Positions 1 through 64,000 of a DNA stretch of 64,000 bases are shown here, in pieces (position 1 is the stretch's first letter; each line of letters begins with the position of its first letter). The translations under genes were made by a program, and so were the position numbers. The DNA lies in NCBI RefSeq assembly GCF_021699055.1, contig NZ_SSXC01000011.1, forward strand, positions 1-64,000, read 5' to 3'. The notes under the pieces are model-generated. The model did not search any database and had not been told where the DNA came from. It saw nothing but the letters and a program-made list of their open reading frames with translations. This DNA comes from Blastococcus sp. MG754426. GTDB taxonomy: Bacteria > Actinomycetota > Actinomycetes > Mycobacteriales > Geodermatophilaceae.

Positions 1-711
1 GGTCGGGGCCGGGGCGGGAGCAGGGAGCGTCGCCCCGGAGGGCGGTGCCGGGCGGGTCGGCGGTGGGACGGCCGGGTCCCCCGATCCGCCCTCGATCGTC
101 GTGGGCGGCGACGGGGCGGTGGTGCGTGACGCCGGTGCGGCCGAAGGACCGGGGTCGCTCACGAGGCCGAGCTCGGCCTCGAGGTCGGCGTCGAGGTCGC
201 GTGCGGCCGGACGGGCCGCCTGGCGCAGGGACGTGACGGCCGCCGCGGGGGCACCCGGGAGGAACCAGTCCTCGGCGCCGGCGGGCAGGGCACCGATCGT
301 CGGGATGACCAGCGGCCCCATGCCGGCGTCCTCGGGCAGGACCCAGGCCCGCGGGTCCAGCACGTCGTCGGCGGCCGCCGGGACGGCGCCGGCGGTCGGC
401 ACGGTCGCGCTGCCCAGCGCGAGCAGGGCGGCGGAGCCCAGCCCGCCGGTCACGGCGGCGAGCGCCCGCAACCGGCGGCGGGCCAGCAGCTGGGCGTGGT
501 AGCGCGCCAGCGGTGCGGGCGGCGGGGGTACCGGCCGTACCGGCGCCGCGCGGCGGCGCAGCGGCGCCGCCGGCGGCCGGGCGGCGGAGGGGTCGCGCGG
601 GACCGGTGACGGCCGCCGTGCCGGACCGTCACCGCGGGCAGGCGGGACCGGCTGGGGGTCGCCCCCCGGACCGGCCGCCGGCGTGGGCGGGGGCGAGGTG
701 GTCATCGTCAT
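1..711 (-). CDS. Membrane-anchored or secreted Pro/Ala-rich protein, N-terminal part (partial)
   Basis: An open frame on the minus strand runs from an ATG at 711 to the window edge with no stop, giving 237 codons. A second ATG two codons later (705) is an alternative start. The first ~75 residues are rich in Pro, Ala and Arg and look disordered and cytoplasmic. One hydrophobic segment follows (about residues 85-110, beginning LRALAAVTGG), then an Ala-rich stretch and a Pro/Thr-rich extracytoplasmic linker. This is a single-span membrane protein or one with a late signal sequence. The functional C-terminal domain lies outside the window, so no function can be assigned. Confidence 0.55.
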   Translation of the reverse strand, partial: MTMTTSPPPTPAAGPGGDPQPVPPARGDGPARRPSPVPRDPSAARPPAAPLRRRAAPVRPVPPPPAPLARYHAQLLARRRLRALAAVTGGLGSAALLALGSATVPTAGAVPAAADDVLDPRAWVLPEDAGMGPLVIPTIGALPAGAEDWFLPGAPAAAVTSLRQAARPAARDLDADLEAELGLVSDPGPSAAPASRTTAPSPPTTIEGGSGDPAVPPPTRPAPPSGATLPAPAPAPT

Positions 712-830
712 CACCGCCAGGGTCGGCCAGCCGGGGGAACGTCCGGGGAGGAGCGGTTGAACGCTAACCGGTGGGACCGGTTCGCGGAGGGGACCGGGAG
801 CCGGAACCGGTCCGTCCACCCAACGTTGGG

Positions 831-860
831 GGTCGGCCGGGCCCCCCGGCCTGGCCGACC
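831..860 (-). terminator. Hairpin downstream of the acyl-CoA ligase gene
   Basis: GGTCGGCC (831-838) pairs perfectly with GGCCGACC (853-860) around a GC-rich loop. It lies just after the ligase stop on the minus strand. There is no T-run, as is usual in this GC range. A perfect 12-bp palindrome, CCCAACGTTGGG, at 819-830 lies further downstream and might be an operator for the next gene. Confidence 0.45.
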
Positions 861-867
861 CGCCGCG

Positions 868-2517
868 CTACCGCCCGCGCAGCTCCCGGCGGAGGATCTT
901 CCCGGTCACCGTCTTGGGCAGCTCCTCGACCAGTTCCACGCTGCGCGGGTACTTGTAGGCCGCCATGCGCTCCTTGCAGTGCGCGATGAGCTCCTCCGGG
1001 GTGGTGCTCGACCCCGGCTTGAGGCTGACGAACGCCTTGACGGTCTCCCCGCGCTTCTCGTCGGGGACACCGACCACCGCCGACTCGCGGACCGCCGGGT
1101 GCTCGGCCAGCACGTCCTCCACCTCGCGTGGCCAGACCTTGTATCCCGAGGCGTTGATCATGTCCTTCTTGCGGTCGACGATGAACACCCAGCCCTCGGC
1201 GTTCATGAACCCGACGTCGCCGCTCTTGAGCGCTCCGCCGGGCAGGCCGGCCGCGGTCTCCGCGGGCTTGCCCCAGTAGCCGGCGACCACCTGCGGCCCC
1301 TCGGCGACGATCTCGCCGATCTCGCCGATCGGCAGGTCGCGCCCCTCGTCGTCCTGGATGCGCACCACCGTGTTCGGCGCGGGGACGCCGACCGACAGCG
1401 CGCCCGACACGGGGTCCACCGGGGACGGCGACCCGAACGGGGTCACCGTCATCGGCGAGGTGGTCTCGGTGAGGCCGTAGGCGTTGTGCACCTGCTTGCC
1501 GGTGGCCGCCAGGAAGTTCTGCTCGGCGGTGGGCGAGATCGCCGCCCCGCCGGAGTAGATCGAGGTGAACGAGGCGAAGTGGTCCTTGCTGAACCCCGGC
1601 GCGTTGAGCAGCGCGGTGAAGGCCGTGATCGCCCCGATGGTGAAGGCCGGGCGGTGCTCGGCGAAGGCGTCCAGCACGACCTGGGGCTCGAACCGGTAGG
1701 CCAGCACGAGCGGCGCCGGCACCAGCAGGCTGACGGCGATGTGCCCGATCAGCCCGGTGATGTGGAACAGCGGGGCGACGCCGAAGATCGCGCCGTCCCG
1801 GCCCGCGTGCACCCAGTCCCGGTAGACCTGGGCGGTGAACACCACGTTCCGGTGGGTGTTCATCGCCCCCTTGGGCACGCCGGTGGTGCCCGAGGTGTAG
1901 GTCAGGAACGCCACGTCGTCCGAGCGCAGGCCGACCGGCGGCGGCGCCTGCCCCCGGTGGACGGCGACGAACTCCGCGAAGTCCGTGGTCCCCTCGTGCC
2001 GCTGCCGGGTGACGCCGGCGAACAACCGCTCGTCGTCGCGGGTCTGGAACTCCAGCTCGCTGGTGGTGAGCACCAGGCGCACGCCGGTCCCGGGGACCAC
2101 CTCCCGCGCCACCTGGTCGTACAGCGTCTCCAGGGACAGCAGCACGGTGGCCCCGGAGTCCTCGAGCAGGTAGGAGAGCTCGCGGGCCCGGCTCATCGGG
2201 TTGATCGACACCATGATTCCGCCGGCCTTCCAGGCGGCGACCATGGCGATCACGAACTGCGGCACGTTCTGCAGGTAGACCGCCAGCCGGTCGCCCGGGC
2301 CGAATCCCCGGGCGAGCAGCCCGACGGCGAGGGCGTCGCTGAGCTCGTCGAGCTCCCGGCGGGTGATCGTCCCGTCGAAGTACCGCAGCGCCACGCCGTC
2401 GGGGTCGCGCTCGACGCCCGCCCGGAACATGTCCAGCGCGGTCTCGTGCTCGATGGCGTAGTCGGCCGGCTGGTCGCCGTAGAGCGCCAGCCACGGCCGG
2501 TCGTCGTAGCCGCTCAC
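868..2517 (-). CDS. AMP-dependent synthetase / acyl-CoA ligase (FadD-like)
   Basis: This 549-residue ANL-superfamily enzyme activates a carboxylic acid with ATP to an acyl-AMP and then transfers it to CoA. The P-loop motif YTSGTTGVPKG lies near residue 210, the core motif YGLTETT near 345, and the C-terminal domain ends with PKTVTGKILRRELR, whose Lys is the usual catalytic lysine. The length is typical of fatty or aryl acyl-CoA ligases. The GTG start at 2517 lies four bases after the stop of the upstream cyclase gene, so the two are probably co-transcribed and translationally coupled. The substrate cannot be read from sequence; the neighbouring hydroxyacid dehydrogenase suggests a short hydroxy- or oxo-acid (inference). 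Confidence 0.88.
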   Translation of the reverse strand: MSGYDDRPWLALYGDQPADYAIEHETALDMFRAGVERDPDGVALRYFDGTITRRELDELSDALAVGLLARGFGPGDRLAVYLQNVPQFVIAMVAAWKAGGIMVSINPMSRARELSYLLEDSGATVLLSLETLYDQVAREVVPGTGVRLVLTTSELEFQTRDDERLFAGVTRQRHEGTTDFAEFVAVHRGQAPPPVGLRSDDVAFLTYTSGTTGVPKGAMNTHRNVVFTAQVYRDWVHAGRDGAIFGVAPLFHITGLIGHIAVSLLVPAPLVLAYRFEPQVVLDAFAEHRPAFTIGAITAFTALLNAPGFSKDHFASFTSIYSGGAAISPTAEQNFLAATGKQVHNAYGLTETTSPMTVTPFGSPSPVDPVSGALSVGVPAPNTVVRIQDDEGRDLPIGEIGEIVAEGPQVVAGYWGKPAETAAGLPGGALKSGDVGFMNAEGWVFIVDRKKDMINASGYKVWPREVEDVLAEHPAVRESAVVGVPDEKRGETVKAFVSLKPGSSTTPEELIAHCKERMAAYKYPRSVELVEELPKTVTGKILRRELRGR

Positions 2518-2521
2518 GGCG

Positions 2522-3490
2522 CTACTTGATGACGACGGGGTTGACGGGGGTGCCCGCGGCCTTGGCGACCTTCAGCGGGGCCGCGACGTAGAGGAAGGCG
2601 TACTGCCCGTCCTCGGCGCAGTCGGCGGCCAGCTGCTCCAGGTCGGCGATCTCGGTGAGCGTGACGCCGAGGTTGCGCATCAGCGCGTTGTGCAGCACCA
2701 GCGCCACCCCGTTGTTCGGGTCGAAGGTGACCTCGTTGGCGATCGTGTCGGTGACCAGGTTGGGGATCTCCATGTCCTGGAACCACTGCACCAGCTCGGG
2801 GGAGTAGACCAGGCCGGGCTCGTTGAAGCCCTCGTAGAAGGCCTCGCCCTGCTCGTGGAACAGCTGCAGGAAGTTGGTGCGCACGACCAGGATGTCCCGC
2901 TTCTCGATGGGCGTGCCCTGGGCCTCGGCGCAGGCGACGAGGTCCTCGTGGGTGAAGGTCTCGCCCTTGTCGAGGGTGGGCTTCCCGCGGAAGCGCGCCA
3001 TGTCCAGCAGCACGGCCCGCCCGACGACGCCGCGCTGGGCGATCGGCTCCACGCTGGCCTTCTCCAGCCCGCCGACGGTCGTGCGGGCGTCGTAGCCGTT
3101 CCAGATCTTGCCGTCGTACCAGAGGTGGCCCAGCGCGTCGTACTGCGTCGAGCCCTGCAGGTAGGCGTCGATCTTGTCGTCGGCGTAGTGCAGGCCGCCG
3201 GGGTACTGCGCGCCCTTGCCGCCCTCGTCCCAGTCGCTCTCGTCGAGCACCTGGGTGCGGACGGCGGGGGTGCGACCGGGCCAGACCGGGTCGCCCTTCG
3301 GGTCGCCGATGAGCCGCTGCAGCGTGAAGACCTTGCCCGAGCGCACCAGCTTCACCGCGGCGAGCACCTGCTCCGGGCCCAGGTAGTTCAGCGCCCCGAC
3401 CTCGTCGTCGGGCCCCCACTTGCCCCAGTTGGTGGGCGCGTCCTTGAGCAGGTCGCCGAGGTACGGGGCGGTCGCGGGGGTGTCGGTCAC
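2522..3490 (-). CDS. Cyclase family protein (kynurenine formamidase-like fold)
   Basis: The 322-residue product belongs to the cyclase/KynB-like metal-dependent hydrolase family. It has the conserved N-terminal WGxxDExGALNYL pattern, the DALGHLWYDG segment where the family carries its metal-binding HxGTHxD region, and a late hydrophobic core. The GTG at 3490 is chosen because GGGAGG lies a few bases upstream and homologous proteins begin at this point; the frame stays open further upstream without coding character. The family includes amide and lactone hydrolases of small aromatic or aliphatic compounds. Here the HxGTHxD motif is only partly matched (GHLWYDG), so catalytic status is uncertain. 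It heads a two-gene operon with the acyl-CoA ligase. Confidence 0.8.
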   Translation of the reverse strand: MTDTPATAPYLGDLLKDAPTNWGKWGPDDEVGALNYLGPEQVLAAVKLVRSGKVFTLQRLIGDPKGDPVWPGRTPAVRTQVLDESDWDEGGKGAQYPGGLHYADDKIDAYLQGSTQYDALGHLWYDGKIWNGYDARTTVGGLEKASVEPIAQRGVVGRAVLLDMARFRGKPTLDKGETFTHEDLVACAEAQGTPIEKRDILVVRTNFLQLFHEQGEAFYEGFNEPGLVYSPELVQWFQDMEIPNLVTDTIANEVTFDPNNGVALVLHNALMRNLGVTLTEIADLEQLAADCAEDGQYAFLYVAAPLKVAKAAGTPVNPVVIK

Positions 3491-3549
3491 GGGTGCCTCC
3501 CGGGCTGGTCGGAGGCCCGCCCGTCGGGCGGGCGGGGCAGTCCACGGAG

Positions 3550-3590
3550 TGTTGCGCCGGTGTGGTGGGAGCCACAACCGGTGTGCAACA
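3550..3590. promoter_or_regulatory. Putative operator dyad between divergent cyclase and Fe-ADH genes
   Basis: The divergent intergenic region holds nested inverted repeats: TGTTGC (3550-3555) against GCAACA (3585-3590), and TGTGG (3561-3565) against CCACA (3572-3576). A further related GGTGCAACC element follows at 3594-3602. The placement between two divergent catabolic genes fits binding of a shared regulator, but none is encoded next to it. Assignment rests only on symmetry. Confidence 0.35.
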
Positions 3591-3643
3591 TTCGGTGCAA
3601 CCGCGCACCGCCGTCGCACCTGAGCAGTCCAGGGGAGAGACCG

Positions 3644-4936
3644 ATGACCAGCAGCACCGTGCCCGGCAACCCGGAGTCCGTCTTCACCTACGGGGCGCCG
3701 CAGCTGAAGTTCGGCAACGGGGCCTCCGACGAGATCGGCTTCGACCTCAGCCGGTACGGCGTGCGCCGGGTGCTGGTCGTCACCGACCCCGGCGTGGCGG
3801 CCACCGGGCACCCGCAGCGGGTGGCCGACCAGATGGCGCAGTTCGGCATCGAGGCCCGGGTGTTCGACGGCGTGCACGTGGAGCCGACCGACGTGAGCCT
3901 GGTCGAGGCCATCGACGAGGCCCGCTCCTCGGGCCCGTGGGACGCCTTCGTCGCCGTCGGCGGGGGGTCGAGCATCGACACCGCGAAGGCGATCAACCTG
4001 CTCACCACCAACCCCGGCGAGCTCATGGACTACGTCAACGTGCCGGTCGGGAAGGGGCAGGCACCGTCGCAGCCGCTCAAGCCCCTGGTCGCCGTCCCGA
4101 CGACGACCGGCACCGGCTCGGAGAGCACCACGATCTGCGTGATGGACGTGATCGCCCAGCGGGTGAAGACCGGCATCAGCCACGCCTGGCTGCGGCCCAC
4201 CCTCGCCGTCATCGACCCCGACCTCACGCTGAGCCAGCCGCCCGGGGTCACGGCGGCCTCCGGCATGGACATCCTCTGCCACGCGCTGGAGAGCTACACC
4301 GCCCGCTGGTACACGACCTACGACCGCAAGAGCCCCGACCAGCGGGTGCCCTACTGCGGCTCCAACCCCATCTCGGACATGTGGTCGGAGAAGGCGATGA
4401 GCCTGCTGGCCGGCTCCTTCCGCACCGCCGTCCGGAACGGGGAGGACGCGCAGGCCCGTTCGGACATGGCGATCGCCGCCACCTTCGCCGGCATGGGCTT
4501 CGGCAACGCGGGCGTGCACATCCCGCACGCCAACGCCTACCCGATCGCCGGGCAGGTGAAGGACTTCCACCCCAAGGACTACCCGGCCGGCGAGCCGATG
4601 GTGCCGCACGGGATGTCGGTGGCGCTGACCGCACCCGAGGCGTTCCGCTTCACCTTCGAGGCATCGCCGGAGCGGCACGTCCGCGCCGCGGAGCTGCTCG
4701 CGCCCGGCGCCGACCGCCCGTCGGACGCCGCCGAGTTCCTGCCCACGGTGCTGGCCGACCTGATGCGCGACATCGACATCCCCAACGGGGTGGGCGCGGT
4801 CGGGTTCGGCGAGGGGGACATCCCCGAGCTGGTCGACGGCGCGATGAAGCAGCAGCGGCTGCTGGCCACCTGTCCGCGGGCGGTCACCGAGGACGACCTC
4901 GCCGGGATCTTCCGCCGGTCGATCTCCCTGTGGTGA
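3644..4936 (+). CDS. Iron-containing alcohol dehydrogenase, hydroxyacid-oxoacid transhydrogenase type
   Basis: The 430-residue protein is a group III alcohol dehydrogenase. The N-terminal nucleotide domain carries GGGSSIDTAKA (about residues 108-118) and PTTTGTGSE. The C-terminal helical domain carries the metal ligands in GMDILCHALES, GVHIPHANAYP and VPHGMSVAL. Length and the VPHG region best match ADHFE1/HOT-type enzymes, which couple oxidation of 4-hydroxybutyrate to reduction of 2-oxoglutarate; plain 4-hydroxybutyrate or lactaldehyde dehydrogenases are alternatives. GGGGAGAG lies 5-12 bases before the ATG at 3644, which decides the start. It is transcribed divergently from the cyclase/ligase operon and probably belongs to the same pathway. 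Confidence 0.87.
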   Translation: MTSSTVPGNPESVFTYGAPQLKFGNGASDEIGFDLSRYGVRRVLVVTDPGVAATGHPQRVADQMAQFGIEARVFDGVHVEPTDVSLVEAIDEARSSGPWDAFVAVGGGSSIDTAKAINLLTTNPGELMDYVNVPVGKGQAPSQPLKPLVAVPTTTGTGSESTTICVMDVIAQRVKTGISHAWLRPTLAVIDPDLTLSQPPGVTAASGMDILCHALESYTARWYTTYDRKSPDQRVPYCGSNPISDMWSEKAMSLLAGSFRTAVRNGEDAQARSDMAIAATFAGMGFGNAGVHIPHANAYPIAGQVKDFHPKDYPAGEPMVPHGMSVALTAPEAFRFTFEASPERHVRAAELLAPGADRPSDAAEFLPTVLADLMRDIDIPNGVGAVGFGEGDIPELVDGAMKQQRLLATCPRAVTEDDLAGIFRRSISLW

Positions 4937-4942
4937 GGCGGC

Positions 4943-5374
4943 TCAGCGGGGGGCGACGACGGTCTTGGTGACCTGGCCGGTGGCCACCAGCACGCCGTCC
5001 ACGGTGGCCTCCGCCCGCATGAACGCGACCGCGCGGCCGCGCCGCAGCACGGTGGCGGTGACCTCCACCTCGGCCCCGGCGCCCACCGGCCGCAGCAGCG
5101 ATGCCGAGACGTCGTGGGTGACGGCGTGCTCGCCCTCGCCCAGGTGCGGGAGCAGCGCGAGGAACGAGGCGACGTCGAGCAGGGCGTAGACGACGCCGCC
5201 GTGCAGCATCCCGGCCGGGTTTTGCGCGGCCGGGCCCACCGGGAACCGGATGCCGGCCGCCGGGTCGGCCTCGTCGCGCAGCCCGACACCGAGGAACCGG
5301 TGCAGCGGGATGTCGAGGACGGTCTGCACGAGGGCTCGGGGGACGGGGGCGCCGGTCACCGGGTCAGCATCCAT
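4943..5374 (-). CDS. PaaI family hotdog thioesterase
   Basis: The 143-residue single hotdog-domain protein has the PaaI signature NPAGMLHGGVVYALLDVAS (about residues 49-67), in which the Asn, His-Gly-Gly and Asp form the active-site region. Such enzymes hydrolyse acyl-CoA thioesters, often aryl or hydroxyacyl-CoA. The ATG at 5374 is preferred over the longer open frame because homologues begin at about this distance from the hotdog core. It converges with the iron-dependent dehydrogenase (stop-to-stop distance six bases). Proximity to an acyl-CoA ligase suggests CoA recycling in the same pathway. Confidence 0.82.
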   Translation of the reverse strand: MDADPVTGAPVPRALVQTVLDIPLHRFLGVGLRDEADPAAGIRFPVGPAAQNPAGMLHGGVVYALLDVASFLALLPHLGEGEHAVTHDVSASLLRPVGAGAEVEVTATVLRRGRAVAFMRAEATVDGVLVATGQVTKTVVAPR

Positions 5375-5476
5375 CAACAGCCCCGACCGCTTCCCACAGC
5401 CCCCGCCCGAGCGCCGCGAGGAGGCGTCCGGCGCTCCTAGGCTCCGCCCTGGTCCGGGGACCGGGAGGAGGCTGCG

Positions 5477-5890
5477 GTGGGTGCGTACGGGGATCCGGAG
5501 GGCCTGGACGAGCTGGCCGCGGAGCTGGCGCAGCGCGCACGGGCGGTGCGGGCGGCGGGGGAGGAGCACCGCCTCGCGGGGGCGCGCACCCGCTGGGTCT
5601 CCGACGCGGCCACGGCCCACCGCCGTCAGCTGGCCCGCGACTGCGCGGAGGTGCAGGCCGCGGCCGACGCCCTCGAGGGGGTGGCCGGCCTGCTGCGCCG
5701 GCACGCCGACGAGGTCCGCGCCCGGCTGGCGGCGATCGACCGTGCGGAGCAGGCGGTCCGCTCGTGGCTCGCCCGGCAGGCGGCCCGGGGCGGCGACCTG
5801 CTGGACGACGTCGTCGGGGAGCTGCCCGAGGCGGGCGCGGACGCCTGGCGGGCGCTCTCGGCCCGGTTGAGCCGGGCCGGCCTCTGGTGA
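5477..5890 (+). CDS. Small helical WXG100-like protein
   Basis: The 137-residue product begins with GTG. It is almost entirely alpha-helical, with heptad-like Leu/Ala spacing over residues 10-95 and a central TRWVSDAATAHRRQL segment. Trp-Val-Ser between two helices resembles the WxG turn of ESX/WXG100 proteins, although the Gly is replaced. Its stop overlaps the GTG of the next gene (GTGA), so the two form a pair. In actinobacteria, WXG100-like helical proteins next to a large hydrolase with a helical N-terminus are often a chaperone/effector type VII pair. That role is inferred from architecture, not proven. Confidence 0.6.
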   Translation: MGAYGDPEGLDELAAELAQRARAVRAAGEEHRLAGARTRWVSDAATAHRRQLARDCAEVQAAADALEGVAGLLRRHADEVRARLAAIDRAEQAVRSWLARQAARGGDLLDDVVGELPEAGADAWRALSARLSRAGLW

Positions 5891-7296
5891 CCGGCGCACC
5901 GGTCACCGGGATCGCGGTCCGCGGCGGCGCGGGCGGCGTGGAGGCCGACCTCGCCGACCTCGCCGCCCTGGCCGGGAGCAGCCTCGCCCTCGTCGAGGCG
6001 CTGGCGGCCACCGGCGCGGCCTGCCACGCGGTGCTCGCCGATCCCGACCTGCTCGCCTCGGCGCTGCTCGACCCGGTCGCCGTCGCGCGGTTCCAGGCGG
6101 CGCTGCTGACCGCGCTCGACGGGCCGGGCGGCCTCACGGCGCTCGCGGTGACCCTCACCGCGCGGGCGGCGACCCTGCGGGCGGCGGCCGAGGCGTACGC
6201 GGCCGCGGACGCCGCCCTCGCCGCGCTGCTCGACGACCTGCACTGGGCGGCCGGGTTCGTCCCGGAGGCCGCGGTGGGCGGGCTGCTGCTCGCCGGGGCG
6301 GGGCAGGTGGTGACCGACCCGGCGGGCGCCGTGGTGGCGGCGCGCGACCTGGCCGGCGACCCCGAGCGCTGGCTGACCGAGCACCCGGGCGTGGTGGGCC
6401 ACGTCGTCAACGCCGCCCCCGGCACGGCGTCGCGGGCGGCGGTGGGCACCGGGGGGCTGCTCTCCCCGTGGCTCGGTGGGGGCGACGTCCGGTCCGCCGC
6501 CGCCCGGCTGGGCCGGCTCTGGCCGGACGGGGCGCCCGTCGTGGCCCGCCGCCCCGACGACCGGCGCCCCGCCGCCGTGCGACCGCCCCGGGGCACGGCG
6601 GATCTGCTCGCGGCGCTGCACCTGCGGTCGGCGGGGTCCGGCGCCGACCGCGACCACATCGGGGTCCGGGTGCTCACCCGCGCCGACGGCACGACCGCCT
6701 ACGTCGTGGACATCCCCGGCACCGGCGACTGGGCCCTGCCGGGAGGTGAGGTGAACCCGGCCAGCAACGACCTGGGCACCAACCTGCGCGTGCTCGGCGG
6801 GGAGGTCACGACGCGGCAGCGGGCGATCGCCGAGGCGCTGCGGCGGTCCGGCGCGGGCCCCGCGGACCCGGTGCTGCTCGTCGGGCACAGCCAGGGCGGG
6901 ATGGTGGCCGCGCAGGCCGCCCACGACGCCGGGACGCCCGACTTCCCCTACGACGTCCGCGGTGTGCTGGCCGCCGGCGCGCCGATCGGCCGGGTGGAGG
7001 TCCCGGCGCGGGTCCAGGTGCTGGCGCTGGAGAACGCGCACGACGTCGTCGCCCACCTCGACGGCCGCGGCAACGACGACGACCCGAACGTGACCACCGT
7101 GACCTTCGCCCGGCCGACCGGGGCCGTCGCCACCGCGCACGGGCTCCAGGGCAGCTACCTGCCCGGCGCCCGGGCCGTCGACCGCACCGACGGTCCCTCG
7201 CTCGCGGCCTTCCGCGCGAGCGCGGCGCCCTTCCTCGCCGGGCCGGGCGAGGACGTGACCGTCGTGGCCCACGTCTACGCGATCGGCCGGGGGTGA
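5887..7296 (+). CDS. Helical N-terminal domain plus alpha/beta hydrolase
   Basis: This 469-residue protein starts at a GTG overlapping the previous stop. Residues 1-170 are Ala/Leu-rich helices without a signal peptide. The C-terminal half is an alpha/beta hydrolase with the nucleophile elbow GHSQGG (about residue 337), strands VYVVDIPGTG-like before it, and a late Asp/His region. The layout, with a helical domain and a serine hydrolase encoded just after a WXG100-like gene, resembles actinobacterial proteins linked to type VII secretion. No ESX machinery is visible in the window. The substrate is unknown; a lipid or peptidoglycan-associated ester is plausible. Confidence 0.7.
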   Translation: MTGAPVTGIAVRGGAGGVEADLADLAALAGSSLALVEALAATGAACHAVLADPDLLASALLDPVAVARFQAALLTALDGPGGLTALAVTLTARAATLRAAAEAYAAADAALAALLDDLHWAAGFVPEAAVGGLLLAGAGQVVTDPAGAVVAARDLAGDPERWLTEHPGVVGHVVNAAPGTASRAAVGTGGLLSPWLGGGDVRSAAARLGRLWPDGAPVVARRPDDRRPAAVRPPRGTADLLAALHLRSAGSGADRDHIGVRVLTRADGTTAYVVDIPGTGDWALPGGEVNPASNDLGTNLRVLGGEVTTRQRAIAEALRRSGAGPADPVLLVGHSQGGMVAAQAAHDAGTPDFPYDVRGVLAAGAPIGRVEVPARVQVLALENAHDVVAHLDGRGNDDDPNVTTVTFARPTGAVATAHGLQGSYLPGARAVDRTDGPSLAAFRASAAPFLAGPGEDVTVVAHVYAIGRG

Positions 7297-7304
7297 GCGC
7301 TGGC

Positions 7305-7310
7305 TAGGCT
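7305..7310 (+). promoter_or_regulatory. -10 element of a leaderless promoter (TAGGCT)
   Basis: TAGGCT is followed by exactly six bases and then the GTG start at 7317. With transcription starting about seven bases after a -10 box, the message would begin at the start codon. The same arrangement occurs at 12705-12710. Confidence 0.5.
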
Positions 7311-7316
7311 GCCCGC

Positions 7317-8234
7317 GTGGCGGCGGCGGCGGTGGTGCTGCCGGAGTTCTCGCTCATCGTCCTGGGCGTGGTGCTGCGCCGCTGGGCCTGGCGGGCGCCG
7401 GGCTTCTGGGTCGACCTCGAGCGCCTCGTCTACTTCGTGCTGTTCCCCGCCCTCCTCGTGCGGACCACGCTGGCGGCCGACCTCGCCGCGGGCGGCACCG
7501 GCAGCGCCCTGCTGGCGGCTCTCGGGGCTCTCGCCGCCGGCGCGCTGGTGGGCGCGCTCGTGCGCTGGTTCCCCGGCGTCGACCGGGTGACCGCCGCCTC
7601 GGGCTGGCAGACGGCGTTCCGCTTCAACACCTTCCTCGCCCTGGCCCTGGTCGACGACCGCGGTCCGGCCGCGCTCGCGCTCATGGGGGTGCTGCTGGGC
7701 GTCACGGTGCCCGCGGTCAACGTGCTCGCGGTGGTGGCCCTCGCCAACGGCACCGCCACGACGAGCGGTCGCGGGGCGGTGCTCGGCGCGCTCGGTGCCG
7801 TGGTCCGCAACCCGCTCATCGTCGCGACCGTCGTGGGCCTGCTCGGCAACGTCGCGGGCCTCGCGCTGCCGGACCCGGTCGACGCCACGCTCGGCCGGAT
7901 CGCGGCCGCGGCGGTGCCGCTGGGGCTGCTGACCGTCGGTGCGGCGCTCCGCCTGCGGGGGATGGACCGGAGCGGCTGGCTGCTCTCCGGCTTCCTGGCG
8001 GCGGTCAAGCTGCTCGTGGTGCCGGCGACCGCCCTGGCCCTGGTGGTGCTCCTCGGGGTGGAGGGCGACCAGCGGGCGGTGGTGCTGGCGTTCGCGGTGG
8101 TCCCCCCGGCCACCGCGTCCTACGTCCTGGCGGCGCGGATGGGCGGCAACGGCGGCTTCGTGTCCGCGCACATCTCGGTGGCGACCACCGCGGCGCTGGT
8201 CACCGTGCCGCTCTGGCTGCTGCTCACCGGGTGA
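7317..8234 (+). CDS. AEC family (auxin efflux carrier-like) transporter
   Basis: The 305-residue protein is highly hydrophobic with about ten membrane segments in two five-helix halves, typical of the AEC/MleP carrier family. It has the conserved NPLIVATVVGLL-type segment near residue 165 and a second-half motif AAVKLLVVPATAL near 225. Members export or exchange organic acids such as malate; the substrate is not predictable here. The GTG start has no ribosome-binding site and lies six bases after a -10-like box, consistent with leaderless translation. Its last 11 bases overlap the end of the convergent RsbU_N-like gene. Confidence 0.8.
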   Translation: MAAAAVVLPEFSLIVLGVVLRRWAWRAPGFWVDLERLVYFVLFPALLVRTTLAADLAAGGTGSALLAALGALAAGALVGALVRWFPGVDRVTAASGWQTAFRFNTFLALALVDDRGPAALALMGVLLGVTVPAVNVLAVVALANGTATTSGRGAVLGALGAVVRNPLIVATVVGLLGNVAGLALPDPVDATLGRIAAAAVPLGLLTVGAALRLRGMDRSGWLLSGFLAAVKLLVVPATALALVVLLGVEGDQRAVVLAFAVVPPATASYVLAARMGGNGGFVSAHISVATTAALVTVPLWLLLTG

Positions 8235-8547
8235 CCGGGGGCGGTCCCGACCGCGGTCCCCGCCCGCCCGGTGAGCGGCGCTGCGACATGTCGTAGCTGG
8301 CGACGACCTCGAGCAGGAAGTCCGACGCGGCCTCGGCGACCGCCGGCACCTCGTCGGGGGAGGTGGTCCGCAGCACCTCGACGAGGACGTCGTGGTGGAC
8401 GCGGACCACCTCGAGCAGGCTGATGCCCCCGGCCAGCGCCTTGCGCCCCAGCTCGTACCCGGCGTGCAGCGATGACTCCTGCCGGTGGCCGAGGTGGCGC
8501 AGCAGGGCAGCGCGGTGGTCCCGGCGCAGGTCCTCGACGGGCGTCAC
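8224..8547 (-). CDS. Stand-alone RsbU N-terminal domain protein
   Basis: The 107-residue product matches the small helical domain found at the N-terminus of the phosphatase RsbU, where it binds the switch kinase RsbT. Visible features are the GRKALAGGISLLEVVRVHHD segment and the downstream helix with FLLEVVASYDM. No PP2C phosphatase domain follows, so the protein could act only as a docking or sequestering partner. It is the last gene of the stressosome-type operon; its GTG overlaps the rsbS stop by four bases. The function as an RsbT-module binding protein is inference from the family and the operon. Confidence 0.68.
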   Translation of the reverse strand: MTPVEDLRRDHRAALLRHLGHRQESSLHAGYELGRKALAGGISLLEVVRVHHDVLVEVLRTTSPDEVPAVAEAASDFLLEVVASYDMSQRRSPGGRGPRSGPPPVTR

Positions 8548-8933
8548 CGGTGGGGCCCCGCCGTCGGCAGGGTGGCGCCCGCGAGGTGCTCCAGCCCCTC
8601 CTCGAGGTCGAGCGCCGTCACCAGGGAACCGGTGTCCATGCCGAGCCGGACGATCACGAACGCGACCTCGGGCTGGATGCCGACGACCACCGTCTGCGCG
8701 CCCCGCAGCCGCGCCATCTCCGCGATGTCCCGCAGCACCCGCGTGGCGAAGGAGTCGAGGACGTCCAGCGCCGCGAGGTCGATGATCACCCCGCGGGCGC
8801 GGTCGCGTCCGATGCGGTCGACGAGGTCCTCGCGGAAGCGCTCGAGCTGGGAGTCGTCCAGCGCGGTGTGGATCGAGGCGATCAGCGTCGGGCCCTGCTT
8901 GAGGATGGAGAACAGCCGTGGCCCGGAGCTCAT
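8544..8933 (-). CDS. rsbS: STAS domain antagonist, RsbS-like
   Basis: The 129-residue single STAS domain corresponds to RsbS, the small scaffold of the stressosome that binds RsbT until phosphorylated. The key segment IIDLAALDVLDSFATRVL (about residues 50-67) keeps the DSF triplet, in which Ser61 corresponds to the RsbT-phosphorylated serine of Bacillus subtilis RsbS (Ser59). The ATG at 8933 overlaps the rsbR stop (ATGA), giving tight stoichiometric coupling. The C-terminus is a little longer than usual. It acts in the cytoplasm with RsbR in large complexes. Confidence 0.82.
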   Translation of the reverse strand: MSSGPRLFSILKQGPTLIASIHTALDDSQLERFREDLVDRIGRDRARGVIIDLAALDVLDSFATRVLRDIAEMARLRGAQTVVVGIQPEVAFVIVRLGMDTGSLVTALDLEEGLEHLAGATLPTAGPHR

Positions 8934-9832
8934 GGCCCCATCGCCCCGTCGGGGTGCGCCGACGCGTACCCGAGCATCCGCTCGGCCTCCTCCAGCCCCC
9001 CTTGCAGGTCCCCGACGGTGTCCATCTTGCTCAGGTCGACGCCGATGGTCACCAGGGTCCGGGCGATGTCCGGTGACAACCCGGTGATGATCACGTTGGC
9101 GCCCATGAGGCGGGAGGCGTCGACGGTCTGCACGAGGTGGTTGGCCACCGTCTGGTCGATCGCGGGGACACCGGTGATGTCGATGACGACGACCTTGGCC
9201 CGGTGCGTGCGGATGCCGTTGAGGAGCTGCACCGTGAGCTGCTTGGCGCGCTCGCTGTCGAGCACCCCGATGATGGGCAGGATGAGCAGCCGCTCCCGGA
9301 CGGGCAGCACCGGCGTCGACAGCTCGAGGATCGCGTCCTGCTGCTGCCGGATGACCCGCTCGCGCTCGTCGACGAAGCTCACCGCCACGGTGTTGGCGAT
9401 GCGGTTGGCGGCCGGCTCGTAGGCGTCCAGCACGCGGTTGAGCAGGGCGAAGTCGCGCTGGTACTTCTCGAACAGCGAGCGCGCCAGGACGTCCCTCAGG
9501 AGCAGGACGATGCCCACGACCTCGTGCGTCTCCACGCCCCTCGGGATGATGCGCTCCGAGAGGTCGCGCGCGTAGTGCTGCAGCGCCTCCACGCTGCCGG
9601 TCTCGAGCACCTCGACGTAGTTGTCGTAGACCGACGTGGTCTCCGCCGCGACCTCCTGGCTGGTCATGGCCTGGAGCAGGTGCGCGTCGCCGATGCGGGT
9701 GGTCCACTCCTGGCGCAGCCGGGTGCGGTGCTCGCGGAGGTGCGCGACCAGTTCCGGGAGCAGCACGTCGGCGTCCCGGGACTTCTCCGCCGGTCCGCGC
9801 CCCGTCGCGCGGCCGTCCTCGTTGCTGGTCAT
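8930..9832 (-). CDS. rsbR: Stressosome scaffold and sensor protein, RsbR-like
   Basis: The 300-residue protein has an all-helical N-terminal sensor domain (residues ~25-160, globin-like or RsbR-N type), a linker helix, and a C-terminal STAS domain (about 175-285). The linker motif ELSTPV places Thr173 where B. subtilis RsbR has its phosphorylated Thr171. In the STAS loop GVPAIDQTVANH the position expected for the second phosphothreonine (Thr205) appears to be Gln227, with a Thr next to it. The N-terminal domain probably senses an unknown stress. It overlaps both neighbouring genes by four bases and works with RsbS to hold the RsbT module. Confidence 0.8.
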   Translation of the reverse strand: MTSNEDGRATGRGPAEKSRDADVLLPELVAHLREHRTRLRQEWTTRIGDAHLLQAMTSQEVAAETTSVYDNYVEVLETGSVEALQHYARDLSERIIPRGVETHEVVGIVLLLRDVLARSLFEKYQRDFALLNRVLDAYEPAANRIANTVAVSFVDERERVIRQQQDAILELSTPVLPVRERLLILPIIGVLDSERAKQLTVQLLNGIRTHRAKVVVIDITGVPAIDQTVANHLVQTVDASRLMGANVIITGLSPDIARTLVTIGVDLSKMDTVGDLQGGLEEAERMLGYASAHPDGAMGP

Positions 9833-10908
9833 CGCTCACCCCACCACTTCGTCATGGTCACGGTGGTGCCGCGACCGACCTCCGACACGACCGTGAACTC
9901 GTCCATCAGGCGCCGGGCGCCCGGCAGGCCCAGGCCCAGGCCCGCGTAGGTGCTGAAGCCGTCCTGCAGGGCCTGCGCCACGTCGGGGATGCCCGGGCCG
10001 ACGTCGCGCACGACGACGCGGATGCCCCGCCTCGGCTCCTCGAGCAGTTCGATCACCGCCTCCCCGGCCTCGGCGAACTTCACGACGTTGCGGGTCACCT
10101 CCGACACGGCGGTGGCGATCGCGGTGAGGTCGGTCGGCGGGAAGCCCAGGCGGGCGCCCGCCTCCCGGGCGGCCTGCCGGGCGGCCACGACGTCGGCGTC
10201 GGCCCGGACGGCGACGTGGATCTCGTCGTCCCGCGACCGGCCGCGGTCCACCAGCGGCTGGCTCAGCCCTGCGCAGAACCCGCACTCGAGCAGGTGCCGG
10301 GCGGCGTCGACCTCCCGCTGCCGGCGCCGGTCGCCGGAGGAGAGCGCGAGCAGCACCGGTCGGCAGCGGTCCGTCGGCGGGTCGGTCGCCTCCAGGGCCA
10401 GCAGGTACTCGACGCGCAGCCGCGCCCGGGTGCGGTTGAGCTGGGCCGCCACCGCACCGGCGGTGGACCCCAGCTCGGCGGCGAGCGAGCGGGTGTCCTG
10501 CCCCGCCACCTCGTGGGCCAGCAGGGTGGCGCGCTCACGCTCCCCCAGCCGGCGCAGCGCCGCGCTCACGGCGTCACGGTCCTCCCGGGCCAGCACGTCG
10601 GCGTCGGGCGCCTCGGAGGGGTGCAGGTCGACGACGCGGTGCTGGTTGCGCCGCTGCCGGTCCTGCTCCCGCCACAGCGAGGTGACGACGTTGCGCGCGG
10701 TCACGATGGCGTAGGGCTCCAGCATCCCCGGCTCGATCCGGCCGGCCGCGGCCAGCACGCGGGCCAGCGTCTCCTGCACCAGGTCGTCCACCGTGGCGGC
10801 GTCCCGGACCCGGGACGCGACGATCCGCCGGACGAGCGGCACGAGCGCCGTGATCTCCACCGATCCCGGTCGCTCCTCGGCGGAGCCAGCGGGCCCCGCG
10901 GCTGGCAT
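9829..10908 (-). CDS. ECF-type sigma factor fused to a zinc-binding linker and an RsbT-like ATPase
   Basis: This 359-residue protein combines modules normally encoded separately. Residues ~20-85 form a sigma-70 region 2 (DDLVQETLARV at 41-51). Residues ~108-165 form region 4 with a helix-turn-helix (SLAAELGSTAGAVAAQLNR). An HxxxCxxC motif (His205, Cys209, Cys212) matches the zinc-binding anti-sigma (ZAS) signature. Residues ~230-355 form a GHKL/HATPase domain with N-box SEVTRN (269-274), DVGPGI (302-307) and GLGLGL (323-328), as in RsbT-type switch kinases. It would let the stressosome act directly on promoter recognition. The ATG is leaderless, six bases after TAGCGT. Start, domains and operon position are clear; the regulatory model is inference. 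Confidence 0.8.
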   Translation of the reverse strand: MPAAGPAGSAEERPGSVEITALVPLVRRIVASRVRDAATVDDLVQETLARVLAAAGRIEPGMLEPYAIVTARNVVTSLWREQDRQRRNQHRVVDLHPSEAPDADVLAREDRDAVSAALRRLGERERATLLAHEVAGQDTRSLAAELGSTAGAVAAQLNRTRARLRVEYLLALEATDPPTDRCRPVLLALSSGDRRRQREVDAARHLLECGFCAGLSQPLVDRGRSRDDEIHVAVRADADVVAARQAAREAGARLGFPPTDLTAIATAVSEVTRNVVKFAEAGEAVIELLEEPRRGIRVVVRDVGPGIPDVAQALQDGFSTYAGLGLGLPGARRLMDEFTVVSEVGRGTTVTMTKWWGER

Positions 10909-10914
10909 GGCCGG

Positions 10915-10920
10915 ACGCTA
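10915..10920 (-). promoter_or_regulatory. -10 element of a leaderless promoter (TAGCGT)
   Basis: Read on the minus strand, TAGCGT is followed by CCGGCC and then the ATG of the sigma/RsbT fusion gene at 10908. It overlaps the stop codon of the upstream 85-codon gene, so the stressosome genes may have a promoter of their own inside the operon. Confidence 0.4.
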
Positions 10921-11175
10921 CCGCCGGCGGGCGGGCACCGCCTCCCCTCGCGCGCGCCCGCCCCCGGACGGGTCCGCGAGCAGCCGCTCCCCGAGGGACC
11001 GCCGCCGCCCGGCGCGCTCGCGCAGCAGGGAGGCCAGCACGGGGCTGGTCGTGCGGTCGGCGCGGCGTTCGAGGAGCTCCGCGGTCGCCAGCTGCCCGGC
11101 CGCCTGCCGGGTCCGGGCGCACCGGAGGAGCTCCTCCCGGCGGTGGGGGATCCCGTCCCTCGGATCCGTGGTCAT
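10918..11175 (-). CDS. Small basic hypothetical protein
   Basis: An 85-residue protein rich in Arg, Ala and Leu, with a helical core (REELLRCARTRQAAGQLATA) and a charged tail. The ATG at 11175 is chosen because GAGGTGG lies about four bases upstream; an ATG at 11193 is an alternative. It precedes the sigma/RsbT fusion gene by nine bases on the same strand and diverges from the response regulator. No family is recognised. The context suggests a role in the same stress regulon, but it could be an unrelated small gene. Confidence 0.5.
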   Translation of the reverse strand: MTTDPRDGIPHRREELLRCARTRQAAGQLATAELLERRADRTTSPVLASLLRERAGRRRSLGERLLADPSGGGRARGEAVPARRR

Positions 11176-11405
11176 GGCCCACCTCGCATCCATGTCTGCC
11201 CCGTGCGCAGGTGAGGACGCGGCGACGGGGACGGCATGACGCGGGGTGGGGCGGCCCGTCCCGAGCACCGCGCCCCGCCCCCGGGGACGGGGGGCGCACG
11301 GTCGCTTCGTGCGGCCGCGTCATGCACCGGGTCTCACCGCGTGTCAGTCGTGGCCGACCTCCCGCGCAGGGCGGGGGACCGGGCCGCGCGGAGGGCGGGG
11401 GAGCG

Positions 11406-11831
11406 GTGACCGAGATCCGGGTCGTGGTGGTGGACGACCACCCCTTCGTGCGGGACGCGCTCACCGACCTGCTGCAGGCAGCCGGTGGCATCTCCGTCGT
11501 GGGGCAGTGCGCGGACGGGAGCGAGGTCGCCGATGCCGTCCGGCAGCTGCACCCCGACGTGCTGCTGCTGGACCTGCAGATGCCGGTCGTGGACGGCCTG
11601 ACCGCGGCAAGCGTGGTCCGCACCTCGCACCCGGAGGTGCGCATCGTGTTCCTCACCGGGGGCCTCAGCTCGGCCAGCGTGCGGCGGGCGCGGGCGATCG
11701 ACGCGGCCGGCTACCTGCTCAAGGACGACGACCCGGCCGACCTCCCCGGCCACGTCCGGGCGGTCGCCGCCGGCGGCGCGGCGTGGCACCCCCGCGCCGC
11801 CGCTCTCCTCCACGACGCGGGACGCGCATGA
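11406..11831 (+). CDS. Single-domain response regulator (receiver only)
   Basis: The 141-residue protein is a CheY-like receiver without an output domain. It shows the acidic pair VVDDHP near residue 10, the phospho-acceptor Asp in LLLDLQMPVVDG (about 56-67), the conserved Thr in VFLTGG and the Lys in YLLKDDDPADL. These are the receiver signatures of NarL/LuxR-type regulators, but the protein ends where the helix-turn-helix would begin. The GTG at 11406 is chosen from the position of the receiver core; upstream sequence has no coding character. It sits next to the stressosome operon and just outside the left end of the mobile element. The truncation is probably ancestral, because the attachment site lies 50 bases further on. 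Confidence 0.78.
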   Translation: MTEIRVVVVDDHPFVRDALTDLLQAAGGISVVGQCADGSEVADAVRQLHPDVLLLDLQMPVVDGLTAASVVRTSHPEVRIVFLTGGLSSASVRRARAIDAAGYLLKDDDPADLPGHVRAVAAGGAAWHPRAAALLHDAGRA

Positions 11832-11880
11832 TCTCCGGCACACCCCGGCACACCCCGGCCGGTGGCCGGCGCCGGTCGCG

Positions 11881-11925
11881 CGGTGGGGCGGGTGGGGCTC
11901 GAACCCACGACCCAGGGATTATGAG
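11881..11925. repeat. attL: 45-bp direct repeat, remnant of tRNA-Met 3' end
   Basis: The 45 bases match 35652-35696 exactly; the bases on both sides differ. It contains the 3' acceptor strand, T arm and anticodon arm of the tRNA (11884-11925, minus-strand orientation) without the 5' half, so it is not a functional tRNA gene. Confidence 0.9.
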
Positions 11926-11944
11926 GTATCTCAGGGCCCTTCGC

Positions 11945-11984
11945 TGACCTGCATGATCATCGGTCATTTGCCTTTTGACCTGCA
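11945..11984 (+). repeat. Two copies of TGACCTGCA near attL
   Basis: TGACCTGCA occurs at 11945-11953 and 11976-11984, close to attL, and once more at 35636-35644, beside attR. Shared motifs at both ends of a tyrosine-integrase element are candidate integrase or excisionase binding sites. Confidence 0.45.
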
Positions 11985-12033
11985 GTTTCACCGTTGGCGA
12001 CCGATGGCCGTCGATGGTCCGAAACGGCCCTTT

Positions 12034-12064
12034 TGTGGGCACCGTGTGGGCACGGTGTGGGCAC
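12034..12064 (+). repeat. Three tandem GTGTGGGCAC repeats, left arm sites
   Basis: Copies lie at 12034-12042 (TGTGGGCAC), 12044-12053 and 12055-12064, spaced by about one helical turn (11 bp). The same motif occurs twice at 35574-35594 with the same spacing. This matches arm-type integrase sites in layout. Confidence 0.55.
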
Positions 12065-12144
12065 GGCCGGTACGCATACCAGGCAGGGGTACCGGGGCAG
12101 CGCATCCCAGCGGAAGCCGCCGTCGCGCTGAGCTTCAGGAAGTG

Positions 12145-12180
12145 AGCCCGGCTCCTCTCCGGACGGTGAGCGGCCGGGCT
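12145..12180. terminator. Possible hairpin terminator near the left end of the element
   Basis: AGCCCGGC (12145-12152) pairs with GCCGGGCT (12173-12180) across a 20-base loop. There is no T-run. It may insulate the element from chromosomal transcription. Confidence 0.3.
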
Positions 12181-12704
12181 TCGCGCTGTCTACGGCGGCG
12201 AGACGTCCTCGGCCGCGGTGATATCCGCGATGCGCGCTCGCCGGGCGCTCCTATTCAGCGTCCGGAAAGTGCTGGGACCCAAGGCCGCTTCACCCCGGCC
12301 GAGTGTGTCGGCTCCAGCGGGTCGCCGGAAGGGCGCTGCGCGTCCCTACGGGATGGGCCTTCGGCCCACCCTTTCCCCGACCCGCTGCAGCCAAGAGGGG
12401 GCCGGTTGTGCGAAGCGGCCAGGAGTGCTCCACCGGCTGCGGCGCTGGTAGCTGCTCGACCGCCACGAGCGCCGTTGGTGCGGCGAGCGGGTGCCCGCCC
12501 TGGCCGGCTCGTCGACCTCGGCGACCTCTCGCCGGCGGCCTCGAACGCCGTGCTGGTGTTCTCATGCTCGCCGCCATAGCACAGGCCGCCGGAAGCCACG
12601 ATCGCCGGCTCACCACGTCCTGTTCGCGAGTGAGCCAGCCGCCCGTCGGCGCGCTGTCCACCGTCCGTCTCGCTTTACCAGCGGAGGCCGTCGTGGGACG
12701 ACCG

Positions 12705-12710
12705 TAGGCT
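12705..12710 (+). promoter_or_regulatory. -10 element of a leaderless promoter (TAGGCT)
   Basis: TAGGCT plus six bases leads to the GTG of the TIR-like gene at 12717, so the message probably starts at the start codon. GGAGG directly touching the GTG is too close to act as a ribosome-binding site. Confidence 0.5.
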
Positions 12711-12716
12711 TGGAGG

Positions 12717-13577
12717 GTGCGTTCCGGAAGCAGCGAAGAGGGCCTTGTCGACGACCTGGTGACAAGCCTGCTCGAGAAGGACTACCTCGAAGTGCATGGG
12801 GTGCTTCAGTCCGTCGGAGCGGAACGGCTGCCCGCAGGGTGGCGGGACTTCAGCCCCGTGTCGAAGCGAAGGACGCTACGAAAAATCGTCGGCGGGCTCC
12901 CCGGCGAGCAGGTCGACGAACTCGCGCGCGACTACATCGATGGCAACAATGCCGATGTTCGGTTGGCTCCCGCGCCTTCCACAGGGCGGCACGCCCCTGC
13001 ATGGCGCCCTCCCTACGCCGCGCCGGCAGACCCTGCGGAGAAGTACGGCCTTGAGAAGACCACGGCGACGAATAGTGTCGACGGCGGCACGGTCCAGTCC
13101 ACGCAGGTCGGCCCCGACGAGATCGAGTCGGCTGAGTCCATTTTCGTCGTCCACGGCCGCGACACGAAGATCGAGAGCCAGACGCTCTTGCTCGTCGAGC
13201 GGACCACCGGCCGGCCTGCGATCGTGCTGCACGAACAAGTCACTGGCGGCCGGACCGTGATCGAGCAGATCGAGCGGCACGGGTCCTCAGCCGGATACGC
13301 CATCATCCTGCTGACCGGCGACGACGAGGGCGGCCTCCGCGGGGGCGAGATGAAGCCTCGCGCCCGACAGAACGTCGTCCTCGAGCTCGGCTACTTCTGG
13401 GGTGTGCTCGGACGCAATCGCGTCGCCGTGCTCGTTGAGGAGGGGGTCGAATTGCCCTCCGACGCGGGTGGCATCCACTACATCGACATCGACTCCGGGG
13501 GCGGCTGGAAGGCCAAGCTGCTCCGCGAACTCGACCACGCGGGCTTCGAGATCGACTGGAACAAACTGCGCCCGTAA
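12717..13577 (+). CDS. TIR-like nucleotide-binding domain protein
   Basis: The 286-residue protein ends in a TIR-like domain of the CAP12/PycTIR-related family (Pfam TIR-like, PF10137). The first strand is IFVVHGRD (142-149), followed by a helix, IVLHEQ, the IILLTGDDEGG segment, and the RQNVVLELGYF helix, where Glu223 is the likely NADase residue. Related effectors degrade NAD+ on sensing a nucleotide signal or partner. Residues 1-75 form a separate small helical domain, then a ~60-residue linker. No cyclase (CD-NTase or Pycsar) is encoded nearby, so the trigger is unknown. It opens the cargo region and is transcribed with the following genes on the plus strand. Confidence 0.78.
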   Translation: MRSGSSEEGLVDDLVTSLLEKDYLEVHGVLQSVGAERLPAGWRDFSPVSKRRTLRKIVGGLPGEQVDELARDYIDGNNADVRLAPAPSTGRHAPAWRPPYAAPADPAEKYGLEKTTATNSVDGGTVQSTQVGPDEIESAESIFVVHGRDTKIESQTLLLVERTTGRPAIVLHEQVTGGRTVIEQIERHGSSAGYAIILLTGDDEGGLRGGEMKPRARQNVVLELGYFWGVLGRNRVAVLVEEGVELPSDAGGIHYIDIDSGGGWKAKLLRELDHAGFEIDWNKLRP

Positions 13578-13750
13578 CACCGGTCGTCAGACGGCGAACC
13601 GTCGTCGTCTGCGCTGAGAGTGAAGTGAGAAGGAGGCCCGACGGAAGCCCCGATGTACCGCGCTCGGCCAGTCCGGCAACCGGGCATCCGTTGCCCGAGG
13701 CTGTGCGAGCGGATGCGGCGCGGTTGCGTTCTACCGGCGGAGGTTGAGAC

Positions 13751-14410
13751 TTGCTCGACGACGACGTCGCTGCGCTTGGGGTCTACGTGGCGACACACCT
13801 GGGCGAGAACTGGGTCGAGTGGCCGGGCGGCCGGCCAGGGGAGGCGGAGGTCGCGTTGGTCGACGCCGTCATGTCAATTCGCGCGCGCTACGGCCGGCCG
13901 GGTAGTGCTCAGGACGATGTCCTACTGGCCCCGACCGGCGTCCACCGGGCGGTCGCTGCATACCGAGCGCTGCGGGGGAAGGGGTCGCTGGACGACCTCC
14001 GCGTGCTCGCCCAGATTGACGCGGGATGGCTTCAACGCGCGGTCGGAGAGCAGAAGACAGCCGGCGTGCCCAAGGCAGATGCGATCGTGCGTGCGGCTGC
14101 TGCGCTGGTTGACGTCGGGGTGGTTTCCGCCGACGACGTGGAGCCAGCCGATCCCCGTCAGAAGCGGGCGTATACCTCGGTGCGCGGGCTTGGCTGGGTG
14201 ACCTGGGAGTACTTCGGGATGCTTCTCGGCCGGCCCGGGGTCAAGGCCGACCGCTGGGTGGTGCAGGCGGTGAGCAACGCGGTTCACCGCCGGGTGACGC
14301 CGACGGTGGCCCGTGATGTCGTCCTGAGCGCCGCGGCCGCGCTGAAGAGGAGCCCGACGGTGCTGGAGCACGCGTTGTGGGCGTTCCAGCGAGGCCGAAC
14401 GGCCGCTTGA
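13751..14410 (+). CDS. HhH-GPD-like protein
   Basis: The 219-residue protein starts at TTG (13751), seven bases after a clear GGAGG. Its second half resembles the helix-hairpin-helix core of base-excision glycosylases: VRGLGWVTWEYFGMLLGRP (about residues 143-161) corresponds to the hairpin, and the following VKADRW places an Asp where HhH-GPD enzymes keep their catalytic Asp. The iron-sulphur cysteines of endonuclease III are absent, and the N-terminal part is unassigned. It may be a DNA-binding or glycosylase-like accessory of the restriction locus. Similarity is by motif only, so activity is uncertain. Confidence 0.55.
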   Translation: MLDDDVAALGVYVATHLGENWVEWPGGRPGEAEVALVDAVMSIRARYGRPGSAQDDVLLAPTGVHRAVAAYRALRGKGSLDDLRVLAQIDAGWLQRAVGEQKTAGVPKADAIVRAAAALVDVGVVSADDVEPADPRQKRAYTSVRGLGWVTWEYFGMLLGRPGVKADRWVVQAVSNAVHRRVTPTVARDVVLSAAAALKRSPTVLEHALWAFQRGRTAA

Positions 14411-14473
14411 GCCCCTCAAGACTTCGCCGTGTCCTGTCGTCGTCAGGTACGGCAGACGGGTGTGATGGGCGGC

Positions 14474-15577
14474 ATGAGCGACGACGCCATTTTTCTCGCG
14501 GTCGGCGGACAGCTGACGGCACTCCGCAAAGCGGACTACAGCAGCGAGGACGTGCTCCAGCAGGTGCTTGCGCAGTTCCCGGAGCTGGTCGCCGGTGTCG
14601 GTACAGCGGGGGAGAGCGCGAAACTGCTGCTCGTCCGGCGCGAGATGCCGGTGGCAGCCGCGGATAGCGTCGGGCTGTCCCTTGACCACCTGTTCCTCGA
14701 CCAGTCCGGCGTGCCCGTGCTCGTGGAGGTCAAGCGGGCGTCGGACACTCGGGCGCGGCGGGAGGTCGTCGCCCAGATGCTCGACTACGCGGCCAACGGA
14801 CTGGCCGCCTGGCAGAACGACCTGCGGGATGCCGTCGCGCAGACGGCCGGTGGCACGGACCCGGGCACGTTCCTCCAGGAACAGCTGGGTGTGGAGGACG
14901 TCGAGGCGTTCTGGACGACGGTCGAGGACAACCTGCGGGTCGGCAAGATCCGGCTCATTTTCCTGGCCGACCGGCTGGCGCCCGGCCTGGTGCGCATCAT
15001 CGAGTTCCTGAACGAGCAGATGCGCGACGTGGAAGTGCTGGGCATCGAGATGCCGCAGTACACGGCACCGGAGGGGCAGGTCGTTTACGTGCCGCAGGTC
15101 CGCGGTCGTACGGCGGCAGCGGTGGAGGCCAAGCAGCGCCGAAGCAAGCGGGCGCCGTGGACGGAACAGACGCTGCTCGACGCCGGCGCGGAGGCGCGTT
15201 CGGAAGCGGAGATGGCGCTCGTCCGGCGGCTCATCGACGACGTCAAGACGCGCGGAGGCCGGTTTTCCTGGGGGATCGGGAGCACCGCCGGGGTGACCGG
15301 CTGGTACCCGGTCGACGGCAAGGACACCCCGGTGTGGAACGTCAACGTTGGCGACGCGACGACGGCCGGCTGGCTCTACTACATCCTTCCCGAGTACTCG
15401 ACGAGGCATCCGGAGCGTGTCGAGGCGTACGCGGACGCTGTCGCCCAAATTCCCGAACTGGCCGCCAAGGTGGGGCACGTGCGGGCGCGGGGCTGGAGCG
15501 GCTGGCCGTCCCTGCCGCTCGTACGTGCAGCTGAGATGGAGCAGACGATGGAGCCGATCGTCCTGGCCACCCATTGA
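14474..15577 (+). CDS. PD-(D/E)XK nuclease-like protein
   Basis: The 367-residue protein contains a restriction-endonuclease-like core near its N-terminus: an acidic FLDQSG strand and then VLVEVKRASD (Asp, Glu and Lys of the D...ExK triad, about residues 78-98), followed by a helix with VVAQMLDYAANG. This order resembles NucS/DUF91 and similar nucleases that target DNA ends or modified DNA. The C-terminal ~130 residues form a second domain with aromatic WYPVDGKD and WLYYILPEYS segments. The start could also be the ATG at 14465; neither has a strong ribosome-binding site. It stands 78 bases before the type III Res gene and may act with it. Confidence 0.6.
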   Translation: MSDDAIFLAVGGQLTALRKADYSSEDVLQQVLAQFPELVAGVGTAGESAKLLLVRREMPVAAADSVGLSLDHLFLDQSGVPVLVEVKRASDTRARREVVAQMLDYAANGLAAWQNDLRDAVAQTAGGTDPGTFLQEQLGVEDVEAFWTTVEDNLRVGKIRLIFLADRLAPGLVRIIEFLNEQMRDVEVLGIEMPQYTAPEGQVVYVPQVRGRTAAAVEAKQRRSKRAPWTEQTLLDAGAEARSEAEMALVRRLIDDVKTRGGRFSWGIGSTAGVTGWYPVDGKDTPVWNVNVGDATTAGWLYYILPEYSTRHPERVEAYADAVAQIPELAAKVGHVRARGWSGWPSLPLVRAAEMEQTMEPIVLATH

Positions 15578-15655
15578 CTGCCCGTGCGGCGGCCGAAGAC
15601 CTAGGGTGACGTCGGAACGCCGAGGGTTCGAAATGACGAGGGGACGTGGTCGCGC

Positions 15656-18600
15656 GTGACGGAGACACTCGCCGCGAGCCCGATCCTCAACGGTCCGTAC
15701 GACCCGCCGTCGCGGCATTACGAGATGGGACGGCAGGGTCGGACGAACACGGTCAAGGAGGGACGCCGTCCGAGCGAGTCGTTCATCCCCATCCCCGCGG
15801 CCCGCAAGGGCCAGCAGAACCAGGCCGGTTTCGTCGAAGAAACGATCGACTACGACCTCACCGGCGAGCGCCGGGAGCGCAACAGTCTGGTCAACAGTCT
15901 CCGCCGAGACGTCGAGATCTGGCGGCACCGCGGCTACGAGCGGGTGACGCCGACCAGCCGCAAGCTGCTGGAGCACTGGGCCGACCCGACCCGCGAGAAC
16001 CGCGTCCTGTTCGCCCAACGGGAGGCCGCCGAGACCGCGATCTTCCTCGCCGAGGTGGCCGGCCGACACGGGTACAAAGACTGGCGCCGCCAGCTCGACG
16101 AGGCCAACGCCGACCACAACTCCGGGCTGCCGCGGGTGGCCCTCAAGATGGCGACCGGCACCGGCAAGACGGTCGTCATGGCGATGCTGATCGCCTGGCA
16201 GACGGCCAACAAGGTGCTGCAGCCGCGGGGCACCCGCTTCGCTAAGCGCTTCCTGATCGTGGCGCCCGGTATCACCATCCGAGACCGGCTCCAGGTGCTG
16301 CAGCCCGGGCACCCCGGCAACTACTACGACGAGCGCGACCTGCTGCCGTCGGACCTGCGCGCAGCCGTGCAGCAGGCCCAGATTGTGATCACGAACTACC
16401 ACTCCTTCCTGCTGCGCGACGCGAAGGAGATCAAGGGCGTCGCCGCCAACACGAAGAAGATCCTGCTCGCGGGAAAGACCGACGACCCGTTCACAGAGAC
16501 GCCGGACGCCATGGTCGCCCGAGTGCTGCGTGACTTCGCCGGCCGCAACGAGCAGATCGTGGTCTTCAACGACGAGGCGCACCACTGCTACCAGGACAAG
16601 CCGATCCCCGCCGTCAAGGGTGCTCCCGCATCCCAGACCAAGGATGACCTGGAGACGGCGCGGGTCTGGTTCAAGGGTCTCCAGGCCATCCAGCGCAAGG
16701 TCGGCATCAAGACTATCTTCGACCTGTCGGCGACGCCCTTCTACCTCGGTGGCTCCGGCTACTCAGAGGGCTACATCTTCCCGTGGGTGGTCAGCGACTT
16801 CTCGCTGATGGACGCCATCGAGTCGGGCATCGTGAAGATCCCGCGTACCCCGGTGGACGACGACGCGACCGGTGACTTGGTCACCTACCTGCGGCTCTGG
16901 GACTACGTGGGCACGCACCTTCCGAAGAAGAAGCTGTCCTCCACCGAGGCGCTGCACGGGTGGGTGCCGCCGGCCGAGCTCGAGGGCGCGCTGAAGAGCC
17001 TCTACCGCAGCTACACGAGGGCCTTCGAGCACTGGGAGCGGACGCTCGCTCAACACGGCGAGCCCCCGCCCGTCTTCATCGTCGTCTGCCCCAACACAGT
17101 CGTCTCCAAGCTGGTCTACGACTACATCGCCGGCACGGAGACCGACGGCGGCGTACTCGTTCCCGGGGAGCTCGCCCGATTCAGCAACGTCGAGGACGGC
17201 CGCTTCCTGGACCGGCCACGCACCATCCTCGTCGACTCCGCACAGCTGGAGTCGGGCGAGGCGATGAAGGCCGACTTTAAGCAGGCCGCGGCAGCCGAGA
17301 TCGAAGCGTTCAAGGCCGACTTCCGCCGCCGCAATCAGGGTGCGGACGCCGACTCGCTCACCGACGAGGACCTGCTCCGCGAGGTGATGAACACGGTCGG
17401 CAAGAAAGGCAAGCTCGGCGAGGGCATCCGCTGCGTGGTCAGCGTCGCCATGCTCACCGAGGGCTGGGACGCCAACACGGTCACCCACATCCTCGGCATC
17501 CGCGCCTTCGGCAGCCAGCTGCTCTGCGAGCAGGTGGTCGGGCGCGGGCTCCGCCGGCGGTCCTACGCGCTGGGCGAGGACGGCAGGTTTGAGCCCGAGT
17601 ACGCCAACGTCTACGGCATCCCGTTCGCGTTCATCCCTAGCGACAGGCCCGGGCCCGATCCCTTGCCGCGGCCGCCGGCGATCATGGTCGAGTCGCTGCC
17701 CGGCCGGGAACACCTGCGGATCGAGTTCCCCAAGCTCGACGGCTACCGGGTCGAGATTCCCGACGAGCAGCTCATGTTCGACCCTGCGACGGCGCAGCGG
17801 TTCCCCATCGGACCCAGCACGGTCCCGACCCGCACGGACGTCGAAGGCGTGGTCGGTGAGGGCGAGACGGTCACCGACGACGAGGCGCAGGGCCGGCGCC
17901 GGCAGGAGGTCGCCTACCGCCTGGCGGCCCGGCTCCTGCGAACTCACCTAACCGCGCTGGGGGAGGACCCGCGCCCCTGGCTGTTCCCCCAGCTGGTGAC
18001 GATCGCGCGGCAGTGGCTGGAGCAGTGCGTCGACATCGCCCCCGGCTACGCAATTGGGCATTTGCTCACCTCGATGGAGGGCCAGGCCGAGGCCGCGGAG
18101 GCCATCCACCGGGCAATCGCCGTCCAGGCCGGCAGCCGCCGGGAGCGGCTGCGCCCGATGATCCGGCGCTTCGACCCGGTCGGCTCGACGGCCGACATCG
18201 CCTTCCCGACGCGGAAGGCCGTGGTGGCGACGGAGAAGTCCGAGGTCAGCCACGTCACATTGGACGGAAAAGACGGCAACACCTGGGAGCAACTGCTGGC
18301 CGCCGAGTGCGAGCTGCACCGCGACGTCGTGGCGTACGTCAAGAACGACCACCTGGGGTTCGTGATCCCGTATGTGCACCAGGGCCGGACGCACTCCTAC
18401 GTCCCGGACTTCCTCGTCCGTCTCAAGCCGCGCGAGGACGACGTGGTGCGGACGCTGGTCGTCGAGGTCTCCGGCAGCCAGAAGAGCCCCGGGCCGACCA
18501 AAGCCAAGGCCGACACCGCCCGCGACCAGTGGTGCGTCGCGGTGAACAACCACGGCGGCTTCGGGCGGTGGGGCTACGTCGAGATCACCACCATGCTGGG

Positions 18601-18706
18601 CGTCCGGGAACGACTCTCCGAGGCCATCGACCTGCTGTACGCCGACGCGCCGATCGTCGGCGATCCCGATTTGCTCGACTACGACGAGGTCACACGTGGT
18701 GCGTAA
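15656..18706 (+). CDS. Type III restriction enzyme Res-like helicase-nuclease
   Basis: The 1016-residue protein is an SF2 helicase of the type III Res family. Walker A ATGTGKT lies at 166-172, the DEAH-type Walker B NDEAHH at 305-310, and SATPFY near 356; the second RecA-like domain has the QVVGRGLRR-type motif VI near 625-640. The C-terminal domain carries a nuclease-like pattern, YVPDFLVRL (about 914-922) and VVEVSG (about 935), comparable to the D...ExK endonuclease region of Res. It would translocate and cut DNA together with the Mod subunit. The gene overlaps the start of mod by 11 bases. Res precedes Mod here, the reverse of the common mod-res order. Confidence 0.85.
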   Translation: MTETLAASPILNGPYDPPSRHYEMGRQGRTNTVKEGRRPSESFIPIPAARKGQQNQAGFVEETIDYDLTGERRERNSLVNSLRRDVEIWRHRGYERVTPTSRKLLEHWADPTRENRVLFAQREAAETAIFLAEVAGRHGYKDWRRQLDEANADHNSGLPRVALKMATGTGKTVVMAMLIAWQTANKVLQPRGTRFAKRFLIVAPGITIRDRLQVLQPGHPGNYYDERDLLPSDLRAAVQQAQIVITNYHSFLLRDAKEIKGVAANTKKILLAGKTDDPFTETPDAMVARVLRDFAGRNEQIVVFNDEAHHCYQDKPIPAVKGAPASQTKDDLETARVWFKGLQAIQRKVGIKTIFDLSATPFYLGGSGYSEGYIFPWVVSDFSLMDAIESGIVKIPRTPVDDDATGDLVTYLRLWDYVGTHLPKKKLSSTEALHGWVPPAELEGALKSLYRSYTRAFEHWERTLAQHGEPPPVFIVVCPNTVVSKLVYDYIAGTETDGGVLVPGELARFSNVEDGRFLDRPRTILVDSAQLESGEAMKADFKQAAAAEIEAFKADFRRRNQGADADSLTDEDLLREVMNTVGKKGKLGEGIRCVVSVAMLTEGWDANTVTHILGIRAFGSQLLCEQVVGRGLRRRSYALGEDGRFEPEYANVYGIPFAFIPSDRPGPDPLPRPPAIMVESLPGREHLRIEFPKLDGYRVEIPDEQLMFDPATAQRFPIGPSTVPTRTDVEGVVGEGETVTDDEAQGRRRQEVAYRLAARLLRTHLTALGEDPRPWLFPQLVTIARQWLEQCVDIAPGYAIGHLLTSMEGQAEAAEAIHRAIAVQAGSRRERLRPMIRRFDPVGSTADIAFPTRKAVVATEKSEVSHVTLDGKDGNTWEQLLAAECELHRDVVAYVKNDHLGFVIPYVHQGRTHSYVPDFLVRLKPREDDVVRTLVVEVSGSQKSPGPTKAKADTARDQWCVAVNNHGGFGRWGYVEITTMLGVRERLSEAIDLLYADAPIVGDPDLLDYDEVTRGA

Positions 18707-21437
18707 CCCGAACGGTCCGAAAACTCCGACGCCGGTCGAGGCGATTGAGCACCGGGACACCCGGATCAACCTGCCAACCGCCGATGCGGTCGAGGACTTC
18801 GGGACGCCGGAGCTCGAGGCCATCCGTACGGTCGCGCTGGACCGCGATCCGAGCCTGGATCCGCAGCTGATCTGGAAGGGCAAGTACCCGGACGGCGACC
18901 CGGACGCCGGAACAGATCTCGTCGTCGACGCTCCGCCGATCTACATCCAGGAGAAGATCGACCCTCGGGTACTGGTGGAGAACCTGCGCAAGACCGCCGC
19001 GGCAGGTGAGTCTGAGCCCGAGCTGTCGCTCTTCGAGAGCTTCGACGGCCTCGACGAGCTCGACATGATCGAGTACTACCAGCACCAGGCCAACTGGTCG
19101 AACCGCATGGTCCTGGGCGACTCCCTGCAAGTTATGGCATCGCTCGCCGATCGCGAGGCCCTCCGCGGTCAAGTACAGATGATCTACATCGACCCGCCCT
19201 ACGGCATCAAGTTCGGCTCAAACTGGCAAGTGTCCGCCAGGAAGCGCGACGTAAAAGACGGCAAGCTCCAGGACGCCGCTCGAGAGTCGGAGCAGATCAA
19301 AGCGTTCCGGGACACATGGGAACTCGGGATCCATTCGTACCTTTCGTACCTCAAAGACCGCCTGTCCTGCGCGCGGGAACTATTGACGGACAGCGGGTCC
19401 TGCTTTGTTCAAATCGGTGACGAAAATGTCCATCTCGTCCGAAGCCTCATGGACGAAGTTTTCGGTAGTGAGAACTTCGTAACGATGGTTACGGTCCGAA
19501 AGACGCATACCGCCGGCAGCCCGTCTGGCGGGACCGATGTGCTGGCGTCTGTCTCGGATTACATCCTCTGGTACGCGAAGTCCCTCGACAGAGTCAAGTA
19601 CCGGCAGCTGCATGAACAGCGTCCCGGCTTCGACTGGGTCAACTATGACTATGTCTTGAATCGTAGGGGTCAAAGTCGCCGGATAACTAAGGAGGAGAAG
19701 CTCGGCACAGTGCCCCTGGCCCACGGTGAGCGGGTCTATAGGCGTTCCCCTTTGACTTCCAGCTCCAGCCCTGACTCAGCTCGCTTTCCCGTGACGCATG
19801 GGGGCGTGCATTACACGCCTGGGCGCGGCGGCTGGAAGACAAATGCTGTAGGCATGAGCCGCCTCTCGATGGCGGACCGCCTCGAAGCTTACGGAAAGAC
19901 GCTCGCGTTTCGACGGTACACAGACGACTTCCCATACTTCCCTCGCACCAACCTCTGGACGGATACGGCTAGAGGCGGTTACGGGGAGGAGCAGTGGTAT
20001 GTCGTTCAAACTGGCACCAAGGTTATTGAGCGATGCATGTTGATGTGCACGGATCCAGGGGACCTCGTCTTGGACCCTACTTGCGGATCCGGGACGACTG
20101 CCTATGTCGGGGAGCAGTGGGGGCGCCGGTGGATCACCATCGATACGTCTCGAGTGGCCCTCGCTCTCGCGCGTCAGCGCCTGATGTCTGCCAAGTTCCC
20201 GTACTACTTCATTGCGGACTCCGTGGAAGGACGTGCGAAGGAGGAGCAGGCCAGCGGCAAGCCGCTGCCACCTGCGGAGGTCCACGGGGATATCCGTCAT
20301 GGTTTCGTGTTCGAGCGCGTTCAGCGGGTCACCTTGAAGTCCATCGCGAATAACCCCGATATCCGCGAGGGCATGTCTGGTGATGAGATCGATGCGGCGA
20401 TTAAGCGGCATGCCGACTTCGAGGTCCTTTACGACAAGCCGTACGAGGACAAATCCAAGGTTCGTGTGACGGGACCCTTCACTGTCGAGAGCCTTTCCCC
20501 GCACCGGTCGTTGGCGTTCGCCGGTGGACCCGACGATGTGGAGCATCGGGAGACGATCAGCGAGCAGACCGCTGCCGCTGACGCCTCAGCGCCGACCTTC
20601 GAGGAGTCAATCCTGGACAACCTCGCGAAGGCCGGCATCCAGAACGGCAGGCGCAAGGAGCGCATTCACTTCGCGGGGATGGAGCCGTACGCGGGCATCT
20701 ACATCCAGGCGATCGGCCAGCGCGCCGAGGGCGCGGAGGGCGAAGAAGCGGCGCCGAGCAGGGTAGGCGTCGCGATCGGCCCGCAGTACGGGACCGTCTC
20801 ACCGACGTTCATCAAGTCGGCTGCCCGCGAGGCGATCAGGGCCGGCGACGTGGATCTGCTGTGTGTCCTCGGCTTCGCGTTCGACGCGCAGGCGACCGAG
20901 GTTACAGAGGCCGACGGGGTGACGGTCGAGAGCACCGATCAGGGCTTCGCCTCGGTAGCGGGGGAGCGCACCGTTGGTCGGATCCGCGTGCTGCTCGTCC
21001 GGATGAACGTCGACCTGCTGATGGGTGAGGACCTAGCCAAGACCGGCGCGGGAAACCTCTTCACCGTCTTCGGTGAGCCCGACATCGAGCTGCGTTCCAC
21101 GGACGGTGGCCAGGTCGTCGTCGACCTGAAGGGCGTGGACGTCTTCGACCCCACCACCGGTGAGATTCGCAGCGACGACACCAGCCAGATCGCCCTCTGG
21201 ATGATCGACACCAACTACAACGAGGAGTCGTTCTTCGTCCGCCACTGTTACTTCACCGGCGGCAACGACCCGTACAAGCGTCTTAAGGCAGCGCTGAAGG
21301 CTGAGATCGAGCCGGACGCGTGGGAGTCGCTCTACCGCACGGAGTCCCGGCCGTTCGACAAGCCTGAGACCGGCCGGATCGCTGTCAAGGTCATCAACGA
21401 CTACGGCGACGAGGTCATGAAGGTCTTCGAGGTGTAG
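18696..21437 (+). CDS. Type III DNA methyltransferase Mod (beta-class N6-adenine)
   Basis: The 913-residue protein has the catalytic motif DPPYGIKF at 166 and the SAM-binding motif DPTCGSGTT at 460. This order (IV, target recognition, I) defines beta-class amino-methyltransferases such as type III Mod. The region between the motifs should be the target-recognition domain. The gene is longer than usual: a ~300-residue C-terminal extension with KVINDYGDEVMKVFEV at the end is shared with long actinobacterial Mod-like proteins. DNA between about 19200 and 20400 is visibly lower in GC and uses more A/T-ending codons than both ends, suggesting exchange of the recognition domain. GTG at 18696 or 18699 are equally possible starts. 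Confidence 0.85.
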   Translation: MVRNPNGPKTPTPVEAIEHRDTRINLPTADAVEDFGTPELEAIRTVALDRDPSLDPQLIWKGKYPDGDPDAGTDLVVDAPPIYIQEKIDPRVLVENLRKTAAAGESEPELSLFESFDGLDELDMIEYYQHQANWSNRMVLGDSLQVMASLADREALRGQVQMIYIDPPYGIKFGSNWQVSARKRDVKDGKLQDAARESEQIKAFRDTWELGIHSYLSYLKDRLSCARELLTDSGSCFVQIGDENVHLVRSLMDEVFGSENFVTMVTVRKTHTAGSPSGGTDVLASVSDYILWYAKSLDRVKYRQLHEQRPGFDWVNYDYVLNRRGQSRRITKEEKLGTVPLAHGERVYRRSPLTSSSSPDSARFPVTHGGVHYTPGRGGWKTNAVGMSRLSMADRLEAYGKTLAFRRYTDDFPYFPRTNLWTDTARGGYGEEQWYVVQTGTKVIERCMLMCTDPGDLVLDPTCGSGTTAYVGEQWGRRWITIDTSRVALALARQRLMSAKFPYYFIADSVEGRAKEEQASGKPLPPAEVHGDIRHGFVFERVQRVTLKSIANNPDIREGMSGDEIDAAIKRHADFEVLYDKPYEDKSKVRVTGPFTVESLSPHRSLAFAGGPDDVEHRETISEQTAAADASAPTFEESILDNLAKAGIQNGRRKERIHFAGMEPYAGIYIQAIGQRAEGAEGEEAAPSRVGVAIGPQYGTVSPTFIKSAAREAIRAGDVDLLCVLGFAFDAQATEVTEADGVTVESTDQGFASVAGERTVGRIRVLLVRMNVDLLMGEDLAKTGAGNLFTVFGEPDIELRSTDGGQVVVDLKGVDVFDPTTGEIRSDDTSQIALWMIDTNYNEESFFVRHCYFTGGNDPYKRLKAALKAEIEPDAWESLYRTESRPFDKPETGRIAVKVINDYGDEVMKVFEV

Positions 21438-21491
21438 CGGTGATGGCTGTCGAGATCTCGTTCCCTTCGCGCCGTCCCTTAAGGAGTAGTT

Positions 21492-21833
21492 GTGCCGACA
21501 GTCGCAGTTGAACAGCGGGAAGCGATCAGCGCCGCCGTTCGCGCGTTGGCGACCCCCGACGTCGACGTCCGAAGCGTCGACTTCGAGGAACGCGAGGATC
21601 CCGACGGACGCTACTTGCTCATCGAGGTGAGGTTGGTGCCGCCGAAGGGCGACACCTGGCCGCTGGAAGCGTTCTACGAGCTGCGCCGGGGAGTGCGAGA
21701 GGTCGTCACCCGGCGTCTGGGCGAAGATCAGGCGTTCAAGATCTCCTACGTATCGGCAGGCGGAGCGGCCTCCGTTGAGGGCACCGGAGCGCCAGTCGAC
21801 CCGCAAGGCACACCCGCCGGAAACCGGGAGTGA
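21492..21833 (+). CDS. Small hypothetical partner of the Res/Mod locus
   Basis: The 113-residue acidic protein starts at GTG 21492, preceded by AAGGAG at the right distance. Strands such as RYLLIEVRLVPP and helices around FYELRRGVREVV suggest a compact alpha/beta fold. The stop overlaps the next start by four bases, so it is coupled to the HEPN-like gene. The pairing of a small alpha/beta protein with a HEPN protein recalls HEPN/MNT toxin-antitoxin organisation, but the nucleotidyltransferase signature (GSxxxG, DxD) is not present. The function is unknown. Confidence 0.5.
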   Translation: MPTVAVEQREAISAAVRALATPDVDVRSVDFEEREDPDGRYLLIEVRLVPPKGDTWPLEAFYELRRGVREVVTRRLGEDQAFKISYVSAGGAASVEGTGAPVDPQGTPAGNRE

Positions 21834-22360
21834 CCGTCACCCGACCACTCTCCGCCGCGGAGCTGCTCGACCTCGCCGACGAGTTGGCCGGGCGCGGTGC
21901 GGCAGGGCAGCCGACGCCGATCAGGCTGCGCCGGTCCATCAGCAGCGCCTACTACGCCGTCTTCCACGAACTCTCGTTCCGCGCCACGCAGAGGCTGCTC
22001 GGTTCGGCGGACTGGGGCGCCGCGGAGGCCGCCGTGGTCCGCTGGGTCACGCACACAGACCTCGCCAGCCTGGCGGTTGCGGCCACCGGAGGGGGCAACC
22101 AGGCGCTCCGTGTGGCGCTCGGCTCGCTGGACGAGCGCGTCGTCCGTATCGCCCGAGCGTTCCTCGACGTGCAAGTAGCACGAGAGCGCGCCGACTACGA
22201 TGACACGTTCGACGTCTCCACTGCCGTGGCGCTCTCTATAGCCGACCTCGCGCATGACACGGTCAATCGGTCGGTCGAGCTGAGCGACGCGGGCGACCCG
22301 ACCTACGGCCGATTCCTGGCCCTTGCGATGGGTGGAGTCAAGGTCGCCAAGAACAGGTGA
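21830..22360 (+). CDS. HEPN-like (UPF0332-type) helical protein
   Basis: The 176-residue helical protein has the segment RRSISSAYYAVFHELSF (about residues 33-49), typical of HEPN/UPF0332 proteins, and later RERADYDDTF (about 122-131), which matches the RxxADY-type motif of that family. HEPN proteins are RNases or their inactive relatives and often act as abortive-infection or toxin components. The canonical RX4-6H dyad at the end of the domain is not obvious, so catalytic activity is uncertain. GTG overlaps the stop of the preceding gene. It closes the plus-strand restriction operon and converges on the UvrD-like gene. Confidence 0.62.
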   Translation: MTVTRPLSAAELLDLADELAGRGAAGQPTPIRLRRSISSAYYAVFHELSFRATQRLLGSADWGAAEAAVVRWVTHTDLASLAVAATGGGNQALRVALGSLDERVVRIARAFLDVQVARERADYDDTFDVSTAVALSIADLAHDTVNRSVELSDAGDPTYGRFLALAMGGVKVAKNR

Positions 22361-22394
22361 CGCGACGGCGGGGCCCCGTGCCCAGCTGCGGAAG

Positions 22395-25115
22395 TCACTG
22401 CGCCACGCGACAAAGCGACTTGACGTCGCAGCTGCGGCACGCAGTCCCCGGCTTGGGCGTGTACTGACGTTGACGCATCCCGTGCAGGACAGTGCCCACC
22501 GTCATCTCGGCCGCAGTGATCGCGGCGGACGCCACGTCGACCGGCTCGCGAGCACCCTTCTTGAGGTCGTGCACATAGGCGCCGCGGACGTCGAGGCCCT
22601 CGCGTCGCCCGGCGTCCGCATAGACCTGCAACTGCAGGTCGTGGCTGCCTACCGCCCCGGTAGACGTCTTGTAGTCGACGATGGCCAGACCGGTGGTCAC
22701 GCCGCCCTCCCGGTCGAGGATCACGTCGGCCCGGCCGGACACCACGGCGTCCCCGAGATGCAGCTCGAAGGGGCGTTCGGTCATCCACACGCGCTGCAGA
22801 TCGGACTCGTGGTCGGCGATGTAGCGGTTGACCAGGCGCCGGGCCGCGTCCTTCATCTCCCGATGGGCGACCTTGTTGGCCGCCGGAAGGAACAGCTCGT
22901 CGTCCAGGATCCGGTCGACGGTCGCGGGATCGGGCGCCGTGCCCGTCGCCTTGGTGTGCTCGGCGATCGTTCGCATGACGTGGTGGACCGCCTTGCCGTA
23001 TCCGAGCTCCGGGGCCAGCGTCGGCTGGAAGCCGAGCACGCTGCGAAGCCGGTAGGCCAGCCCGCAGACGTCATAGGCGGCCAGCTCGCTGAAGGTCACC
23101 TGGAGCAACGCGCCGCCATCCGCCGCCGCGGAGGGCAGCGTCGGTACCGCGAGCGGGGGAGTGGTGAGCAGGGGGCCAGGGATCTCATCCCAGTACGGGG
23201 AGGGAGCCACGTTGTTCTTCGTCACGCGCTCGTGGCGAGACAGCGAGAGCCAGTCGCGGGCGCGGGTCATCGCCACGTAGAAGAGGCGCCGCTCATCGGC
23301 GTCCGAGCCCTCGTAGCGGTCGGCATCGAACAGCGACCGGTCGATCAGCCACGGTCGGGCCTTGCCGGTCCGGCGGGACGGGAAACGGCCCTTCGTCAGT
23401 GACGGGACGAAGACGACCGGCCACTCGAGACCCTTCGCGGAGTGCACCGTCGTCAGGTCCACGGCATCGGTGTCGACGTCTGGCTCCCCGTCGAAGCCCT
23501 CGTACTCGCCGTTCGCGTAGTTCGTGATGTGAATGGCGAGATTCTTGTAGTACCAGAGGCCCCGATCCTGCCCCCCGACCTGTTCACCGGGCGTCGCGTC
23601 GTCCGGGCGGGCCCGCCGGCGAACCGACTCGTAGTCAGCGAGCAGCGTGGTGAAGCGAGCGAGCGAGCCGAGCCGCGTGATGGCGTACGGATCGTCGTGA
23701 TTCCAATGCTTGCAGCCGAGCACGTCGAGGAGCTCGTAGAAGTCGCGGACCAGGTCGACCTGGCGGGCCTCCTGGTGCACGGCACTCTTCCACTGCTGCA
23801 GGAGGCTGCGGACCTCGGCCGTCACCGCCTGAGGAAGCGTGAAGGCCGTCGCGTAGTCGGCGACGAGGCTGTCCTCGGTGACGGTCTGCGACTGGGCGCC
23901 GTAGCCGGCCGATCGGTAGTCGTGGTCGACCAGCCAGCAGTACGTCTTGCCCAGGACCTCTGCTTCCGGCCGGTCGAACAGGCCGGTGCGACCGGCCGGC
24001 TGGACGGGCACGCGAGCATCTTCGAGCGCGGCAAGCAGTCGGGGATGGCTCGTCCGGCTGCGCACCAGGATCGCGATGTCCCGGTACGCCAGACCCTTGT
24101 CGTGCAGGCGTCGGATCGCCTCGGCGATCTCGGCCGCCTCGTCCTCCTCCATGTCCTCGAACCACTTGACCACCTCAACGTCCCCAGGCGAGCGGGTGGC
24201 GGTCATGACCTTGGGCAGGCGGCCCGGGATGGACTGGGCGAAGACATCCGCGGTGCCCACGATGGTCGGTCGGCTGCGCCGGTTCTCCGTGATGGAGAAC
24301 GTGGCGACGTTGCCGTAGCGCTGCGCGAACGAGGTGATGTTGCCGACGTCGGATCCGCGCCAGCCGTAGATGGCCTGGTCGTCGTCACCCACGACGACCA
24401 GGCTCACGCCCGGGCCGGCCAGGCGCCGGATGAGCGCTTCCTGGGCGGGGTTGACGTCCTGGTACTCGTCGACGATCAGATGCCGCAGGTCGGCCAGAAC
24501 GGTGTCGCGGACGTCGGGGCGGCTCAGCTCGGCGACGGCGCGCGCGATCTGTTGGCCGTAGGTGAGGAGCCGATACTTCTCCAGCGAGGCGTAGTAGCGC
24601 TCCAGCACGCTCCGGAACGGGTCGTCGAGCGCATCCGGGCGCAGCAGCTCGTTCTCCACGACGTCGAGGTTCTCCAAGAACGCGCGGATCGACTTGAACA
24701 GGCTGCCTTCGAGGTCCTTGATGTGGAGGCGGGTCGCCTCGCGGACGAGGAAGGCGGTCAGCTGGTTCTCGTCCAGGACGTCGAAGGTCTCGTAGCGCGG
24801 CACGTAGGTCTGCAATAAACGGAAGCAGTACGCGTGGATGGTGCCCACGTACAGTCCGCCGAGCTGGTCCAGAGCCTGCGGTCCGAGTCGCTCTGCCACC
24901 CGCGCGCTGATGCGCTCTTTCAGCGACGCGGCGGCGCGCTCGGTGAAGGTGAAGGCCACGATGCTGCTCGCCGGTGTGCCCTCCGCGAGGAGGGCGGCCA
25001 CCCGCTGCGAGACGACCTCGGTCTTGCCGGATCCCGCGCTCGCGATGATCTGGACGTGCGATCCGCGGTGCTGAACCGCCGCGAGTGCTTGCCCCTGAAG
25101 AACGGGCGCCGACAT
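22395..25115 (-). CDS. UvrD/Rep-type helicase with C-terminal iron-sulphur PD-(D/E)XK nuclease
   Basis: The 906-residue protein is an SF1A helicase. Walker A ASAGSGKT is at 25-32, Walker B VDEYQD near 220, GDDDQAIYGWRG follows, and motif VI is VAMTRARDWLSLSRH. The C-terminal ~220 residues form a Cas4/AddB-like nuclease: a Cys in AYDVCGLAYR, the acidic GRADVIL and IVDYKTS (D...DxK), and a terminal CxxCxxxxxC, together giving the four Cys of a 4Fe-4S nuclease. It should unwind and degrade DNA ends. The ATG at 25115 follows GGGGGG; an in-frame start at 25142 is less likely. It is the only long minus-strand gene in the element. Confidence 0.85.
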   Translation of the reverse strand: MSAPVLQGQALAAVQHRGSHVQIIASAGSGKTEVVSQRVAALLAEGTPASSIVAFTFTERAAASLKERISARVAERLGPQALDQLGGLYVGTIHAYCFRLLQTYVPRYETFDVLDENQLTAFLVREATRLHIKDLEGSLFKSIRAFLENLDVVENELLRPDALDDPFRSVLERYYASLEKYRLLTYGQQIARAVAELSRPDVRDTVLADLRHLIVDEYQDVNPAQEALIRRLAGPGVSLVVVGDDDQAIYGWRGSDVGNITSFAQRYGNVATFSITENRRSRPTIVGTADVFAQSIPGRLPKVMTATRSPGDVEVVKWFEDMEEDEAAEIAEAIRRLHDKGLAYRDIAILVRSRTSHPRLLAALEDARVPVQPAGRTGLFDRPEAEVLGKTYCWLVDHDYRSAGYGAQSQTVTEDSLVADYATAFTLPQAVTAEVRSLLQQWKSAVHQEARQVDLVRDFYELLDVLGCKHWNHDDPYAITRLGSLARFTTLLADYESVRRRARPDDATPGEQVGGQDRGLWYYKNLAIHITNYANGEYEGFDGEPDVDTDAVDLTTVHSAKGLEWPVVFVPSLTKGRFPSRRTGKARPWLIDRSLFDADRYEGSDADERRLFYVAMTRARDWLSLSRHERVTKNNVAPSPYWDEIPGPLLTTPPLAVPTLPSAAADGGALLQVTFSELAAYDVCGLAYRLRSVLGFQPTLAPELGYGKAVHHVMRTIAEHTKATGTAPDPATVDRILDDELFLPAANKVAHREMKDAARRLVNRYIADHESDLQRVWMTERPFELHLGDAVVSGRADVILDREGGVTTGLAIVDYKTSTGAVGSHDLQLQVYADAGRREGLDVRGAYVHDLKKGAREPVDVASAAITAAEMTVGTVLHGMRQRQYTPKPGTACRSCDVKSLCRVAQ

Positions 25116-25320
25116 TGAACCCCCCCGAAGGATTTCCGCCAACCCTGCTCGTGCGGGATGCGGGACCGTCCGATGACGCTACGCACGAGGTGGCCCGGTA
25201 CAAGTCCGTAGCGAAACGAGTGGTTCCGGTGGGGCTCGTGTGGCGACTGCGGGCCGATCGGTCTCGTTTCTTGTCGGTTCCGTGTGACACGGTGCCCGGG
25301 TAGCGCTGAACGGGGGACGG

Positions 25321-25860
25321 ATGAGCGGTATCGCGGTAGTTGACCAGCCCGTGGAGGACCGGGTGGTCGTGTGGCACGTCAGCGTCGGGGACGGCCTGGA
25401 GTCGACGATGGCCGGCGCCTGGGTGCTGCCGGCCGACGACGACCGGATCGATGGGCTCATCGCCGGGCGGCTCCTGGTGATCACGGAGGCGGCGGCCGGC
25501 CGATTCGGCGTGCGGGCTGATGCGGCGGCATTGGCCGCGGCCGTGCGGAGCGAGGTGGATGCGCTCGATCGAGCCTTCACCGCACACCTGGCGACGCTGC
25601 CGTCGTCCCGTCGTCAACTCGTCCGGCCAAGGTGGCCACGTGTCCCGACCACAGCCACTCCAGTGACCGCCGGGGATCCGGTCGCCTCTGGAGCGCTGAC
25701 CGTTGCCCGCTGGGTGTCGGACGTGCTCATCGCCTGGGGCAAGACCGAGGGTCTGCGTCTGGCACGCCCCTTCCTGCTCCAGCATGGTGGTGAGGCGCCC
25801 CGTGCCTACCCACCCGGCTGGCCGCAAGACGGGGCCGCGACGCCGGGTGCTGCGGTATGA
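25321..25860 (+). CDS. Hypothetical protein upstream of the exonuclease
   Basis: The 179-residue protein starts at ATG 25321, just after a GGGGGAC sequence, and ends by overlapping the next ATG (ATGA). It has an N-terminal beta-rich region (VVVWHVSVGDG), a central helix with regular Ala/Arg/Leu spacing, and a conserved-looking C-terminal segment VARWVSDVLIAWGKTEGLRLARPFLLQHGG. No family is recognised. Translational coupling to the DEDDh exonuclease suggests a complex or accessory role. Confidence 0.5.
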   Translation: MSGIAVVDQPVEDRVVVWHVSVGDGLESTMAGAWVLPADDDRIDGLIAGRLLVITEAAAGRFGVRADAAALAAAVRSEVDALDRAFTAHLATLPSSRRQLVRPRWPRVPTTATPVTAGDPVASGALTVARWVSDVLIAWGKTEGLRLARPFLLQHGGEAPRAYPPGWPQDGAATPGAAV

Positions 25861-27143
25861 GCGTCGCCGTCGTCGACCTGGAAACCACCGGGGTGTACCC
25901 GAGCGTCGATCGCGTCGTGGAGATCGGCGTCGTCCTGCTCGACGACGCCGGCGGCGTGGAGCACGAGTTCTGCACCGTGGTCGACCCGGGCCGGGACGTC
26001 GGCGCCACCTCGATCCACGGTATCCGCGCCTCCGACGTCGTCGGCGCTCCTCCGTTCGCCGAGGTGGCGCCCTACCTCGCTGCGTTGCTGTCCGGCCGAG
26101 TGGTCGTGGCCCACAACGCGCTGTTCGACCTGCGCTTCCTTGCGCGTGAGTTCGGCCGCGCCGGTCTGCCGATCGAGCTGTCACCCGCGCTGTGCACCAT
26201 GCGGCTCGCCGGGTTCTTCGACCGCTCGATGCGCTCGCTGGCGTCCGTCTGCGAGGCGCTGTCCATCGCGCACGAGCACGCGCACGCGGCACTGGAGGAC
26301 GCCCGCGTGACCGCGACCGCCCTCTGCCGCCTGCGCGAGCTGCTCGGTGACGAGGTGCTGACCGACGCCGCCCTGGCGGTGGACTTCGATGTCGACGGCA
26401 GCTACGTGCGCTCCGGTGGGGTGTCCACACGGGAGTGGGCGACTCTGCTGGCCGAGGTGTCGGTGAGCCGACGACCGTTCCTGGATCCCTGCCGCAGCGT
26501 GACCCGATCCCGAGCGGCGGCGGCGCGTTCCGAGCGGGACAGCTACCTGCCCAACCTCGTCTCGGCGCTGCCCGACCTGGCCGCCGCTCCGGCGACCATG
26601 GCGCCATACCTGGCAGTGCTCGATCAGGTCCTCGAAGACCGCCTGGTGAGCGTGAGCGAGGCGGATCAGCTCCTGACGCTGGCCGGTGAGCTCGGCTGCG
26701 GGCCCGGCCACGTACAGGCCGCACACCGGTTGTACCTCGACGCTTTGGCTACTGTCGCGCTCGCCGACGACGTAGTTACCGAGGCCGAGCGTTCCGACCT
26801 CGACCGGGTCGCCGTCCTGCTGGGGATGCGGCCCGACGACGTCGACACGGCGCTGACCATGGTCCGGTCCGGTGCGCGGGTGTCGCTTCCGCGCAGTGTG
26901 CGGGGCCTGTCGCCGGGCGACACGATCGTCTTCACCGGAGAGATGTCCCGCCCGCGGTCAGCGTTCGTGGAAGCCGCGCGCGCCGCCGGCCTCGAGCCGA
27001 TGAACGCGGTCTCGGGCAGGACCGATGTGCTTGTGTGCGCCGATCCCGAGTCGCAATCCGGGAAGGCGCGAAAGGCCCGCGCGCTGGGCGTGCGGGTGAT
27101 CGGCGAGGCGGCGTTCTGGGAGTCCGTCGGCCACCCGGGTTGA
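25857..27143 (+). CDS. DEDDh 3'-5' exonuclease with TerB-like and BRCT domains
   Basis: The 428-residue protein begins with a DnaQ-type exonuclease: VDLETTG (6-12), the AHNALFDLRFL segment near 84, and HAHAALEDAR near 140, giving the four acidic residues and the His. A middle helical domain (about 255-330) contains ADDVVTEAERSDL, resembling TerB-like domains. The C-terminal ~80 residues are a BRCT domain (DTIVFTGEMSRPR...), as in NAD-dependent ligases and replication factors. The combination suggests trimming of DNA ends at nicks or damage sites. Its ATG overlaps the stop of the preceding gene, and 22 bases separate it from the SMC-like gene. Confidence 0.8.
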   Translation: MSVAVVDLETTGVYPSVDRVVEIGVVLLDDAGGVEHEFCTVVDPGRDVGATSIHGIRASDVVGAPPFAEVAPYLAALLSGRVVVAHNALFDLRFLAREFGRAGLPIELSPALCTMRLAGFFDRSMRSLASVCEALSIAHEHAHAALEDARVTATALCRLRELLGDEVLTDAALAVDFDVDGSYVRSGGVSTREWATLLAEVSVSRRPFLDPCRSVTRSRAAAARSERDSYLPNLVSALPDLAAAPATMAPYLAVLDQVLEDRLVSVSEADQLLTLAGELGCGPGHVQAAHRLYLDALATVALADDVVTEAERSDLDRVAVLLGMRPDDVDTALTMVRSGARVSLPRSVRGLSPGDTIVFTGEMSRPRSAFVEAARAAGLEPMNAVSGRTDVLVCADPESQSGKARKARALGVRVIGEAAFWESVGHPG

Positions 27144-27165
27144 CCCGCACATGGAAGGGATCAGC

Positions 27166-29631
27166 ATGTCCGTGAGCACGGGGGACGACGGGCTGCACGA
27201 GCGGCTCTCGCAACGGGTCGACCAGTCCGTGCTGTCCGAGGCGGCCAAGCTCCTGGTCCTCAGCGCGTTCTGGGGGGATGACGAGTTCCGGGCGGCCCTC
27301 GACGGGGCGGTCGGCGAGAAGGCCGCGGTGGGCACGGTCGAGCCGGCCGACGTCCCGGGGACCTACCTCCGGTCGGTCACCGTCACCGGCTTTCGCGGAA
27401 TCGGACCGCAGACGAGCTTGGAGCTGCAGCCCGGCCCGGGCCTCACCCTCGTCGTGGGCCGCAACGGATCGGGCAAGTCGAGCTTCGCCGAGGCGGCCGA
27501 GATTGCCCTGACCGGCACCAACGCGCGCTGGCGGGACCGCTCGTCGGTGTGGCGTGAGGGCTGGCGCAACCTGCATCGCGGCGACGCGCAGCCCTCGGTG
27601 CAGGTGGACCTGCACGTGGACGGCGAGCCCGGCACGACGCGGGTAGCCCGGGAGTGGGACTCCGACGACGTGGACGCCTCGAGGGTGTGGGCGCAGCGGC
27701 AGGGGGCACGCCGGGAGTACGGCGAGCTGGGCTGGGACGACGCATTGACTGCCTACCGGCCGTTCCTCTCCTACTCCGAGTTGGGCTCCGTGCTGGGCCG
27801 CCCGTCGGACCTCTACGACGCGCTCTTCCGCATCCTCGGGCTGCAGAAGGTGTCCGACGCCCAGGAGCGGCTGCACCGCGCGTTCACCGAGCTGGATAAC
27901 CGGCGCAAGGAGTGCGCCACCGAAGGCAAGGAGTTGCTGGCCGCGCTGCGCGCTACCGACGATGAGCGCGCCGCGCGAGCTGCCGAAGCACTCGGCGGGC
28001 GGATGCCGGACGTCGACGTCGTCGCCGACGTGCTCCGAGGTGAGCCGGCACCGGCCGGCGACCTGGCCGTGCTGAAGGGATGGGCCGACCTGACCCCTCC
28101 GGACCCTGCCGCGGCCCTCCGTGCGGCCGAGGACCTCGACGCCGCCAATGGCGCCGTACAGGATCTATCCGGCGGCGACAGCGAACAGGCGCGGCGTCTG
28201 GTCGGGCTGCTCCAGCAGGCGCTCGACCACGCCGACCACACCGCGGACGCCGACTGCCCGGTGTGTGGCGCGCCGGGTCGGATCGACGACGCCTGGCGTG
28301 CGGCCACCGCCGAGCAGCTCACCCGCCTGCGCGAGCAGGCGGCGGCCGCCGAGCGGGCCTACGCCACGCTCCGCACCGCCCGCGCCGCGGTCCAGGCGCT
28401 CGCGGCTACCGCACCCGCAGTGCTGCTACAGGCGTCCCCGCCCGACCTCGATGGGGCCGACCTGCACGTCCGCTGGTCTGCGTGGACCGCGGCCACCCGG
28501 GCCGACGACCCGGCGACCGCGGTGACCGCCCTGCGCAACGACACCGCAGCCCTTGCCGAGCTGGTGAACGCAGCTGCCGCGGCTGCCGGTGCGGAACTCC
28601 GGCGCCGCCAGGACGCCTGGCAGCCCCTGGCCGAGCGATTGAGCGCGCACCTGCCGCGGGCCCGCGAGGTGTCCGCGCAGGCGCAGCTGCGGGCCGACCT
28701 GAAAGCCGCCCGCGACTGGCTGAAGGGCCAGGCCGACGACCTCCGCGATGAGGGCCTACGGCCGATCGCCGACCATGCCGCCGACGTCTGGCAGCAGCTG
28801 CGCCAGGAGAGCAACGTCGACCTGGGGCCCGTGCGGCTGGAGGGCGCGAAGACTCGGCGGCGGGTCGAGCTCGACGTCACCGTCGACGGCGACCCGGGCG
28901 CGGCTCTCGGGGTGATGAGCCAGGGCGAGCTGCACGCCCTTGGCCTCGCGCTCTTCCTACCCCGGGCCATGCTCGACCAGAGCCCGTTCCGCTTCGTCGT
29001 GATCGACGACCCCGTGCAGGCCATGGACCCGTCGAAGGTCGACGGGCTCGCCCGCGTGCTGGCCGGCGCCGCGCGCACCCACCAGGTCGTCGTCTTCACC
29101 CACGACGACCGGCTCCCGGACGCAGTCCGCCGGCTCCAACTCCCGGCGACCATCTGGGAGGTCGTTCGCCGCGAACGCAGCGTCGTCGAGCTGGCGCAGT
29201 CCGACCACCCCGTGACCCGCTACCTCGACGACGCCCGAGCCGTCGCCCGTACCGACAGCCTCACCGATGCGGCGAAGAACCGGGTGGTCGCCGGCTTCTG
29301 CCGGAGTGCCCTGGAGGCCGCCTGTCACGACGCCGTGCGACGGCGGCGGCTCGGCCGCGGCGACCGGCACGCCGACGTCGAGGCCGCACTGACCGGCGTG
29401 AGCACGCTGACGGCTATCACGGCGCTCGCCGTCTTCGACGATTCCGGCAGGGGCGGCGAGGTCCTGGGGCACTACAACAAGCGTCTGGGCCGGTGGGCGG
29501 GCGACGTGCACCAGGCCTGCAACAAGGGCGTGCATGGTGGGGGAGCGTTCGACGCCGTCGACCTGGTGGAGAAGACGCAGCGGATGGCCGATTACCTCCT
29601 TGCCGCCAGCCCCGCCGCGGCCGTCCCGTGA
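27166..29631 (+). CDS. SMC/RecF-like AAA ATPase with zinc hook
   Basis: The 821-residue protein has an ABC-type ATPase head split by a long helical region. Walker A GRNGSGKS lies near 100, CPVC (about 365) at the tip forms a zinc hook as in Rad50, the signature MSQGEL is near 584, and Walker B FVVIDDPVQAMDP lies near 610-622. The last ~170 residues form an extra helical domain (AAKNRVVAGFCRSALEAACHD onward) that is not part of canonical Rad50 or RecN. ATG 27166 is preferred over 27151 because AAGGGA precedes it. Such ATPases occur in Lamassu, Septu and related defence systems; the specific type is not clear. Confidence 0.78.
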   Translation: MSVSTGDDGLHERLSQRVDQSVLSEAAKLLVLSAFWGDDEFRAALDGAVGEKAAVGTVEPADVPGTYLRSVTVTGFRGIGPQTSLELQPGPGLTLVVGRNGSGKSSFAEAAEIALTGTNARWRDRSSVWREGWRNLHRGDAQPSVQVDLHVDGEPGTTRVAREWDSDDVDASRVWAQRQGARREYGELGWDDALTAYRPFLSYSELGSVLGRPSDLYDALFRILGLQKVSDAQERLHRAFTELDNRRKECATEGKELLAALRATDDERAARAAEALGGRMPDVDVVADVLRGEPAPAGDLAVLKGWADLTPPDPAAALRAAEDLDAANGAVQDLSGGDSEQARRLVGLLQQALDHADHTADADCPVCGAPGRIDDAWRAATAEQLTRLREQAAAAERAYATLRTARAAVQALAATAPAVLLQASPPDLDGADLHVRWSAWTAATRADDPATAVTALRNDTAALAELVNAAAAAAGAELRRRQDAWQPLAERLSAHLPRAREVSAQAQLRADLKAARDWLKGQADDLRDEGLRPIADHAADVWQQLRQESNVDLGPVRLEGAKTRRRVELDVTVDGDPGAALGVMSQGELHALGLALFLPRAMLDQSPFRFVVIDDPVQAMDPSKVDGLARVLAGAARTHQVVVFTHDDRLPDAVRRLQLPATIWEVVRRERSVVELAQSDHPVTRYLDDARAVARTDSLTDAAKNRVVAGFCRSALEAACHDAVRRRRLGRGDRHADVEAALTGVSTLTAITALAVFDDSGRGGEVLGHYNKRLGRWAGDVHQACNKGVHGGGAFDAVDLVEKTQRMADYLLAASPAAAVP

Positions 29632-30050
29632 GCGAAGCGGAGGACTTGCTCGCCCAGGCCGACCACCTGCTGGTCACCGGGGGCCCGGCCGCCCGCGGCT
29701 GGTGGCCGCGGACTGCCGCCTTTCTGATCCGCGCCGCCCTGGAGGAGGAGCTCCGTGACTTCTGGGACCGCACCGAGCCGGGCACGGCAGAGGCGTCGAT
29801 GCGGGCGCAACTGCTCGTGCTCGCCACGACGGCATCGCCCGGAGCCGAGACGGCGCGGGACGCCGCGGCGACCTGGCACGCCCTGAGCCGGGCCTGCCAT
29901 CACCACCCCTACGAGCTGGCACCGACGGCCGCCGAACTACGGACCTGGCACACCGCTGTATCCGGGCTCAGCGCCGTGCTGCAGGCGGGCGACATCGGAG
30001 CGGATGCGCAGAGACCGTCAGAAGGTGGCTATGGCCAGATCAATCCGTGA
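29628..30050 (+). CDS. Small helical partner of the SMC-like ATPase
   Basis: The 140-residue protein starts at a GTG overlapping the ATPase stop (GTGA). It is helical, with Trp-rich ARGWWPRTAAFLIRAALEEELRDFWD (about residues 19-44) and CHHHPYELAPTAAELRTWH later. This pattern resembles HEPN-like or small accessory subunits encoded beside defence ATPases. It has no known catalytic signature. Tight overlap implies stoichiometric production with the ATPase. Confidence 0.55.
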   Translation: MSEAEDLLAQADHLLVTGGPAARGWWPRTAAFLIRAALEEELRDFWDRTEPGTAEASMRAQLLVLATTASPGAETARDAAATWHALSRACHHHPYELAPTAAELRTWHTAVSGLSAVLQAGDIGADAQRPSEGGYGQINP

Positions 30051-30594
30051 GTGGTTCGCCGACCGCGAGTCGGGGTCACTCGATGACGCCCTGGACGACG
30101 AGGTCGTCGAGCGGCAGGCCCCCTGGGATGTTGCGGCCCTCCGCGGCGCCCCACCGCGGGCTACGGAGCGCCGCCGCACCCCTTCCCGGCGAGTCGTCGC
30201 TGGCGTGGCCAAAAGGACCGCCATGGGTCGGGGCCGGGCACCAACCACGGTGCCCGTCGCGACGCCCGTAACCAAGTCCGCCGGCTCCGAGCCGGTCCTG
30301 CCCCGCGCGTTGCGCGAGCGGATCACGGTGGCCATCCGGCTCCACCCTGGCCAGGGGGCGCGACGGGTGGCTGCAGCATTGCGCGCCGCGGGGGCGGAGG
30401 TGACCAAGGCTCAGGTCGCCGCAGTCCTGCGCGATCTGGCCGCCCAGAGCAACGGGGCATCGCCGGCGGCACGCGCAAGGCGGGCGCCACGAGACGCCGG
30501 TCCCTGCAAGACTCCGCGCCCAGCCCCGGCGACACCGCTGTGCGGCTCGTGCGGAATGCGCGTGAGCGTTCTGGGCATGTGCCGCTGTTCGTAG
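30031..30594 (+). CDS. Hypothetical basic protein with C-terminal cysteine knuckle
   Basis: The 187-residue protein starts at ATG 30031, inside the end of the preceding gene, after AAGGTGG. It has an acidic N-terminus (SIREWFADRESGSLDDALDDE), a basic disordered middle, a helical segment LPRALRERITVAIRLHPGQGARRVAAAL that may be a winged-helix-like DNA-binding region, and a terminal CGSCGMRVSVLGMCRC with four Cys suited to bind zinc. The layout suggests a nucleic-acid-binding protein, possibly a regulator or relaxase accessory because the relaxase gene follows. The function is unassigned. Confidence 0.5.
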   Translation: MARSIREWFADRESGSLDDALDDEVVERQAPWDVAALRGAPPRATERRRTPSRRVVAGVAKRTAMGRGRAPTTVPVATPVTKSAGSEPVLPRALRERITVAIRLHPGQGARRVAAALRAAGAEVTKAQVAAVLRDLAAQSNGASPAARARRAPRDAGPCKTPRPAPATPLCGSCGMRVSVLGMCRCS

Positions 30595-30883
30595 GACATC
30601 CGCACACCTGTGCGCTAACTCGTACATCTTGAGCGGCCCACAACCACTGACTACTTCCCTGCCCACGCTTCGGGAGCCGACGATGGATAACGAGATTCAG
30701 CTCCGTTTTCCATCGTTATTCAACCACTTGGCATCTACTGTCGAAAAGTCGACGACCCAAGCTTTTTCACGCTCCCTGAGTCTTCACTAAGAGACGGCAC
30801 GAATGCTACCTTCGGAGGTAGCTCGGGCCCCGCTTCGCGGGGCCCAGTGGCGTTTCTAGGGGTGACGTGTTGGCCATTATTGG
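30595..30883. other. AT-richer intergenic region upstream of the relaxase
   Basis: No gene is seen. Base composition is clearly lower in GC than the surroundings between about 30610 and 30800. CGATGG (30680s) and CCATCG (30710s) form a loose inverted repeat. The two hairpins listed separately lie at the end, next to the relaxase start. This is the expected place for an origin of transfer. Confidence 0.45.
30805..30845. other. Tandem perfect hairpins, candidate oriT (or terminator)
   Basis: GCTACCT (30805-30811) pairs with AGGTAGC (30816-30822) around TCGG. Two bases later GGGCCCCGC (30825-30833) pairs with GCGGGGCCC (30837-30845) around TTC. They stand 39 bases before the relaxase GTG. MobF relaxases usually act on hairpin-flanked nick sites beside their own gene. 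A terminator for the upstream gene is the alternative, although no T-run follows. Confidence 0.4.
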
Positions 30884-33800
30884 GTGGCGTTGAAAATGCA
30901 TGGGGGAATGAAGGTGTACGTCGGTGACCCGGCGGCGGCCCGCGCCTATGTGGAAGCCGACCGGGGTCGGGTCGACGACTACTACCTGGCCGAGGGCACC
31001 GGGTTCGCCCGCCGGTTCACGGCCACCGACGGCCGCGTGGCCGAGCTGGTCCCGCTGACCGGCGACACCTACGAGACCTGGGTCGCCGGCCGCGACCCTG
31101 AGACCGGCCAGCCGCGGGGGCGGCTGCGCGATGACGACCGGGCGGTGCGGTTCGTGGAGGTGGTGGTCAACGGCCCGAAGACCTGGTCGCTTGCCGCCGC
31201 GTTGCATCCGGACATCGCGAGGGCGTACGAGGCGGCGCAGGACCGCGCCGCCGAGGAGATCATCACCTGGCTCTCGCAGCACGCCACCACCCGGGTCGGG
31301 CCGCGGGGCGGGCAGGTGCAGGTGCCGCTGGAGGTGCTGGAGGCGGTGACGGTGCGGCACTACACCTCCCGGGCGGAGGATCCGCACTGGCATCTGCACC
31401 TGCAGCTGCTGTCCCGGGTGTTCGCCGCGGGGAAATGGCGTGGCCTGCACACCGTCGGGGTCCGCGACTCGCTCGGGGCGATCAACGGCATCGGGCACGC
31501 GGCGATGGCGTGTGACCCGGAATTGAACGCCGCGTTCGCCGCGCACGGCTACACGAAGGACGCTACTGGAGAAATACTGGAGCTCGCCGACTATGTCGGC
31601 CCGTTCAGCGCGCGGAACGCGCAGATCGCCGGGAATGTGGACCGCTACGAACGGGAATGGGCAACCGCGCACCCCGGTGAACGCCCCGGCCCAGCGCTGC
31701 GCCGCGCGTGGGACGCCCGCGCCTGGGCCGACGGCCGCCCGGACAAGGTCACCCCACAGCCGGGGACGAACCAGAAGGAACGGTGGCGGAGGCAGCTGTC
31801 CGGGCTCGGCTACCGCGACCCGGCCGGTCCCGTTGACCTGACGCCCACCCCGATCGGCGCCCTCGATCGAGACGAGCTGGTGCAGCGCGCGCTGGCCCGG
31901 CTGGCGGCGGTTCGGTCGGCGTGGAACGCCGCCGACATCCGCGGCGAGGTGGAGCGGCTGATCGCCGCCGCGGGTGTCGTCGCCGAGGCCGGGGTGCGCA
32001 TCGAGCTGGCCGAGGACCTCACCGCCCGCGCGATGGACCGCTGCGTGCCGTTGCTGGACCGCGACGGGGTGCCCGAGCACATCCGCGCTTGGACCTCGCA
32101 GGCGGTCCTGGACGTCGAGGCCGACCTGACCACCCGGCTCGCCGCCCGCGCCGCGCACGGCGTGCCGGACACCGCCCTGTCGCTCCCGGTCGAGCGCGCG
32201 GCCACCACCGGCCGGCTGGATGCCGGCCAAGCCGCGGCGGTCGCCGCGCTCGCCGGCGACCGGCCCCTGGTGGTGGTCGAGGGCGCCGCGGGGGCGGGCA
32301 AGACCACCACGCTTGCCGCCACCCGCGACCTGCTCGAGGCGCAGGGCCGCCGGCTCGTGGTCGTGACCCCCACGCGGAAGGCGGCCAAGGTGGCCGCCGG
32401 CGAGGTGGGTGCGGTCGCCGGTTCGGCTGCGTCCCTGGCCTTCGGGCACGGCTGGCGCTGGAACGACGAGGGGCGTTGGACCCGGCTCACCGTGGGCGAG
32501 GTCGACCCGGCGACCGGCCGGGTCTACGCCGGGCCGAGCGAGGCGGCACGGCTGCGGCCCGGGGATCTGCTGCTGGTGGACGAGGCCGGGATGCTCGATC
32601 AGGACACGGCCCGCGCCCTGCTCACCGTCGCCGACGAGTGCCAGGTCCGGGTGGCGCTGCTCGGCGACCGCCACCAGCTACCCGCGGTCGGCCGCGGCGG
32701 CGTCCTGGACCTCGCCCTCGGCCAGGCCGACCCGGCGGCGCACCTGACACTCGACGCGGTGCACCGCTTCACCCGCACCGACCAGGAGGGCCACACAACA
32801 CCCGACACCGGCTACGCCGACCTGACACTGGCCATGCGCACCGGCGAGGACCCCGGCGCCGTCTTCGACGCCCTCCTCGCCCGCGGCCACATCCAGCTGC
32901 ACCCCGACGCCGCCGCGCTGCAGGAGGAACTGGCCGCCACCGCCGCCGAGTCCTATGCCGAAGCCCGCCAGGTGGCCGTGGTGGTGGACACCCGCCAACA
33001 GACCGCCGAGTTCAACAACGCCATCCGCGAACGGCTGGTCGCCGCCGGCCGGGTCGACGACCGAACGGTGGCCGTCACCGGTGCCGGGGAACGGATCGGC
33101 GCCGGGGACCGAATCGCCACCCGGCGAAACGACCGCCACCTCGACGTCGCCAACCGCGATGTCTGGCTGGTCACCGCCGTCGGCCGCCGCGGCGGGCTGC
33201 TCGTCACCCCCGCTGTCACCCCCACCGGCACCGTTCCCGGTGACGGGTCCGGCGGTGTCACCCCTGCCGGCCCAGGGACCCGGGTACTGCCCGCGGACTA
33301 CGTCACCGAGCACGTCGAGCTCGCCTACGCGTCGACCGCGTACGGCGTGCAGGGCGACACTGTCAGGGCAGCGCACGTGGTGGTCGGCGACCAGACCGGC
33401 GCCTCCTCCTGCTACGTCGGGATGACCCGCGGCCGAACGGCGAACACTGCCCACCTCGTCGCCGCCGACGCCGACGAGGCGCGGGAGCAGTGGATGGCAG
33501 TGTTCGGGCGCGACCGCGCCGACCTCGGACCCGGCCACGCCGCGCAGCTCGCCGCCGCCGAAGCCGCCCGCTACGCCCAACCCCGCCCGCTCGACCAGGT
33601 GCTCACCGAGCTGCGCGAGGCGTGGACGGTCGAGCAGCGCTGCCTGGACCAGGTGAACATCCTGCAGCCACAGCACGACACGCTGCGCGCAGCCGCCGCG
33701 CTCCAGACCGCCCACAAGTTCACTCGGGTCGGTGCGCTCGGCCGCACTCCGGGCCCCGCCGAGCGGCTGGTCGACGTCGACCGGGACATCGCGGCCGCCG

Positions 33801-34045
33801 AACACGAGCTGGCCGGCGCGCGGGAACGCATCGCCGCGCTGTTGGCCGACCCGACCCTGCTGGACCAGCCCGCCGATCGGCTCATCGCAGAACGCAACGC
33901 GTGGCGCGCCCGAGACGCCGGCCGCCGCCAGTTCCCGGCAGCCCTGCGACCGGCCGCCGTCGACCCCGGCGTACCGCGGCCGGAGTCCGAGCGCCGCGGG
34001 CCCTCCCTCACCCGGGGCAGCGCCGCCCCCGGCCTCGGGCGATGA
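30884..34045 (+). CDS. MobF-type conjugative relaxase with helicase domain (TraA/TrwC-like)
   Basis: The 1053-residue protein has an N-terminal TrwC relaxase domain (residues ~1-320) with the paired-Tyr region DDYYLAEGTGFARR near 30-43 and the metal-binding HWHLHLQLL cluster near 170. A C-terminal SF1B helicase follows, with Walker A GAAGAGKTTTL near 470, DEAGMLDQ near 565 and GDRHQLPAVGRGG. It would nick and unwind the element at oriT for transfer. The GTG at 30884 fits the usual MobF N-terminus (ALKMHGGMKVY). The element lacks the coupling protein these relaxases need, so it must use another element's machinery. Confidence 0.9.
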   Translation: MALKMHGGMKVYVGDPAAARAYVEADRGRVDDYYLAEGTGFARRFTATDGRVAELVPLTGDTYETWVAGRDPETGQPRGRLRDDDRAVRFVEVVVNGPKTWSLAAALHPDIARAYEAAQDRAAEEIITWLSQHATTRVGPRGGQVQVPLEVLEAVTVRHYTSRAEDPHWHLHLQLLSRVFAAGKWRGLHTVGVRDSLGAINGIGHAAMACDPELNAAFAAHGYTKDATGEILELADYVGPFSARNAQIAGNVDRYEREWATAHPGERPGPALRRAWDARAWADGRPDKVTPQPGTNQKERWRRQLSGLGYRDPAGPVDLTPTPIGALDRDELVQRALARLAAVRSAWNAADIRGEVERLIAAAGVVAEAGVRIELAEDLTARAMDRCVPLLDRDGVPEHIRAWTSQAVLDVEADLTTRLAARAAHGVPDTALSLPVERAATTGRLDAGQAAAVAALAGDRPLVVVEGAAGAGKTTTLAATRDLLEAQGRRLVVVTPTRKAAKVAAGEVGAVAGSAASLAFGHGWRWNDEGRWTRLTVGEVDPATGRVYAGPSEAARLRPGDLLLVDEAGMLDQDTARALLTVADECQVRVALLGDRHQLPAVGRGGVLDLALGQADPAAHLTLDAVHRFTRTDQEGHTTPDTGYADLTLAMRTGEDPGAVFDALLARGHIQLHPDAAALQEELAATAAESYAEARQVAVVVDTRQQTAEFNNAIRERLVAAGRVDDRTVAVTGAGERIGAGDRIATRRNDRHLDVANRDVWLVTAVGRRGGLLVTPAVTPTGTVPGDGSGGVTPAGPGTRVLPADYVTEHVELAYASTAYGVQGDTVRAAHVVVGDQTGASSCYVGMTRGRTANTAHLVAADADEAREQWMAVFGRDRADLGPGHAAQLAAAEAARYAQPRPLDQVLTELREAWTVEQRCLDQVNILQPQHDTLRAAAALQTAHKFTRVGALGRTPGPAERLVDVDRDIAAAEHELAGARERIAALLADPTLLDQPADRLIAERNAWRARDAGRRQFPAALRPAAVDPGVPRPESERRGPSLTRGSAAPGLGR

Positions 34046-34178
34046 GTCGCACCGGACGACTGCAGACCAACTGGAGAATCCCGGCAGGATCTTGCGGTCG
34101 GCTGTCACCAATGGGCTTCGTTTGGCGCCTTCTACAGGTGACGGGGCCCAGCCCATCCGACCACGACCGGAGCCGACC

Positions 34179-34391
34179 ATGACCTACCATCCCGCCGGCC
34201 GCGAACCCGAGCTGCTCACCATCACCGAAGCGGCCGACCTCCTCCGTGCGCCGGTCGCCACCCTGCGGTACTGGCGCCACCTGGGCACCGGCCCCCGCAG
34301 CTTCCGCCTCGGCCGCCGCGTCCTGTACCGCACCGACGACCTCCACGCCTGGATCGCGCAACAGCGCGCCCAGGCCCTCGACCGTCGATGA
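34179..34391 (+). CDS. xis: Excisionase-like helix-turn-helix protein
   Basis: The 70-residue protein has the MerR/excisionase-type winged helix: LLTITEAADLLRAPVATLRYW (about residues 12-32) followed by RSFRLGRRVLYRTDDLHAWI. It is encoded 85 bases before the integrase on the same strand, the classic xis-int arrangement of actinobacterial integrative elements. It would bend DNA at the attachment sites and favour excision. The ATG at 34179 has no strong ribosome-binding site. Confidence 0.8.
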   Translation: MTYHPAGREPELLTITEAADLLRAPVATLRYWRHLGTGPRSFRLGRRVLYRTDDLHAWIAQQRAQALDRR

Positions 34392-34476
34392 GCGGGCGTC
34401 ATCCACAGGCGTGCCGGCCTCCCCAGAAACTCGAGACGACGTTGACCCGGGGAGCCGTCGTGGGCACGGTCATTTG

Positions 34477-35574
34477 ATGGCCGGCAGCATCACCGTGGAC
34501 GTGCTCAGCGACGGCAGCAAGCGGTACCGGTCGCGGTACCGCGATGCTCGTGGGCGGCAGCACGAGAAGCGATTCACGCGCAAGGTCGACGCCCAACGAT
34601 GGCTCGACGAGCAGACGTCGGCGATCGTCACGCAGACCTGGACGGCGCCGGAGCGTGGCCGGGTCACCGTCGATGTCTGGGCAGAGCAGTGGCTCGCCGC
34701 ACAGAGCGGGCTGAAGCCCAGCACGCTCTACCGCTACCGGTCGCTGCTGCGCGTCCAGATCCTGCCGCGCTGGGGTCGGCACCGGCTGGCCGACGTCACC
34801 CATGCCGAGGTCGCCGCGTGGGTGGCCCAACTCGTCGCCGGCGGCCTCGCGCCGGCGACGGTGCGGCAGGCGCACCGCGTCCTCGCACTCGTCCTGACCC
34901 TCGCCGTCCGTGATGGGCGCATCCCGCGCAACCCGGCATCGGGCGTGCCGCTGCCCAGGGCCCGGCGCGCCGATCCCCGGTTCCTCACCCGCACGGAGGT
35001 GGAGCGGTTGGCGGACGCAGCGGGGGAGTACGGCGACGTCGTCCGCCTGCTGGCGTACACCGGCCTACGGTTCGGCGAGATGGCCGCCCTGCGGGTCCGC
35101 CGGGTCGATTTCCTCCGCAAGCGGCTCACCGTCGCCGAGAGCGCCACGGAGGTCGGCGGCAGCGTCGAGTACGGAGCGCCCAAGACGCACCAGCAGCGCA
35201 CCGTGCCGATCCCGAGCATCCTCGTCGAGCCCCTGTCCCGCCGCTGTCAGGGCAAGGGCCCGGACGACCTCGTCCTGACTTCGCCGGGCGGCGCGGTGCT
35301 GCGCTCGGGCAACTTCCGGCGGCGGTTCTTCGACCCGGCGGCCATGGCCGCCGGGCTCGAGGACCTCAGCCCGCACGACCTCCGGCACACCGCCGCGAGC
35401 TTGCTGGTGGCCAGCGGCGCGAACGTCAAGGCGGTCCAGCGAATGCTCGGTCACGCCTCGGCAGCGATGACCCTCGACGTCTACTCCGGGCTCTTCGACG
35501 ACGACCTCGGCGCCCTCGCTGACCGCATGGATCTGGCCCATGAGGCGTCAGTCACGAGACGTCACGGTGCGTAG
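34477..35574 (+). CDS. int: Tyrosine site-specific recombinase (integrase)
   Basis: The 365-residue protein has an N-terminal arm-binding domain (SITVDVLSDGSKRYRSRYRD), a SAM-like core-binding domain (about 60-140) and a C-terminal catalytic domain. Catalytic residues visible are Arg in TGLRFGEM, His-x-x-Arg in HDLRH, His in LGHASAAMTL and the nucleophile Tyr in DVYSG. It would integrate the element into the 3' end of the tRNA-Met gene 81 bases downstream. The stop codon overlaps the first of two GTGTGGGCAC repeats, so its coding end is part of the recombination region. Confidence 0.92.
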   Translation: MAGSITVDVLSDGSKRYRSRYRDARGRQHEKRFTRKVDAQRWLDEQTSAIVTQTWTAPERGRVTVDVWAEQWLAAQSGLKPSTLYRYRSLLRVQILPRWGRHRLADVTHAEVAAWVAQLVAGGLAPATVRQAHRVLALVLTLAVRDGRIPRNPASGVPLPRARRADPRFLTRTEVERLADAAGEYGDVVRLLAYTGLRFGEMAALRVRRVDFLRKRLTVAESATEVGGSVEYGAPKTHQQRTVPIPSILVEPLSRRCQGKGPDDLVLTSPGGAVLRSGNFRRRFFDPAAMAAGLEDLSPHDLRHTAASLLVASGANVKAVQRMLGHASAAMTLDVYSGLFDDDLGALADRMDLAHEASVTRRHGA

Positions 35575-35594
35575 TGTGGGCACCGTGTGGGCAC
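35574..35594 (+). repeat. Two tandem GTGTGGGCAC repeats, right arm sites
   Basis: Copies at 35574-35583 and 35585-35594 have the same sequence and 11-bp spacing as the three copies near attL. A single TGACCTGCA follows at 35636-35644. Together with the left copies they form a candidate arm-site array. Confidence 0.55.
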
Positions 35595-35651
35595 GGGAGC
35601 CCGTCGTCAAGCTCGACGATCAAGCACCGACCCCCTGACCTGCACTTATAT

Positions 35652-35696
35652 CGGTGGGGCGGGTGGGGCTCGAACCCACGACCCAGGGATTATGAG
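35652..35696. repeat. attR: 45-bp direct repeat within tRNA-Met
   Basis: Exact copy of 11881-11925. It supplies the 3' half of the tRNA gene, so integration keeps the tRNA functional. Confidence 0.9.
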
Positions 35697-35728
35697 TCCC
35701 ATGCTCTGACCAGCTGAGCTACCGCCCC
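35655..35728 (-). tRNA. tRNA-Met (anticodon CAT)
   Basis: The minus strand folds as a complete cloverleaf of 74 bases. Acceptor GGGGCGG pairs with CCGCCCC, the D arm is GCTCAGCTGGTCAGAGC, the anticodon loop is CTCATAA (anticodon at 35692-35694), and the T arm is GTGGGTTCGAGCCCCAC. CCA is not encoded. CAT could also denote the lysidine-modified Ile2 tRNA; elongator Met is more likely. It is the integration target of the element. Confidence 0.9.
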
Positions 35729-35816
35729 GGACGTACCAGCCTGCCAGACGGGACCCCACCAGCAGCGTCGCGACCCGGTACCCGAGTGGTGGACCGAGAA
35801 GGTTCGTTACCACCCT

Positions 35817-35845
35817 GTGACATCTGCAGGTTTGGCTTGTACCGT
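35817..35845 (+). promoter_or_regulatory. Putative promoter for the riboswitch-controlled M23 gene
   Basis: GTGACA (35817-35822) and TACCGT (35840-35845) are separated by 17 bases, giving a plausible sigma-70-type promoter about 30 bases before the riboswitch. Confidence 0.4.
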
Positions 35846-35879
35846 CTCTCGCGGCCCACCCGATGCCGCCCCCGACCCG

Positions 35880-36030
35880 GGGGCTCGGGCGGGCCCCGCC
35901 GAACTCCGCGGTCTGACCGCCGCGGGGACCGGGGACCCACGTTCTCTGGGGTGAATCCCGCCTGCGCCTCCACGGGCAGGCAGGTAGGGCACGTTCCGGC
36001 CCGAACCCGTCAGCTGACCTGGTAGGCGGA
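35880..36030 (+). promoter_or_regulatory. c-di-AMP riboswitch (ydaO-yuaA type)
   Basis: The leader shows the conserved blocks of the ydaO class in the right order: CCGCCGAACTCCGC, then CCGGGGACCCACGTT, GGGGTGAATC, a variable stem, TAGGGC, and CCCGAACCCGTCAGCTGACC followed by GGTAGGCGG. Boundaries are approximate. In actinobacteria this RNA controls cell-wall hydrolases and usually switches expression off when c-di-AMP is high. It stands about 20 bases before the start of the M23 peptidase gene. Confidence 0.85.
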
Positions 36031-36052
36031 CCGAGGAACGGAGACCGTCGCC

Positions 36053-37267
36053 TTGGCGACCACGCACCACCTGACGGGCGTCCTGCGGCGCCCACGCCGG
36101 GCAGCCGGCCGGGCGGCCATCGCCCTCACCGCACTGCTGTCGCTGTCCCTGCTCGGCGCGCCGGCCTCGTCGGCGGCCCCCAGCGCGGCCCAGAGCGAGC
36201 ACGACCGCGTCGCCGCCGAGGTCCAGGGCCTGGAGCAGCGCGTCCGCGAGGCCGAGGAGCGGCTGCAGCAGATGACGCTGCGGGCCGAGGAGGCCAGCGG
36301 TGCCGTCCTCGCCACGCAGGCCGAGCTGGACCGCGCCCGGGAGCACGCCGACGCGATCGCCGCCGAGCTCGCCGCCGTCCGGGAGGCCGTCGGGCGCACC
36401 CAGGAGGACGTCGCCACCCTGGGCCGGGAGGCCTACATGGGCAGCGACGAGGCGTTCACCGAGCTCGAGATGGTGCTGCACGCCGAGGGGCCGGGGGAGC
36501 TGCTGCAGCAGGCGGCGACGCTGGACCTGCTCGGCGAGGACCGCGCCCGGGTGCTCGAGGAGCTGCGGGTCGCCGAGGCGCGCGAGGCGCGGCTGGACCG
36601 GGAGGCCAAGGCCGCCGTCGCCGAGCGCGACGCCGCGGCGGGCAAGGCGCGCGAAGCCCAGGCGGAGGCCGACCGCCTCCTCGGTGAGGCGCAGGCCGAG
36701 TTCGACGCCCTCACGGCGGAGAAGGCGGGGCTCGACCAGCAGCTCCGCGACGCCGAGATCCGGCTGCTCGAGGTGAAGGGCGCCGAGGACGCCGCCCGCG
36801 CGTACGACGAGGCGCAGGCCGCCGAGCGCGCCGTCATGACGGTGGCCGCCGCCCCGGGTGGCAGCGGCGCCGCGCTCACCCAGGGCCGGGTCACCTCCTG
36901 CTACGGCGCGCGCTGGGGCACCATGCACCTCGGCGTCGACATCGCCGCGCCGATCGGCACCCCGATCTACACGCCGGAGCCGGGCGTGGTGCTCCAGGCG
37001 GGGCCGGCCAGCGGCTTCGGGCTCGCCGTCGCGATCCAGCACCCCGACGGGGTCATCACCGTCTACGGCCACGTCAACCAGTTCTTCGTGTCGCCGGGCC
37101 AGGTGGTCAGCGGCGGGCAGCAGATCGCCGAGGTCGGCAACCGCGGCCAGTCGACCGGGCCGCACCTGCACTTCGAGACCCACCGGGGTGGCCTCTACGC
37201 CGACCGGGCCAACCCGGTCCCGTGGCTGGCGCAGCGCGGCATCTCCCTGGGCGGCAGCTGCAGCTGA
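36053..37267 (+). CDS. Secreted M23 (LytM-type) peptidase with coiled coil
   Basis: The 404-residue protein has a Sec signal (basic RRPRRAAGRA then a hydrophobic stretch, AxA-like cleavage near residue 42). A long coiled coil follows (about 45-260, heptad Glu/Arg/Leu), as in EnvC- and RipA-associated proteins. The LytM domain (about 275-390) has HLGVDIAAP and GPHLHFE metal-binding motifs; the first His and Asp and the HxH are present, so it is probably an active endopeptidase cleaving peptidoglycan cross-links. The TTG start follows GGAG at 36039-36042. The c-di-AMP riboswitch upstream ties it to cell-wall or osmotic control. Confidence 0.88.
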   Translation: MATTHHLTGVLRRPRRAAGRAAIALTALLSLSLLGAPASSAAPSAAQSEHDRVAAEVQGLEQRVREAEERLQQMTLRAEEASGAVLATQAELDRAREHADAIAAELAAVREAVGRTQEDVATLGREAYMGSDEAFTELEMVLHAEGPGELLQQAATLDLLGEDRARVLEELRVAEAREARLDREAKAAVAERDAAAGKAREAQAEADRLLGEAQAEFDALTAEKAGLDQQLRDAEIRLLEVKGAEDAARAYDEAQAAERAVMTVAAAPGGSGAALTQGRVTSCYGARWGTMHLGVDIAAPIGTPIYTPEPGVVLQAGPASGFGLAVAIQHPDGVITVYGHVNQFFVSPGQVVSGGQQIAEVGNRGQSTGPHLHFETHRGGLYADRANPVPWLAQRGISLGGSCS

Positions 37268-37302
37268 CCCGTCCGGCGCGCGCCCTGGGGCAGGATCAGG
37301 GC

Positions 37303-37959
37303 GTGCGGACGGCGGATCGGACAGGGCTGCGGGCAGCGGCGCTCGGCGCCCTGCTGCTCGGCGGCGGGGCGGCGGCGCTGACGTCGGACCTGCCGTCGGC
37401 GGAGCAGCTGCGGGCGGTCGTGGCCGGCGCCGGCGCCGCCGCCTGGCCGGTGCTGGTGGTCGCCGTCGCACTGGTGCTGCTGGCGCCGGTGCCGCGGTCG
37501 GTGGTCTCCGCCCTCCTCGGCGGGGTCCTCGGGTTCACCGCGGGGCTGGCGGTGTCCTTCGCCGGCGGGCTGCTGGCCGCCCTCCTCGCGTTCGGGCTCG
37601 CCCGCTGGCTGGGGCGGCCGGCGGTCGCCCGGCTGGCCGGTCCGCGCCTGGACCGGCTGGCCGATGGCCGGACGTTCGTCGTGGTGCTGGGGAGCCGGCT
37701 GGTGCCGGTCGTGCCCTTCGTCGCCGTCAACTACGGGGCGGGCCTCGCGGGCCTGCGGCCGGCGCCCTTCGCCGCGGCCACCGCCGTGGGGCTGGTCCCC
37801 AGCACGGTGGTGCAGGTGGGCGTGGGCGCCTCGGCCGGCGCGCTGCTCGCCCAGCTCGACACCTCCGTCCTCGTCCCTCTCCTCGCGGTCGCGCTCCTCG
37901 TGGTCGCGGCCGGAGCCGCGTGGTGGTGCCGGGGGCGGGCGGCGCGCGCGAGGGCCTAA
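37303..37959 (+). CDS. TVP38/TMEM64 family membrane protein
   Basis: The 218-residue protein has about five to six membrane segments and the DedA/VTT-domain pattern: LLAPVPRSVVSALLGGVLGF (about residues 60-79) and the re-entrant VPVVPFVAVNYGAGL (about 140-154) with paired prolines. Members of the VTT superfamily are lipid scramblase-like proteins of the inner membrane. The GTG at 37303 is six bases after CAGGAT, so a leaderless start is possible. Its end overlaps the convergent isomerase-family gene by four bases. Confidence 0.78.
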   Translation: MRTADRTGLRAAALGALLLGGGAAALTSDLPSAEQLRAVVAGAGAAAWPVLVVAVALVLLAPVPRSVVSALLGGVLGFTAGLAVSFAGGLLAALLAFGLARWLGRPAVARLAGPRLDRLADGRTFVVVLGSRLVPVVPFVAVNYGAGLAGLRPAPFAAATAVGLVPSTVVQVGVGASAGALLAQLDTSVLVPLLAVALLVVAAGAAWWCRGRAARARA

Positions 37960-38849
37960 CCCCGGCCGAACAGCCGGCCGAGCACCCCGCCGGCGCCGCC
38001 GACGGTGCGCGCGGCGAGCTGGAGGATCGGTCCCCCCGGGATGCCCGGCACCTGCTGCACGATCGGTGCCAGCTGCAGCAGGCCGGGCACGTCGTGCACC
38101 TTCAGCCTGCGCCGGGCGGCCGCCGGGACGGGGTTGACCCGGCCCGACGCGGCGTCGAGCAGCAGGTCCGCCGCGGCCTCGACGGCCGGCCCCTCCACGA
38201 CCCCCGCGGGCACCCGGCGCACCTGCCAGCCGCCGCCGGCCGAGGTGAACCCCCACCCGCCGTCCGGGGTGACCAGGCTGACCCGCCCGGGGATGCCGCT
38301 CGAGGCGGCCAGCGCGCCCGTGACGTCGGTCAGCGCGGCCAGCCCGGACTGCAGCACGGAGGCCGGTGGCGGCTCCGCACCGCAGGAGACCAGGTCCAGC
38401 CCGTGGACGGCGAGCTCGTAGGCCTGCCCGAGGACGACGCTGAGCAGCGGCAGCCGGCCCACGACGGAGACCGCCGGCGCGGTGTCCAGCGCCACGGGCT
38501 CGTCGGCCAGGTAGCGGGCGGTCGCGTCACGGTTGCGGCGCAGCCCGGCCAGCACCTCCTCGCGGGAGGCGTCGCGGTGGGCGGCGACGACCCGGGCGTT
38601 GACCGCGTCGGGGTCCGGTGGGGTTCCCGTGCCACCGGAGCGCGCCGACGTGACGAGGTCGTGCAGGGCGGCGTGGTCGTCCCAGCAGCCCAGGTGCACG
38701 CAGATCTCGCGGGCCCGCCACCCCGGCAGGCGTGAGGGGCGGTCCAGCTCCACCGACTCGGCCTGCGCCAGGAAGACGTCCCACGCCTCCAGCACCATCG
38801 GGGCGACGACGTCCCGCCCCGCCTCGGCCATCCCCTGGTGTGCACCCAC
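37956..38849 (-). CDS. Maleylpyruvate isomerase family, mycothiol-dependent DinB-like protein
   Basis: The 297-residue protein has the N-terminal DinB-like four-helix domain of the TIGR03083 family, with the metal-site segment ICVHLGCWDDH (about residues 49-59) and a later His in YELAVHGLDL. A C-terminal domain about 90 residues long follows. Such enzymes use mycothiol, the actinobacterial thiol, as cofactor for isomerisation or detoxification. The substrate is unknown. ATG 38849 is used; an ATG at 38831 is possible. It stands alone in its transcription unit as far as can be seen. Confidence 0.75.
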   Translation of the reverse strand: MGAHQGMAEAGRDVVAPMVLEAWDVFLAQAESVELDRPSRLPGWRAREICVHLGCWDDHAALHDLVTSARSGGTGTPPDPDAVNARVVAAHRDASREEVLAGLRRNRDATARYLADEPVALDTAPAVSVVGRLPLLSVVLGQAYELAVHGLDLVSCGAEPPPASVLQSGLAALTDVTGALAASSGIPGRVSLVTPDGGWGFTSAGGGWQVRRVPAGVVEGPAVEAAADLLLDAASGRVNPVPAAARRRLKVHDVPGLLQLAPIVQQVPGIPGGPILQLAARTVGGAGGVLGRLFGRG

Positions 38850-39356
38850 GCCGCGGCCCTACCCGGTGGGCTCCCCGGGCAGGCATCGCCTCCCGTGCGC
38901 GCTGGACGCCTGAGCCTGGCCGTCGACGCCGCGTGGCCCAGGGGCGACGCAGGGTGAGCAGCTGGTCAGCTGGATGCGCTGGTCGCACCCTCCGGCGCCA
39001 CGCCGCAGCCGGGGCGCCGGTCACACAGCGTCACCGAACCTCGCACGCCGCCTGACCGGTTCCGGATCGATCCGGGCCGGAGCGGCACCCGTCGATCGGG
39101 CGGACCTGTGAATACGCTGACACCGCTGGACGTGCCCGGTGACGGATGGTATTGGCCGCTGACCAGCAGCAAGACGCCGGGTGGACGCGGGATCGCCACT
39201 TTCGTCCCAGGAGTCGCACCCGGGCTGGCGCGATCGGGTCCCCATCGTGCAAACTTGTCGCGGGAGCCCTGCTCCGCCACTGCCGATGACGGCGCGTCAC
39301 CGAATCGATGGGTCCGTAGGGGAAGACGAGACCGATCGAGTCGATGGAGGTGCCCG
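38850..39356. other. Intergenic region without a recognisable gene
   Basis: Frames here are short or have atypical composition; none has a convincing start. The region must hold the divergent promoters of the isomerase-family gene and DUF3145. GTGAATACGCT near 39107 contains a TACGCT box that might be a -10 element. Nothing else stands out. Confidence 0.4.
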
Positions 39357-39857
39357 GTGCAGCGACGGTCAACCCAGGGTGTCGTCTTCGTGCACTCGTG
39401 CCCGAAGGCGCTCTGCCAGCACGTCGAGTGGGCGCTGGAACGCGTCGTCGGCGCGCCGGTCTCCCTGTCGTGGGCTGAGCAGCCCGCGGCGCACGGTGCC
39501 TACCGTGCCGAAGTGGCGTGGACGGGATCGCCCGGCACCGGCGCCAAGCTCGTCGCTGCCCTGCGGGCGTGGCCGATGCTGCGGTTCGAGGTCACCGAGG
39601 AGGCCAGCCACGGCAACGACGGCGAGCGCATGTCCTACGTGCCCGGGCACGGGGTCTTCCGCGCGCCCACCAGCGCCAACGGCGACCTCATCGTCACCGA
39701 GCAGCAGTTGCGGCACCTGGCCGCCACGGCCACCTCGATCGAGGCGTTCCGCCACGGCGTCGACGAGCTGCTCGGCGCGGCGTGGGACGCCGACCTGGAG
39801 GTCTACCGGCACGCCGGCGACGGCAGCCCGGTGACCTGGCTGCACCAGGTGGTCTGA
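39357..39857 (+). CDS. DUF3145 family protein
   Basis: The 166-residue protein matches the actinobacterial DUF3145 family, with the characteristic start STQGVVFVHSCPKALCQHVEW, then PGTGAKLVAALRAW and a conserved ending with SPVTWLHQVV. The GTG at 39357 follows ATGGAGG at a good distance, so the longer open frame is rejected. The function of the family is not known; its conservation and frequent position near fatty-acid-synthesis genes in actinobacteria suggest a housekeeping role. A strong terminator separates it from the convergent accD gene. Confidence 0.85.
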   Translation: MQRRSTQGVVFVHSCPKALCQHVEWALERVVGAPVSLSWAEQPAAHGAYRAEVAWTGSPGTGAKLVAALRAWPMLRFEVTEEASHGNDGERMSYVPGHGVFRAPTSANGDLIVTEQQLRHLAATATSIEAFRHGVDELLGAAWDADLEVYRHAGDGSPVTWLHQVV

Positions 39858-39917
39858 AGGTCACGATCGGGGCACGACACCCCCGCCCCGGCGGTGCGGT
39901 CGTCGTAGCCTGGAGCG

Positions 39918-39961
39918 GGCCGTCCGGGCGCCGTCGGGGAAGCGGCGCCGGGACGGCCTTT
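39918..39961. terminator. Strong hairpin terminator between DUF3145 and accD
   Basis: A 16-bp stem (39918-39933 with 39943-39958, one mismatch) around a nine-base loop is followed by TTT on the plus strand. It lies between convergent genes and could serve both. Confidence 0.75.
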
Positions 39962-39966
39962 CCACG

Positions 39967-41379
39967 TCAGAGCGGGATGTTGCCGTGGGCCCCGCGACCG
40001 TGCGGGGCGGTCGCGAGCGCCTCGACCAGCCGCTGCCGGGTGCGCACCGGCTCCACCACCTCGTCGACGACCCCGATCTGCAGTGCCCGGTTCACCCCGC
40101 CGGCGATGCGCTCGTGCTCCTCGGCCAGCTGGGCGTGCAGCGCCTCGCGCTCGCCGGGAGGGGCCGCGGCCAGCTTCTTGCGGTGCAGGATGCCGACGGC
40201 CGCCTTGGCGCCCATGACGGCGACCTCGGCGCCGGGCCACGCGAACACCGCGGTCGCGCCCAGCGAGCGCGAGTTCATCGCGATGTAGGCGCCGCCGTAG
40301 GACTTGCGGGTCACCAGCGTCACGCGCGGCACCACCGCCTCGGCGAAGGCGTGCAGCAGCTTGGCCCCCCTCCGGACGACGCCGTCCCACTCCTGGCCGA
40401 CGCCGGGGAGGTAGCCGGGCACGTCGACCAGCACCACCAGGGGGACGCCGAAGGCGTCGCACATCCGCACGAACCGCGCCGCCTTCTCCGCGGACGCCGA
40501 GTCCAGGCACCCGCCCAGCCGCAGCGGGTTGTTCGCGATGACGCCGACGGTGCGCCCGGCCAGCCGGCCCAGCGTGGTCACGACGTTGGGCGCGAACCGC
40601 GGGTGCAGCTCCAGCCCCGGCTCGTCGAGCAGGGAGGAGACCAGCGGCTTCACGTCGTAGGCCCGGTTGGTCTGCTCGGGCAGCAGGGCCGCCAGGTCGG
40701 TGCCCGGCTGGTCGCCGGCCGGGCCGAAGCTGCCCTGGGCGGCGAGCAGGTCGACGGCCAGCCGCGCGGTCTCCAGCGCCGCGGGCTCGGAGTCGGTGAC
40801 CACGTGGACGACGCCGCTGCGCCGGCCGTGGGTGTCCGGCCCGCCCAGGCTCTCCATGTCGACGTTCTCGCCCGTGACCGAGCGGACCACCTCCGGCCCG
40901 GTGACGAACACCCGGCCGGCCGGCCCCATGACCACCAGGTCGGTCAGCGCCGGACCGTAGGCCGCACCTCCCGCGGCCGGGCCCAGCACCACCGAGATCT
41001 GCGGGATCCGGCCGGAGGCCCGCACCATGGCCGCGAACACCTCGCCGACGGCGTGCAGGGCGGTGACGCCCTCGGCCAGCCGCGCTCCGCCGGAGTGCCA
41101 GATGCCGATGACCGGCACCCGCTCGCGCAGGGCGGCGTCGATGGCGTCGACGATGTGCCGGCAGCCGTCGACGCCCATCGCCCCGCCCATCACCGTGGCG
41201 TCGGTGCAGAAGGCGATGGCGGGGCTCCCCGAGACCGTGCCGCGGGCGGCCAGCACCCCCGAGGTGTCGCGCGTGCCGAGCAGCTGCACCGAGCCCGCGT
41301 CGAAGAACCGCCGGAGCCGGTCCTCCGGATCGCGGGGGTCGGGCGCGGTCACGGTGGGCGCGGCCTGGACTGTCGTCAC
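39967..41379 (-). CDS. accD6: Acyl-CoA carboxylase carboxyltransferase (beta) subunit, AccD6-like
   Basis: The 470-residue protein is a biotin-dependent carboxyltransferase of the AccD/PccB family. It has the crotonase-like N-half (GIWHSGGARLAEGV near 93-106, GPAAGGAAYGPAL) and C-half (LVDVPGYLPG near 315, and SYGGAYIAMNS). It transfers CO2 from biotin to acetyl- or propionyl-CoA. Its position as the last gene of the FAS-II operon after fabF matches AccD6, which supplies malonyl-CoA for fatty acid synthesis in mycobacteria. The biotinylated alpha subunit is not in the window. The gene starts 20 bases after the fabF stop. Confidence 0.87.
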   Translation of the reverse strand: MTTVQAAPTVTAPDPRDPEDRLRRFFDAGSVQLLGTRDTSGVLAARGTVSGSPAIAFCTDATVMGGAMGVDGCRHIVDAIDAALRERVPVIGIWHSGGARLAEGVTALHAVGEVFAAMVRASGRIPQISVVLGPAAGGAAYGPALTDLVVMGPAGRVFVTGPEVVRSVTGENVDMESLGGPDTHGRRSGVVHVVTDSEPAALETARLAVDLLAAQGSFGPAGDQPGTDLAALLPEQTNRAYDVKPLVSSLLDEPGLELHPRFAPNVVTTLGRLAGRTVGVIANNPLRLGGCLDSASAEKAARFVRMCDAFGVPLVVLVDVPGYLPGVGQEWDGVVRRGAKLLHAFAEAVVPRVTLVTRKSYGGAYIAMNSRSLGATAVFAWPGAEVAVMGAKAAVGILHRKKLAAAPPGEREALHAQLAEEHERIAGGVNRALQIGVVDEVVEPVRTRQRLVEALATAPHGRGAHGNIPL

Positions 41380-41399
41380 GGGTACCTCCGGGTCGGTGT

Positions 41400-42641
41400 T
41401 CAGGCGGTGGTGAACACGAGCGCGATGTTGTGCCCGCCGAAGCCGAACGAGTCGTTGACGGCCGCGGTGAGCTGGGCCTTGCGCGGCTCGCGGCGCACGA
41501 TGTCGAGGGCCTGGACGGCGGCGTCGTCGTCGGGGTCGTCGAGGTTCGCCGTGGCCGGCACGACCTGCTCGCGCAACGCCAGGATGGTGAACACCGACTC
41601 CAGCGCCCCGGCAGCGCCGAGCAGGTGCCCGGTCTGGCTCTTGGTGGCGGTGACCAGCACGTGCTCACCGAGCGACGAGCGGATCGCGGCGGCCTCGGCG
41701 GTGTCGCCGACCGGGGTGGAGGTCGCGTGGGCGTTGACGTGCCCGATGTCGGTGGGGGAGAGCCCGGCGTCGCGCAGCGCGGCGGCGATGGCGCGGCCGG
41801 CGCCCTCGCCCTCGGGGTGCGGGGCGACCAGGTCGTAGCCGTCGGCGGTCGCGCCGGCGCCGGCGAGCCGGGCGTGCACCCGGGCACCGCGGGCGGCGGC
41901 CGAGTCGGCGCGCTCCAGGACCAGCGCGGCCGCGCCCTCGCCGAGCACGAAGCCGTCACGGCCCTTGTCGAACGGGCGGGAGGCGCGCTCGGGCTCGTCG
42001 TTGCGGGTGGACATGGCGCGCATGGCCGCGAAGCCGGCCATGGGGAGCGGGTGGACGCAGGCCTCGGCCCCGCCCACGAGCACGACGTCCGCGCGGTCGA
42101 AGCGCAGCAGGTCCAGGCCCCAGCGGATCGCCTCGGCGCCGGAGGCGCAGGCGCTCACGGGGGCGTGCACGCCACCCTTGGCCCCGACGGCCAGGCCGAC
42201 GGCGGCGGCGGGCCCGTTGGGCATGAGCATCGGGATGGTGAAGGGGGAGACCCGCTTGGGACCCTTCTGCTCGAGCACGTCGTCCTGCCCGAGCAGCGTG
42301 AGCGCACCACCGATGCCGGTGCCGAAGACGACGGCGATGCGCTCGGGGGCGACGCCGGACCCGGCCACGCCGGACTCGGCCCAGGCCTGCTCGGCGGCGA
42401 CGACCGCCACCTGCTGGCTGCGGTCCAGGCGGCGGGCGCGGACGCGGTCGATCTGCTCCGCGGGGTCGGTGGCGAGGCGGGCGACCAGCTGGGCCGGGAA
42501 CTCCTGCACCCACTCCTCGGTGATCCGGCTGACGCCCGAGCGGCCGGCGAGCAGGGCGTCCCAGGTGCCGGCCACGTCCCCGCCGAGGGGCGTGGTGGCC
42601 CCGAGGCCGGTGACGACGACGTCGGTGGTGGACGGGCTCAT
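41400..42641 (-). CDS. fabF: Beta-ketoacyl-ACP synthase II
   Basis: The 413-residue condensing enzyme has the thiolase-fold active site: the nucleophile Cys in VSACASGAEAI (about residue 163), His in NAHATSTPVGDT (about 303) and His in FGFGGHN near the C-terminus. It elongates acyl-ACP with malonyl-ACP. The order fabD-fabH-acpP-fabF is the standard actinobacterial FAS-II cluster. FASN type I is not seen here. The ATG at 42641 follows GGAGAG. Confidence 0.93.
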   Translation of the reverse strand: MSPSTTDVVVTGLGATTPLGGDVAGTWDALLAGRSGVSRITEEWVQEFPAQLVARLATDPAEQIDRVRARRLDRSQQVAVVAAEQAWAESGVAGSGVAPERIAVVFGTGIGGALTLLGQDDVLEQKGPKRVSPFTIPMLMPNGPAAAVGLAVGAKGGVHAPVSACASGAEAIRWGLDLLRFDRADVVLVGGAEACVHPLPMAGFAAMRAMSTRNDEPERASRPFDKGRDGFVLGEGAAALVLERADSAAARGARVHARLAGAGATADGYDLVAPHPEGEGAGRAIAAALRDAGLSPTDIGHVNAHATSTPVGDTAEAAAIRSSLGEHVLVTATKSQTGHLLGAAGALESVFTILALREQVVPATANLDDPDDDAAVQALDIVRREPRKAQLTAAVNDSFGFGGHNIALVFTTA

Positions 42642-42726
42642 GGGTCTCTCCTCGTGCGGACGACGGCCCGGTCGGGCCGGATCGGGGGTCGGGTCCCGCC
42701 GGCGGCCGGCCGGCGGGACCCGGGGC

Positions 42727-42972
42727 TCAGCCCTGGTTGCTCTCGATGAAGCTGATGGCGTCGCCGACGGTCTTGATGTTGGCGAGCTGGTCGTCGGGGA
42801 TGGCGACGCCGAACTTGTCCTCGACGGCGGTCGCGATCTCGACCATCGACAGGGAGTCGACGTCGAGGTCCTCGGTGAAGGACTTCTCCGGAGTGGCGTC
42901 GGCGGGGGTCACGCCCGCCACCTCCTCCAGGATCTCGGCGAGTCCGGCCTGGATCTCCTGGGTGCTGGCCAA
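42727..42972 (-). CDS. acpP: Acyl carrier protein
   Basis: The 81-residue acidic protein carries the 4'-phosphopantetheine site in DLDVDSLSMVEI (Ser near residue 41) and the usual four-helix pattern ending in VGDAISFIE. It carries growing acyl chains for FabH, FabF and FabD. Translation starts at TTG 42972, preceded by GAGAGAGGA; the start is supported by homologues (M/L-AS-TQEEI type N-termini). The upstream frame stays open but has no coding character. Confidence 0.92.
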   Translation of the reverse strand: MASTQEIQAGLAEILEEVAGVTPADATPEKSFTEDLDVDSLSMVEIATAVEDKFGVAIPDDQLANIKTVGDAISFIESNQG

Positions 42973-43085
42973 CGCGGGGTCCTCTCTCTCGGATGGGACG
43001 GCGTCCCCGGGCGGGGGCGCCGTCGACGTCCGGGACGGGTGTCCCGGGGTTCTGGGGGGAGCGGTGGCGCTCCCGGCCGGAGGCG

Positions 43086-44054
43086 TCACGGCAGCACGAC
43101 GACCTGCCCGGCGAAGGTCAGGCCCGCCCCGTACCCCAGCAGGAGCGCGACATCACCGCTCTTCGCCTCGCCGCTCTCCAGCAGGGCGTCCAGGGCCAGC
43201 GGGACCGAGGCCGAGGAGGTGTTGCCGGAGCGCACGATGTCGCGGGCGATGACGGTCCCCTCGGGCAGCTTCAGCCGCTTGGCCATCAGCTCGATGATCC
43301 GCAGGTTGGCCTGGTGCGGCGCGAACACGTCGATGTCCTCGGGCCCGACGCCGGCGCGGCGCATGGCCTCGACCAGGGTGTCGGTGAGCTTCGTCGTCGC
43401 CCACCGGTACACCGCCTGGCCGGCCATGCTCATGCCGGTCTCGTCCGGGGGGATCGCGATCGCCTCGTGCAGGTCGCCGTCGCTGCCCCAGACCGCCGGG
43501 CCGATGGTGGGCTCCTCGGACGCGGTGACGACGGCGGCGCCGGCGCCGTCGGCGAAGATCACCGCCGTCGCCCGGTCCTCGAGGTTGGTGTAGTCGGTGA
43601 GCCGCTCCCCGCCGATGACCAGGGCGTTGCGGGCGGTGCCGCTGCGGATCGCGTCGGAGGCGGCGCTCAGCGCGTAGCACCAGCCGGCGCAGCCGGCGTT
43701 GACGTCGAAGGCGCCGGGGCGGGGCACCCCGAGCTGGTGGGCGATCCGCGGGGCGAGCCCGGGGATCGCCTTCGGCGGGCTGGTGGTCGCCAGGAGCACC
43801 AGGTCGATCTCGCCGGCGTCCAGGCCGCTGGCCGCCAGCGCCTTCCCGCCCGCGGCCACCGACATCTCCACCAGCGTCTCGTCGGGCTCGGCCCACCGGC
43901 GCTCGGCGATGCCGACCCGTGCCTGGATCCACTCGTCGTTGGTGTCCATGCGTTCGGCGAGCTCGTCGTTGGTCACCCGTCGACGGGGGCGGTAGCTGCC
44001 GAACCCGAGGATCCGGGCGCCCGGGGCGCCCCGGTCGAGCTTCAGCGTGGTCAC
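43086..44054 (-). CDS. fabH: Beta-ketoacyl-ACP synthase III
   Basis: The 322-residue enzyme initiates fatty acid synthesis by condensing an acyl-CoA with malonyl-ACP. The active-site Cys lies in NAGCAGWCYAL (about residue 119), the His in APHQANLRI (about 250) and the Asn in SGNTSSAS (about 280). The GTG at 44054 overlaps the fabD stop (GTGA). The TNDEW-x-x-ARVGI segment near residue 38 is typical. Branched-chain primer preference is likely in actinobacteria but cannot be read directly. Confidence 0.93.
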   Translation of the reverse strand: MTTLKLDRGAPGARILGFGSYRPRRRVTNDELAERMDTNDEWIQARVGIAERRWAEPDETLVEMSVAAGGKALAASGLDAGEIDLVLLATTSPPKAIPGLAPRIAHQLGVPRPGAFDVNAGCAGWCYALSAASDAIRSGTARNALVIGGERLTDYTNLEDRATAVIFADGAGAAVVTASEEPTIGPAVWGSDGDLHEAIAIPPDETGMSMAGQAVYRWATTKLTDTLVEAMRRAGVGPEDIDVFAPHQANLRIIELMAKRLKLPEGTVIARDIVRSGNTSSASVPLALDALLESGEAKSGDVALLLGYGAGLTFAGQVVVLP

Positions 44055-45253
44055 GCGGTCACCTCCGGGTAGAGCCGGGCGATGGGGTCGCCCGCGTCGA
44101 CGAGGTCCCCGTCGTGCACGAGCCACTCGGCGAGCACGCCGTCGTAACCCGCGGAGACGTTGACCTCCTCGCGGCGGCCGCGGATGCAGCCCAGCGGGGT
44201 GCCGGCCGGCAGGTGCGTGCCCTCGGCGATCTCCGCGGGGCTGACCGTCCCGCGGGCGGGGGCCACGACCATGCGCCAGTCGGGCAGGTGCTCGGCCTCG
44301 CTGCGGCCGCGCTCGGCCTCGATCAGCTTGCGGGCGCGGTCGAGGTCGGCGGGCGTGCTGACGGCGAGCACCTCGATGCCCGCGCCCTTCCACTCCCGCT
44401 TGGCCAGCCCGGCGAGGGCCCCGGCCGGCGGCAGCTCGATGACGGCCGTGACGCCGAGCTCGCGCATCGTCGCCAGGCAGGAGTCGAAGCGCACCGGGCT
44501 GGTGACCTGGCTGACCAGGCGGGCCAGGACCTCCGTGCCGGAGTCGACGGCCGCGCCGTCGGCGTTGGAGAGCAGCAGCCGGCTGGGATCGGCCGGGCGG
44601 AGCCCGCCGACGAGGCCCTCGAGCTCCTCGCGGGCCGACGCCATGTACGCGGTGTGGAAGGCGCCGGCGACCGGCAGCGGCATGATCCGCGCCCTGGCCG
44701 GCGGCTCGGCCTTGAGCGCGGCCAGCCCGTCGAGGGGGCCGGCGGCGACGACCTGGCCGCCGCCGTTCATGTTGGCCGGGGTGAGCCCGTGCCGCTCCAG
44801 GGCGGCGAGCACCTCGCCGGGGTCGCCGCCCAGAACGGCGGACATGCCGGTGGGCGTCTGCGCGCAGGCGGCGGCCATGGCCCGGCCGCGGACGGCGGTC
44901 AGCGCGATCGCCGCCTCGACGCTCAGCACGCCCGCCAGCGCGGCGGCGGTGAGCTCGCCGACGCTGTGGCCGGTGATGACGACGTCGCGCCCGGTGTGCG
45001 GGGTGTGCGCCACCGGGCCCGGCAGCCCGCCGAGCTCGCGGGCCACGAACAGGCTCATCGCGACCACCAGCGGCTGGGTGACCGCGGTGTCCTTGATCGC
45101 CTCGGCGTCACCCGTGGTGCCCAGCGACAGCAGGTCGGCGCCGGCGATGGCGCCGGCCCAGCGGAAGAAGGGTTCGGCGCCGGGGAGGTCGAGCCAGTCG
45201 GTCAGCATCCCGGGCTTCTGCGCACCCTGACCCGGGGCGAGGACGGCGAGCAC
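44051..45253 (-). CDS. fabD: Malonyl-CoA:ACP transacylase with C-terminal biotinyl/lipoyl-like domain
   Basis: The 400-residue protein starts at GTG 45253. Residues 1-~300 form FabD: GQGAQKPGM near 8, the nucleophile Ser in GHSVGEL (about 97-103), the Arg in VRGRAM and the His in GAFHTAYM. The remaining ~100 residues, absent from short FabD proteins (~305 residues), begin near LPDWRMVVAPARGTV and have the hammerhead pattern of a biotinyl/lipoyl carrier (VAPARGTV ... AEWLVHDGDLVDAGDPIARL). The lysine hairpin is replaced by REEVNVS, so it is unlikely to be biotinylated. It transfers malonyl groups to ACP and opens the FAS-II operon. Confidence 0.9.
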   Translation of the reverse strand: MLAVLAPGQGAQKPGMLTDWLDLPGAEPFFRWAGAIAGADLLSLGTTGDAEAIKDTAVTQPLVVAMSLFVARELGGLPGPVAHTPHTGRDVVITGHSVGELTAAALAGVLSVEAAIALTAVRGRAMAAACAQTPTGMSAVLGGDPGEVLAALERHGLTPANMNGGGQVVAAGPLDGLAALKAEPPARARIMPLPVAGAFHTAYMASAREELEGLVGGLRPADPSRLLLSNADGAAVDSGTEVLARLVSQVTSPVRFDSCLATMRELGVTAVIELPPAGALAGLAKREWKGAGIEVLAVSTPADLDRARKLIEAERGRSEAEHLPDWRMVVAPARGTVSPAEIAEGTHLPAGTPLGCIRGRREEVNVSAGYDGVLAEWLVHDGDLVDAGDPIARLYPEVTA

Positions 45254-45270
45254 CTGCTCACCGTGCCAGT

Positions 45271-45339
45271 GATCACCGGTCCCGCGCGCGGCGACCGGGC
45301 ACGAAAGGACACCGGTGATCTTTGTAGGATTCCTCCAAA
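45271..45339. promoter_or_regulatory. Putative FasR operator and inverted repeat upstream of fabD
   Basis: TTTGTAGGATTCCTCCAAA at 45321-45339 is a 9-bp dyad with one mismatch around a single T. Directly beside it an inverted repeat joins GATCACCGGT (45271-45280) and ACCGGTGATC (45311-45320). The dyad lies between fasR and fabD, where Streptomyces FasR binds to activate fabDHPF. The link to FasR is inference from position. Confidence 0.55.
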
Positions 45340-45397
45340 ACCCGCGCCCTCTGGGGGCCTGTGTCCGGCGATCCGTGGTGGGAACCGTACGTCCGGG

Positions 45398-46576
45398 TCA
45401 GTGCCAGAGGGATCGGTCGCGGTCCAACGCGGCGAGCGCGAGGGCCACCTGGAGCGTCCAGCTGCCCCGCGGGTCGGTCGCCGAGAGCCCGGTCAGCTCG
45501 GCCGCGCGGCGCAGCCGGTACCGCACCGTGTTGGGGTGCACGAAGATCGCCCGGGCGCTCGCCTCCAGGTTGCCGCCGGTGCTCAGCACGGCCCGCACGG
45601 TCTCGAGCACGCCACCGCCGGCCGAGCGCAGCGGTGCGGCGACCTGGTCGTGCAGCGCGGTGCGGGCCAGCGGGTCGCCGGCGAGGGCGCGCTCGGCCAG
45701 CAGGGCGTCGGCGGCGACGGGGCGCGGCGCCTCGGGCCACGCGCCCGCCGCCCGCAGGCCGGCGAGCGCCGCCGCGGCGGAGTGGGCCGCCCGCCCCAGC
45801 CCGTCGACCACCGGCCCGGTGACGACCGGGCCCTCCCCGCACTCGTCGGCGACCCGCTCCGCGACCGCCTCCAGGTCGCCGGTGCCGCCCAGGACGACCA
45901 CCAGCTGGTCGGCGTGCACGCCGACCAGCACGTCGCAGTCGAGCGAGCGGGCGGCCCGGCGCACGGCGCCGTGCGGGTCGTCGACCCCGGTCGGCGTCGC
46001 GCCGACCACGACCAGCGCCGGGGTGCCGGCGGCCCAGCCCAGCGCCGCGGCCCGGCCCGAGAGCTCCTCCGAGCGCTCGCCGCGGACCAGCGCGTCGACC
46101 ACCAGGGCCTCGAGCCGGGCGTCCCACGCGCCCCGGCTCTCCGCGAAGCTCGCGTAGACGTGCGCGGTGGCGAAGGCGACCTCGCGGCTGAACTGCAGCA
46201 CGGCCAGCCGCAGCGTCTCCTCGTCCCCGGGCTCGGCGACGGAGGTGACCCGCTCCTCCATGACCTCGACGGTGACCTTGATCAGGTCCACGGTCTGCTT
46301 CAGCGCCACCGCCCGGACCAGCTCGCGGGGTGCCGCGCCGAACACCTCGCCGGTCAGCCGCGGCGGCCGGCCGGGGTGGCGGCACCACTCGACGAGGGAG
46401 GCGATCCCCGCCTGGGCCACGAGGGTGACCCAGGAGCGCTGGTCGGCGGGCATGGCCCGGAACCAGGGCAGGTCCTCGTCCATGCGCGCGACGGCCTGCG
46501 TGGCCAACGACCCCGACGCGCGCTCCAGCCGCCGGAGCGTCGCGTCGCTCGGCGGGTGGTTGCTCACCCGGCTCAC
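45398..46576 (-). CDS. fasR: PucR-type regulator of fatty acid synthase genes (FasR-like)
   Basis: The 392-residue protein has an N-terminal ligand-like helical region, a central GGDEF-like/CdaR middle domain and a C-terminal PucR helix-turn-helix with HPNTVRYRLRRAAELTG (about residues 350-366). The same gene stands immediately upstream of fabD in Streptomyces coelicolor (SCO2386), where FasR activates the fabDHPF operon; synteny is the main reason for the name. The GTG start is at 46576. The gap to fabD (144 bases) contains a dyad suited to a FasR operator. Confidence 0.82.
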   Translation of the reverse strand: MSRVSNHPPSDATLRRLERASGSLATQAVARMDEDLPWFRAMPADQRSWVTLVAQAGIASLVEWCRHPGRPPRLTGEVFGAAPRELVRAVALKQTVDLIKVTVEVMEERVTSVAEPGDEETLRLAVLQFSREVAFATAHVYASFAESRGAWDARLEALVVDALVRGERSEELSGRAAALGWAAGTPALVVVGATPTGVDDPHGAVRRAARSLDCDVLVGVHADQLVVVLGGTGDLEAVAERVADECGEGPVVTGPVVDGLGRAAHSAAAALAGLRAAGAWPEAPRPVAADALLAERALAGDPLARTALHDQVAAPLRSAGGGVLETVRAVLSTGGNLEASARAIFVHPNTVRYRLRRAAELTGLSATDPRGSWTLQVALALAALDRDRSLWH

Positions 46577-46620
46577 CGGGTCAGCGTGTCACGCCGCCCG
46601 GCTTCGGGGAGAGTGGCCCC

Positions 46621-47202
46621 GTGGACGTTCCCCCGGCCGGGGTTCCCGCGGAGGGCCCCGGCGACCCGGTGTCCCGGGTGGTGCTCGCCCCCGGCGACGG
46701 CTCGCTGGGCCCGCTGCTGCGGGTCGCCGACGACCGGCTCGCCCCCGGTCAGGGCTACGGCCGGCACGACCACCGCGCCGTCGACGTCGTCGCCGTCGTC
46801 CTGGCGGGGGAGCTGCACCACCGGTGGGGGGCCGGTGCGGACCTGGCCGCCGGCGACGTCGCCGTGCTGCGCGCGGGGGCCGGGCTGGCCCACGACGAGG
46901 TGGCCGGCGGCCGGGGGGCCCGGGTGCTGCAGTGCTACCTGCGCAGCGCCGCGCCGGCGGAGCCGGCGACGCACGCGGTCCACCGGTCGCCCGGTGGCTG
47001 GGTGGAGCTCGGGCGGGCCGACGCGCGGCTGTGGGTGGGCCGCGCGGCGCCGGGGGAGGAGCTCGTGCCACCCGCCGGCCTGGTGCTCGTCGCCGGCCAC
47101 GACGGTGTCCGGCCGCACGAGGGCGGCCCGGTGCGCGCCCCCGGTGCGGTGACCGTGCTGGCCTGGCGGCTCGACGCCGGCCGGCCGAGCTGGGCGGGGT
47201 GA
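46621..47202 (+). CDS. Pirin-family cupin protein
   Basis: The 193-residue bicupin-like protein has the pirin N-terminal pattern RHDHRAVDVVAVVLAGELHHR (about residues 43-63): two His before the strand and a third after it act as metal ligands in pirins and YhhW-like quercetinases. The C-terminal half is a weaker second cupin. Pirins are redox or transcription-linked iron proteins; here the function is unknown. It starts at GTG 46621 and diverges from fasR. Confidence 0.72.
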   Translation: MDVPPAGVPAEGPGDPVSRVVLAPGDGSLGPLLRVADDRLAPGQGYGRHDHRAVDVVAVVLAGELHHRWGAGADLAAGDVAVLRAGAGLAHDEVAGGRGARVLQCYLRSAAPAEPATHAVHRSPGGWVELGRADARLWVGRAAPGEELVPPAGLVLVAGHDGVRPHEGGPVRAPGAVTVLAWRLDAGRPSWAG

Positions 47203-47256
47203 CCGGGCTGACCGGGCGATGGGCGCGACCCGGACCCCGTGGGTGAGAGTGGGGGC

Positions 47257-48462
47257 ATGCCGATCAGCCCCGCCGAGGTCCTCGCCGCCGCGTACTCCGA
47301 CGCCGACCGCACGATCGAGCTGCGCCGGCGGCTGCACCGGCACCCGGAGATCGGGCTGCACCTGCCGAGGACGCAGGCGGCGGTGCTGGATGCGTTCGCC
47401 GAGCTGCCGCTGGAGGTCAGCACCGGCACCACGACCAGCTCGGTCGTCGGCGTGCTGCGCGGCGCCCGGCCGGGGCCGACCTTCCTGCTCCGCGGCGACA
47501 TGGACGCGCTGCCGGTGCAGGAGGACAGCGCCCTGCCGTTCGCCTCGGAGGTGCCCGGGGTGATGCACGCCTGCGGGCACGACACCCACGTCGCGATGCT
47601 GGTCGGGGCGGCCCGGCTGCTCGCCGACCGCCGCGAGGAGCTCGCCGGTCAGGTGGTGTTCATGGCGCAGCCGGGGGAGGAGGGCTTCCACGGCGCCCGC
47701 TACATGCTGGACGAGGGGCTGCTCGACGCCGTCCCCGAGGCGCCGGTGAGCGGCGCGTTCGCGCTGCACGTCTCGTCGACGCTGCCCAGCGGCACGGTGA
47801 ACCTCCGGCCCGGCCCGGTGATGGCCGCGGCCGACCAGTGGCGCATGACGCTGCGCGGCCGCGGGGGGCACGCCTCCGAGCCGCACGCGGCCGCCGACCC
47901 GGTCCCGGTGGCGGCCGAGATCGTGCTCGCCCTGCAGTCGATGGTCACCCGCCGCGTCGACGTCTTCGACCCGGCGGTGGTGACCGTCGCGCACATCGAG
48001 GCGGGCAGCACGAACAACGTCATCCCCGACACCGCGTTCCTGGAGGGGACGATCCGGACGCTCTCCGCCGAGCGGCGGGCCGACGTCGTCACCTCCGTGC
48101 AGCGGGTGGCCGCGCACGTCGCCGCCGCGCACGAGATGGAGCTGCACTGGGAGCACATCGAGGGCTACCCGGTCACCATGAACGACCCCGGCATGGCCGC
48201 GCACGTGCTGACGACGGCGGCCGAGCTGCTGGGCCCGGAGGCGGCCGTGCTGATGCCGGCGCCGCTCATGGGTGCCGAGGACTTCTCCTACGTGCTGCAG
48301 CGGGTGCCGGGCGTGATGGCGTGGCTCGGCGCCCGCCCGCACGGCGTGGACCCCGCCACGGCGCCCCCGAACCACTCCAACCTCGTCGTGTTCGACGAGG
48401 AGCCGCTGCCGGCCGGCGTCGCCCTCTACGCGCAGATGGCGCTGCAGGCCCTCCGCGGCTAG
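47257..48462 (+). CDS. M20 family amidohydrolase
   Basis: The 401-residue dinuclear metallohydrolase belongs to the M20D amidohydrolase group (hippurate or N-acyl amino acid hydrolases). It has LRGDMDALPV near 86, the metal ligands in MHACGHDTH (about 106-114), a Glu pair in QPGEEG, the dimerisation domain with GRGGHASEPH, and a final His in PNHSN. It cleaves N-acyl amino acids; some members hydrolyse plant auxin conjugates. It ends with a TAG sharing the palindromic CTAG with the convergent lacI-type gene's stop. Confidence 0.85.
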   Translation: MPISPAEVLAAAYSDADRTIELRRRLHRHPEIGLHLPRTQAAVLDAFAELPLEVSTGTTTSSVVGVLRGARPGPTFLLRGDMDALPVQEDSALPFASEVPGVMHACGHDTHVAMLVGAARLLADRREELAGQVVFMAQPGEEGFHGARYMLDEGLLDAVPEAPVSGAFALHVSSTLPSGTVNLRPGPVMAAADQWRMTLRGRGGHASEPHAAADPVPVAAEIVLALQSMVTRRVDVFDPAVVTVAHIEAGSTNNVIPDTAFLEGTIRTLSAERRADVVTSVQRVAAHVAAAHEMELHWEHIEGYPVTMNDPGMAAHVLTTAAELLGPEAAVLMPAPLMGAEDFSYVLQRVPGVMAWLGARPHGVDPATAPPNHSNLVVFDEEPLPAGVALYAQMALQALRG

Positions 48463-49490
48463 GCCGAGGCGCGCCGGACCAGGGCGGTGCCGCAGACGCG
48501 GGACCCGGCGGCCGCTGACCCGCCCGAGCCGATCTGCTCGAGCAGCAGGTCGACCAGCCCCCCGGTCATCTCGTCCAGGGGCTGGGCCACGGTGGTGAGC
48601 GGCGGGTCGCAGGTGGCGGCGACCTCGGCGTCGTCGAAACCCACCACCGCGACGTCCTCGGGCACCCGCCGCCCGGCCGCCCGCAGCACGCGCAGCGCGC
48701 CGACCGCCATCGGGTCGGAGGCGACGAAGACGGCGTCGAGGTCGGGCACGTCGCCGAGCAGCCGGGTCATGGCGCGGGAGCCCCCCGCCTCGGTGAAGTC
48801 GCCCTCGGCGACCAGTTCGGGACTGGCCGGCGCGCCGGCGGCGGCCAGGGCGGCGCGGTACCCGGTCAGCCGGTCGAGGCCGACCACCATGTCCAGCGGG
48901 CCGGAGACGGTGCCGATGCGGGAGCGGCCCAGCCGCAGCAGGTGGCTGGTGGCGGCCCGGGCCCCGCCGACGTTGTCGGCGTCGACGTACGGCACCGGCC
49001 GGCCGTCGAAGGGGCGCCCGGAGAGCACGAGCGGCACGGGGGAACGGGCGAGCAGGTCGGGCAGGAGGTCGTCGCGGTGCAGGGAGATGAGGATGACGCC
49101 GTCGACGTGCCCCTGCCGGACGTACCGGGCCACCTTCTCCTGCTCCCGGCGCCCCCGGGCGGCCAGGAGGACCAGGTTCTGCTCGGTGTCGGCCAGCCGG
49201 GCGGACAGCCCGCGCACGATCCGCGCGAAGAAGGGGTCGGCGAAGATCTGGGTGTTCGACTCCGAGAGGACCAGGGCGATGGTGTCGGTGCGCCGGGTGA
49301 CGAGGCTGCGGGCCATCCGGTTGGGCACGTAGCGCAGCGCCTCGACCGCGGCGTGCACGGCGTCCCGGGCCTCGGGGCTGACGCGCGGCGAGTCGTTGAT
49401 GACCCGCGACACCGTGGCGCGCGAGACCCCGGCGAGCGCGGCCACCTGCTCGAGCGTGGGCGTCGGAGGGCGCGGACCGGTGGTGGTCAT
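48459..49490 (-). CDS. LacI family transcriptional regulator
   Basis: The 343-residue repressor has the LacI helix-turn-helix TLEQVAALAGVSRATVSRVIND (about residues 11-32), a hinge helix near YVPNRMARSLV and a periplasmic-binding-like sugar domain. It is divergently transcribed from the GH1 beta-glucosidase, so regulation of that gene by a glucoside or disaccharide is likely. A 16-bp dyad in the shared promoter region fits its operator. Confidence 0.88.
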   Translation of the reverse strand: MTTTGPRPPTPTLEQVAALAGVSRATVSRVINDSPRVSPEARDAVHAAVEALRYVPNRMARSLVTRRTDTIALVLSESNTQIFADPFFARIVRGLSARLADTEQNLVLLAARGRREQEKVARYVRQGHVDGVILISLHRDDLLPDLLARSPVPLVLSGRPFDGRPVPYVDADNVGGARAATSHLLRLGRSRIGTVSGPLDMVVGLDRLTGYRAALAAAGAPASPELVAEGDFTEAGGSRAMTRLLGDVPDLDAVFVASDPMAVGALRVLRAAGRRVPEDVAVVGFDDAEVAATCDPPLTTVAQPLDEMTGGLVDLLLEQIGSGGSAAAGSRVCGTALVRRASA

Positions 49491-49573
49491 GTCAGCTCCT
49501 CACGGTGACGGGCGGCGACGGCTCGCGACCGCCGGGTGGTCACCGTAGTGCCGGTGCGGCCACCGCACGAGGT

Positions 49574-49589
49574 GTGAGAGCGTTCTCAC
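49574..49589. promoter_or_regulatory. Putative LacI-family operator
   Basis: GTGAGAGCGTTCTCAC is a near-perfect palindrome with a central CG, the usual form of LacI-family sites (CebR/BglR-like). It lies 67 bases before the beta-glucosidase start and 84 bases from the regulator start. Confidence 0.65.
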
Positions 49590-49655
49590 CACGCCCGGAC
49601 GGACTCGCGCCGGCCGGCGCCCCGGACCGATCGACCGCCAAGGAGCAGCGCGCCC

Positions 49656-51054
<1,399 letters not shown>

Positions 51055-51056
<2 letters not shown>

Positions 51057-51097
51057 GACGGGGAGCGGGGCCCGTCACGGGCCCCGCTCCCCGTCTC
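51055..51097. terminator. Bidirectional terminator, perfect 20-bp stem
   Basis: Positions 51055-51074 are exactly complementary to 51078-51097 around a TCA loop. The stem contains the last two bases of the beta-glucosidase stop and most of the aceE stop. It ends both convergent genes. Confidence 0.85.
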
Positions 51098-53897
51098 AGG
51101 TCGCCGGGCTGGGGTCGGACCGCTCGTCGGCCGGCGCGGCCTGCACGTCCCGGATCCGGTACTTCTCCACGGCCTCGCGCACCTTGGCGCGGTCGACCTG
51201 CCCCTCGTCGGCCAGCGAGGCGAGCGTGCGCACCACGATCGACTCGGCGTCGACGTGGAAGTGCCGCCGCAGCGCCGGGCGGGTGTCGGAGAGGCCGAAG
51301 CCGTCGGTGCCGAGGGTCGCCATGCCGCCGGGCACGAACGGCGCGATCAGGTCGGGCACCGCCCGCATCCAGTCCGACACCGCGACCACCGGGCCGACCG
51401 TCTCCTGCAGCCGGGAGGTCACGTACGGGGTGCGGGGCTCCTCCTCCGGGTGCAGGAGGTTGTGCTCCTGGCACTCGTCGGCCTGCCGGCGCAGCTCGTT
51501 CCACGAGGTGACCGACCAGACGTCGGCGCTCACCCCCCAGTCCTGCGCCAGCAGCTCCTGCGCCCGCAGTGCCCACGGCACGGCGACGCCGGAGGCCAGC
51601 ACCTGGGCCTTGGGCCCCTCGGTGCCCGGACCCGCGGCGTAGCGGTACATGCCGGCGAGCAGGCCCTGGACGTCGAGGTCCTCGGGCTCGGCCGGCTGGT
51701 TGAACGGCTCGTTGTAGACCGTCAGGTAGTACATGACGTCGGGGGAGCGGGAGCCGCCCAGCGGGGCGCCCGGGTCCTCGCCGTACATGCGGGCCAGCGC
51801 GTCCCGGGTGATGTGCGCGACCTCGTAGGAGAACGCCGGGTCGTAGGAGACCACCGCGGGGTTGGTCTGCGCGAGCAGCAGCGAGTGCCCGTCCTCGTGC
51901 TGCAGCCCCTCGCCGTTGAGCGTCGTCCGCCCGGCCGTGGCACCCAGCATGAAGCCGCGGGTCATCTGGTCGGCGGCGGCCCAGATCGAGTCGCCGGTCC
52001 GCTGGAACCCGAACATCGAGTAGAAGATGTAGATCGGGATCATCGGCTCGCCGTGCGTCGCGTACGAGGTGCCGACGGCGGTGAACGACGCCGTCGAACC
52101 GGCCTCGTTGATGCCCTCGTGCAGGATCTGCCCCTGCTCGGACTCCTTGTAGGTGAGCATGAGCTCGCGGTCGACCGAGGTGTAGCGCTGGCCGGCCGGG
52201 TTGTAGATCTTCTGGGTCGGGAAGAGGGAGTCCATCCCGAAGGTGCGCGCCTCGTCGGGGATGATCGGCACGAACCGCGGGCCGAGCTCCTTGTCCTTGA
52301 GCAGCTCCTTGAGCAGGCGGACGAACGCCATCGTCGTCGCCACCTCCTGCTTGCCCGAGCCGCGGCGCAGGACGTCGAGCGCCTTGTCGTCGGGCGCCTT
52401 GAGCGTCTTGAACTCCGAGCGGCGGCGCGGGACGGCCCCACCGAGGGCCCGGCGCCGCTCGAGCATGTACTGCATCTCGTCGGAGTCCGGGTCGGGCCGG
52501 TAGTACGGCGGCAGGGTCTTGTCCAGCGCCGAGTCGGGGATGTCCAGGTAGAGCCGGTCGCGGAAGGCGGCGAGGTCCTCGGCGGTCAGCTTCTTCATCT
52601 GGTGGGTGGAGTTGCGGCCCTCGAAGTGGCTGCCCAGGGTCCAGCCCTTGATGGTCTTGGCGAGGATGACGGTCGGCTGGCCCTTGTGCTCCACCGCCGC
52701 CTTGAACGCCGCGTAGACCTTGCGGTAGTCGTGCCCACCCCGGGAGAGGTTCCAGATCTCCTTGTCGCTCATGTTCTCCACGAGCTTGCGGGTGCGCGCG
52801 TCCTTGCCGAAGAAGTGCTCGCGGACGAAGGCGCCGTCCTCGGCCTTGTAGGTCTGGTAGTCGCCGTCGGGCGTGGAGTTCATGATGTTGACCAGCGCGC
52901 CGTCGCGGTCGGCGGCCAGCAGCGGGTCCCACTCCCGGCCCCAGATCACCTTGACGACGTTCCAGCCGGCCCCGCGGAAGAACGACTCCAGCTCCTGGAT
53001 CACCTTGCCGTTGCCCCGGACCGGGCCGTCGAGCCGCTGCAGGTTGCAGTTGACGACGAACGTGAGGTTGTCCAGCTCCTCGCGGGCGGCCAGCCCGATG
53101 ACGCCCAGCGACTCGGGCTCGTCCATCTCGCCGTCGCCGAGGAACGCCCACACGTGCTGGTCGGAGGTGTCCTTGATGCCGCGCGCGTGCAGGTAGCGGT
53201 TGAACCGCGCCTGGTAGATGGCGTTGAGCGGGCCGAGCCCCATCGAGACGGTGGGGAACTCCCAGAAGTCGGGCATCAGCCGCGGGTGCGGGTAGGACGA
53301 CAGCCCGCCGCCGGGGTGGCTGACCTCCTGGCGGAAACCGTCGAGCTGGTCCTCGCTGAGCCGGCCCTCGAGGAACGCGCGGGCGTAGATGCCGGGGGAG
53401 GCGTGCCCCTGGAACCAGATCTGGTCGCCGCCGCCGGGGTGGTCCTTGCCGCGGAAGAAGTGGTTGAAGCCGACCTCGTAGAGCGAGGCCGACGACGCGT
53501 AGGAGGAGATGTGCCCGCCGACGCCGATGCCCGGCCGCTGCGCGCGGTGGACCATGATCGCGGCGTTCCACCGGATGTAGGCGCGGATCCGCCGCTCGAC
53601 GTGCTCGTCACCCGGGAACCAGGGCTCGCGCTCGGGCGGGATGGTGTTGATGTAGTCGGTGCTGCGCAGGGCGGGCACGCCGACCTGCTGCTCGCGGCTG
53701 CGCTGCAGCATCCGGAGCATCAGGTACCGGGCCCGTCCGCGGCCGGCGTGGTCGACGACGGCGTCGAGGGACTCCAGCCACTCCTGCGTCTCGTCGGGGT
53801 CGGTGTCGACCAGCTGGCTGGGGAGCCCGTCGGTGATGACCGCGCGGGCCTGTCCTGCGCGGGCGGGGTCGCCGTCCGGCTGCTGCGGTGCGCTCAT
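51096..53897 (-). CDS. aceE: Pyruvate dehydrogenase E1 component, homodimeric
   Basis: The 933-residue thiamine-diphosphate enzyme matches homodimeric AceE in length and motifs. The N-terminal third contains [22 protein letters not shown] and the ThDP-binding [12 protein letters not shown] ... VVNCN segment (about 256-285); the middle shows MTSDGxY-like [11 protein letters not shown]; and transketolase-like domains follow. It decarboxylates pyruvate and passes the acetyl group to a lipoyl E2 (not in the window). The ATG at 53897 fits homologues; the longer open frame does not. It shares a conserved neighbourhood with DUF3052 and ahpE, as in mycobacteria. Confidence 0.93.
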
Positions 53898-54303
53898 GCC
53901 CCCATCGTCTCCCGACGACGTCGTCCGCGTCACGTCCCGACCCCATCTGCGGGCGAAGTCGTGTCGGGCGGACACGCGCGCCGCGCACCGGTGCACTCGG
54001 TGCGCGCAGGCTTGCGCCCCGCCCGCTATGCCCTACGCTTCCGCCTGCGGTGCCTCGACAGGACGGCGCCGTCCGGATGTACGGCCGCGAGGGCCGGGCG
54101 ACGGGCGCTCGACGACAGCGAGAGGGGTGACATGACCGGGGTGCGGGTGGTTCTCCCGCTGGTCGTGTCGATCGCCGCCGCGTGTCGGTCCACCGCCCGC
54201 ACGGTCCGTCCGTGACGCGGCCCCGCGTGGTCGCCGGCCCGGCCGGGCACCGTCCACCCCACACCAGGCCAGCAGCAGGCCGACCCATGGAGGAGCAGCA
54301 GGG
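53898..54303. other. Intergenic region between aceE and DUF3052
   Basis: The region holds the divergent promoters and one possible 27-codon ORF. CTATGCCCTACGCT near 54030 contains a TACGCT box. No other gene is supported. Confidence 0.4.
54132..54215 (+). CDS. Possible 27-residue leader peptide
   Basis: An ATG (54132) five bases after GAGAGGGG begins a 27-codon frame with a hydrophobic middle (VRVVLPLVVSIAAACRS) and a basic end. The strong ribosome-binding site and position upstream of DUF3052 make it a candidate small membrane peptide or translated leader. It could be fortuitous. Confidence 0.3.
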   Translation: MTGVRVVLPLVVSIAAACRSTARTVRP

Positions 54304-54723
54304 ATGAGCGTCGACAGCACCGGCATGGCGGCCCGGTTGGGCATCAAGCCGGGCATGGTCGTGCAGGAGCTCGGCTGGAGCGAGGACGCCGACGAGGACC
54401 TGCGCGACTCGATCGTCGAGGCCTCCGGCAGCGAGATGGTGGACGAGGACACCGACGAGGTGGCCGACGTCGTCGTCCTCTGGTGGCGGGAGGACGACGG
54501 CGACCTGTTCGACGCCCTCACCGACGCGCTGACCTCGCTGGCCGACGAGGGCGTCGTCTGGCTGCTGGTGCCCAAGTCGGGCCGGCCCGGGCACGTCGAG
54601 CCGGGTGACGTCACCGAGGTCGCCCCCACGGCCGGGCTCTCGCAGACCAGCAGCATCTCCGCGGCCAAGGACTGGTCGGGCATCCGGCTGGTCACCCCCA
54701 AGGCGGCCCGCAGCCGGCGCTGA
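54304..54723 (+). CDS. DUF3052 family protein
   Basis: The 139-residue acidic protein is a DUF3052 member, with the conserved start MAARLGIKPGMVVQELGWSED and the segment LLVPKSGRPGHVEPGDVTEVAPTAGLSQT. In mycobacteria the homologue is encoded between aceE and ahpE (Rv2239c region), the same order as here. GGAGGAGCAGCAGGG precedes the ATG. Its biochemical role is not established; the acidic N-half and compact alpha/beta C-half suggest a small regulatory or binding protein. Confidence 0.85.
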   Translation: MSVDSTGMAARLGIKPGMVVQELGWSEDADEDLRDSIVEASGSEMVDEDTDEVADVVVLWWREDDGDLFDALTDALTSLADEGVVWLLVPKSGRPGHVEPGDVTEVAPTAGLSQTSSISAAKDWSGIRLVTPKAARSRR

Positions 54724-54738
54724 GGCACGATCGGGGGC

Positions 54739-55200
54739 ATGAGCCTCTCCGTCGGTGACCGCGCGCCCGAGTTCAGCCTCCCGGACCAGGACAAGCAGGT
54801 GGTGTCCCTGGCCGATCTCCGCGGCACCCCCGTGCTGCTGGTCTTCTACCCCTTCGCCTTCTCCGGTATCTGCACCGGCGAGCTCTGCCAGCTGCGCGAC
54901 GAGCTGGCCAACTACACGGACGCGGGCGTGACGGTGCTGGCCATCAGCACCGACCCGGTCTTCAGCCTCAAGGCGTTCAAGGCGCAGGAGGGCTTCGACT
55001 TCCCGCTGCTCTCGGACTTCTGGCCGCACGGCACCGTGGCCCAGGCCTACGGAGTGTTCAACGAGAAGGCCGGCATGGCGCTGCGCGGCACGTTCCTGGT
55101 CGACGCCGAGGGTGCGATCGCCTTCGCCGAGGTCAACGGCCCCGGCGACGCCCGCGAGCAGTCCGGCTGGAAGGACGCCGTCGCTGCCCTCGCGGGCTGA
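54739..55200 (+). CDS. ahpE: AhpE-type peroxiredoxin with a second Cys
   Basis: The 153-residue peroxiredoxin has the peroxidatic Cys45 in FSGICTGELC and the conserved FPLLSDFWPHG (about 91-101) and GTFLVDAEG segments of the AhpE family. It reduces peroxides, probably with mycothiol or mycoredoxin. Unlike the one-Cys mycobacterial AhpE, a Cys stands at position 50, five residues on, as in BCP-type atypical two-Cys enzymes. It follows DUF3052 by 15 bases and is probably co-transcribed. Confidence 0.87.
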   Translation: MSLSVGDRAPEFSLPDQDKQVVSLADLRGTPVLLVFYPFAFSGICTGELCQLRDELANYTDAGVTVLAISTDPVFSLKAFKAQEGFDFPLLSDFWPHGTVAQAYGVFNEKAGMALRGTFLVDAEGAIAFAEVNGPGDAREQSGWKDAVAALAG

Positions 55201-55236
55201 GACGGGGCGCCCGGGGCTCCTACCCTAGGGCGCGCG

Positions 55237-55308
55237 GGGCGTGTAGCTCAGCGGTAGAGCTCTCGGCTTACAACCGAGCGGTCGCAGGTTCGAACCCTGT
55301 CGCGCCCA
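55237..55308 (+). tRNA. tRNA-Val (anticodon TAC)
   Basis: A complete 72-base cloverleaf. Acceptor GGGCGTG pairs with CGCGCCC (one G-U), the D arm is GCTCAGCGGTAGAGC, the anticodon loop is CTTACAA and the T arm is GCAGGTTCGAACCCTGT-like. CCA is not encoded. TACCCT at 55221-55226 lies ten bases upstream and is a likely -10 box. No duplicated end is seen, so this tRNA does not look occupied by an element. Confidence 0.92.
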
Positions 55309-55324
55309 CCCGTGCCGTCGCCGG

Positions 55325-56128
55325 TCAGGCCGCGGCGGCGTCGACCGGGCCCGTCGCGGCGGGCTCGGCGGGCTTCGGGAAGGCCGGGCGCAGGAACGCC
55401 GGCGCCTTGAACGGGGCCCACTCGCCCTCGGGCTGGGCCAGCCGGTCGGCGATCGCCCACAGCGCCGCCGGGTGGTGCCCGATGCCCAGGTGGCTCGCGG
55501 TGACCGCGATGTTCTCGCAGCGCTCGCCCGGGGTGTTCAGGCAGGTCTGCCAGTGCACGATCCCGTCGTAGTGCGAGTAGATCGAGGTCGCCGGCACCGG
55601 CAGCGGGCACCCCTCGGGCTCCAGCGGGAACTCCCGCTGCTCCACGTGCAGGTGTGCGTACCGGTCGAACGCCTTCGAGGCGCGGGTCTGGGTGTGCCGC
55701 TCGATGCGGAACGGGCTGCCCAGCGTGATCACCTGACGCACCGCGTCGGGGCACTGGCGGGCGAGGTCGCGGGCGAAGATGCCGCCCAGGCTCCAGCCGA
55801 TGACCGTGAGCTCGCGGCGGTAGCGGTTGTGCAGGTAGTCCAGCTTGTCGCGCATCCCGTTGACGCAGACCGCGGTGGGGCCGATGTTGCGCCCCAGCCC
55901 CCACCCGTGCACCCGGTAGCCCAGCCGCCGCAGCGTGGCCCGGAGCACGCGGGTCGAGGTGTCGTCGGCGAGCAGGCCGGGGAGGACCAGCACGGGGTGG
56001 CCGTCGCCCTTCGGCAGCCGCTGGGCGAGCGGGCGGGCCGCCAGGTAGAGGCCGTAGTCCGCGAACGCCCGCGTCGGCTCGCTCAGGTAGAGCGGGAGCG
56101 CCGGACCATCACCCTGCAGTCGTGCCAC
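55325..56128 (-). CDS. Alpha/beta hydrolase (PGAP1/esterase-like)
   Basis: The 267-residue protein has HPVLVLPGLLADDTS, the nucleophile elbow GWSLGG (about 114-119), a lid region and a late catalytic His in SHLGIGHHP. These match the actinobacterial esterase group often encoded near lipid genes. There is no signal peptide. GTG 56128 is the start. The substrate is unknown, probably a fatty acyl or glycerol ester. It lies just after tRNA-Val in convergent orientation. Confidence 0.8.
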   Translation of the reverse strand: MARLQGDGPALPLYLSEPTRAFADYGLYLAARPLAQRLPKGDGHPVLVLPGLLADDTSTRVLRATLRRLGYRVHGWGLGRNIGPTAVCVNGMRDKLDYLHNRYRRELTVIGWSLGGIFARDLARQCPDAVRQVITLGSPFRIERHTQTRASKAFDRYAHLHVEQREFPLEPEGCPLPVPATSIYSHYDGIVHWQTCLNTPGERCENIAVTASHLGIGHHPAALWAIADRLAQPEGEWAPFKAPAFLRPAFPKPAEPAATGPVDAAAA

Positions 56129-56335
56129 GTCGTCCTCCTGGCTGCCGTCCGTTCGTGGAAGGGCACTACCAAGATGCGGTCCGGCTCACACCTGGCGGCC
56201 AGGACGCGCAGGCACATGTTGCCGAACTGTGTCCTGGGTCATAGCGGACGCCTTCGTCCGGATCTGCCGGGCCGGGGCGGCGCTGCGGCCGCCGGCACCA
56301 CGTGCCACCGTACGGACGACGACGGAGGGAGCAGG

Positions 56336-57247
56336 ATGCGCGAGGACGCGACGCCGGGGCGGAGCTGCACGGTCGACCTCGGGGGCCCGGTGCACTACCT
56401 GGACTTCGGGGGAGCCGACGACGGACCGCCGGTGGTGCTGGTGCACGGGCTGGGTGGTTCGCACCTCAACTGGGACCTCGTGGCCCCGGCGCTGCGGGAG
56501 CACGGCCGGGTGCTGGCGCTGGACCTGCCCGGTTTCGGCCGCAGCGAGCCCGGTGGGCGCACGGCCAGCGTGCCGGCCAACGTCGCGGTGCTGCACCGCT
56601 TCCTCACCGAGGTGGTGGGGGAGCCGGCGGTGCTCGTCGGCAACTCGATGGGCGGCATGATCTCGATCCTCGAGACCGGTGAGCACCCCGAGGCGGTCCG
56701 CGGTCTGGTGCTGCTCGACCCCGCCGTCCCCGGCGCCCGCCGGGCGCTCGACCCCCGCGTCGCGGTGATGTTCGCGCTGTACGCGATCCCCTTCGTCGGC
56801 GAGCGCTTCCTGTGGTGGCGGCGGCAGCGGACGTCGGCCCTGGCCCGCGTGCGGGAGATGCTGGAGCTCGTCGGCGTCGACCCCGGGCGGGTGCCCGCCG
56901 ACGTCATCGACCGGTCGGTGTCCCTGCTGGAGGAGCGGCGCGACGTCCAGGGCATGGACCGCGCGTTCCTCGCCGCCGCCCGCTCGCTGCTGCGCGTGCT
57001 CGCCGATCCGCGCCGGTACCGGGCCGCGATGGCCTCGATCGACGTCCCGGTGCTGCTGGTCCACGGCGACCGCGACCGGCTGGTGCCCGTGGCGGCCGCC
57101 CGCGACATCGCCCGGCGGCACCCGGACTGGCGCTACGCGGAGTGGTCCGGCGTCGGGCACGTGCCGCAGCTGCAGGAGCCGGAGCGGCTGGTCGCGGAGG
57201 TGGGCGACTGGATGCGGGACGCGGAGCTCACCGGTTCCCGGGCCTGA
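56336..57247 (+). CDS. Alpha/beta hydrolase
   Basis: The 303-residue hydrolase shows HGLGGSHLNW with the oxyanion hole, the nucleophile elbow GNSMGG (about 101-106), the acid residue in HGDRDRLVP and the His in GVGHVPQL. This is the canonical order of the fold. GGAGGGAGCAGG precedes the ATG at 56336, which rules out the longer upstream frame. It converges with the epimerase gene, whose stop lies inside its last 20 bases. Ester, epoxide or C-C hydrolase activity cannot be told apart. Confidence 0.82.
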   Translation: MREDATPGRSCTVDLGGPVHYLDFGGADDGPPVVLVHGLGGSHLNWDLVAPALREHGRVLALDLPGFGRSEPGGRTASVPANVAVLHRFLTEVVGEPAVLVGNSMGGMISILETGEHPEAVRGLVLLDPAVPGARRALDPRVAVMFALYAIPFVGERFLWWRRQRTSALARVREMLELVGVDPGRVPADVIDRSVSLLEERRDVQGMDRAFLAAARSLLRVLADPRRYRAAMASIDVPVLLVHGDRDRLVPVAAARDIARRHPDWRYAEWSGVGHVPQLQEPERLVAEVGDWMRDAELTGSRA

Positions 57248-58256
57248 GCGTGTCGCGCAGCGCCTCCAGCCCGGTGTAGCGCGGACGCCAGCCGAGCTCC
57301 TCGCGGGCCCGGGTGGTGTCCATGATCGCCGGCCGGCTCGCCGCCTCCACCCACTCCGCCGCGGGCGGCAGGAACGGCAGCCGGGAGAAGGCGCGGGCGG
57401 CGGCCTGCGCCGGCGCGGCCGGCAGCGGGATGGCCAGCGCGCCGAACTCCCGGGCGACGTCGGCGGCGGTCAGGACGCCCTCGCCGGCGATGTTGTAGGC
57501 GCCGGGCGGGCCGGCGCCGAGCACGCACAGGAGCAGCGCCTGCCCGACGTCGTCCTGGTGCACGAACTGCAGCGGGTGCTGCGGCACCAGCAGCGGCACG
57601 GGGACCGGCAGCCGCCGCGGCCGGCCGAGGAGCCGGCGCCCCACCGGGGCCAGCGGGCCGGGCAGCACGTCCTTCCCGCCGACGGCGTGCGGGCCCAGCA
57701 CGACCGGCGGGCGGAGCAGGTACAGGTCCAGCCCCGGGGCCGCCGCGGACTCCTCGTCGAGCAGCTGCTCGAGCTCGGCCTTCTCCTGGGCGTAGAACAG
57801 CCGCGAGGCGGGGCGCACCGGCCACTCCTCGGGGATGAGCTCCGGGTTGTCGCGGTGGAAGCCGTAGGCGGCGACCGAGGAGGCGTAGACGAAGCGCCGG
57901 GCACCGACCGCGGCCGCCGCCCGGAAGACGTTCAGGGTCCCGTCGACGTTGACCGCGCGGGTCGTCTGCCGGGAGGCGTTGCCGGTGATGAGGAAGGCCA
58001 GGTGGACGACGACGTCGGCGCCGGCGAAGGCCTCGCGCAGCGCCTCGGGGTCGCGCACGTCGCCCTGCCGGTACGTCATCTTCGTCCAGCCCCGCTCGGC
58101 CGGGTCGAACGGCCGGCGGGCCATCCCGATGACGGATCCGACGCGGTCGTCCTCCTGCAGCAGCGGCACCAGGCCGGCGCCGAAGGTCCCCGTCGGCCCG
58201 GTGACGGCGACGGTCAGCCCGCGCGCGCGGCCCCCGCGCGGCTTCGCCGGGCTCAC
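57228..58256 (-). CDS. NAD-dependent epimerase/dehydratase family protein
   Basis: The 342-residue extended short-chain dehydrogenase has an N-terminal Rossmann motif VTGPTGTFGAGL (about residues 16-27), the DVVVHLAF strand, YASSVAAYG and the catalytic YAQEKAE (Tyr-x3-Lys near 155). Such proteins act on nucleotide sugars or sterol-like alcohols. The GTG overlaps the stop of the upstream WS/DGAT gene by four bases, so both are in one operon. The same pairing is known in lipid-storing actinobacteria. Confidence 0.82.
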   Translation of the reverse strand: MSPAKPRGGRARGLTVAVTGPTGTFGAGLVPLLQEDDRVGSVIGMARRPFDPAERGWTKMTYRQGDVRDPEALREAFAGADVVVHLAFLITGNASRQTTRAVNVDGTLNVFRAAAAVGARRFVYASSVAAYGFHRDNPELIPEEWPVRPASRLFYAQEKAELEQLLDEESAAAPGLDLYLLRPPVVLGPHAVGGKDVLPGPLAPVGRRLLGRPRRLPVPVPLLVPQHPLQFVHQDDVGQALLLCVLGAGPPGAYNIAGEGVLTAADVAREFGALAIPLPAAPAQAAARAFSRLPFLPPAAEWVEAASRPAIMDTTRAREELGWRPRYTGLEALRDTLRPGNR

Positions 58257-59710
58257 CGGGCAGCTGCCGGGGCGGTCGGCTTCCCGCCGGTGGGCCGCTC
58301 CACCGGCGGGGTCGCCTCCGCCGCCCGGGCCAGCTCGAGCAGCTCCTCGATGCCGCGGCGGATCCCGCCGGAGAGGACGTCGACGTCGGGAAAGGCGTCG
58401 AAGTCGGCGTTGATGCCGAAGGTCATCGTGTCCAGGTAGCTGAAGATCCCGATGGAGCAGCGGGTGCCGCCGGCGATGGGCACGTAGGCGTGCGCGGAGC
58501 ACATCCGCTTGCCCAGCACGTACAGCGGCACGCGCGGGGCGGGGACGTTCGTCGTCACCGCCTGGCACCACATCTGGCCGGTCTGCATGGCGGCGCGCAC
58601 GCCCAGGGAGAGCAGCGTCGGGGCCACGAAATCGCCCATCGCGATGATCGAGGGGACGTCGACGGCCTGCATCGCCCTCTTGTACTCGTCCATCTGGCCC
58701 CGGATCGTCCGCAGCCGGGAGGCCGGGTCCGGGTCGCCGACGGGCAGGTCGACGAAGACGGCGGAGACCCGGTTGTCCAGCGAGCCGCGCTGCTGCTGCG
58801 AGCGCACCGACACCGGCACCATCGAGCGCACCACCAGGTGCTCCGAGGAGAGCTCGCCACGGGCCTTGAGCAGGTCGCGGAACCCGCGCGTGATGGCGGT
58901 GAGGACGACGTCGTTGACCGTGCCGCCGAGCGCGGTCCGCACGGTGCGGAACTCCTCGAACCGGCCCTGGGTCCACGCCCAGCGCCGGTGGGGGCCGATG
59001 TGCCCGTTGAGCGACCGGGCGGTCGGGGTGATCGCCTGCTTGGCCAGCGAGGGCACGGTGCGGGCGAGGGTGCGGCCGGACTCGGTCAGCCCGCGAACGT
59101 TGCGGACGGCGCCGCTCACCGTCGGCAGGGAGGCGAGGGTGCGCAGCGGCTGGGTCGCCGCCTCGGTGACCGCGCCGGCGACGAGGGAGAGCGTGGAGGG
59201 GTCGCGCCGCGGCGTCCAGTCGCGGGGGTCGTCGTGGGTGGCGTCCGGGTCCAGGTCGAACATCAGCTGCATGAGGTCGGTGCCGGCGACGCCGTCGACC
59301 ATGCAGTGGTGCACCTTGGAGATCAGCGCCCAGCGCCCCTCGGCCAGGCCCTCCACCAGCCACAGCTCCCAGAGCGGCTTGGCCATGTCGAGGCGCTGGC
59401 CGAGCACGCGGCCGGCCAGGTTGCGCAGCTGCTCGTCACCGCCGGGCGAGGGCACCGCGGTGTGCCGCACGTGGTAGAGGATCTGGAAGTGGGGGTCGTC
59501 GACCCACATCGGGCGGCCGAGCTGCAGCGGCACCTCCCGCACCCGCTGCCGGTACCGCGGGACCAGCGGCAGCTTGCTCAGCAGCAGCCGCACGACGTCG
59601 CCGTAGCTGGGGGCCGGGCCCTCGAAGACCGCGACCGACCCCACGTGCATGGGGGTGTTCTCGCTCTCGGCGAAGTAGAACCCGCTGTCGAGGGCACTCA
59701 TCCGGTCCAC
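58253..59710 (-). CDS. Wax ester synthase / diacylglycerol acyltransferase (WS/DGAT)
   Basis: The 485-residue bifunctional acyltransferase carries the catalytic HHCMVDG at 134-140 (HHxxxDG) and the C-terminal PLYVLGKRMCSAHAYVPI and NADFDAFPDV segments of the family. It makes triacylglycerol or wax esters from acyl-CoA at the membrane surface, as in Mycobacterium and Rhodococcus. Translation is coupled to the downstream epimerase. Neighbouring hydrolases are consistent with storage-lipid turnover. Confidence 0.92.
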   Translation of the reverse strand: MDRMSALDSGFYFAESENTPMHVGSVAVFEGPAPSYGDVVRLLLSKLPLVPRYRQRVREVPLQLGRPMWVDDPHFQILYHVRHTAVPSPGGDEQLRNLAGRVLGQRLDMAKPLWELWLVEGLAEGRWALISKVHHCMVDGVAGTDLMQLMFDLDPDATHDDPRDWTPRRDPSTLSLVAGAVTEAATQPLRTLASLPTVSGAVRNVRGLTESGRTLARTVPSLAKQAITPTARSLNGHIGPHRRWAWTQGRFEEFRTVRTALGGTVNDVVLTAITRGFRDLLKARGELSSEHLVVRSMVPVSVRSQQQRGSLDNRVSAVFVDLPVGDPDPASRLRTIRGQMDEYKRAMQAVDVPSIIAMGDFVAPTLLSLGVRAAMQTGQMWCQAVTTNVPAPRVPLYVLGKRMCSAHAYVPIAGGTRCSIGIFSYLDTMTFGINADFDAFPDVDVLSGGIRRGIEELLELARAAEATPPVERPTGGKPTAPAAAR

Positions 59711-59826
59711 GTCTCACTCCTCGGCCGTTCCGGTTCAGGAGCCGCCGACGTTAGGTGTGGTCCTGCGGGCACGCACATCGACCGTGTGGCGGCGGCCACA
59801 TCGTGCCTGCCCGGGACCGCCACCGG

Positions 59827-60846
59827 TCAACCCGCCCGGCGCCCCTCGACCTCGACCCGGTCGAGCAGCCCGGCGAAGGCGCGGTTGACCACCTCGGTGC
59901 GGGTCAGGTTGACGCTGTGCCCGGCCCCGGGGACGACGGTCAGCTCCGCACCCACGGCCTCGGCGATCCGGCGGCCGTGCGCCTCGGGGGTGAGCCGGTC
60001 GTGGGTCGCCGCGACGACGGTGACCGGCACCCGGCGCAGCACCTCCAGCGCCTCGGCCTCGTCGTGGTCGAGGAAGGTCGCGTAGAAGGCCATCGTCACC
60101 GGCAGCGGGGTCTCCTCCAGCAGGTGCTGCACCATGCGCACGGAGCGCCGGTCGGCGTCGTCGCGCCCGAAGAGCAGCCGCCGGATGGCCCGCCGGCCGA
60201 GGAACGTGCCGCGCCGGCGCCGCCGCTCCAGCGCCGGGGCCAGTCGCTGCAGCAGCCAGAGGTACACCCGCAGCAGGTGCAGCCGGCGCAGCACCGCCAC
60301 GAGGAACCCGGTGAGCCCGCCCACCAGCCCGCCCGCCGAGGTGGCGAGGAGGAACGCGCCGACGACGCGGCTGCCGAACAGCTCCGGTCGCTGCCGCGCC
60401 AGCGCCAGGATGCTCATGCCGCCCATCGAGTGGCCGGCCAGCACCACCGGCCCGGTCGGGGCGACGGCGTCGAGCACCTGGCCGAGGTCGCGGCCGGTGC
60501 GGTCGATGGTGGCCCGGGTGAGCGGCGTCCAGCCGGAGCGGCCGTGCCCGCGCTGGTCCCACAGCACGAGCCGGGCCCGGTCCCGCAGCGCCGGGCGCTG
60601 CGGCTCCCACTCCGCCAGGCGCGCCGTGAACCCGTGCGAGAGGACGACGGTGAGCGGGGCGTCCTCCCTGCCGTCGAACTCGACGTGCAGGTCCACGCCG
60701 TCGTCGGTGGTCACCGTCCGCGAGCCCGGTGGGGGCGGCCCGTCGAGCGAGGGGAGGGTCAGGATCGGGGGATCGGCGGCCACGGCGCCATCCCAGGGCC
60801 CCGCGGCGGGGGGCGCAACCGGGCGCGGCGGCTCAGTGCCCGCCAC
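59827..60846 (-). CDS. Alpha/beta hydrolase (lipase/esterase-like)
   Basis: The 339-residue protein has HGFTARLAEW, an RGHGRS segment, the nucleophile elbow GHSMGG (about 142-147), a long basic insertion with HLLRVYLWLLQRL that may be a membrane-associated lid, and the His in GAGHSVNL. The GTG start at 60846 overlaps the end of the FUSC gene by 14 bases, so the two are probably co-transcribed. The basic lid fits a lipid substrate; this is inference. Confidence 0.82.
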   Translation of the reverse strand: MAGTEPPRPVAPPAAGPWDGAVAADPPILTLPSLDGPPPPGSRTVTTDDGVDLHVEFDGREDAPLTVVLSHGFTARLAEWEPQRPALRDRARLVLWDQRGHGRSGWTPLTRATIDRTGRDLGQVLDAVAPTGPVVLAGHSMGGMSILALARQRPELFGSRVVGAFLLATSAGGLVGGLTGFLVAVLRRLHLLRVYLWLLQRLAPALERRRRRGTFLGRRAIRRLLFGRDDADRRSVRMVQHLLEETPLPVTMAFYATFLDHDEAEALEVLRRVPVTVVAATHDRLTPEAHGRRIAEAVGAELTVVPGAGHSVNLTRTEVVNRAFAGLLDRVEVEGRRAG

Positions 60847-62794
60847 GGCGCCCGGGGGCGGCCTCGCGCACCAGCCGGCGGGCGGCGTCCACCTCGCGGG
60901 CCACCGGCGCCAGCACCCCCTCGGCGTGCAGCTCGGCGTCGTCGGGCACGCCGCGGGACCGGACGTCCTCCTCGAGCCCGCGGATCGCCCGGCGCAGCAC
61001 GGCGACCTGGGCGAGGTCCGGGGCCGGCTCCCCGCGGCCGGCGATGACGGCCTCGGTGACCGCGTCGGAGGTGCGTTCCAGCTGCACGATCACCGGCCAC
61101 CAGGCGGCGGCCCGTGTGCTGATCGGCGGCGGTTCGGCCAGCCGCCGCTGCAGCTGGGTCTGCAGCTCGGTGAGCGCGCGGTAGCTGCGCCGGCGGGCGC
61201 GGCGGCGCTCGGTCGGGCTGCCGGTGAACGCCGCCTCGACGAAGGCGTCCAGGGCCCGCGCGGCCTCGCGCAGCGCCTCGTCCAGCGGCGCCCGCCAGGT
61301 CTGCGGCCACAGCAGGTAGCCGAAGACCAGCACGATCGCGCAGCCGATCAGGGTGTCGAGCAGGCGCGCGCCGACCAGCCCCGGGCCGCCCGGCATCGCC
61401 AGGTCCAGCAGCAGGATGATCAGCGGCGTCTGGAACACCGAGAACAGCCCGAAGCTCGCGTCGCGGGCCCAGGGCAGCACCCCCGCCGCGCAGGCCAGCG
61501 CCAGCAGGACCCAGCCGTCGCGGGGCAGCACCGCGAGCAGCGCCGAGCCGAGCAGCACGCCGAGGAGCGTCCCGGCGCCGCGCTGCACCGCGCGGGTGAA
61601 GACCGAGCCGAAGTCGGGCTTCAGGACGATAGCGACGGTGAGCAGCACCCAGTACGGGCGCTCGATCGGCAGGTACTGGCGGGCGATCTCGGCGACGGTC
61701 ATGCACAGCGCCAGGCGGACGGCGAATGCCCGGGCATCGGCGCTGGCCAGCGTGCGGTCGGCCAGGTCGTGGAGGCGGGTGCGGGCGTCCGGCCGCGGGG
61801 CCGCCGCGGCGGCGCCGGCCCGCTCCTCGGGGTCGCCGACGACGTTCCACACCAGCCGCACGCCGTGGCGGACCGCCCGGACGGCGGGGTGCCCCTGCTC
61901 CAGCGGAGGGGGCCGCTGGTCGGTGAGCTGCCCGCTGCCGGCGACCGCCGCCGCCAGGGAGTGCACCGCGGGGACGTCGCCGGGGTCGGCGGGCACCCCC
62001 GCGCGGGCGGCCGCGACCGCGCCCTCCACGAGCGGGGCCGCGGCGTTGAGGACCCCGGCCAGCTCGGAGAGCTCCCGGCTGCGCCCGGATGACCGGCTGC
62101 GGCTGCGGATCACCCGGTCGTACGCCGCGTTGAGCGCCTTCGTGAGCGCCCGGCGGGCCTCGGGCGCCGCGTCGCCGCCCACCGCTGCCAGCAGCTCGCC
62201 GATGCGGGTGAACACCGCCGCGACCGCCGCCCGGTCGGGGTCCAGCGGCTCGGTGCGGGCCTGCACCAGGGTCACGACCGTCGCCCACGCCGCCCCGCAG
62301 AGGAAGAAGCCGACCTCGGCGGCGACCGGCAGCGGCGTCTCCAGGCCCGAGGCGAGGGCGGTGTAGACCAGCAGCTGCAGCGCGCCCAGGGAGAGCGCGG
62401 CGCTCACCGCGCTGATCAGCGCGGCGGCGGCCGACAGCGCGGCGATGACGACGACCGGCCCCCAGCCGCCACCGCTGGCGTACTGGCCCACCAGCAGGCC
62501 GAGCGTGCCGAACGAGGTGGCGGCGAAGGTCCGGCGCAGCCGCTCGCGCAGCGGTCCGGGTTGCGGTGCGAGGCTCGCCGCCAGCGCGCCGATCGTGCCG
62601 AACACCCCGGCGCCGAGCGCTCCGCCGGCGTCGAGCCCGCCGCCCACCGCGAGGGCGAGGGCCAGGGGCGCGGGGACCGAGACGGCGAACCGGGCGACGT
62701 CGCGCCACGGCACCGGTGGGGGAGTGGTGCGCACCAGCTCCTCCAGCCAGGCCGGGGCCCGCAGCGACCGCTCCCGACGCCGCCGCTCTCCCAC
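60833..62794 (-). CDS. FUSC family inner-membrane protein
   Basis: The 653-residue protein has two membrane blocks of about five to six helices each (residues ~35-190 and ~330-500), each followed by a charged cytoplasmic region. This is the arrangement of FUSC/YccS/ArAE-type proteins, which export aromatic acids or stabilise the envelope. Motifs include RPYWVLLTVAIVLKPDFGSVFTRAVQR near 385-410, typical of the second block. It starts at GTG 62794, divergent from the Nif3-like gene 60 bases away. The substrate is unknown. Confidence 0.8.
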   Translation of the reverse strand: MGERRRRERSLRAPAWLEELVRTTPPPVPWRDVARFAVSVPAPLALALAVGGGLDAGGALGAGVFGTIGALAASLAPQPGPLRERLRRTFAATSFGTLGLLVGQYASGGGWGPVVVIAALSAAAALISAVSAALSLGALQLLVYTALASGLETPLPVAAEVGFFLCGAAWATVVTLVQARTEPLDPDRAAVAAVFTRIGELLAAVGGDAAPEARRALTKALNAAYDRVIRSRSRSSGRSRELSELAGVLNAAAPLVEGAVAAARAGVPADPGDVPAVHSLAAAVAGSGQLTDQRPPPLEQGHPAVRAVRHGVRLVWNVVGDPEERAGAAAAAPRPDARTRLHDLADRTLASADARAFAVRLALCMTVAEIARQYLPIERPYWVLLTVAIVLKPDFGSVFTRAVQRGAGTLLGVLLGSALLAVLPRDGWVLLALACAAGVLPWARDASFGLFSVFQTPLIILLLDLAMPGGPGLVGARLLDTLIGCAIVLVFGYLLWPQTWRAPLDEALREAARALDAFVEAAFTGSPTERRRARRRSYRALTELQTQLQRRLAEPPPISTRAAAWWPVIVQLERTSDAVTEAVIAGRGEPAPDLAQVAVLRRAIRGLEEDVRSRGVPDDAELHAEGVLAPVAREVDAARRLVREAAPGRRGGH

Positions 62795-62854
62795 GGCGGA
62801 AGCTTGGCATTCCGGCGGACCGGCGGCGGCGCGGCCCGCCTACGCTGACCAGCC

Positions 62855-63667
62855 GTGACCGTGCAGCTCGGGAAGGTCCTCGCCGCCCTCGACGCCCGCT
62901 ACGACCCCGCGCTCGCCGAGGGGTGGGACGCCGTCGGCCTGGTCTGCGGGGATCCCGCCGAGCCGGTGCGCTCGGTGCTGTTCGCGGTGGACCCGACGGC
63001 CGCCGTCGTCGACGAGGTGGTCGCGACCGGCGCGCAGCTGCTCGTCACCCACCACCCGCTGTTCCTGACGCCGGTGCACGGCGTGCCCGCCGACGACCCG
63101 CGGGGGCGGCTGGTGCACCGGCTGGTCCGGGCCGGGGCCGCGCTGTTCGTCGCGCACACCAACGCCGACCGGGCCCCGGGGTGCGGGGTCAACGACGCGC
63201 TGGCCGGCGCGCTCGGGCTCGAGGACGCCGTGCCGCTGGAGCCCTCGCCCGCGGACCCGCGGGCGGGCCTCGGCCGGGTCGGCCGGCTGCCGGAGCCGAT
63301 GACGCTGCGGGCCTTCGCCGAGCACGCGGCCGCGGCCCTGCCGGCCACGGCCGGGGGCGTGCGGGCCGCCGGGGACCCCGACCGGAGGATCGCCACCGTC
63401 GCGGTGTGCGGCGGCAGCGGCGGCTCGCTGCTGGGCGCGGCCGCCGCGGCCGGCGCCGACGTGCTGCTCACCAGCGACCTGAAGCACCACCCGGTCTCCG
63501 ACGCGCGCGAGGTGACCGGGCCGGCGCTGTGCGACGTCGCGCACTGGGCGTCGGAGTGGCCGTGGCTGCCGGTGGCCGCGGACCGGCTGCGCCGGGACCT
63601 GGACGACGCCGTGGCGGTCGCCGTCGCCGCCACGCGGACCGACCCCTGGACCTCCCGCGCGGGCTGA
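62855..63667 (+). CDS. Nif3-like dinuclear metal center hexameric protein
   Basis: The 270-residue protein is a Nif3/YbgI family member. It has the metal ligands in VTHHPLFLTP (about residues 65-74), HTNAD (about 104-108) and the late SDLKHHPVSDARE region. The family forms toroidal hexamers and is listed as GTP cyclohydrolase 1 type 2-like, but its physiological role is debated. The GTG at 62855 is eight bases after TACGCT, so a nearly leaderless message is possible. Confidence 0.87.
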   Translation: MTVQLGKVLAALDARYDPALAEGWDAVGLVCGDPAEPVRSVLFAVDPTAAVVDEVVATGAQLLVTHHPLFLTPVHGVPADDPRGRLVHRLVRAGAALFVAHTNADRAPGCGVNDALAGALGLEDAVPLEPSPADPRAGLGRVGRLPEPMTLRAFAEHAAAALPATAGGVRAAGDPDRRIATVAVCGGSGGSLLGAAAAAGADVLLTSDLKHHPVSDAREVTGPALCDVAHWASEWPWLPVAADRLRRDLDDAVAVAVAATRTDPWTSRAG

Positions 63668-63682
63668 CCCGGCGGCTGCGGC

Positions 63683-64000
63683 TCAGCCGTGGCCGGCCGC
63701 GCGCAGGGCCTGCACGCAGGTGCGCTCGAGCGAGCGCTGCCGGCGGATCCGCGCCAGCAGGCCGGGTACCGGCTCCAGCTGCCGGGTCGCGGCCGGGCGG
63801 ACCCCGCTCAGCCGGCCGCCGGCGTAGCGGCCCGTGGTGGTGTGCACGGTCCAGCGCTCGACGTCGGGTACCGAGAGCTCCTGCCCGACCAGCACCGCCG
63901 GGCCGGCCACCCCGGCCGGTCCGCCCCGCAGCTCCAGCGGCTCGGCGTCCCAGCCGGCGACCCGCACGGTGCGCACGTGCAGCCCGCCGTCGTCGACCCC
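63683..64000 (-). CDS. Hypothetical protein, C-terminal part (partial)
   Basis: A minus-strand frame is open from the window edge to a stop at 63683 (105 codons visible), convergent with the Nif3 gene. The protein has a beta-rich core (VERWTVHTTTGRYAGGRL) and a basic helical end with RQRSLERTCVQALRA. A GTG at 63976 would be an internal or alternative start, but the frame continues upstream, so the true start is probably outside. No family is recognised. Confidence 0.5.
   Translation of the reverse strand, partial: GVDDGGLHVRTVRVAGWDAEPLELRGGPAGVAGPAVLVGQELSVPDVERWTVHTTTGRYAGGRLSGVRPAATRQLEPVPGLLARIRRQRSLERTCVQALRAAGHG

Follow-up and report, generated by a model that had tools for sequence, protein, structure and literature searches.

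We describe a stressosome operon of Blastococcus sp. MG754426 in which an RsbT-type kinase is joined, through a zinc-type linker, to an ECF sigma factor in a single polypeptide. The operon lies in the window, the whole stretch of 64,000 nucleotides that was analyzed, and reads fusion, rsbR, rsbS, RsbU_N, with the fusion gene first and neighboring genes overlapping by 4 bases. We consider it fairly probable that the kinase which this stressosome releases is at the same time the sigma factor, with RsbU_N as a second partner, and we infer that the complex would thereby be coupled directly to a sigma factor. An earlier note had placed sigma regions 2 and 4, an HxxxCxxC motif and an RsbT-like GHKL domain in one chain inside an rsbR/rsbS operon; Pfam and NCBIfam matches and an intact ORF bear out the chain, and two adjoining genes for STAS proteins (8930–9832 and 8544–8933) bear out its setting. 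The note was right about rsbR and rsbS and missed the gene for RsbU_N alone (8224–8547). The features of the locus are the following.

8224–8547, minus strand: stand-alone RsbU_N, 107 aa, overlapping rsbS by 4 bases
8544–8933, minus strand: rsbS-like STAS protein, 129 aa, with phospho-acceptor Ser (D-S-F), overlapping rsbR by 4 bases
8930–9832, minus strand: rsbR-like protein, RsbRD_N-like domain plus STAS, 300 aa, overlapping the fusion stop by 4 bases
9829–10908, minus strand: fusion of ECF sigma factor, zinc-type linker and RsbT kinase, 359 aa
9844–10224, minus strand: RsbT-type GHKL kinase domain of the fusion, residues 229–355 (Pfam, alignment, tree, fold)
10273–10365, minus strand: zinc-type site C182-x22-H205-x3-C209-x2-C212, ZAS/zf-HC2-like (spacing, helical model)
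10417–10575, minus strand: sigma region 4, residues 112–164 (Pfam, fold match)
10657–10851, minus strand: sigma region 2, residues 20–84 (Pfam, alignment, fold match)
10918–11268, minus strand: small helical ORF, given as its longest frame with a probable start inside; membership in the system unproven

Sigma factor, zinc-type module and kinase in one chain

The fusion ORF runs from an ATG start through 359 codons with no interruption. A frameshift or artefact can be dismissed as the origin, because 26 of 27 loci have the ORF unbroken. The sole broken copy (L025, genome G012) comes from the only other genome of the same genus with the system; two frame changes break the fusion there beside intact rsbR, rsbS and RsbU_N genes, through either decay or an assembly error. 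AlphaFold2 modeling of the fusion with 44 related sequences gave a mean pLDDT of 88.8 and a pTM of 0.48, indicating that the individual domains are well predicted and their mutual arrangement is not.

The N-terminal half has the make-up of an ECF sigma factor, i.e., regions 2 and 4 without region 3. Pfam placed Sigma70_r2 at residues 20–84 (45.2 bits, above the curated cut-off) and Sigma70_r4_2 at residues 112–164 (25.8 bits vs. a cut-off of 25.7), and the general NCBIfam sigma70-ECF model scored 72.6 bits (cut-off 42.9). In structure comparisons, region 2 matched an ECF sigma factor (Z about 11) and region 4 matched that of SigL (Z 11.3). Full fusions were aligned for 26 proteins from several actinobacterial families; in an alignment of 24 fusions, with 73% mean column identity, the region 2 residues D42, Q45, E46 and N73 are invariant, and both sigma regions as well as the ATPase domain score by Pfam in all 24. 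Pairwise dN/dS ranges from 0.03 to 0.26 in the sigma half and from 0.07 to 0.31 in the kinase part, and the sigma, zinc and kinase parts are, by such comparisons, all evidently under purifying selection. A degenerate sigma half among relatives, an outcome that the earlier note had named as refuting its reading, was thus sought and not found; the consistent scores for regions 2 and 4 and the low dN/dS argue that this half is not a remnant. It is conceivable that the sigma half is instead a decoy like PhyR, titrating an anti-sigma factor and not binding RNA polymerase. This would fit weak PhyR_sigma2 matches in 15 of the 24 fusions (best E 1.8e-4) and the replacement of some basic residues of region 4.2 (GAVAAQL vs. 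the usual GTVKSRL), but we judge it highly improbable given the margin by which the general ECF model exceeds its cut-off, the conservation of region 2.2 (DDLVQETL) and of the region 4 core, and the match of the N-terminal folds to ECF sigma factors from RNA polymerase complexes. Upstream regions were searched as well: two-box dyads in the 510 bases preceding 26 fusions were not clearly in excess of shuffled controls (9 vs. 7–8), a subsequent pattern scan did not recover the best of them there, and neither ECF- nor SigB-like promoter patterns, nor an autoregulatory ECF motif, were found upstream of the fusions.

The sigma regions are followed by a module with the HxxxCxxC residues H205, C209 and C212 and an additional conserved cysteine, C182. 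Every one of the 37 relatives examined has the same C-x22-H-x3-C-x2-C spacing, which argues against a chance motif. AlphaFold2 predicts four short helices for the module (pLDDT about 96), so that both sequence and model place the C ... HxxxCxxC ligands of ZAS/zf-HC2 proteins within a helical domain. At the level of profiles, Pfam zf-HC2 gave no match to the zinc-type module of the fusions, hhalign against ZAS/zf-HC2 aligned only the HxxxCxxC core, and the best PDB profile match, the sigma-L anti-sigma factor RslA, was not significant (E 0.57). The C182/H205/C209/C212 site would be expected to bind zinc, and the module to clamp the sigma factor.

The C-terminal part scored 55.6 bits with Pfam HATPase_c_2 (residues 238–354, above the curated cut-off), and its closest folds are those of SpoIIAB (Z 18.1) and RsbW (Z 16.2). 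Equivalents of RsbT E45, N49, D78, G80 and G82 are kept in 25 of 25 fused relatives; with the N-box E/N, the D-x-G-x-G motif and the lid residues intact, the fused RsbT-type kinase is, by its residues, catalytically complete. Residues that contact RsbU in RsbT (PMC12143880) are likewise preserved, with R19 and R23 kept in 25/25 and D92 in 24/25. RsbT and RsbU of B. subtilis served as references, with positions that correspond to those given in that study; the fused kinase is 43% identical to this RsbT. It groups with RsbT in a tree built without an RsbW outgroup, and all fused RsbT domains fall on one side of a single branch with modest support (82/82). A SpoIIAB/RsbW-type anti-sigma identity was considered and is less likely, as both the operon and the similarity to RsbT favor the latter, although the profile libraries used contain no model specific to RsbT.

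Stressosome partners and RsbU_N without a phosphatase

The two STAS proteins downstream match solved chains of the Listeria stressosome (E 3e-34 for the RsbR-like and E 4e-26 for the RsbS-like protein), and they have the organization of a stressosome core, namely an RsbR with an N-terminal sensor followed by STAS and an RsbS consisting of STAS alone with the acceptor serine. This serine is kept in 14/14, and among relatives the gene order is conserved with gaps that are 4-base overlaps or near zero. One of the RsbR phosphosites is another matter. At the site of Listeria T209 (T205 in B. subtilis), none of 16 fused operons has Ser or Thr; nine have Glu and the others Gln, Ala, Val, Gly or His, with Q227 in the window. 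This sets the fused operons apart from the canonical stressosome, represented by three mycobacterial-type operons examined, in which the position is Ser. In contrast to that site, the T241-equivalent Thr (T259 in the window) is kept in all 16. Phosphorylation of RsbR at T209 has been linked to signal dampening (PMC9237128), and the fused operons no longer have this phosphosite.

Several neighboring genes were noted. The small ORF at 10918–11268 (minus strand) ends 9 bases before the fusion start; a number of Geodermatophilaceae (L021, L025, L032, L161–L163, L169) have a homologue ahead of the fusion gene, and other families do not. A gene for a response regulator receiver protein (11211–11831, plus strand) lies divergently just upstream of the operon. 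Also near the stressosome operon are possible defense genes, TIR-like (PDC-S35), PDC-S11-like and type III restriction-like helicase (12717–13577, 14429–15577 and 15656–18706, all plus strand).

The last gene of the operon encodes RsbU_N (Pfam 62.3 bits, cut-off 25.5) and no other domain. Its 107-aa product matches the solved N-terminal domain of RsbU weakly (E 4e-4) and stops where the RsbU linker would start, with neither linker nor PPM domain. Whole-genome searches found exactly one RsbU_N in 19 of 20 fusion genomes, always as a short frame about 1–2.5 kb away; in the remaining genome, G067, the contig breaks off within rsbR, before RsbU_N would be reached. The same search gave no RsbU_N in four congeners that lack the fusion. 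G140 and G418, in which RsbT is a separate protein, each have one RsbU_N, encoded in an 844-aa and a 980-aa frame, respectively; the frame of G140 includes a PPM phosphatase domain, and a second PPM gene adjoins rsbT there. No PPM gene was found in the fused operons of G000, G025, G106 and G269, with 19 PPM matches elsewhere in the G000 genome. The fusion system thus differs from a SigB-type output, in which RsbU_N is joined to a PPM phosphatase. Since the sole RsbU_N is short in 19 of the 20 genomes and the operon lacks a PPM gene, the fused RsbT has no recognizable RsbU phosphatase. The earlier note had suggested that the route dispenses with both a phosphatase and a partner-switch cascade. 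Its first half is well supported by these findings, and its second half is less secure, because the conserved stand-alone RsbU_N gives the kinase another partner after release, and some partner switching may persist.

What this second partner does is the subject of one alternative. The RsbU_N dimer could act as an anti-sigma-like captor, the fusion then shuttling between stressosome and RsbU_N with its sigma factor blocked or degraded. We find this unlikely on balance: the 107-aa protein has no anti-sigma motif, known binding of RsbT to RsbU_N is activating (PMC12143880), and the RsbU contact residue Tyr28 is replaced in the stand-alone RsbU_N, even if its location next to the fusion gene in 19 of the 20 genomes, its translational coupling to rsbS and the retention of RsbU-contact residues in RsbT would all suit a captor.

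Distribution and origin

The earlier note had also called for a survey across actinobacteria with operon context. Full fusions were found in several families with gene order kept, i.e., in Geodermatophilus, Modestobacter and others of the window's own family, and in Nocardioidaceae, Intrasporangiaceae (Humibacillus and Tetrasphaera) and further actinobacterial families. The sigma-zinc part is present in 32 of 115 genomes of the window's family, two of them in its own genus, and RsbT accompanies it at every locus of that family that was checked.

Twelve other actinobacterial proteins have the sigma-zinc half, with identical C-x22-H-x3-C-x2-C spacing, and no RsbT (L038, L031, L141, L142, L143, L173 and L175–L180). 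Eleven of these are complete and continue into a hydrophobic stretch and an external domain; the remaining protein is truncated where its contig stops. The external domain has a conserved "EGFW" core (EGFW...GESP motif) and no Pfam match, and AlphaFold2 suggests that it folds as a small beta barrel, for which OB-fold-like matches are weak. In the sigma-zinc architecture, RsbT therefore appears to sit where these relatives have a membrane sensor. Given the membrane segment and external domain that they carry on the same sigma-zinc half, the simplest interpretation is that RsbT took over from the membrane-sensor tail; which way the change ran is unproven. In a tree of the sigma-zinc part, RsbT-type and membrane-type proteins were clustered with two changes between types; a single change was found in 17% of bootstrap trees, and branches are long. 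This tree neither demonstrates that the fusion arose once nor rules it out.

Kinship with membrane-anchored proteins also bears on how the sigma factor might be freed. Cleavage between the zinc module and RsbT could release the sigma half, a route put forward for IutY and for ECF52-type sigma factors that have C-terminal extensions. Proteolytic release has been demonstrated for IutY and is expected for ECF48/52/53 (PMC8999054), the sigma-zinc half is common to the membrane-anchored relatives, and residues 223–230 form a short low-confidence linker in the AlphaFold2 model; however, the sequence of this linker differs among the aligned fusions and shows no conserved motif for cleavage, the operon contains no protease gene, and a hydrophobicity scan of the fusion found no membrane segment (best 19-residue mean 1.07). 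Release by proteolysis is, in our estimate, improbable.

Proposed mechanism

We favor release of the intact fusion from the stressosome, in steps modeled on the known biology of RsbT, RsbS and RsbU. At rest, the RsbT domain would dock on unphosphorylated RsbS (together with RsbR), so that the complex retains numerous copies of the ECF sigma factor out of reach of RNA polymerase, and the zinc-type module probably clamps the sigma regions. Upon stress, the RsbT domain would phosphorylate the conserved serine of RsbS, and the whole sigma-kinase would be released. The freed RsbT domain would then bind the small stand-alone RsbU_N dimer, which takes the place of the absent RsbU phosphatase, and this binding would more likely stabilize the active, unclamped sigma factor than block it. 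Within this scheme, the function of the zinc module and the choice between an activating and a restraining RsbU_N are least certain. Points against it are the low pTM of the model, the absence of an autoregulatory ECF motif upstream, a zinc module with neither a Pfam zf-HC2 match nor a significant PDB profile match, and the stand-alone RsbU_N, through which some partner switching may continue. Taken as a whole, the proposal of a one-step stressosome, in which the sigma-RsbT chain is caught and released directly, RsbU_N is the second partner, no RsbU-RsbV-RsbW cascade intervenes, the wiring is inverted and RsbT has replaced a membrane tail, is in our opinion about evenly balanced between right and wrong.

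Relation to known systems and significance

The operon resembles the canonical stressosomes of Bacillus, Listeria and mycobacteria in its RsbR and RsbS STAS proteins, the RsbS serine, a complete RsbT and an RsbU_N, all in one operon. It differs from the RsbRST-RsbU-RsbV-RsbW-SigB pathway in joining RsbT to an ECF sigma factor, in having RsbU_N on its own and in the lack of a PPM gene in the operon. Partner-switching parts are also merged in Rv1364c of M. tuberculosis, which has RsbU and RsbW domains in one chain and is among the fold matches of the fusion (structure 3ke6). The Rv1364c chain is not known to include a sigma factor, whereas in the fusion the sigma factor is part of the chain. By architecture, the fusion is also akin to the actinobacterial ECF48, ECF52 and ECF53 proteins (e.g., SCO4117), where an ECF sigma factor is followed by a zinc module in one chain, and the membrane-anchored sigma-zinc relatives share their plan of sigma factor, zinc finger and membrane helix. 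In these groups, self-inhibition via the ZAS-like extension is expected (PMC8999054), and reviews expect proteolytic release for the plan with zinc finger and membrane extension (PMC8999054, PMC5826349). Unlike them, the fusion has no membrane helix and ends in a soluble RsbT within an rsbR/rsbS operon. Other effectors that combine RsbT and RsbU_N with a stressosome are RsbU phosphatases, the RsbU_N-GGDEF protein of Moorella and RsbU_N-histidine kinases (PMC12143880); in contrast to these, the wiring here is inverted, with the effector on RsbT and not on RsbU_N.

Each part of the fusion belongs to a known family, and the combination is apparently undescribed in the literature searched. That search, which covered ECF sigma factors, RsbRST output modules and stressosomes of Geodermatophilaceae but did not extend to the main ECF classification or the 2005 RsbRST survey, returned no description of an ECF sigma-RsbT fusion, and it is possible that such fusions are listed without a name in the main ECF classification paper (10.1093/nar/gkaa1229).

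If the proposal is true, no shorter path leading from a stressosome to transcription would be known, and copy number in the complex, release of the kinase and output at promoters would be properties of one measurable chain. The number of RsbT molecules that leave a stressosome, an open question, could then be read directly as sigma activity, since kinase and sigma factor are a single chain. An RsbU_N with no phosphatase and an RsbR dampening site that is consistently lost in fused operons are specific consequences that can be tested. For the actinobacteria, the system points to modular exchange, in which one sigma-zinc core may be connected, depending on lineage, to a membrane sensor or to a cytoplasmic sensing hub.
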